Below are positions 1-22,914 of a DNA stretch of 22,914 nucleotides, in pieces. The notes under the pieces are model-generated. The model did not search any database. It was not told the origin of the DNA and saw only the letters and a list, made by a program, of their open reading frames with translations. The stretch is from a virus, in the IMG/VR virus record IMGVR_UViG_3300009149_000305, positions 1-22,914 of that record; one strand, written 5' to 3'. The position numbers were made by a program, and so were the translations under genes. How positions within the stretch are numbered: the stretch's first letter is position 1; each line of letters opens with the position of its first letter.

Positions 1-1815
1 CGTAGGGACGGCAGCGCCATTGCCGAGTACCAGACCCCGCCCGGACATCGCACAGCGAACATGATGCACGCGCTCCGTGTGGTCCTGGACGATGACACCT
101 GGCGGGATGCCTGGCTACCGTGGGTTGAGCGCAAGGGTGACGCCGCTGGCGCGAAGGTGTTTGAGCAAAGCGACGCGGAACAGCAGCATCAAGCCTTCGA
201 GGCATGCAAGAAGCTGTCGGACTCGAAGTTCTACGCCGACGTCCTGAAGCGCCCGCATCCACTGACCTGGCATCTGGCCGAGGGCGCGAACCGCGCTGTC
301 TATTTCTGCCGGGCCGGCCTGGGCGATATCGTCATGTCCATCCCGGCGCAGAAGGCCCTGGCCGAGCTGGCCGGCGAGCCGATCGACATCTTCGACGGCG
401 GATTCCACCAGGGCGATCAGATGCGGACCTTCCTTGAACGCCAGTCCTGGGTGCGGAAGATCACCGCGGAGCGGCCCGACCTCACATACTACAAGTACGC
501 GGCGTCCGAATACTGGGCCAAGGGGCCGGGCTTCGCGCCGGTCGAAAGCAAGGTCGGCGTGCCGAACCGCCACTGGCGGCGATACCACGAGGTGGAATCG
601 AATATGCAGGCCGTGCGGCAGTGTGGCTATGCTGGCCCAACACCTGCACTGAGCCTGAGCACATGGGAAGAGCCGCAGAATCTCTTACCGCCCGAGGCCG
701 TTGTGATAGGCGCGGGCGGCCGCTCCCACGACAGGAAGAAGTATCCACATTGGAAAGCGGTATCGGAACTGCTGAAGGCGGCCGGCGTCCCCCTGGTATT
801 CGTGGGCGTCAAGGACACCGACGAGCCCTGGATGGATACCGTGGGCCTCAACCTCTGCGGCACTACGGATCTGTTGACCCTGGCCGGCGTGCTGAACATG
901 GCGCGGCTCTACGTGGGGATCGACAACGGGCCCTCGCACCTTGCCGCCGCGATGGGCACGCCTCAGATCACGCTCTATGGCCCAACACAGGAGCGGAAGA
1001 ACGTGCCCTGGGCGGCGAACGTCCGAGTGCTGAGGGCCGACGAATATGGCTGTTGCTGCTACGAACATCCGCGACGGAACGCCTGCTCGATCTCCGATGG
1101 GACCGGCAAGGCATTCGACGTGGGACCATGCATGCGCGCTATTCGCCCGGAGTATGTGGCTAAGCAGGTGATGGGCGCTCTGAACGATGCCGGCTGGACC
1201 CGCGAGCTTGTGCGGGCAAGGTTCTACAGCGCCAAGCAGCGGATCGAGAACGCCGGCATGAAGCTGTATCAGGACGCCGGCGAGATGGCCGACCTGATGG
1301 AGTTGCTCAGCCGCCCTCAGGTTACGCGCATCATCGAGATCGGCGCTTACGATGGGGCGTGGGCCTATTGCGCCGCCGAGACGCTGGGCGCGCCGATTGA
1401 GATACTACACATCGACCCGGAGCCGCGGGCAGGATACGTCCACACCAGGGCGATGATACACGACGCCGGCCATGATCTGACGTTCATCCCGGCCACCTCG
1501 GACAAGGCGGTGGACGGCGCGCGCACCTGGTGCAAGGAGCATGGCCTGGCTGACGTGCTGCACATCGACGGTTGCCACGACATGGATGTCGCGCTGCGCG
1601 ACTGGAAGAACTACAGCCCGCTGGTCCGGCCAGGCGGGTATGTGGTCTTTCACGATATCTCGCCGTACCGGCCCGATCCCGGACCCTACCATGTATTTAC
1701 CGATGTCTCCCGCACCCATCAGAGTTGGACGTTCTCAAGCCGCAAGGTGGACAAGGGCACGGGCGTTGTGCGCCTGCCCGGATCTGATGGCGCGAAGCGG
1801 GAGGCCACACCATGA
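1..1815 (+). CDS. GT9-like glycosyltransferase fused to a SAM methyltransferase (5' partial)
   Basis: The frame is open from the first base and the first in-window ATG (61) has no ribosome binding site, so the gene very likely begins upstream. Counting from that ATG, residues about 78-320 match the GT9 (heptosyltransferase-like) fold: a GLGDIVMSIPAQKAL-type first loop (86-100) and the GIDNGPSHLAAAMGTP signature (286-301) that binds the nucleotide sugar. Residues about 423-560 form a class I methyltransferase of the Methyltransf_24/FkbM kind: an EIGAYDG glycine loop, then HIDGCHD, then PGGYVVFHD. The first about 75 residues are unassigned and could be the tail of another glycosyltransferase domain. 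It overlaps the next glycosyltransferase by ATGA, so they are probably co-translated. Likely role: building or modifying a glycan on virion or host surface; the substrate cannot be read from sequence. Confidence 0.85.
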   Translation, partial: RRDGSAIAEYQTPPGHRTANMMHALRVVLDDDTWRDAWLPWVERKGDAAGAKVFEQSDAEQQHQAFEACKKLSDSKFYADVLKRPHPLTWHLAEGANRAVYFCRAGLGDIVMSIPAQKALAELAGEPIDIFDGGFHQGDQMRTFLERQSWVRKITAERPDLTYYKYAASEYWAKGPGFAPVESKVGVPNRHWRRYHEVESNMQAVRQCGYAGPTPALSLSTWEEPQNLLPPEAVVIGAGGRSHDRKKYPHWKAVSELLKAAGVPLVFVGVKDTDEPWMDTVGLNLCGTTDLLTLAGVLNMARLYVGIDNGPSHLAAAMGTPQITLYGPTQERKNVPWAANVRVLRADEYGCCCYEHPRRNACSISDGTGKAFDVGPCMRAIRPEYVAKQVMGALNDAGWTRELVRARFYSAKQRIENAGMKLYQDAGEMADLMELLSRPQVTRIIEIGAYDGAWAYCAAETLGAPIEILHIDPEPRAGYVHTRAMIHDAGHDLTFIPATSDKAVDGARTWCKEHGLADVLHIDGCHDMDVALRDWKNYSPLVRPGGYVVFHDISPYRPDPGPYHVFTDVSRTHQSWTFSSRKVDKGTGVVRLPGSDGAKREATP

Positions 1816-2693
1816 TCCGCCACGTCAACGATGCGGGCGAAGATGTCTGCCGGCCGGCGTTCCGGCTCTCGGCTATCATGTCGGTCTACGCTGCGGAGGA
1901 TACGGTGCTGGAGGCCATCGCGTCCGTCTACCCGTATGTCGATGATCTGACCATCGCCTGGGGCCGGGACGAATGCTTTGACTGGAAGGCCGACGGCACT
2001 CTGGATCTGCTGCGCGCGCTGCCCGATCCGGACCACAAGGTCCGTCTGATCGAGCGCCAGGTGTGGCCGGGCCGCCGGCAGCAATCGCGCAATGCGATGC
2101 GCCGGGCCTGCTGCGAGCGTCTGGTGGCGAGCCACCTGTTGATCCTCGACGCGGACGAGATTTGGGCTGGCCTGGACACGTATCGGGCAGCCCTCGAAAC
2201 TGGCGCCGTGGCCGGCGGCACACCACTGACGGTGACGTTCTGGCACGGGCCTGAACACTGGATACATGGCGGCTCATTCAATCGCTGGGGCACCCGCTTC
2301 CCCTGGCCCTACAGTGGCGCCGTGTCGCCGCTGAGTCGGCTCTTCCCGTGGTCGGCGAGCCATAGGTGGTCTGGCATCCATGTGATGCCCAGGGACGCCT
2401 CTGGGGCCGAGGTCTGGCCCACCGCCTGGAACGGCATCCGGCACGCTGCCGCCAGCGTCTTGGGCAACCGCTGCACCCTTTACCACCTGGGGCATGCGCT
2501 CCCACGCGCGAAGATGGCGGAGAAGGCGCAGTTCTACGAAGCCTACGACGGGCGGCGCGGACGCACGCGCTGGGCCGAGTGGGACGGCTCGTGCGGCCCT
2601 ACCGGCGATGGCGTGGTAGAGGCCGTTTCGTGGCCGCTGCCGCCGCTGGTGGCGCGCGCTTTCGACAAGATCGGCGCGGGCCAGCCGGCGTAA
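1812..2693 (+). CDS. GT2-like (GT-A fold) glycosyltransferase
   Basis: A 293-residue protein starting at an ATG that overlaps the previous stop by four bases (ATGA). The N-terminal SAIMSVYAAEDTVLEAIAS segment (about 19-37) followed by a VDDLTIAW-type strand is the usual start of a GT2 nucleotide-diphospho-sugar transferase, and LDADE at 112-116 is a DxD-type metal/nucleotide-binding motif. The region between them has the arginine-rich RRQQSRNAMRR helix often seen in small GT2 enzymes. The C-terminal half (tryptophan- and histidine-rich) is not recognisable. Coupling to the GT9/methyltransferase gene suggests one glycan pathway. The donor and acceptor cannot be inferred. The stretch that follows (2694-2815) holds a promoter, so this gene probably ends a transcription unit. 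Confidence 0.8.
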   Translation: MIRHVNDAGEDVCRPAFRLSAIMSVYAAEDTVLEAIASVYPYVDDLTIAWGRDECFDWKADGTLDLLRALPDPDHKVRLIERQVWPGRRQQSRNAMRRACCERLVASHLLILDADEIWAGLDTYRAALETGAVAGGTPLTVTFWHGPEHWIHGGSFNRWGTRFPWPYSGAVSPLSRLFPWSASHRWSGIHVMPRDASGAEVWPTAWNGIRHAAASVLGNRCTLYHLGHALPRAKMAEKAQFYEAYDGRRGRTRWAEWDGSCGPTGDGVVEAVSWPLPPLVARAFDKIGAGQPA

Positions 2694-2717
2694 GTCTTGC
2701 CCCACACGCCAGATAAA

Positions 2718-2731
2718 AACTTCCCGAAGTT
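2718..2731. promoter_or_regulatory. Operator-like perfect palindrome upstream of early promoter
   Basis: AACTTCCCGAAGTT is a perfect 6+2+6 inverted repeat ending 13 bases before the -35 box of the 2745 promoter. Its size and place fit a binding site for a small dimeric repressor, for instance the XRE-type protein encoded at 3448. It could also form a weak hairpin after the glycosyltransferase gene, but the loop is too small and no T-tract follows directly. Confidence 0.35.
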
Positions 2732-2744
2732 CTGCGGTTTTCCC

Positions 2745-2773
2745 TTGACTGCCCTTGCCGCAGGTGTTATAAT
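2745..2773 (+). promoter_or_regulatory. Strong sigma70-type early promoter with extended -10
   Basis: TTGACT (2745-2750), 17-base spacer, TATAAT (2768-2773), with a TG one base upstream of the -10 (TGTTATAAT). This matches 11 of 12 consensus bases with optimal spacing. Transcription would start near 2780 and run into the small early genes from 2816. Confidence 0.8.
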
Positions 2774-2815
2774 GGCGCTCGTGATGGCTGAGGCCCACGA
2801 CAAGGAGGGCGGATT

Positions 2816-3214
2816 ATGAAGATAACCGCTGACATGCTGCGCGAGCACAACGCTTGCCAGGGCCAGGTCAAGAGATTCGAGGCCGAATGGCCGGACGGTG
2901 TGCGGGTGACGCTGAAAGCCTGCAAGCGGGCGGTGGAGCTTGGGCTGGACCTGGACTGGGCGGCGGAGAACCTGCTGTCAGCGGACGCCGGGACGGTATA
3001 CGACGCCGCCACAGTGGACGCCTGGGAGGTATACAACGCCGCCATAGCGGACGCCGGGACGGTATACGACGCCGCCACAGTGGACGCCGGGACGGTATAC
3101 GACGCCGCCACAGTGGACGCCTGGGAGGTATACGACGCCGCCACAGTGGACGCCTGGGAGGTAGAAGACGCCGCCATAGCGGACGCGTTCTACCGGGCGG
3201 CGAAGATAGCATAA
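2816..3214 (+). CDS. Tandem 11-residue repeat protein (unknown function)
   Basis: A 132-residue protein, first gene after the strong promoter, with AAGGAGG before its ATG. Residues 1-56 form a domain recurrent in phage and bacterial proteins of unknown role (start MKITADMLREHNACQGQ, then a LGLDLDWAAENLL segment). From residue 57 (base 2984) it consists of six 11-residue units, DAGTVYDAATV or DAWEVYDAATV/DAWEVEDAAIA, plus a seventh partial one. At DNA level these are near-identical 33-bp tandem repeats. Because 33 is a multiple of three, several other frames stay open here; they are shadows. The Ala/Asp-rich repeats probably form a helical or solenoid-like rod. Function unknown. Confidence 0.8.
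   Translation: MKITADMLREHNACQGQVKRFEAEWPDGVRVTLKACKRAVELGLDLDWAAENLLSADAGTVYDAATVDAWEVYNAAIADAGTVYDAATVDAGTVYDAATVDAWEVYDAATVDAWEVEDAAIADAFYRAAKIA
2984..3181 (+). repeat. 33-bp tandem coding repeats, six copies
   Basis: Six consecutive 33-bp units begin at 2984, 3017, 3050, 3083, 3116 and 3149. Two alternating types are visible: gacgccgggacggtatac-type (units 1, 3, 4) and gacgcctgggaggta-type (units 2, 5, 6). The near-identity of nucleotides suggests recent expansion by slippage or unequal recombination, and copy number may vary between relatives. Confidence 0.9.
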
Positions 3215-3237
3215 TCCCTGGGAAGGGAGGCGGGAAG

Positions 3238-3405
3238 ATGAAGAATCGTGATATCCAGGTTGGGAAGGTCTACGCGGCGAAGATATCCGGCGTAGTTGTG
3301 CCCGTGCGGCTGGCGGGCGAAAGCCGGCACGGTGGCTGGGACGCCATCAACCTCAGGACCGGCCGTATGGTGCGGATCAAGAGTGGGCGGAAGCTGCGGT
3401 ACTAG
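3238..3405 (+). CDS. Small conserved-type phage protein, 55 residues
   Basis: The ATG at 3238 lies after a purine-rich GGGAGGCGGGAAG site. The product starts MKNRDIQVGKVYAAKISG and ends in a basic tail, GRMVRIKSGRKLRY. The spacing of short beta-type segments (VYAAKISGVVVPVRL, GGWDAINLRTGRMVRIKS) resembles a small SH3/KOW-like barrel that I associate with hypothetical phage proteins. The longer open frame that starts at 2854 is an artefact of the tandem repeats upstream; only the part from 3238 looks like a gene. Function unknown. Confidence 0.7.
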   Translation: MKNRDIQVGKVYAAKISGVVVPVRLAGESRHGGWDAINLRTGRMVRIKSGRKLRY

Positions 3406-3447
3406 GTGACAGATCGGCCACACCACAACTGATAGGAGGAGGCCATC

Positions 3448-3702
3448 ATGGACTACGCAGAAGCACTGGCGCAGGCACGCCGTATCCTGGGCCACACGCA
3501 ACATGACGCCGCCCAGTGGATTGGCGTGGCCGAGGCGACGTACAACCGGTGGGAGCGTGGCCATACCCGGCCGACTGCCGGTCTGCAAGAGCGGGCGGTG
3601 GCCCGCTATCTTCGAGCCGCACGGCGGCTCATATCTCGGACGGAGGGCGCAGACGATGGCGAGCAAGGATCAGGAAGCACAGAAGCCGGTAGAGGTGGGT
3701 GA
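3448..3702 (+). CDS. XRE-family helix-turn-helix regulator
   Basis: An 84-residue protein with AGGAGG before the ATG. Residues 5-45 (ALAQARRILGHTQHDAAQWI, then VAEATYNRWERG) have the pattern of an XRE/Cro DNA-binding domain: helix, TQxxAAxxIG turn, recognition helix, WERG ending. The C-terminus is short and acidic/glycine-rich, with no obvious dimerisation domain, so a Cro-like or sporadic phage regulator is more likely than a full CI-type repressor. It overlaps the start of the next small gene. It is a candidate regulator of the 2745 promoter and its palindrome; this link is inferred from proximity only. Confidence 0.85.
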   Translation: MDYAEALAQARRILGHTQHDAAQWIGVAEATYNRWERGHTRPTAGLQERAVARYLRAARRLISRTEGADDGEQGSGSTEAGRGG

Positions 3703-3853
3703 CCCGGTAGCGGCCGAGGCCCGGCGCGAGGTGCGGGCGAAGTTCCACCGCCGGCCGGACGACGGCTACTTCGGGCTGGCCTGCACGCTGGCGCGGGCCG
3801 CTGCGGAGGCCGCGGCGAACGACGACGCCGGCCTACTAGGAGGTACGCTATGA
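3656..3853 (+). CDS. Hypothetical protein, 65 residues
   Basis: The ATG at 3656 has GGAGGG upstream and lies inside the 3' end of the XRE gene in another frame. The product begins MASKDQEAQKPVEVGDPVAA and ends overlapping the next gene by ATGA. The central YFGLACTLARAAAEAAAN segment is probably helical. The frame is open further upstream (to 3503), but that part is out of frame within the XRE gene and is not credible. I do not recognise the family. Confidence 0.55.
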   Translation: MASKDQEAQKPVEVGDPVAAEARREVRAKFHRRPDDGYFGLACTLARAAAEAAANDDAGLLGGTL

Positions 3854-4176
3854 CACGGCACCGAAGCGCGCTGAAGGCCATCCAAAAGGCTATTGAGCCT
3901 ATCCGTGGTGCAGTCAATCGTGCGCTTGCGGATGATGCTGCGCCCGACCCCATCCCAGATACCGCCTACCACGACGATTACGAATTGTCAGTGAACATCC
4001 ACTGGAACTGGTCCAAGGGCGATCCAGGCAGCCACGACACGCCGGCCGATCCTGCTGGCGCCGAGGACGTTTCCGTGACGCTCGGCGGCCACGACATTAC
4101 CGCGATGGTCCCCGAGTCGGAACTGCGGTATATCTGCGAAGAGCTCATCGTGAGGCGAATGGAGGAACACCCATGA
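3850..4176 (+). CDS. Hypothetical protein, 108 residues
   Basis: Starts at an ATG overlapping the previous stop and ends with an ATGA overlap into the next gene, so it is embedded in a translationally coupled run; AGGAGG precedes the start. The N-terminus is basic (MTRHRSALKAIQKAIEPIRG). The middle is acidic with a DDYELSVNIHWNWS strand, and the C-terminus is a charged helix (ELRYICEELIVRRMEE). No motif was recognised. Its place just before the putative annealing protein suggests a role in recombination or replication, but this is position only. Confidence 0.65.
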   Translation: MTRHRSALKAIQKAIEPIRGAVNRALADDAAPDPIPDTAYHDDYELSVNIHWNWSKGDPGSHDTPADPAGAEDVSVTLGGHDITAMVPESELRYICEELIVRRMEEHP

Positions 4177-4994
4177 GCGATGCACTCACACCACGCGATT
4201 ACGCGAAGCTGCTGAGGCCGCACGATCCCAGCAACGCCTATCCGCAGCCCGAGGCGGACTTCTGGCGCAAGTGCAAGAAGGAACAGCGCCGCGACGGGTC
4301 GCCCATCTGGGTCACGCCGCCCATCATTCGACATACCGGCGTGCAGATGCTGGCCACGCTGTTCGGCGTCCAGGTGATGGGCGAAGTGTGCTGGCCTGAG
4401 CGGGACACGACCAAGGGCAAGTTCGCGCTCACCTGCGAGGTGGTGGTGGCCGGGTACAAGCCAGTATCCGAGCTGACCGTGCTCGCGCTGACGGGCAAAC
4501 CGCACATCACGTTGAGCAAAGAATGGCCGGTACCGGAGATGACCATGCAGATCGGCGAGGTGAACTACGAGAACGCGGGCATGACCGGGCGGCAATACCC
4601 GCAACTGTTCGCCTACAAGCGGGCCTTCGACCGGGCGGTGCTCGACCACCTGTTGATCTTCAACGCCTATGGCGACGTGGAGGCGCCGGAGTTCGCGCAG
4701 AACGCGGACTACGAGGCGGCTCGCCGGCAGCCGGCAGCGCCAGACACAGGCTCGCGGGTGCTCGTACCTGGCCGCGATTGGGCGAAGCTGGACAAGGGCA
4801 TCCGCGATATCGCCCGTGCCCTGGTGAGGGATTACGGCGAGCCACGGGACAAGGTGGACCAACTCTACCTGGACGTGGCGGGCGATCCCGAGACGCTGGA
4901 GGCAGCGCTCACCAAGTGGCTGGAACGTAAGCAAGCGGGCCTGAAACAGGAAGCATCCGATCTGTTCGGAGGGCAAGACGATGACCGCGAATGA
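4173..4994 (+). CDS. Putative phage single-strand annealing protein (Rad52-like, tentative)
   Basis: A 273-residue soluble protein, coupled by ATGA to the gene before it. A beta-rich N-terminal half ends in a MTMQIGEVNYENAG segment, followed by a helix with a YKRAFDRAVLDHL core. This order (beta sheet, G-E-x-N-x-x-N-type strand, then an AxKRA-type helix) resembles the Rad52/RecT-like annealing fold; the identification is by pattern and not certain. The strongest support is context: a PD-(D/E)XK nuclease follows one small gene later, and nuclease plus annealing protein is the classic phage recombination pair. The C-terminal 25 residues are acidic (ASDLFGGQDDDRE), a tail often used to contact SSB-type partners or DNA competitors. 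Confidence 0.7.
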   Translation: MSDALTPRDYAKLLRPHDPSNAYPQPEADFWRKCKKEQRRDGSPIWVTPPIIRHTGVQMLATLFGVQVMGEVCWPERDTTKGKFALTCEVVVAGYKPVSELTVLALTGKPHITLSKEWPVPEMTMQIGEVNYENAGMTGRQYPQLFAYKRAFDRAVLDHLLIFNAYGDVEAPEFAQNADYEAARRQPAAPDTGSRVLVPGRDWAKLDKGIRDIARALVRDYGEPRDKVDQLYLDVAGDPETLEAALTKWLERKQAGLKQEASDLFGGQDDDRE

Positions 4995-5286
4995 CGGTGG
5001 ACCGGGAGACGGGGGCAGGATGAGGCAATTGACATACACGATGTCTGTCGGGGCTCGGCTCCCCCGCTGGTGGTGGGGGGCAAGCGGACGCCTGGTGTCT
5101 GGCACCGACATCTTGATAGCGGGGACGAGCGGGGTCGCACTATCCCGCTCCACCTGGCGGGTGACGTTCTGGTTCTGCCGGTCGCCGCGGCTGTTCGCTC
5201 CGTGGGGCATAGGCGATAAGCGCGTGTATGGTGAGGCGACCGTCCCGGCATGGTTTGAGGCGGCGGCAAGAAGGGAGGTTGAATGA
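4981..5286 (+). CDS. Hypothetical protein, 101 residues
   Basis: The ATG at 4981 has GGAGGG seven bases upstream, inside the 3' end of the preceding gene, and the stop overlaps the nuclease start. An alternative start is the ATG at 5020. The product is rich in tryptophan, arginine and glycine (RLPRWWWGASGRL, WRVTFWFCRSPRLFAPWG), with a probable helix at the end (VPAWFEAAARREVE). No family recognised. It fills what would otherwise be an unusual 290-base gap between two genes of one pathway, which supports it being real, but its composition is atypical. Confidence 0.5.
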   Translation: MTANDGGPGDGGRMRQLTYTMSVGARLPRWWWGASGRLVSGTDILIAGTSGVALSRSTWRVTFWFCRSPRLFAPWGIGDKRVYGEATVPAWFEAAARREVE

Positions 5287-6326
5287 TGGCGGAGCTTGAA
5301 TACCATTCGTACTCACGGCTCAAGACCTATGCATGTCCCTACCGGTTCCACCAGCACTACATCAAGGGCGTGCCTGACGTGGCGGGCCGTGCGGCCCAGG
5401 TGGGCGGCGAGCTACACCGGCTCATTGCCAATAGCCTCGCCGCCGACAATCCCAAGGCCAAGGTCGGCGCGCCAGATCCGCGCGACGTCGTTCCGCCGCC
5501 GCCTGACGTGATGTTGGAGGCCGCCGATCTGTTTGCCGAGTGGCAAATGCAGGAGCCGTTGCAGGGCATGACGGTTCTGGCCATCGAGTGGCCGGTAGAG
5601 ATCGAGTTGCCGGATATGACGATGTTCCGGGGCCGGCTCGACGTGGTCTGTGACTGGCACGAGATGCTGGTGGTCTACGATTGGAAGTCCTCGCGCCACA
5701 TGCCCAGCAGCCTCGGCAACGACCCGCAGCTTGCGACCTATGCGCTGCTGGCCGACCGCGAGTTCGGCATGGGCCGCGCGGAAGGTGTCCTGGTCCGCCA
5801 GTATTTCACGCGATTCGGACGCCATTTGGAGGCCCAGGTGTCCAGCGTTGGCCGCTCGAACGTGTACTGCACGCTTGCCGAGTTCGCCCAGCGCCTGGGC
5901 AATGCCGACGAAACGGTAGAATGGCCGGCCCAGCCGTGCGAGTCCTGTACATTCTGTAGTCTGACCTGCCCCTTGCCCCCAGTTGTCACCAGACCGCCCC
6001 AGCTCGCCGCTGACGCGACATTGCTGGCCGAACGCGCCATTATGCTCGACGCGCAGGCAAGTGCCGCTAAGGCCGCCCTACGCGCCTGGTGCAAGGAGCA
6101 CGGCCCGGTCACGGCAGCGGGTCGCATATTCCAGATACATCAGTCAATGCAGGAGAAATGCGGCCTGTCGCCGCGCGAGCTGGTGGAGCGGTTCGGGGAC
6201 GCCGCCTGGGGCTGGCTGGGTGTAGACCACAAGCGGGTCGGCAAGGGGACGCCTGAGGATGCGGGCGTGATGGTCCAGGAGCCTGGCCGGCAGACGTTCA
6301 CCAGCAGGAAAGCGGATGCGGAGTAA
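5283..6326 (+). CDS. PD-(D/E)XK nuclease with Fe-S cluster (RecB/Cas4-like exonuclease)
   Basis: A 347-residue protein; GGAGG precedes the tandem ATGATG start. It has the PDDEXK_1/RecB layout: YSRLKTYACPYRF (first cluster Cys C18), GGELHRLI (H45), GRLDVV (D120), VVYDWKSS (D133, K135) and a DPQLATYA motif (Q149, Y153). A CESCTFCSLTC cluster (C219, C222, C225, C229) closes the domain. A lone Cys near the N-terminus plus a C-terminal Cys triplet is the iron-sulfur arrangement of AddB, Cas4 and related nucleases. The remaining 110 residues are an unassigned, largely helical tail. It probably resects double-stranded ends to give single strands for the putative annealing protein upstream. A role as a virally encoded Cas4 is possible, but nothing CRISPR-related is nearby. 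Confidence 0.88.
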   Translation: MMAELEYHSYSRLKTYACPYRFHQHYIKGVPDVAGRAAQVGGELHRLIANSLAADNPKAKVGAPDPRDVVPPPPDVMLEAADLFAEWQMQEPLQGMTVLAIEWPVEIELPDMTMFRGRLDVVCDWHEMLVVYDWKSSRHMPSSLGNDPQLATYALLADREFGMGRAEGVLVRQYFTRFGRHLEAQVSSVGRSNVYCTLAEFAQRLGNADETVEWPAQPCESCTFCSLTCPLPPVVTRPPQLAADATLLAERAIMLDAQASAAKAALRAWCKEHGPVTAAGRIFQIHQSMQEKCGLSPRELVERFGDAAWGWLGVDHKRVGKGTPEDAGVMVQEPGRQTFTSRKADAE

Positions 6327-6364
6327 CAACTGGGCCACAGACCCACAGATAACGGAGGCGTAGG

Positions 6365-6643
6365 ATGGCAAAGGAGAATGCGTCGTATAGAGTTCTACAG
6401 GCCCTGAGGTTCAGGAGCGAGACTCTCGACCCGGACGGCCTTGATGGGTTTATCGATCTCACCGGGCCGTTGGCAGATCGCGATGCCTGCCTCAAGTGGT
6501 GCCGCACGCACAAGGTAGATACCGGCAGATTTCAGATCGCCAAGTTCGTTGGCGACCGGTTCAGTGTTGCGGTGGAAACCGTCGAGAAGCGATCCATCGT
6601 GCCGGCAGCGGCAGACGCTGACCCCACAGACAAGATGGTGTAG
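6365..6643 (+). CDS. Hypothetical protein, 92 residues
   Basis: GGAGG six bases before the ATG. It contains a compact alpha/beta segment: an N-terminal YRVLQALRF, a central DRDACLKWCRTHKVDTGRF and a FVGDRFSVAVETVEKRSIV strand pair. The layout 'helix with xxCLKWC, then GRFQIAKFVGDRF' recalls short phage proteins of unknown role that accompany replication genes. No catalytic motif is visible. It is followed nine bases later by a small winged-helix gene, probably in the same operon. Confidence 0.7.
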   Translation: MAKENASYRVLQALRFRSETLDPDGLDGFIDLTGPLADRDACLKWCRTHKVDTGRFQIAKFVGDRFSVAVETVEKRSIVPAAADADPTDKMV

Positions 6644-6652
6644 GAGGCCAGC

Positions 6653-6901
6653 ATGGTAGAAGCAGACTCCCAGCGGCGCATGATTCTGATGCATCTGCTG
6701 CGTGGCGAGCCCATCACGCCACGCGCGGCCCTCGATCTGTATGGCTGCCTTTGCCTCGGCGCGCGCATCTACGATCTGCGCGAGCAGGGGTGGCCCATCA
6801 AGACAGAGATGGTTGCCAGGGCTGGGAAGCGATATGCGGAATATCGGCTGAGCCCCACGTGGGAGCAGAAAATCCTTGACATTGGCGGGCGCAGGCTGTA
6901 G
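6653..6901 (+). CDS. Small winged helix-turn-helix protein (HTH_39-like)
   Basis: An 82-residue protein, GGAGG before the ATG. Nearly all of it is one domain: SQRRMILMHLLRGEPITPRAALDLYGCLCLGARIYDLREQGWPI then KTEMVARAGKRYAEYRL, given here in parts. The pattern 'helix, ITPxxALxxYGC turn, LGARIYDLRxxGxPI recognition helix, then a two-stranded wing' is the HTH_39 type, common in phage replication regions. It probably binds DNA, as a regulator or origin-associated factor. A candidate promoter (6876-6904) lies in its 3' end. Confidence 0.85.
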   Translation: MVEADSQRRMILMHLLRGEPITPRAALDLYGCLCLGARIYDLREQGWPIKTEMVARAGKRYAEYRLSPTWEQKILDIGGRRL

Positions 6902-6904
6902 GAT
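6876..6904 (+). promoter_or_regulatory. Candidate sigma70 promoter for the replication genes
   Basis: TTGACA (6876-6881), 17-base spacer, TAGGAT (6899-6904): a perfect -35 and 4 of 6 in the -10. Transcription would begin near 6911, after the ATG at 6903. This argues against that ATG as the start of the replication initiator and favours the starts at 6943 and 7041. Confidence 0.5.
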
Positions 6905-6942
6905 GGCGGGTGCTCGACGCCCCCCTGAAGGAGCGACGCACC

Positions 6943-7062
6943 ATGCAGCATACCTGGACACCGGCGGCCCCTCCTTGCGCTCGCTCCACGGCAAAGGGCT
7001 TCGAGCACCGTCGGTGTCCACACTTCCCCCGAGGCGCGCTGTGGCCCAGGATACATGGCTGA
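6943..7062 (+). CDS. Small ORF, 39 residues, two cysteines
   Basis: The ATG at 6943 has GAAGGAG about ten bases upstream. The product begins MQHTWTPAAPPCARSTAKG and continues with FEHRRCPHFPRG; a single C-x(n)-C pair with histidines nearby is suggestive of a mini zinc-binding peptide, but this is weak. It overlaps the start of the replication initiator by 22 bases, which would allow translational coupling. It lies about 30 bases after the predicted transcription start of the 6876 promoter. It could instead be untranslated leader. Confidence 0.35.
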   Translation: MQHTWTPAAPPCARSTAKGFEHRRCPHFPRGALWPRIHG

Positions 7063-7892
7063 AGCTGTGGCGCAAGTCGCTCGATAGCGCCGTATTTGCA
7101 GATGCGAATCTGTGGAAAGTCTGGTGCTGGTGCCTGATGAAGGCCAATCACAAAATCACTCACGTGCCGGTCTCAACGGGCAGGGGAAATACCATCGTCA
7201 CCTTGACCCCAGGACAGTTCATTTATGGCCGAGCGGCAGCGTCAAAGGCGCTGAAGATGCCAGGCACGTCCGTTGAGGGTCGCTTGGCGAAACTCATAAA
7301 CACCCAAAATCTCGTCAGGCAATCCGTCAGCCACTATTCTGTCATAACTATTGTCAACTGGGCGCGTTACAACGGCCAGTGCGCAGAGAATGGTCAGGGA
7401 ACCCGTCAGGCAACCGTCAGGCAACCGTCAGGCAACCGTCAAGCAACCGTCACAGACAAGAACGTTAAGAAGGTACAGAAGGTTAAGAAAAAGGATGTAC
7501 GGATCTTGTCCAGACCTGCGGCGGGGGCCGCAGTCTGTCCCGTCGAGCTGCGCGATCTGGTGCTCTACGCTGACGGCGAACAGGACGGACACACGACACG
7601 GCAGCGCGGCATACTCAAACTTTGGCGGCAGTGGCCCACGCTGAAGGCTGCCTGGGAACAATCATATCCGGCTGTCCGGGTTCTGCCAGAAGTGCGGAAG
7701 GCGCACGCCTGGGAACTCGCACACCCGGCCAAGCGGAAGGTAGACCGGATACGGTTCCTGGGCACCTGGCTTGCCCGCCAGCAGGATAGGGGTGGCTCGA
7801 CAGAGTTTGAGACCGAGGCCGATGCGGCTCGGTTCGCGTGGCCAAGTGAGAAGAAAGAAGGAGACCAGAGCAATGGCAGCGCTCCAAGCTGA
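7041..7892 (+). CDS. Phage replication initiator / DnaD-like replisome organiser
   Basis: I choose the GTG at 7041 (GAGG six bases upstream) because the domain begins there: AQDTWLKLWRKSLDSAVFAD then NLWKVWCWCLMKANHK, the typical N-terminus of phage replisome organisers. A longer frame starts at 6876 or 6903, but the extra residues look non-coding and the 6876 promoter cuts through them. Residues 1-117 form the winged-helix domain (GQFIYGRAAASKAL, SVEGRLAKLI). Residues 118-160 are a Gln/Arg/Lys-rich linker encoded by 11-bp direct repeats. The C-terminal domain (about 170-283) probably contacts the replicative helicase or its loader. It likely binds the repeats inside its own gene to start replication. 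The 283-residue length suits the family. Confidence 0.75.
   Translation: MAQDTWLKLWRKSLDSAVFADANLWKVWCWCLMKANHKITHVPVSTGRGNTIVTLTPGQFIYGRAAASKALKMPGTSVEGRLAKLINTQNLVRQSVSHYSVITIVNWARYNGQCAENGQGTRQATVRQPSGNRQATVTDKNVKKVQKVKKKDVRILSRPAAGAAVCPVELRDLVLYADGEQDGHTTRQRGILKLWRQWPTLKAAWEQSYPAVRVLPEVRKAHAWELAHPAKRKVDRIRFLGTWLARQQDRGGSTEFETEADAARFAWPSEKKEGDQSNGSAPS
7392..7457 (+). repeat. Iteron-like 11-bp direct repeats within the initiator gene (putative origin)
   Basis: Direct repeats of ccgtcaggcaa occur at 7403-7413, 7414-7424 and 7425-7435, with a one-mismatch copy at 7436-7446 and degenerate copies on both sides (7392 and 7447). Two further related copies lie at 7312-7334. A purine- and A-rich stretch (7457-7500) follows. 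Iterons inside the initiator gene next to an A/T-richer segment is the layout of lambda-type origins. Confidence 0.6.
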
Positions 7893-8646
7893 GACTGTCC
7901 GCGTGTTGATGGACCGTTTTCGTGCGCGCTTCAATCTGCCCGACAAGCTCATGAAGGATGGGCCTTTGTGGTTGGAGAGCCTGTCACAGGCCGGCCTCCA
8001 GGAGGAAGATGCAGCGCGTTTCTACGAGGGCTTCGTAGATCATTGGACCGAGCCCCGTAACCCTAGGCTCCATAATCTGCTGAAGGTGCTAAGGTATGGC
8101 TCATATGGCAAGCGGCCAGCAGCACCGCGGGCGCGATCTCCCTATGCCCTTGCCTGTGCGTTCTGTGATGATTCTGGAGGGTTCCCTGTCGCCGCGCCAG
8201 CGGTGCTTCTCCACACCGCCATGACGGTTGAGGAACTACGGTTCACGCCAGGCCAGATGTGGCCGCACCACCTGGCAGGCGACGCGAAGGGCCTTGAGGC
8301 GTGGAGTGTGCCATGTAAGTGCGATACAGGCAAGCGCATGGCCAACTCGGTGGGGTTCCGGTACTCGAGCCCTGCCCAGGCGGAGGAGTTGAGAGAGTTG
8401 TTCATCCCGTTCTTCATCGAAGCCGCCGGTGGGCGATGGCGGCTTGAGCCTGGGTGGCGTTTGCAGGCATGGGCTGCATGTCTGACCTACCGGCGGCGGG
8501 CTCGGGCGCAGAATTGGGAGCCGAGCCCGCGGCGTGCATATGACCCACAGACGGAAGGAGGGACAAATTACCCGGCGCGGATCATGGCGAACATACGGGG
8601 CATAGCCCATGGCTGGCAGGTAAGCGGTGCGGACGTGCCGTTTTAG
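7873..8646 (+). CDS. Hypothetical replication-associated protein with four-cysteine motif
   Basis: The ATG at 7873 has AAGGAG about ten bases upstream and overlaps the end of the initiator gene; an upstream frame extension to 7771 is out-of-frame overlap. It encodes 257 residues. The N-terminal 75 are helical (DRFRARFNLPDKLMKDG, ARFYEGFVDHW). A C95-x2-C98 pair (ACAFCDDSGG) and a C148-x-C150 pair (VPCKCDTGKRM) could hold a zinc ion, as in a split zinc ribbon. Such CxxC...CxC proteins often follow the initiator gene in phage genomes and may be helicase-loader or primosome parts, but I do not recognise a defined family. It overlaps the initiator gene by 20 bases, so translation is probably coupled. 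Confidence 0.75.
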   Translation: MAALQAETVRVLMDRFRARFNLPDKLMKDGPLWLESLSQAGLQEEDAARFYEGFVDHWTEPRNPRLHNLLKVLRYGSYGKRPAAPRARSPYALACAFCDDSGGFPVAAPAVLLHTAMTVEELRFTPGQMWPHHLAGDAKGLEAWSVPCKCDTGKRMANSVGFRYSSPAQAEELRELFIPFFIEAAGGRWRLEPGWRLQAWAACLTYRRRARAQNWEPSPRRAYDPQTEGGTNYPARIMANIRGIAHGWQVSGADVPF

Positions 8647-8662
8647 CCCACGGTCAATCGAG

Positions 8663-8679
8663 CAGCCCCCAGCGGGCTG
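8663..8679 (+). terminator. Short GC hairpin between replication and membrane-protein genes
   Basis: CAGCCC (8663-8668) pairs with GGGCTG (8674-8679) over a five-base loop, followed by GCGTTTAT. The T-tract is short, so this may be a weak terminator or simply an intergenic stem. Confidence 0.35.
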
Positions 8680-8700
8680 GCGTTTATCGGAGGACGCATC

Positions 8701-9090
8701 ATGATGACGCTCGGATTTCTCGGCGGCTTAGGCGACCTGCTCGCCAGCCGTGTTGTGCTGCATGTCGTGGCGGTAATCATCAGCGCCCTGTGGGGCTCAA
8801 GCTGGGTCCGCAAGTGGCGCAAGGACAGGCTGGACGGTACGGAGGCGGAGCTGTTCGAGTTCGCCCGTGCCTCGGTCCAGGCCACGTGGGAAAACTACGT
8901 GGAGGAACTGAAGGTGGGCCGGGCGGATGGGAAGCTGACCGTCGAAGAGCGCCAGATTGCCCGGCGCAAGGCGCTGAGTTCGCTGAAGGCTCGCGTTACC
9001 GGCAAGGCCCGTGAGTTGTTTGAGGCGTTGGGCAAGGCCGAGCGTGATGTACTGATTGAGGACGCGGTGTCCTCGATGAAGGAAGGCTGA
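8701..9090 (+). CDS. Holin-like membrane protein (LLH-type)
   Basis: GGAGG seven bases before the ATG; a second ATG follows immediately. Of 129 residues, about 5-30 form one hydrophobic span (LGGLGDLLASRVVLHVVAVI then ISALW), followed by a basic WVRKWRKDRL anchor. The rest is a long charged helix with the pattern VQATWENYVEELK...DGKLTVEERQIARRKAL...LIEDAVSSMK, which resembles the soluble tail of LLH-type phage holins (short TM, long amphipathic coiled-coil ending in an acidic helix). A lysis function is plausible. No endolysin is next to it, and two other small membrane proteins lie at 13747 and 13966, so which of them is the holin is open. Confidence 0.7.
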   Translation: MMTLGFLGGLGDLLASRVVLHVVAVIISALWGSSWVRKWRKDRLDGTEAELFEFARASVQATWENYVEELKVGRADGKLTVEERQIARRKALSSLKARVTGKARELFEALGKAERDVLIEDAVSSMKEG

Positions 9091-9106
9091 CATGACGGAG
9101 GAGAAG

Positions 9107-9505
9107 ATGGCGAAGGACGACGCACAGAAGAGTTTCGAGAGTGAGGTGACCCCGGCCGCCGAGGCGCCAGTTGACCCTATCGTCAGCATCGGCACTGCAA
9201 TCGTGGCTCTGCTGGAAAGGATCGAGCAGCGATTGGCCGCCACCGCCGGCCCGTTGGCCGGCCAGGAGGATCTGGAGCCGTCCCGCCTAACAACGGTGTG
9301 GACGCATCCGTCAGGGCACATCCTGTCGGACGACCAGTATGGCCGCACGATATGGGATCTGACGGGTCGCTACGCGGAGGTCCGCGCGCGTGTGCTGGCA
9401 GCTGCGGGCGAGCGGACCGACATCGCCTGGTATCGTACCGACGATAAGGGCCGCCGGAAGGCAGCAGGCAGAGAGTATTTCCAGGCCGGCAGGTTCGCGG
9501 AATGA
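9107..9505 (+). CDS. Hypothetical protein, 132 residues
   Basis: I prefer the ATG at 9107 because GGAGGAG lies directly upstream and the same leader, cggaggagaagatggc, precedes the gene at 10127. An in-frame ATG at 9092 would add five residues and also has a GGAAGG site. The N-terminus is acidic and probably disordered; residues about 22-45 are a coiled-coil-like helix (IVSIGTAIVALLERIEQRL). A small alpha/beta part follows (TTVWTHPSGHILSDDQYG, RTDIAWYRTDDKGRRKAAG). No family recognised. Its position right after the holin-like gene could suggest a virion or lysis-associated role; unproven. Confidence 0.65.
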   Translation: MAKDDAQKSFESEVTPAAEAPVDPIVSIGTAIVALLERIEQRLAATAGPLAGQEDLEPSRLTTVWTHPSGHILSDDQYGRTIWDLTGRYAEVRARVLAAAGERTDIAWYRTDDKGRRKAAGREYFQAGRFAE

Positions 9506-9512
9506 GGCGGGA

Positions 9513-9650
9513 GGTCGCCTGCGGCGTGGCTATATGACACGCGCGGAGCGGTTGAGCTGTCGCCCGTGGACCGAAGAGCGGAGATGCAACCCAGTGTACT
9601 TGGCATCAAGGCTCCAAGCGGAGAGCCGGGGTAGGGCCGGCCAGGCGACC
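9513..9650 (+). other. Structured repeat element A (inverted repeat, RNA-like)
   Basis: GGTCGCCTG (9513-9521) pairs perfectly with CAGGCGACC (9642-9650). Inside are hairpins GCGTG/CACGC (9524-9528 with 9538-9542) and GGCTC/GAGCC (9610-9614 with 9623-9627). The first 17 bases are identical to element B, and the 3' part is shared with elements B and C. It ends about 20 bases before the ribosome binding site of the next small gene. A 44-residue frame (ATG 9534, stop 9668) also runs through it but has no ribosome binding site. Confidence 0.5.
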
Positions 9651-9680
9651 AGCACACTATTACACTGAAGGGAGACGTCG

Positions 9681-9794
9681 GTGGTGAAGAAGGGAGTGCC
9701 TAAGAAAGACGGGAGTGGCAGAGGTTCACGAGCCAATCGTGGGCGAGGCGGATGCACGCCAACCCGCAAGACCGGCAGAGGCCGGAACAGCTGA
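9681..9794 (+). CDS. Very small basic Gly/Arg-rich protein, 37 residues
   Basis: Reads from GTG 9681 (or the next codon, GTG 9684) with AAGGGAG six bases upstream to TGA 9794. The product begins VVKKGVPKKDGSGRGSRANR and continues GRGGCTPTRKTGRGRNS. The 'PKKDGSGRGxRANRGRGGC' pattern is one I recognise as recurring in tiny hypothetical proteins of phages and bacteria, with a single conserved cysteine in a basic Gly-rich chain. The protein would be unstructured and nucleic-acid-binding in character. It is easily missed for its length. It is framed by repeat elements A and B, so it may be a small cassette. Confidence 0.55.
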   Translation: MVKKGVPKKDGSGRGSRANRGRGGCTPTRKTGRGRNS

Positions 9795-9802
9795 CGTCAC
9801 GG

Positions 9803-9901
9803 GTGGTCGCCTGCGGCGTGGGCAGAGTTACTACGCACCCACGGGCACAAGTCGCCCCTATTAACGGGGACAGGTCGGCGAAAGACCGGCCAGGCGACCA
9901 C
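9803..9901 (+). other. Structured repeat element B (four-way-junction RNA-like)
   Basis: An 11-bp perfect closing stem, GTGGTCGCCTG (9803-9813) with CAGGCGACCAC (9891-9901), encloses three hairpins: CGTGGG/CCCACG (9817-9822 with 9838-9843), GTCgCCCC/GGGGAC (9851-9858 with 9866-9871) and GGTC/GACC (9873-9876 with 9884-9887), joined by short linkers. It is not a tRNA: the last arm lacks the TTC loop and the closing stem is too long. It precedes the AAGGAG of the next small ORF. Confidence 0.55.
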
Positions 9902-9935
9902 TACTTACGTCCAGTCGAGCAGAAAGGAGATGGCG

Positions 9936-10151
9936 ATGGAAGGTGATGGGACTTATATGGGGCACACGTACCGACCTGGGCAAGATCGCATCAAAGAGCT
10001 GACAGCCGAGAACGAGCGGCTGCGGGGGCGGGCCACTGGCAGCGATGTTATGCGTAAGGTTCACAAACCAGGAAAGCCGGGGCAGGACCGGCCAGGCGAC
10101 CGCCAACACACTGAACGGAGGAGAAGATGGCAGACACACCCACACAGTTGA
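9936..10151 (+). CDS. Doubtful small ORF, 71 residues
   Basis: ATG 9936 lies six bases after AAGGAG; ATG 9930 is in frame but too close to it. The first 45 residues look protein-like, with a coiled-coil-type DRIKELTAENERLRGR segment. The tail, encoded by repeat element C and the leader of the next gene, is unusually basic (TERRRRWQTHPHS) and overlaps the next gene by 25 bases. The gene may be real, or may have been truncated or extended by the repeat. Function unknown. Confidence 0.35.
   Translation: MEGDGTYMGHTYRPGQDRIKELTAENERLRGRATGSDVMRKVHKPGKPGQDRPGDRQHTERRRRWQTHPHS
10071..10101 (+). repeat. Repeat element C (3' half only)
   Basis: A ggaaagccggggcagg segment followed by ACCGGCCAGGCGACC repeats the 3' part of element A (9621-9650) with few differences, and the last 15 bases match element B. 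It is also followed by a similar CACACTGAACGGAG leader before the 10127 gene. No GGTCGCCTG partner is found upstream, so it cannot form the closing stem. Confidence 0.5.
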
Positions 10152-10339
10152 TACCGAACAACATCGCAACGGAAATCTTTGAGGCGCATACCGAAGTAGT
10201 GCAGTTTGCGACCGCCCACGCCTCCGCCAAGCTCGTGCTGAAAGCGGCCCGCGAGGACCTGGAGGAGGCGCAGACACGCCTGGCAGACCTGATCAGCGAG
10301 GCGAAAAGCGGCCAGACAAAGATGTTCAACGGTCAATAG
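10127..10339 (+). CDS. Small helical protein, 70 residues
   Basis: GGAGGAG precedes the ATG. The product is almost entirely helical, with a heptad-like LVLKAAREDLEEAQTRLADLI segment at about 36-56 and a short polar C-terminus (SGQTKMFNGQ). It is likely a coiled-coil oligomer. No family recognised. The next gene follows 12 bases later. Confidence 0.6.
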   Translation: MADTPTQLIPNNIATEIFEAHTEVVQFATAHASAKLVLKAAREDLEEAQTRLADLISEAKSGQTKMFNGQ

Positions 10340-10351
10340 GAGGAGTGAGCC

Positions 10352-10792
10352 ATGTTCGAGGACGCCGATGCGCCACTGGGCAACGCACATGAGCAACTGG
10401 ACGCGCGCAGGGCGGCCGATGCCGATGGGGCGGTGCGGATGCGCGACCTATCGCAGAAGCACCCGTGGGGCGTATCCCTGGCCGTGCCAGTGGACCCCGA
10501 GCGGCAGGAGCAGGACGCGTGCCGAGCAAGTGCCGGCGTCTTGCACAACGGGATCGTGGCATTGGCCTCGACGCTTGGTCGCAGCCCCACAAGGACTATG
10601 AAGAGGCTCGCACTCGCGGTCGGTGTGCCTCCAACGCGCATACGCTCGTGGGCCGAGAACGGCATTCCAATCCCGGATATGCGGCGGCGGCTGTTCAATC
10701 TGATCGAGCAGGTCGCGGAGGCGGCGAGGGCCGAACGGATCGCAGCCGAGCCTGGCGGCGAACGGACGATGAGGCCGGCGCATGATGTGTAG
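10352..10792 (+). CDS. Hypothetical protein, possible DNA-binding C-terminus
   Basis: A 146-residue protein with AGGAG before its ATG. The N-terminal 60 residues are acidic and without pattern. Residues about 66-115 (LASTLGRSPTRTMKRLALAV, VPPTRIRSWAENGIPIPDM, RRRLFNLIEQVAEAA) have a helix-turn-helix-like run: TMKRLALAVGVPPTRIRSWAENG resembles a Cro/MerR-type recognition region followed by a C-terminal helix. A regulator role is plausible, located just before the RusA and methyltransferase genes, but the resemblance is only moderate. Confidence 0.6.
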   Translation: MFEDADAPLGNAHEQLDARRAADADGAVRMRDLSQKHPWGVSLAVPVDPERQEQDACRASAGVLHNGIVALASTLGRSPTRTMKRLALAVGVPPTRIRSWAENGIPIPDMRRRLFNLIEQVAEAARAERIAAEPGGERTMRPAHDV

Positions 10793-10819
10793 CCGCCCTA
10801 CGCGAGAAAGGAGGCGACG

Positions 10820-11284
10820 GTGGGTGACGAGAGCATATCCTTCGAGGTGACCGGCACGCTGCGCGGGTGGACTGCGCCATCGTTCAGCCGCAAGACCGGG
10901 CACGCCTACAAGCCCAACTGGGAGCGGGTGCAGCGCGAAAGCATCCAGGCCCAGGCTATGCCACACAGGCCCACCGATCCGTGGACGGGGCCGCTGGCGG
11001 TCACGCTGATGTTCCAGGTGCCGATACCCCGATCGTGGGCGCGGTGGCGGCGAGAAGTGGCCCCCGGCCATCCTGCGGTCGGTAAGCCGGACCTGGACAA
11101 CATGGTCAAGGCGGTGCTGGATGCGCTCAAGGGGATGTTCTTCCTGGACGATACGCAGGTCGCATCCCTCATGGCCAGCAATCACTACAGCGCGGGCGCG
11201 CCAGGTGTGCGGATCGGGTTGGTGCAGATGGACGCGCTGCCGGCGACAAAGGCCGATTGGCTGCGAAGAGGGGGGGCCGAATGA
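10820..11284 (+). CDS. rusA: RusA-family Holliday junction resolvase
   Basis: GTG start at 10820 with AAGGAGG five bases upstream. A 154-residue protein, slightly longer than classical RusA (about 120). The RusA signature is clear: VGKPDLDNMVKAVLDALKG (88-106) with the metal-binding DLDN, then FLDDTQV (108-114) with the paired aspartates. The N-terminal half carries the FEVTGTLRGW... and IPRSWARWRR strands and basic patch expected for junction binding. It resolves four-way junctions formed in recombination or replication before packaging, and so complements the annealing/nuclease pair upstream. It overlaps the next tiny gene by ATGA. Confidence 0.92.
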   Translation: MGDESISFEVTGTLRGWTAPSFSRKTGHAYKPNWERVQRESIQAQAMPHRPTDPWTGPLAVTLMFQVPIPRSWARWRREVAPGHPAVGKPDLDNMVKAVLDALKGMFFLDDTQVASLMASNHYSAGAPGVRIGLVQMDALPATKADWLRRGGAE

Positions 11285-11406
11285 CCGTGAGCTTCACCCG
11301 CGATGCAGTCATCGTGAGCTTCGGAATCGTCCTAAGCTGGTATGCGGGGCGCCCGCAGCTCTACGTAGCGCTGTGGCGCTTTCGGCTGTCGGCGGGATGG
11401 GCGTAG
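11281..11406 (+). CDS. Tiny hydrophobic protein, 41 residues
   Basis: Begins at ATG 11281, which overlaps the rusA stop by four bases (ATGA), and ends at TAG 11406. Residues 8-22 (DAVIVSFGIVLSWYAG in part) are a short hydrophobic span; the C-terminus, YVALWRFRLSAGWA, is amphipathic and basic. It is probably membrane-associated. No family recognised. The coupling to rusA and the following 34-base gap support translation; it is too short for most gene finders. Confidence 0.5.
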   Translation: MTVSFTRDAVIVSFGIVLSWYAGRPQLYVALWRFRLSAGWA

Positions 11407-11440
11407 GAACCACCGAGTTCATCACAAAGGGGAGGGCTAC

Positions 11441-13633
11441 ATGGGCGCAGTAGCGATTGACGACTATCAATCATTCCTGGCCGGCAAGCAGATGCTCGCA
11501 CCAGCGGCGGGACCGACCATCGCACCGGAGCAGGTTCATCCGATGTTGTTTCCGTTTCAGCGGGACATTGTCTGCTGGGCGGTGCGGAAGGCCCGGTGCG
11601 CAGTGTTTGCCGATACCGGCCTCGGCAAGACGTTTATCCAGATAGAGTGGGCCAGGCTCTTGGGGTGCCCTACGCTAATCATTGCTCCTCTGACGGTGGC
11701 GCGGCAGACAGTCAAAGAGGCAGCGAAGATTGATGTGGTCGTTCAGTATGCCCGTAACCAGGGCGAAGTGACGGCCCCCATCGTCATTACGAACTATGAA
11801 ATGATTCAGCATTTCGACCCCGCCAAGTTCGGGGCAGTGATTCTGGACGAGTCCAGCATCCTGAAAGCGCTGGACGGCAAGACGCGGCAGAAGCTGACGG
11901 ACATGTTTCAGAACACGCCGCATCGCCTCTGCTGCACAGCGACGCCAGCCCCCAACGATAGGGCGGAGATTGGCAATCACTCGGAATTCCTTGGGGTAAT
12001 GACACGCTCGGACATGCTCAGCAGCTTCTTCGTGCACGATGATGACGGCTGGCGACTGAAGGGCCACGCACAGGATGCGTTTTTCCGGTGGCTTGCTTCG
12101 TGGTCATTGAGTATCTGCACGCCCAGCGATCTGGGCTACGATGATGACGGATTCATTCTGCCTGCGCTGACGGTCGATGCCGTGCTGGTCGATGTCGCCG
12201 GGGCACTGGAGGGGCAACTGTTCTTTACCGGGCTGAAGGGTATCCAGGACCGGTTGCGCGTGCGTCAGGCTACCGTTGATGTGAGGTGTCAGCGTGTAGC
12301 CGATCTGGTCGATGATGATGACGGGCAATGGATCATCTGGTGCGGGCTCAACAAGGAAAGCGATCTGATAACGAAGCTCATACCAGATGCCGTGCAGGTG
12401 AAGGGCACACAGACGCCCGAATCAAAGGCGCAGACTATCGAGGCGTTTCAGGACGGTGAGATCCGCGTGCTCGTGACAAAGCCGAAGATCGCCGGCTTCG
12501 GCATGAACTTCCAGAACTGCCATAGCATGGCTTTCGTGGGCCTGTCGGATTCCTGGGAGGCGTATTATCAGTGTATTCGCCGCTGCTGGCGATTCGGGCA
12601 ACAATCCCCGGTAACCACCTACGTTGTGCTGTCGGATTGGGAGGCCGAAATCTACGCGAACATCATGCGGAAAGAGACGCAGAATCAGAAGATGCGCCGG
12701 TATCTGATCGAGCACGTCCAGGAGTTCGAGACCAAGGAGTTGGCGAACATGGTGCAGGACTGGAAATATGAAACGGACCAGACCGATGGCGATGGTTATA
12801 CCTGGATGCTGGGCGATTCGGCGGAACGCGTTGCTACCGTTGAGCCCGACAGCGTAGGGCTCAGCGTGTTCAGCCCGCCGTTTCTGTCACTCTACACATA
12901 CACCCCCACCGAGCGGGACGTTGGCAACGGGCGCACCGTTGCCGAGTTCTACGACCACATGAGATACATCAGCACGGCGCTACTGCGCGCGACAATGCCA
13001 GGTCGGTTGGCCTGCGTCCACGTTGCCCAGGTGCCAGCCATGCTGGTGCGCGACGGATACATCGGCATGAAGGACTTCAGGGGCAAGACCATTGAGCACT
13101 TCCAGGAAGCGGGCTGGATCTATCACGGGGAGGTCTGTATTGACAAAGACCCGCAGGCGCAGGCCATCCGCACAAAGAGCAAGGCGCTCCTGTTCACCCA
13201 GCTCCACAAAGACGCCTCATGGCTGCGGCCCGCACTGGCAGACTACATCCTCGTATTTAGGAAGCCTGGCGAGAACCCGGTGCCTATCAAGCCGAGCATC
13301 ACGAACAATCAATGGATCGAATGGGCGCGACCCATCTGGTATGGGATCAACGAGACGGACACGCTCAACAAGGCCGAGGCGCGCGAGGAACGGGACGAGC
13401 GCCATATCTGCCCGCTGCAGCTCGAGACGATTCGGCGATGTGTGCTCCTGTGGAGCAACCCCGGAGATCTGATCTGTGACCCGTTCGGGGGGATCGCAAG
13501 TACCGGGTATGTGGCGTTGACAGAAGATCGGCAATTCATCGGCTGCGAGCTGAAGGCAAGCTACTATCAGGCAGGTGTGCGCAACTTGGCGCGGGCCATC
13601 GCGACAAAGGAACAACATTCGCTGTTCGCATAA
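11441..13633 (+). CDS. SNF2-type helicase fused to a beta-class DNA methyltransferase
   Basis: A 730-residue protein; GGGGAGGG precedes the ATG. Residues 35-440 are an SF2/SNF2 helicase: DTGLGKT (58-64, Walker A), LDESS (135-139, motif II), TATPAPND (166-173, motif III) and QCIRRCWRFGQ (377-387, motif VI). Residues 450-715 are a DNA methyltransferase with permuted motifs: SPPF (478-481, catalytic motif IV) comes before DPFGGIASTG (680-689, SAM-binding motif I), as in beta-class N4-cytosine/N6-adenine enzymes. SPPF favours N4-cytosine, but N6-adenine cannot be excluded. Both parts look intact. No restriction nuclease is nearby, so protection of phage DNA against host restriction, possibly with ATP-driven tracking along DNA, is the likeliest role. 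No 20-residue insertion or frameshift is seen. Confidence 0.92.
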   Translation: MGAVAIDDYQSFLAGKQMLAPAAGPTIAPEQVHPMLFPFQRDIVCWAVRKARCAVFADTGLGKTFIQIEWARLLGCPTLIIAPLTVARQTVKEAAKIDVVVQYARNQGEVTAPIVITNYEMIQHFDPAKFGAVILDESSILKALDGKTRQKLTDMFQNTPHRLCCTATPAPNDRAEIGNHSEFLGVMTRSDMLSSFFVHDDDGWRLKGHAQDAFFRWLASWSLSICTPSDLGYDDDGFILPALTVDAVLVDVAGALEGQLFFTGLKGIQDRLRVRQATVDVRCQRVADLVDDDDGQWIIWCGLNKESDLITKLIPDAVQVKGTQTPESKAQTIEAFQDGEIRVLVTKPKIAGFGMNFQNCHSMAFVGLSDSWEAYYQCIRRCWRFGQQSPVTTYVVLSDWEAEIYANIMRKETQNQKMRRYLIEHVQEFETKELANMVQDWKYETDQTDGDGYTWMLGDSAERVATVEPDSVGLSVFSPPFLSLYTYTPTERDVGNGRTVAEFYDHMRYISTALLRATMPGRLACVHVAQVPAMLVRDGYIGMKDFRGKTIEHFQEAGWIYHGEVCIDKDPQAQAIRTKSKALLFTQLHKDASWLRPALADYILVFRKPGENPVPIKPSITNNQWIEWARPIWYGINETDTLNKAEAREERDERHICPLQLETIRRCVLLWSNPGDLICDPFGGIASTGYVALTEDRQFIGCELKASYYQAGVRNLARAIATKEQHSLFA

Positions 13634-13675
13634 TGCTGGCCGATAGGGCTTGACACCGAATAGGTCGGAGCATTA
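13631..13675 (+). other. Hairpin overlapping the helicase-methyltransferase stop
   Basis: TAATGCT (13631-13637, containing the stop TAA) pairs with AGCATTA (13669-13675), continued by CCGA/TCGG (13640-13643 with 13665-13668). The loop contains TTGACA, and CCGATAGG/CCGAATAGG form a direct repeat. No T-tract follows. It may be a terminator-like or operator-like element around the 13650 promoter. Confidence 0.4.
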
Positions 13676-13679
13676 CCAT
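13650..13679 (+). promoter_or_regulatory. Candidate promoter for the packaging/head genes
   Basis: TTGACA (13650-13655), 18-base spacer, TACCAT (13674-13679; 4 of 6). A consensus -35 at a module boundary. It would read through a terminator-like hairpin (13693-13723) before the first gene, so regulation by read-through is possible. Confidence 0.4.
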
Positions 13680-13692
13680 AGTGTGCAACGAT

Positions 13693-13723
13693 GGGCACGG
13701 AGGGCGCGACGCCTGCCGTGCCC
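13693..13723 (+). terminator. Terminator-like hairpin before the packaging module
   Basis: GGGCACGG (13693-13700) pairs with CCGTGCCC (13716-13723), and an inner GGCG/CGCC pair (13703-13706 with 13710-13713) extends it; TTT follows. This is the best terminator shape in the window, though the T-tract is only three bases. It lies between the candidate promoter and the next gene, so it could act as an attenuator. Confidence 0.55.
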
Positions 13724-13746
13724 TTTCGCGTTAGGAGGATTGCAGA

Positions 13747-13932
13747 ATGCTCGACTGGCTCAAGCGGAAGAAAACGTATCTTGTCAGTGCCGTTGGCGTG
13801 ATCGGTGGGGTGGTGCTCATTCTGGATGGCCAGCTTGAAACCGGCATCGCCGCGATCCTGGCCGCGCTGGGCCTGGGCTCACTGCGTGCGGGTGTCGCCA
13901 AGGCCGAGGACGCCGCAACCACGGCGAGGTAA
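13747..13932 (+). CDS. Small membrane protein, holin-like, 61 residues
   Basis: AGGAGG precedes the ATG. The start MLDWLKRKKTYLVSAV is a short amphipathic basic helix, then two hydrophobic runs, SAVGVIGGVVLILDG (about 14-28) and GIAAILAALGLGSLRAGV (about 33-50), separated by a short turn, then an Ala-rich tail with basic end. Short N-in two-span proteins of this kind are common in phages as holins or as superinfection/virion membrane factors. Position at the head of the packaging genes, far from any lysin in the window, does not settle the role. Confidence 0.65.
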   Translation: MLDWLKRKKTYLVSAVGVIGGVVLILDGQLETGIAAILAALGLGSLRAGVAKAEDAATTAR

Positions 13933-13965
13933 CAGTGCCACCAATCCTCCAACGGAGTAGACATC

Positions 13966-14256
13966 ATGCCGTGGTATTGCTATGTGCTTGTCGCCATCGG
14001 CGTGCCCTATGTGGGCTGGGTGGCCATATCGATCATCAGCCTGCAACTGACCTGCGTAGATCTGAAAAGTAGACTCGTGGCAACAGAAGAAGCGGTCGTG
14101 GCCCATGCCACACAGTGTACCCGGCTGGTCGCCGAAAGTGCGGAGGTCGGTAAGGCCGTCGCCCGGATCGAAGGCAAGCTGGATGCAGCGGATCTGCACA
14201 CCGTTGTCAAGGCATTGAAGCTCGCGGGAATAGCCACGGAGCCGCCGAATGAGTGA
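13966..14256 (+). CDS. Single-span membrane protein with coiled coil, 96 residues
   Basis: AACGGAG lies eleven bases before the ATG. Residues about 4-30 (CYVLVAIGVPYVGWVAISII then SLQL) are a transmembrane segment without a signal-peptide cleavage pattern. The rest is an alpha-helical coiled-coil (LKSRLVATEEAVVAHATQC, VGKAVARIEGKLDAADLH). This membrane-anchor-plus-coiled-coil form resembles spanin-like or holin-associated proteins, but with no partner visible I only call it a membrane protein. It is followed at once by the small terminase gene. Confidence 0.65.
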   Translation: MPWYCYVLVAIGVPYVGWVAISIISLQLTCVDLKSRLVATEEAVVAHATQCTRLVAESAEVGKAVARIEGKLDAADLHTVVKALKLAGIATEPPNE

Positions 14257-14276
14257 ACAGGCGGGAGCCACACGCG

Positions 14277-14726
14277 ATGCCACAGATTGACGCAATAATG
14301 GAAGCGTGCGCCCGTCTGAGGGTGCAGGGCAAGACCTGGGAGGAGATCGCGGATGAGCTGCCCAGGGCCTCTGAAACGATGCGGGCGTGGCCATACAAGC
14401 GGGCCGACGAATGGGGCCGCGCGCTGGTCACCGCCATCGATGAGACGCTGCCCACATACGAGAACGAGGCACTGCTGGTGTGTCGCCAACACTTGCGCCA
14501 GGGGGCCGACCCTGCGCCATCTGAGCGGCAGCTTGCGCAGGTGGCCGCACGCGATCTATTGCGCCACGTGCGCGAGCTGAGGGGCCGCCGGATGAAGTTC
14601 GAGGTGAGCGGGCCGGACGGCGCGCCGCTTCTGAGCACCACGGACCTCATTGCCCGATTCCGCAACGGTGCCGCCAAGCCGACAGAAGACAGTCCTGCTG
14701 AGGACGACCCGGAAGATGGTTCCTGA
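14277..14726 (+). CDS. Putative small terminase subunit
   Basis: I choose ATG 14277 (GGGAG nine bases upstream); a GTG at 14253 is in frame but adds residues unlike the fold. The product is 149 residues. The N-terminus MPQIDAIMEACARLRVQGKT followed by WEEIADELPRASETMRAWPYK is a helix-turn-helix of the kind that recognises the packaging site. A central helical oligomerisation region (DETLPTYENEALLVCRQHLR, RQLAQVAARDLLRHVRELRG) and an acidic C-terminus (TEDSPAEDDPEDGS) that could contact the large subunit follow. Location two genes before the large terminase strongly supports this. Sequence alone would be less conclusive. Confidence 0.65.
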   Translation: MPQIDAIMEACARLRVQGKTWEEIADELPRASETMRAWPYKRADEWGRALVTAIDETLPTYENEALLVCRQHLRQGADPAPSERQLAQVAARDLLRHVRELRGRRMKFEVSGPDGAPLLSTTDLIARFRNGAAKPTEDSPAEDDPEDGS

Positions 14727-14754
14727 TGTTACTTTCTCTTGATCGGAGGGAGCG

Positions 14755-15312
14755 ATGAAGCAACGGCAGATAGGTGATGTTGTGTGCGCACTGGTGAGCC
14801 TGGACCGTGAGGACAAGGTTACCATTGATGGCTGTCCGGCGACCGAATGGAACCTGTTAGTGGGGCCTATTACGCGCATTCAGATAGGGTTTGAGGGCCG
14901 AACGTATGATGTCGCTGGCGACATGGCATGGCATATGTGCGTGCCTGTGGCGGGCTCTGACTGGCGAGGGAGGGCAGAGTGCGGCAAGGCTACTGCCATC
15001 AGACATCCCCGGTTCCGGGAACCCCATCTTTGGGATGGTATCCCTGAGCGGCAAGTCTACGATCTCTTCCCCACAACTGCTGATGATCTCCTGTCCCACC
15101 TGGAGAAGCGCGATGACGCGCAGAAAGCCCTCGATGGGTGCGTGATGGTTCTGGCAGGGCGCCTGGGGCCGCCCGACAACCGTAATCCTAACCAACCGCC
15201 TGAAGCGGCCCAGCCAGCGGCTACCACGCCCACAGACGTCCTCGGACAGGCCAAGCGCGAAGCCGAGGATGATGTGCAGGGCGAAGTCGCTGAGCTTGTC
15301 GATACGGAGTAA
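14755..15312 (+). CDS. Hypothetical protein between terminase genes
   Basis: A 185-residue protein, GGAGG eight bases before the ATG. The first 60 residues look beta-rich (QIGDVVCALVSLDREDKVTI, GPITRIQIGFEGRTYDVAGD); a histidine-containing middle follows (TAIRHPRFREPHLWDGIPER). The final 60 are low-complexity and acidic (PPDNRNPNQPPEAAQPAATT onward). I do not recognise it. A large minus-strand open frame overlapping it is a GC-driven shadow. Sitting between the terminase subunits it may be a packaging accessory, or an inserted 'moron'. Confidence 0.65.
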   Translation: MKQRQIGDVVCALVSLDREDKVTIDGCPATEWNLLVGPITRIQIGFEGRTYDVAGDMAWHMCVPVAGSDWRGRAECGKATAIRHPRFREPHLWDGIPERQVYDLFPTTADDLLSHLEKRDDAQKALDGCVMVLAGRLGPPDNRNPNQPPEAAQPAATTPTDVLGQAKREAEDDVQGEVAELVDTE

Positions 15313-15315
15313 GGC

Positions 15316-16698
15316 ATGGCAGTTGACGTGGCCGAACTCACGCCCGAGGTAGTAGACGATTATCAGGCGGGGGTGTGGGCCGATCCGGTGGGATTCATTG
15401 AGTATGCCCTCGGTGTCACGCTGTGGTCGAAGCAACGCGAGATCGCCGAGTCTGTGCGTGACCATCCGCTGGTAGCCGTGCGGTCTGGCCATGGTATCGG
15501 CAAGAGCAAGCTGGCGGCCTGCCTGGCTATCTGGTTTCTGGAAACTGCCTGTCCAGGCTACGTAGTGACCACGTCGAGTTCGTGGATGGGCATCAAGAAC
15601 GTGCTGTGGCCAGAGATCCGCAGCACGCTCAGCTACGCGCCAGCGCGCCACATACTGACGCCAGCGCCCTTGATGCTTCAGTGGGCCCGTGGGGAGCAAT
15701 GGGGGGCCTTTGGCGTGTCGGCTGAGAAGCCAGAGAACTTCGCCGGGTTCCGCACAGAGAACGGCATCTTCATCATCGTGGACGAGGCGTCCGCCTTGGC
15801 GCTGCCCATCTACGAGGCCATCATTGGGCTTACTGCCACCGCCGGTAGCCGGGTGCTGCTGATCGGCAATCCGCTCCGGCCAGAGGGTCCGTTCTACGAG
15901 GCGTTCTCCTCGCCAGAATGGGCCTGTCATCACGTGTCATCGACCGACTGTCCAAACGTGCTCGAGGGCCGCGATGTGATACCGGGCCTTGCGAATCGCA
16001 AGTGGGTCGAGGAACGGAAAGAGGAATGGGGCGAACGGTCGCCCGCCTATCGTGCCCGCGTGCTGGGCGAGTTCCCTGAGTCGGCCGAGGACGTGCTCAT
16101 ACCCCTGCACTGGGCCGAGGCCGCATTGGGCCGCGTGCCGTTGTCAAGCGGGACGCTCCGCGCCGGCGTTGACGTTGCTCGGTTCGGCGCGGACCGCACG
16201 GTGCTCTTGGTGCGTCGTGGCGGCAACGTGCTGCACCTGGAGATACACGAGAAGGAAGATACGATGGCCACTGCCGGCCGCGTCAAGGCCATGATCGAGG
16301 ACCGCGGCATACCCCCTGCGAACGTATCGGTGGACGATGCTGGCCTGGGCGGGGGCGTAACAGACAGGCTGCGCGAGCAAGGGCTCGGCGTCAATGCGGT
16401 GACGTTCGGCAGCAAGCCAATCGACACCGTGCGATTCATGAACGTGAGAGCCGAGTGCTATTGGCTGCTGCGCGAAGCCTTCATTGAGGACGCCACTGAT
16501 CCGATCTGCATACCGCAGGAGTACTCGGCGCTCGCGCGCGAGTGTGCGATAGCGCACTACGGATACAACAGCGCTGGCAAGGTGAAGATCGAGAGCAAAG
16601 ACGAGATCAAGAAGCGCCTGCGCCGCAGCCCGGACCTTGCGGATGCCCTGGCACTGAGCTATGCGGCGGCCCCCCATTTCTCACTAACGGTAGGCTGA
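15316..16698 (+). CDS. terL: Terminase large subunit (ATPase and nuclease)
   Basis: A 460-residue protein, three bases after the previous stop. The ATPase domain has Walker A SGHGIGKSK (57-65), Walker B IFIIVDEA (151-158), and LLIGNP (181-186, the coupling motif III). The RNase H-like nuclease domain follows with GVDVARFGAD (284-293, D286), SVDDAGLGGGV (338-348, D340/D341) and RSPDLADALALS (437-448, D443), the three-acid metal site. All key residues are present and the length is typical. It pumps DNA into the prohead through the portal encoded next and cuts the concatemer. The 'GHGIGKS' loop and 'DPLADA' ending fit the P22/HK97-like terminase group; which packaging mode (cos or pac) cannot be told. 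Confidence 0.95.
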   Translation: MAVDVAELTPEVVDDYQAGVWADPVGFIEYALGVTLWSKQREIAESVRDHPLVAVRSGHGIGKSKLAACLAIWFLETACPGYVVTTSSSWMGIKNVLWPEIRSTLSYAPARHILTPAPLMLQWARGEQWGAFGVSAEKPENFAGFRTENGIFIIVDEASALALPIYEAIIGLTATAGSRVLLIGNPLRPEGPFYEAFSSPEWACHHVSSTDCPNVLEGRDVIPGLANRKWVEERKEEWGERSPAYRARVLGEFPESAEDVLIPLHWAEAALGRVPLSSGTLRAGVDVARFGADRTVLLVRRGGNVLHLEIHEKEDTMATAGRVKAMIEDRGIPPANVSVDDAGLGGGVTDRLREQGLGVNAVTFGSKPIDTVRFMNVRAECYWLLREAFIEDATDPICIPQEYSALARECAIAHYGYNSAGKVKIESKDEIKKRLRRSPDLADALALSYAAAPHFSLTVG

Positions 16699-16699
16699 T

Positions 16700-18037
16700 A
16701 TGCGTACAGGCAAATGGAGCAAGCGGCGAGGGCCGCATCAGATACAAGCGCCACGCCGGAAGGTCGTCATGCCAAGTCCCATGCCGGTCGAGGGCGGCAA
16801 GGCCGCGCAGGATGCCGGGCCGGGCTGGGAGGTCGTGTTCGGCCAGAACAACCCGACCGATTGGCAGAACGCCAACGCCATCTGGGACCAACTCACATCT
16901 GCCCAGCTTGAGGTGATCTATCGCAACTCAGCGCTGGTGTATGGCTGCGTGCGGGAGGTCACCACGACGCTGGCCGAGGCGCCGCTGACGGTGGGCCGCG
17001 AGGTGGACGGCGAATGGGAGATCGTGCCCCACCCGCTTGACGCGATATTCGATGCGCCAACGCCAGACTATGACTACAACGAGTGGCTATACCTGTTCTG
17101 TTCGCGGTTGCTGTTGACGGGGCGCAGCTTCATCTGGAAGTTCCGCCAGGCCAGTGGCATGATCGGCGAGCTATGGCCGTTGCCCACGAACATGGTCAAG
17201 CCGATTCGCGGGACGGCAGAGGACAGGGGGCAGGTGATCAGCCGCCTGGTGCGTGGATATGAGATCAATCAGGGATTCAACCAGACGCCCAAGATGGCGC
17301 CGGCGGTAGACATGACCGACGCTCGGTTCCCCGATCCGGCCAGGACTGATGGTGGCGTTGGCCCCATGCAAGCGGCGTCGCGGGACTATCAGCTTGACCG
17401 TGGCCGTGAGGACTACCTGATAGAGATGCTGACGAACCTCAAGGTTCCCGGCATGGTGGTGCGATCCAGCCTGCCAGTGCCCACCAGCGAGAAGGATGCC
17501 ATCCGGGCGGACCTCCACAACCGGGCCGGACACGGCGCGCGCGGTGGCCCGGTGTTCCTCAGCGGGCCAGACGCGGATATCAAGATGCTAGCGCCTCTGG
17601 CTGATATGGACTGGCCGGGCTTCGCCGGCATGGAGGAGAGCCGGATCTGCATGGCGTTCGGTGTGCCGCCTATCCTGGTGGGCGCCCGCGTGGGGTTGGA
17701 GAGCGCCACGTACTCGAACTATGGCCAGGCCCGCAAGTCATTCTACACCGAGACGATGTCGCCGCTGTGGGCCGCCATACAGGGCGTGCTCACCCGGTCC
17801 CTGTTGCGTCATGAGGGTGACGATGCGCTGGAGATACGGTTCGATCTGACGGACGTTGCCGGCCTGCAGGAGGACGCGAACGAGATCGCCGTCCGTGCCT
17901 CTACGCTATTCAGTGGCGGGATCATCACACTGAACCAGGCGCGGGCATTGATAGGGCAGCCGGGCGTGGGGTCCGCAGGTGACGTGCGGCGCATCCCGAT
18001 CAACATCTCCGAAGAGCCCATAGGGGGTGGCGGCTGA
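16700..18037 (+). CDS. Portal protein (HK97 family)
   Basis: A 445-residue protein. The ATG at 16700 directly follows the terminase stop; an ATG at 16769 with GGAAGG upstream is an equally possible start, as the intervening residues are basic and unlike the family. The family signature is clear: YRNSALVYGCVREVTTTLAEAPL-type helix (about 74-96, shown in part: CVREVTTTLAEAPL), PHPLDAIFDAP (112-122), LYLFCSRLLLTGRSFIWK (130-147) and MVKPIRG. Later, FGVPPILVGARVGLESATYSN (about 319-339, in part GVPPILVGARVG) is the clip/stem motif. It forms the dodecameric ring at one vertex. The next gene overlaps its TGA by one base (TGATG). Confidence 0.93.
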   Translation: MRTGKWSKRRGPHQIQAPRRKVVMPSPMPVEGGKAAQDAGPGWEVVFGQNNPTDWQNANAIWDQLTSAQLEVIYRNSALVYGCVREVTTTLAEAPLTVGREVDGEWEIVPHPLDAIFDAPTPDYDYNEWLYLFCSRLLLTGRSFIWKFRQASGMIGELWPLPTNMVKPIRGTAEDRGQVISRLVRGYEINQGFNQTPKMAPAVDMTDARFPDPARTDGGVGPMQAASRDYQLDRGREDYLIEMLTNLKVPGMVVRSSLPVPTSEKDAIRADLHNRAGHGARGGPVFLSGPDADIKMLAPLADMDWPGFAGMEESRICMAFGVPPILVGARVGLESATYSNYGQARKSFYTETMSPLWAAIQGVLTRSLLRHEGDDALEIRFDLTDVAGLQEDANEIAVRASTLFSGGIITLNQARALIGQPGVGSAGDVRRIPINISEEPIGGGG

Positions 18038-19797
18038 TGCCACTACCGACGCCCAATAGCGGGGAGAGCCAGGGTGATTGGATTACGCGATGCGCCTCCA
18101 ACGAGGCGATGCTCGACGAGTACCCGGACCGCCAGCAGCGGCTGGCCGTGTGTCATGGCCTCTGGCGCGGGGGAAAGGCCACTGCACGGTCGCGGCGGGA
18201 GCAACTGCGATACTACGCAGAGTTCCGTTCTGAGATATCTGATACGTGGCTACCCAAGTATAAGGCCGCCGTCCAGAAGGAGCTTGCCCGCCAGGCGCGC
18301 GAGGTTGTGGCCGCTGTGGCTGAGGATGCGCCACTTGAGAGTCTGCAGGGCGAGTGGGCGGAGCGCCTGTTTCAGGTCCAGCGGCCTATGGCCATAGAGA
18401 TGGCTGTGGAGGGTTACCAGTTGGCGGAGGCAGAGTTCGGCAAGACCGGTGGCGTGGCGGCTATCCAGGCCAAGCAGGCAGAGACAATCGCAGCGTTTGA
18501 CCGCGCAGAACTGCTCGCAACGCACCTGGCCCCGGACGTGGACCGATGGCTGCGGACGGTTACTACCAAGATGTCTGACACAACCCTGACAGAGGCTGTG
18601 ATGCAGGTGGACCGCGCCAGGGAGGCGGCTCTGACCGGTGCGGAACTATCGCGCACGCTCCGCACTGCGCTGGTGGCGCGCAGCAAGACAAGGGCCGATC
18701 TGGTAGCGCGCTCCGCCACAATCTGGAACTACAACCAGGGCGCGAAGATGCTCTATCAGGACGAGGGCGTGGCCGTGCTGGAATGGCTGGTAACGCAGGA
18801 CGACGTTCTGTGCGAGTTCTGCGAGCCATTCGACGGCCGGCAGATCGAGATCACGGGCAGCTTTGTAGCGGGCGGCGAGACTGTTCCGGGCAGCCGTGGC
18901 GGCAGCCTGACTCCGGCGCTTGGCGTTGAGCATCCGCCGTTACATCCGAACTGCGTCGTGGGTGAAACGCCCGTCCTTGCCCCTGATAAGATCGCCGCAT
19001 TTATCACCCCCTACTGCGGCCCGATAGTCGAGATTGGCTTTGCCGATGGCCGTAGGCTCACCGTCACCCCGAATCACATGCTCCTCACGTCCTACGGCTT
19101 TGCCAAGGCAGCGAGCCTGCGCGAGGGAGACCAGATATGCCACAGCCCCTTCGGTGATAGGATAGTCGCGGGTCACCCAAATGATGACGGTGAGCCAGCC
19201 CCGATCCGCGAGGTAATCGATGCGTTTGCGGAATCGCGCGGCGTGTCGGCCCGTCGTGTGCCAGTGGCCCCCGAATATCTCCACGGCGATGGCCGATTCT
19301 GTGATGGCGACATCGACGTTATAGCGCCCGACAGCTTTCTGAATGACGGTCTTGATGCCATGCCGAGCGAGGCGGTCCGCCAAGCGTGGCTCGCTGGGGC
19401 CGACACCAATGTGCCGCCTCTGCCGGGTATCCGCCCCCTTGCAGAGGCTTTCCTCTGTGCGGCTGCTACCGCGGACCGCATCATGGGCGGCCGCAGAGAG
19501 TCGCTGGCGTTCAGCCGGCGTGGCCTGAGCCATCCGCAGGAACATGGCCTGGCTGCGGGTGCGGGGGCTGATACCGGCCTCCAGGAGACGGCGCCGGATG
19601 GCCTTGCGGTCGCACTTACACAGCTCAGCAAGGGCGTTTTCCGAAACGCCAGATCGGTACATTTCGCAGACGTAGCGAGCATCGAGCTCAAGTCGTTTAC
19701 CGGACATGTCTATGACCTCCAAACGTTTTCGTCATTATACACTTGCAATGGGCTGGTGGCAAGCAACTGTCGATGTGCAATCGTGCCTGTAGTATGA
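18037..19797 (+). CDS. Phage head morphogenesis protein (SPP1 gp7/Mu F-like) with in-frame intein
   Basis: A 586-residue precursor whose start overlaps the portal stop (TGATG). Residues 1-48 (SQGDWITRCASN, DRQQRLAVCHGLW) are a small N-terminal domain seen in several phage head proteins. Residues about 205-305 carry the MuF/gp7 core: WNYNQGAKMLYQDEGVAVLEWL, split here into WNYNQGAKML and GVAVLEWL, then CEFCEPFDG, then PPLHPN. The expected HPNCRC motif is interrupted: HPN is followed by a 272-residue intein (306-577), then CRCAIVPVV. After splicing the mature protein would have 314 residues and an intact HPNCRC motif. It acts in head assembly near the portal. Confidence 0.88.
   Translation: MPLPTPNSGESQGDWITRCASNEAMLDEYPDRQQRLAVCHGLWRGGKATARSRREQLRYYAEFRSEISDTWLPKYKAAVQKELARQAREVVAAVAEDAPLESLQGEWAERLFQVQRPMAIEMAVEGYQLAEAEFGKTGGVAAIQAKQAETIAAFDRAELLATHLAPDVDRWLRTVTTKMSDTTLTEAVMQVDRAREAALTGAELSRTLRTALVARSKTRADLVARSATIWNYNQGAKMLYQDEGVAVLEWLVTQDDVLCEFCEPFDGRQIEITGSFVAGGETVPGSRGGSLTPALGVEHPPLHPNCVVGETPVLAPDKIAAFITPYCGPIVEIGFADGRRLTVTPNHMLLTSYGFAKAASLREGDQICHSPFGDRIVAGHPNDDGEPAPIREVIDAFAESRGVSARRVPVAPEYLHGDGRFCDGDIDVIAPDSFLNDGLDAMPSEAVRQAWLAGADTNVPPLPGIRPLAEAFLCAAATADRIMGGRRESLAFSRRGLSHPQEHGLAAGAGADTGLQETAPDGLAVALTQLSKGVFRNARSVHFADVASIELKSFTGHVYDLQTFSSLYTCNGLVASNCRCAIVPVV
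18940..19707 (-). CDS. Vsr-like (EDxHD-type) homing endonuclease, antisense within the intein
   Basis: A 255-residue protein. I start at ATG 19707, with GGAGG (19716-19720 on the minus strand) eight bases upstream, and stop at TAA (18942-18940). Residues 11-45 are an HTH (SGVSENALAELCKCDRKAIR, LLEAGI). Residues 47-80 (SPRTRSQAMFLRMAQATPAE, RLSAAAHDAVRG) are the helical module typical of intron/intein endonucleases. Residues 100-195 are a PD-(D/E)XK fold of the Vsr type: PSEPRLADRLARHGI (E106), YNVDVAI (D132), AVEIFGGHWH (E143, H148, H150) and KRIDYLADRGWLTVIIWV (D164). The last 60 residues, antisense to the intein N-domain, look like read-through. Codon boundaries coincide exactly with the sense codons. 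It would cut intein-less alleles for homing. Confidence 0.85.
   Translation of the reverse strand: MSGKRLELDARYVCEMYRSGVSENALAELCKCDRKAIRRRLLEAGISPRTRSQAMFLRMAQATPAERQRLSAAAHDAVRGSSRTEESLCKGADTRQRRHIGVGPSEPRLADRLARHGIKTVIQKAVGRYNVDVAITESAIAVEIFGGHWHTTGRHAARFRKRIDYLADRGWLTVIIWVTRDYPITEGAVAYLVSLAQARCLGKAVGREEHVIRGDGEPTAIGKANLDYRAAVGGDKCGDLIRGKDGRFTHDAVRM
18952..19767 (+). mobile_element. Intein in the head morphogenesis protein
   Basis: The intein runs from C306 to N577 of the precursor (272 residues). Block A is CVVGETPV (306-313). Block B is LTVTPNHMLLT (341-351) with the TxxH of splicing, T344-P-N-H347. Block F is GHVYDLQTFSSLYTCNG (556-572), and block G is LVASN (573-577) followed by extein +1 Cys. 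The penultimate residue is Ser instead of the usual His, which may slow Asn cyclisation but is tolerated in some inteins. Between blocks B and F (about 372-548), the sense translation resembles no endonuclease. The same DNA encodes one on the other strand. Confidence 0.9.
19734..19762 (-). promoter_or_regulatory. Promoter for the antisense homing endonuclease
   Basis: On the minus strand: TTGCCA (19762-19757), 17-base spacer, TATAAT (19739-19734). This is 11 of 12 consensus bases with ideal spacing, and start of transcription would fall near 19727, seven bases before the GGAGG of the endonuclease gene. On the sense strand the same bases encode intein block F-G and the last intein residues. 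Confidence 0.75.
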
Positions 19798-19809
19798 GGC
19801 AGAAGTTTC

Positions 19810-19839
19810 TTGACACGGAATGTGGGAGGCAAATAGAAT
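19810..19839 (+). promoter_or_regulatory. Candidate promoter at the protease/capsid boundary
   Basis: TTGACA (19810-19815), 18-base spacer, TAGAAT (19834-19839): 11 of 12 consensus bases. Transcription would start near 19846, just after the ATG at 19838, so a transcript from here would use ATG 19847 or 19856, or serve mainly the capsid gene. Confidence 0.5.
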
Positions 19840-20233
19840 GGGTGCCATGCCAGCGATGATCGATAGCACTGAACGCCGCACGTTGGCCCTGCGGGACATC
19901 GACCTGACATTCGGCCCGGAGGCAAAGGCCAATGCCGAGTCGGGGTGGCTGGAAGGCTACGCTAGCGTATTCAATGTCGTGGACCAGCAGGACGAGGTCG
20001 TGCGGCCGGGGGCGTTCCTCAAGACGATTGATGAACGTGTAGCCGCGGGCAAGGTCAAGCTGATGACGATGCACATGGCCTGGGCGGCGACACGATGGAG
20101 GTCGTGGGCACCATTACGCAGGCCAAGGAAGATGATCGTGGCCTGTGGATACATGCCGATTTCGCGTCCACCGACCATGCGCAAGAGGCCCGGAAGCTGG
20201 CTGTCGAGGGCCACGTGTCCGGCCTGTCCATAG
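19838..20233 (+). CDS. HK97-family prohead protease, N-terminal part (frameshifted)
   Basis: ATG 19838 with GGGAGG upstream. The reading frame matches the family to about residue 80: TLALRDIDLTFG, then GWLEGYASVFNVVDQQDEVV with RPGAFLKTIDER, then VKLMTMHMAW, which holds the expected catalytic His. After the His the frame goes wrong and runs to a stop at 20233 as meaningless basic sequence. The correct continuation is one base back, in the frame of the fragment from 20095. The C-terminal about 50 residues of this fragment are therefore not expected in the real product. See the second fragment and the finding on the frameshift. Confidence 0.7.
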   Translation: MGAMPAMIDSTERRTLALRDIDLTFGPEAKANAESGWLEGYASVFNVVDQQDEVVRPGAFLKTIDERVAAGKVKLMTMHMAWAATRWRSWAPLRRPRKMIVACGYMPISRPPTMRKRPGSWLSRATCPACP

Positions 20234-20592
20234 GCTACAACGCCATCGCGGCCGCGCCGTTGACGGAAGATGGCAAGACGATTATCGAGCTGACAGAGCT
20301 ACGTCTGCTCGAAGTAACGCTGACAGCCCGGCCGGCCAACGAACTGGCTGCTGTGACTGCGGCGAAGGAACTGGCATTAACGGTTCAGCGCGTGGACTCG
20401 CTTGCACCCGAAGAGGGCCGCGAGTTGTCCACTCAAGACCTGGACCGTCTCACTGCCTGCCGGGCTGCCTGTGAGGCGCTTGGCGGCAAGATAGACGCGC
20501 TGTTGACGCCGCCTGACACCGGGGATGATACCCCGACCGCCGGACACGCCGACCTGGATGCGCGCAGGAAGTGGCTGCAACTTCAGATATGA
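20095..20592 (+). CDS. HK97-family prohead protease, C-terminal part (frameshifted)
   Basis: This frame continues the protease after the frameshift. Upstream codons in the same frame read GLGGDTMEVVGTI, so it extends back past the ATG at 20095. It carries ITQAKEDDRGLWIHADF, EARKLAVEGHVSGLSIGYNA with the catalytic Ser in LSIGY, and ELTELRLLEVTLTARPANE, all typical of family S78 proteases. No ribosome binding site precedes 20095. The C-terminal 60 residues are helical and polar. A working protease is needed to mature the head; together the two frames would make about 250 residues. It cleaves the scaffold-like N-terminus of the capsid protein encoded next. Confidence 0.75.
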   Translation: MEVVGTITQAKEDDRGLWIHADFASTDHAQEARKLAVEGHVSGLSIGYNAIAAAPLTEDGKTIIELTELRLLEVTLTARPANELAAVTAAKELALTVQRVDSLAPEEGRELSTQDLDRLTACRAACEALGGKIDALLTPPDTGDDTPTAGHADLDARRKWLQLQI

Positions 20593-20604
20593 CCGGAGTC
20601 TCAA

Positions 20605-22005
20605 ATGAAAACACTGGCTGAACTGATAGCCTCTGGCGAGACCATGCTGCAGGAGATGGAAGTCCTGCGCGGGAAGCGTGCCGAGGCGGAAGATGATGAC
20701 GCAAAGGCGGCAGCCGATGCCGCCATTGCTGCGAAGGAGGTCGAGTGGGAGGCGCTCACCGCCCAGATCGACATTGCCAAGGCGGAGGCAAAGAAGGTCG
20801 CGCTTCTGGCGGAGGCGAAGGCCCTGGCAACGGTCCGGCCGGCAGGGTCCGTTACCAGTCCCGGCACCCTTGAGGTGCCCGGCGAGGACCCCGTGGAGGG
20901 CGGACGCACGGCATTCTTCAAGTATATCGCCGGCAAGAGCCTGAGCAGCCGCGAGCAGGATCTGGTGCGGCCCAACCAGGAGACGTGGAAGGGCAAGGAC
21001 GGTGCAGACGGCGTTGTGATGCCGAGCCGTCTGGCCAAGGCCATCATGCCGCGCTCCTACTCGGATGCATACTTCTCACCGGCAGGGATGGCGATGCAGC
21101 GATTCCTGGACGCCCGCGAGGAGTCGCTGGCGCAGGGCAAGACCATGTCCTCGGCTAACGCCGGGGATGCGAGCCTTGTGCCGCAGGAGTACATCCGCCA
21201 GCTTCTGGAATTGCCCGGCGAGGGCAACACCATGCAGTCGATGGTTACGGTCATGCCATCGAGCACGGGCGTCTTGACAATCCCGCGCCTGATCCAGACG
21301 GACGCCAACGAGTTTGGCGTATCGTTCTCGTGGATCGGCGAGGGTGGCGAGAAGCCGGAGACGGAGCCCGACTTCGAGCAGATCACCATCAGCACTTTCG
21401 AGCTAGCCGGCTACACCGAGATCACCAATCGGTTCCTCAGCCGTTCGGCATTCGACCTGGAGCCATTGCTGGCCCGGTTGTATCGGGAGGCGATGAGCTA
21501 CCAGTTCATGAACGTGATCATCAACGGCTCGGGCGTTGGCCAGCCGTTGGGTGTGATCAACACGGCCGGTATCCGGCTGGTTGCTCGGAACGCGGCCGGA
21601 ACAGTCAACTGGGTTGACGTGGTTAACCTCAAGCACGCACTCCCGTCTTACCACTGGCCGAACACCAGCTACGTGCTGGACTCCACCGTGTTGCAGCGGC
21701 TGGAGCGCACCCTCGATACGCTTGGGCGTCCGATCTGGAACGCCGGCGTATCCGCTGGTCCAGTGGACAAGATCAACGGATCGCCGTATCTCACCACCGA
21801 GCTGAGCCCGAACGTGGGCACGGCCGGCGACATCATCTTCGCGAACTGGCGCTGGTACTGGCTGGTTGTGGAGCAGGATGTCGTGGTGAAGCGGTCCGAG
21901 CACTTCAGGTTCCGCAACAACATCACGGCATTCACAGTCCACGCCGTCGTCGGTGGCAGGGCTGTTGAGCCGCGCGTGTTCGCACTGTTGCAGGCTTCGA
22001 GCTGA
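20605..22005 (+). CDS. Major capsid protein (HK97 fold)
   Basis: A 466-residue protein, start ATG 20605 about a dozen bases after the protease stop, with GGAG upstream. Residues 1-75 are a charged coiled coil (ETMLQEMEVLRGKRAEAEDD, KEVEWEALTAQIDIAKAEAK), the delta/scaffold domain removed by the protease. The remainder is the HK97 core: SLVPQEYIRQLLEL, then IPRLIQTDANEFGVSF, WIGEGGEKPETEPDFEQI, ELAGYTEITNRFLSRSAF, GSGVGQPLGVIN (the binding loop and substrate-free 'GTG..QP.G' motif), VEQDVVVKRSEHFRFRNNIT and AVEPRVFALLQAS. It forms the icosahedral shell. The set of protease plus capsid shows HK97-type maturation. Confidence 0.95.
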   Translation: MKTLAELIASGETMLQEMEVLRGKRAEAEDDDAKAAADAAIAAKEVEWEALTAQIDIAKAEAKKVALLAEAKALATVRPAGSVTSPGTLEVPGEDPVEGGRTAFFKYIAGKSLSSREQDLVRPNQETWKGKDGADGVVMPSRLAKAIMPRSYSDAYFSPAGMAMQRFLDAREESLAQGKTMSSANAGDASLVPQEYIRQLLELPGEGNTMQSMVTVMPSSTGVLTIPRLIQTDANEFGVSFSWIGEGGEKPETEPDFEQITISTFELAGYTEITNRFLSRSAFDLEPLLARLYREAMSYQFMNVIINGSGVGQPLGVINTAGIRLVARNAAGTVNWVDVVNLKHALPSYHWPNTSYVLDSTVLQRLERTLDTLGRPIWNAGVSAGPVDKINGSPYLTTELSPNVGTAGDIIFANWRWYWLVVEQDVVVKRSEHFRFRNNITAFTVHAVVGGRAVEPRVFALLQASS

Positions 22006-22019
22006 TCGCACCTGCGCCC

Positions 22020-22068
22020 CAGGTAGGCCCGGCTGTCCACCGCCACCGGGTGGGCGGCCGGGGCCTAC
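22020..22068 (+). terminator. Large hairpin after the capsid gene
   Basis: GTAGGCCCGGC (22023-22033) pairs with GCCGGGGCCTAC (22057-22068) with one bulged G, and an inner CCACC/GGTGG pair (22037-22041 with 22049-22053) extends it; CAG/CTG at the base adds further pairs with a bulge. A strong stem but with no T-tract, so it may stabilise the abundant capsid mRNA or attenuate transcription instead of terminating fully. Confidence 0.5.
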
Positions 22069-22086
22069 TGCAACGGAGGGGAATGC

Positions 22087-22182
22087 ATGAAGTGGAAGAA
22101 TGCGATATACCGGCTCTGGGCAAGCTGTCGCCGCGCATGGTCGTTTATATTCGACACGGCCAATCCGTACGGAGACTGCTGA
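22087..22182 (+). CDS. Small ORF, 31 residues
   Basis: ATG 22087 with GGAGGGG seven bases upstream. The product starts MKWKNAIYRLWASCRRAWSF and continues IFDTANPYGDC: aromatic, basic, possibly membrane-associated or amphipathic. Third positions in this frame are mostly G or C, as in neighbouring genes. An alternative 36-residue frame from ATG 22083 is too close to the ribosome binding site and has poorer codon pattern. Function unknown. Confidence 0.5.
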   Translation: MKWKNAIYRLWASCRRAWSFIFDTANPYGDC

Positions 22183-22210
22183 CCGCCAACTGAACGGAGG
22201 GATAGGTGGC

Positions 22211-22914
22211 GTGTGGTTTCGAGCACTGAAAGAGTTCGGCTATCTGACGCCGATGGGCGTCAAGCAAGTCATACATCCGGGTCAGCTTGTCGATGTCCTG
22301 CAGCGGGACGTGTCTGAGAGGCTGCTGGCCCGGGGTGCGATCATACCGAAGAATCAGAGCCACGCGTCTATCATCCGGCTGGGCCAGGCTGCCTCGCCCC
22401 ATCTGCGGACAAAGCGTATCGGCCTGTTCATCTCCACGTCGCCGAACTACTCCGGCGGCCGGCTCCACATGTATCAATACGCCATTGCAATGGTACGGAA
22501 CGGGGCGGAGGTCTGGCTGATCACCAATGCAAGGCCACGGTGGGCGAATGACTATGAGACGCCGGGTGGACTGCACCTTACGATCCTGGGGCAACACCCG
22601 ATACCGCCGGACTTCGATATCGTCATGACCGATTCGAAGGTGGAGTTTGGGCGGGAAGCGCACGAATGGGCTCAGAGATATCCGCATATCCCGTTCGTCT
22701 GTTTCAACTTCGAGACACCGAACTGGGTCACGAAGTACGCGCCGGCCTACGCGAAGCGGCTGGCAGGCGGTGGTATCCGGGAGACGTTCCAGGCCGCGGA
22801 CGTGGTATTCGCCAACTCCTCAGAGAGCCTCCGGCACTGCATTGAGTGGCTGGGCACCAAGCCGGTCACGGGCGTCCTGCCGCCTGCGGTGAACACCGAC
22901 GCGCTTGCGCATCC
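22211..22914 (+). CDS. GT4-like glycosyltransferase (3' partial)
   Basis: GTG 22211 after GGAGGG (spacing ten); an in-frame ATG at 22253 is an alternative. The frame is open to the window end (234 residues). Residues 14-47 (PMGVKQVIHPGQLVDVL, VSERLLARGAI) resemble a small stand-alone phage domain ending in '...RLxxRGA'. From about residue 65 a GT4/GT-B N-terminal domain starts: KRIGLFISTSPNYSGGRLHM then YQYAIAMVRNGAEVWLIT, with FVCFNFETPNW and ADVVFANSSESLRHCIEW. The nucleotide-sugar-binding C-terminal half lies outside the window. Sitting after the capsid gene, it suggests glycosylation of virion proteins or of a host surface. Confidence 0.8.
   Translation, partial: MWFRALKEFGYLTPMGVKQVIHPGQLVDVLQRDVSERLLARGAIIPKNQSHASIIRLGQAASPHLRTKRIGLFISTSPNYSGGRLHMYQYAIAMVRNGAEVWLITNARPRWANDYETPGGLHLTILGQHPIPPDFDIVMTDSKVEFGREAHEWAQRYPHIPFVCFNFETPNWVTKYAPAYAKRLAGGGIRETFQAADVVFANSSESLRHCIEWLGTKPVTGVLPPAVNTDALAH

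Follow-up and report, generated by a model that had tools for sequence, protein, structure and literature searches.

Where does the homing endonuclease of an intein reside when the sense reading frame between its splicing blocks B and F resembles no endonuclease? The question is raised by a 22,914-nt stretch of viral DNA, hereafter the window (IMG/VR virus record IMGVR_UViG_3300009149_000305, positions 1 to 22,914), whose head morphogenesis gene carries such an intein and whose minus strand holds a second long ORF in the same DNA. The highly probable answer is that the intein is mobile and has its homing endonuclease encoded by an independent gene on the other strand, which occupies the insert between blocks B and F (Table 1).

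Table 1. Features of the intein locus in the window and of the second antisense nuclease ORF (locus L146)
Feature	Position	Strand	Basis
MuF-like head morphogenesis gene, 586-aa precursor with intein inside	18037..19797	+	phrog_15127, weak Phage_Mu_F
Intein, C1 to N272, continuous in sense, insertion HPN^CRC	18952..19767	+	splicing-family and Hint/intein fold matches
N-terminal splicing part, blocks A and B, TPNH; sense-coding substitution signature	18952..19131	+	substitution pattern, model
C-terminal splicing part, blocks F and G (GHVYDL...VASN)	19690..19767	+	aligned relatives, model
Antisense ORF including stop, 255 aa, HTH and Vsr-like/EDxHD-type nuclease, predicted homing endonuclease	18940..19707	-	family and fold matches
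Part of antisense gene under antisense-strand selection, residues 1-192	19132..19707	-	substitution signature
Two-strand constrained segment, sense 109-119 (YLHGDGRFCDG) opposite antisense 134-144 with E143	19276..19308	both	redraw test, distant members
Shine-Dalgarno GGAGG, 8 nt upstream of ATG 19707	19716..19720	-	sequence; SD enrichment in relatives
-10 element TATAAT of antisense promoter	19734..19739	-	sequence; enrichment in relatives
-35 element TTGCCA, 17 bp from -10	19757..19762	-	sequence; enrichment in relatives
Antisense ORF of L146 intein 1, 376 aa, repeated CxxC units (zinc-finger-like array) and DUF559	L146:4452-5582	+	

The intein of the head morphogenesis gene

The genes of the window follow the order terminase-like ORF, portal, head protein, prohead protease and capsid, the terminase label being given by gene order, without a family match. 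The head protein ORF matches the phrog_15127 head protein family (1.9e-29) and, weakly, Phage_Mu_F. It has no stop anywhere along its length, and the intein that it encloses is delimited by C1 at 18952 (HPN^CVVGETPV) and by N272, which ends at 19767 (VASN^CRC), in line with the original prediction of an intein open in sense from block A to block G. The intein features Hint splicing blocks, C1 and a terminal N followed by a residue of the C/S/T set, and is continuous with the host protein. Its match to the Intein_splicing family PF14890 (E=2.5e-7) lies, for this member alone, under the curated cut-off; the family is matched by 37 of 38 related sense inteins at E<=0.01 (best 1.5e-16), and the splicing ends C1...N^C are intact in 38 aligned inteins. 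Judged from these features, the window intein would splice itself out of the head protein. Both splicing parts lie on one continuous ORF, not on separate genes as the halves of a split intein do.

The insert between blocks B and F had been described as unlike any endonuclease, and the model of the sense intein agrees with this. The splicing blocks are modelled at pLDDT near 90 and residues 129-155 and 173-215 fall below 50. The significant Foldseek matches of the model are inteins, aligned via their splicing domains. No in-frame endonuclease was found between blocks B and F by family search, structure model or Foldseek, and the sense insert has no recurrent family match across the related inteins. 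Intein surveys restricted to the sense frame would label such inteins endonuclease-less and immobile. For a Methylococcus prophage, the intein of the Mu F homologue has been described in these terms (PMC517821).

The antisense gene and its product

The minus-strand ORF starts with the ATG at 19707 and ends with the stop at 18940. It had been proposed to code for a 255-residue protein composed of an HTH and a Vsr-like nuclease, an assignment that profile searches and structure prediction uphold. The protein matches MTES_1575 (1.4e-7, under the curated cut-off of that model) and, weakly, DUF559. Among 47 aligned antisense relatives MTES_1575 is matched by 40, DUF559 by 9 and Vsr by 3, and many match HTH models. 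Compared to the PDB, the profile of the antisense family finds 3hrl (2e-5), I-Bth0305I (0.014, a weak match over the catalytic domain) and Vsr (0.06). The AlphaFold model, built with 40 sequences (pLDDT 87.4), features an N-terminal HTH and an alpha/beta nuclease core with a Vsr-like fold; its first Foldseek match is the catalytic domain of the I-Bth0305I homing endonuclease (PDB 3r3p, 7.6e-4), and ranks 1-4 are all occupied by I-Bth0305I and Vsr chains. Two observations had been named beforehand as contradicting the prediction, the lack of a Vsr-like match for the antisense protein and an endonuclease fold in the sense frame; neither emerged from the searches and models.

Residues E106, Y129, D132, E143, F145-G147, W149, H150 and R162 are fully or almost fully conserved across the 40-member antisense set and are all kept in the window protein. 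E106, D132, E143 and H150, conserved in the family, are candidates for the EDxHD residues. The FGGHWH motif is absent in a few relatives (Vivi2, Sejanus, ES2, BR313c), so that some antisense copies may have lost activity. More distant relatives occur as free-standing homing endonucleases, for example in Rhizobium phage RHph_TM61, to which the pairwise match is weak (E 0.4). The window antisense protein is, on the basis of its sequence and model, probably a homing endonuclease that spreads the intein.

Coding on two strands

The sense and antisense frames are in exact codon register. The only stops that one frame imposes on the other are TTA, CTA and TCA, hence both frames can stay open by avoiding three codons. 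Since the window also holds other antisense ORFs of 442 aa and 358 aa, an open antisense frame alone proves little. The antisense ORF could thus be a by-product of the sense gene, arising from GC-rich register overlap, with a tblastn similarity that mirrors sense conservation; besides the two other long ORFs, the fact that the antisense frame is the register-aligned one in all loci speaks for such an origin. Its likelihood is reduced to almost nil by the nuclease family and fold matches, which are significant, and by the following observations on relatives of the locus.

In a first IMG/VR scan the sense register frame was free of stops in 52 of 52 loci, the other two frames having stops; in loci re-read from a second, profile-based scan, which overlap those of the first, it was open in 78 of 78. 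Over 51 non-redundant loci (35-70% GC) no sense stop was observed against 247 expected from local codon usage, and the arrangement persists in genomes of 35-45% GC. Among the pairs listed, differences follow antisense codon positions in the order 3>1>2 and identity is higher in antisense than in sense, in every pair. The 47 aligned relatives display an antisense-coding substitution pattern over antisense residues 1-192, followed by a sense pattern: differences at the three codon positions average 0.52/0.43/0.64 over antisense residues 1-196 and 0.62/0.38/0.49, the sense pattern, over residues 197-240. In 12-residue bins the signature flips between antisense residues 192 and 193, at about window position 19131, which is exactly the end of the N-terminal splicing part of the intein. 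The recognisable part of the nuclease, foreseen as residues 1-195, therefore fills the gap between blocks B and F nearly exactly, and the antisense tail (residues 193-255), which overlaps the splicing blocks, shows sense-strand selection.

Conservation was also compared to a null in which the protein of one strand is kept fixed and synonymous codons are redrawn. Antisense residues 17-192 are conserved far above their null; on the sense side an excess over the null is found mainly in the splicing part and in a single short segment. The antisense substitution signature, the absence of sense stops, the flip and this redraw test led to the rejection of the mirror-artefact and chance-ORF readings. 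Antisense coding is beyond chance, as family and fold matches, recurrence, substitution signature, stop absence and promoter/SD enrichment (see below) establish together.

The short segment is the HGDG region. Sense residues 111-113 have a conservation of 0.80-0.92 versus the 0.23-0.27 dictated by the antisense protein under synonymous redraw, and HGD or a near form is kept in distant members (near form in Keitabear, REQ3, RCIP0015 and KMB36). With sense residues 81-127 modelled at pLDDT about 85, these data leave some room for a functional domain in the sense insert, for instance centred on HGDG, in which case the locus would be a true two-protein overlap and the insert not mere filler. Such a domain is judged unlikely: the excess of sense conservation is small elsewhere in the insert and near zero over most of intein residues 125-236, the insert lacks a recurrent family match, and its fold matches are to inteins or Hint domains only. 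Moreover, the register fixes the nucleotides by both readings, so a sense peptide cannot be told apart from a DNA or RNA motif, which the HGDG segment could be instead. An insert that in sense is mostly filler remains the preferred reading.

Promoter and ribosome binding site in blocks F and G

The original prediction of a GGAGG at ideal spacing and of a TTGCCA-N17-TATAAT promoter can be read directly in the window, and in relatives these elements are enriched over synonymous recoding. The -35 element of most close relatives is TTGACA, compared to TTGCCA in the window. As null for promoter and Shine-Dalgarno elements, the sense codons of blocks F and G were redrawn synonymously. Exact TATAAT occurs in 22 of 47 loci versus 1.9 expected, and a Shine-Dalgarno match of 5 or more in 27 of 47 versus 7. 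The same bias is seen in individual codons under this redraw: the Leu of VYDL is CTC in 31 of 39 cases (9 expected) and the Leu ahead of Tyr/Cys is TTA in 14 of 19 (2 expected). A perfect TTGACA-N17/18-TATAAT is present in 27 of 97 loci versus 0.03 expected, with a maximum of 1 in 200 redraw runs, and occupies the same place in nearly all loci; in these promoter counts the loci are related and do not represent independent trials, but variable codon positions are close to saturation. The antisense gene would be expressed from its own sigma70 promoter, which, lying inside the intein, would move along with it.

Distribution in phages and other DNA

Inteins with this antisense gene, whose search in other phage genomes had been suggested, proved widespread. 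Relatives of the antisense gene were found in IMG/VR at 52 loci in the first scan and at least 577 in the profile-based scan, and in 127 GenBank phage records; the related head gene (query: Salmonella phage PhiSTP2) is present in 663 such records. Phages with the unit infect Gordonia, Mycobacterium, Salmonella, Escherichia, Klebsiella, Pseudomonas, Vibrio, Pantoea and others. The search of host chromosomes yielded 2 loci in GTDB contigs, and a 369-genome sample of one class gave one of these (G001) and one weak match (L159). With so few host-chromosome loci the unit seems to belong chiefly to phages. In the filled phage records inspected for their annotation, the antisense ORF is listed in PK2 only, as a hypothetical protein.

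Some copies differ in site or integrity. Mycobacterium phage Sejanus (L057) has such an intein at another head-protein site, before CTIDGKTRPSHW, and its antisense nuclease is among those that have lost FGGHWH. In Salmonella phage GE_vB_HIL (L153), whose record carries the mark UNVERIFIED, apparent frameshifts and stops disrupt the intein in both readings. A portal-MuF fusion ORF (L141:3216-7406, minus strand) carries two differently built inteins: the one in the portal part has an in-frame LAGLIDADG, the one in the MuF part has the antisense gene.

Mobility

Empty and filled sites were compared in Jersey/Kaguna-type phages in place of the window phage, for whose own N-extein the search found no relatives and thus no empty site. 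The head gene is uninterrupted in PhiSTP1 and SETP13 (1044 nt) and carries the intein in PhiSTP2, STP-1, VSe101 and PK2 (1860 nt), the two forms differing by exactly the 816-bp intein. VSe101 (Salmonella) and Snoke (E. coli) have inteins that are 96% identical, compared to 72% for extein DNA. Empty sites together with inteins more alike than their exteins support a recent movement of the intein. The flanks of STP-1, PhiSTP1 and PhiSTP2 were considered as a conversion tract and this was rejected: longer flanks form a general mosaic, and the flanks are for this reason not used as proof of homing.

The antisense protein might also be produced and no longer engage in homing, having been domesticated, for example to regulate the head gene through transcription of the antisense strand or to act against rival phages. 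A strong antisense promoter within a late gene could regulate that gene, and catalytic motifs are altered in some relatives. Recent movement, as suggested by the close relatives, and the conservation of all invariant residues in the window copy make domestication very unlikely.

A mobile intein with an opposite-strand homing endonuclease is thus retained as the preferred reading, for which the following course can be proposed. The head gene would be transcribed and translated with the whole intein, whose insert would be mostly unconstrained filler in sense, and the intein would excise itself from the head protein at HPN^CRC. The sigma70 promoter and ribosome binding site embedded in the codons of blocks F and G would drive synthesis of the antisense HTH-nuclease. 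The nuclease would then cut the uninterrupted site in the head gene of another phage, co-infecting or resident, and recombinational repair off the intein-bearing copy would transfer the unit. Cutting of the uninterrupted allele and homing by the antisense nuclease are here predictions from sequence comparison.

A second antisense nuclease

At locus L146 one head protein (ORF L146:3408-6407, minus strand) has two inteins. The second carries the same antisense gene family as the window. The first, bounded as DDRVC^F..HN^CPVC, carries a different antisense ORF, whose 376-aa product matches DUF559 (4.2e-8, above the curated cut-off) and resembles free-standing Hef-like homing endonucleases of Campylobacter phages. 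No relatives of this nuclease were found in viral_contigs beyond itself, and the second case is represented by this one locus. Its different build suggests that the antisense architecture arose at least twice. It is fairly likely that antisense homing endonucleases form a recurrent mobile-intein architecture, next to in-frame endonucleases and to split inteins accompanied by a free-standing gene, defined by a complete antisense gene within a continuous sense frame in codon register and by a promoter and Shine-Dalgarno in splicing-block codons, with at least two origins and with HGDG/IAVE selected on both strands.

Comparison with known systems

The window unit shares with inteins that have an in-frame endonuclease (PI-MtuI, PI-PkoII) the Hint blocks at both ends, the precise in-frame insertion at a conserved site and an endonuclease carried between blocks B and F. 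It differs in that the endonuclease is Vsr-like, not LAGLIDADG, and is coded on the other strand from a promoter and start of its own, outside the spliced protein. Split-intein loci can carry a free-standing EDxHD gene between the halves. They have in common with the window an EDxHD-type gene tied to an intein, whereas the nuclease gene of the window overlaps a continuous intein and is not flanked by intein halves.

I-Bth0305I, the best Foldseek match of the antisense model, has been described as a group I intron endonuclease (PMC3943268); the window nuclease, in contrast, lies antisense within an intein and carries an HTH at its N-terminus. The ShiLan domain is an HNH endonuclease hidden out of frame in a phage methylase, on the same strand (PMC11855218). 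Its insertion, too, can be read through in the host frame and encodes the nuclease in a different frame, but no splicing domain is detected there, while the window unit has one and its nuclease is Vsr-like and on the opposite strand. Nuclear group I introns have homing endonuclease genes in antisense (PMC9548176) and are thereby similar in placing the endonuclease antisense inside a self-splicing element. They are RNA introns in rDNA, so that their sense strand need not stay open for translation; in the window, by contrast, both strands are protein-coding.

A continuous intein with an antisense nuclease gene had been held to be undescribed. The literature search found no earlier description of an antisense endonuclease in an intein; a preprint by Gosselin et al. 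2025 (10.1101/2025.01.02.630785), whose title refers to a non-canonical architecture, may cover part of it. The architecture shows a way for a selfish intein to carry an endonuclease that is expressed and folds independently of the host protein. For the study of two-strand coding it also offers many natural pairs of completely overlapping antisense genes, with a recognisable fold in both products.

Other observations in the window

The prohead protease (Peptidase_S78; 19820-20592) extends across two frames that overlap each other, 19820-20233 and 20095-20592, which may reflect a frameshift, a sequencing error or a programmed shift. A single ORF (11441-13633) joins an SNF2-type helicase to an N6/N4 DNA methylase. 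Glycosyltransferase genes are found at both ends of the window, of family 9 with a methyltransferase domain (61-1815) and of family 4 (22100-22912). A small ORF at 2816-3214 contains short near-identical repeats (DAATVDAWEVYDAATVDAGTVY...).
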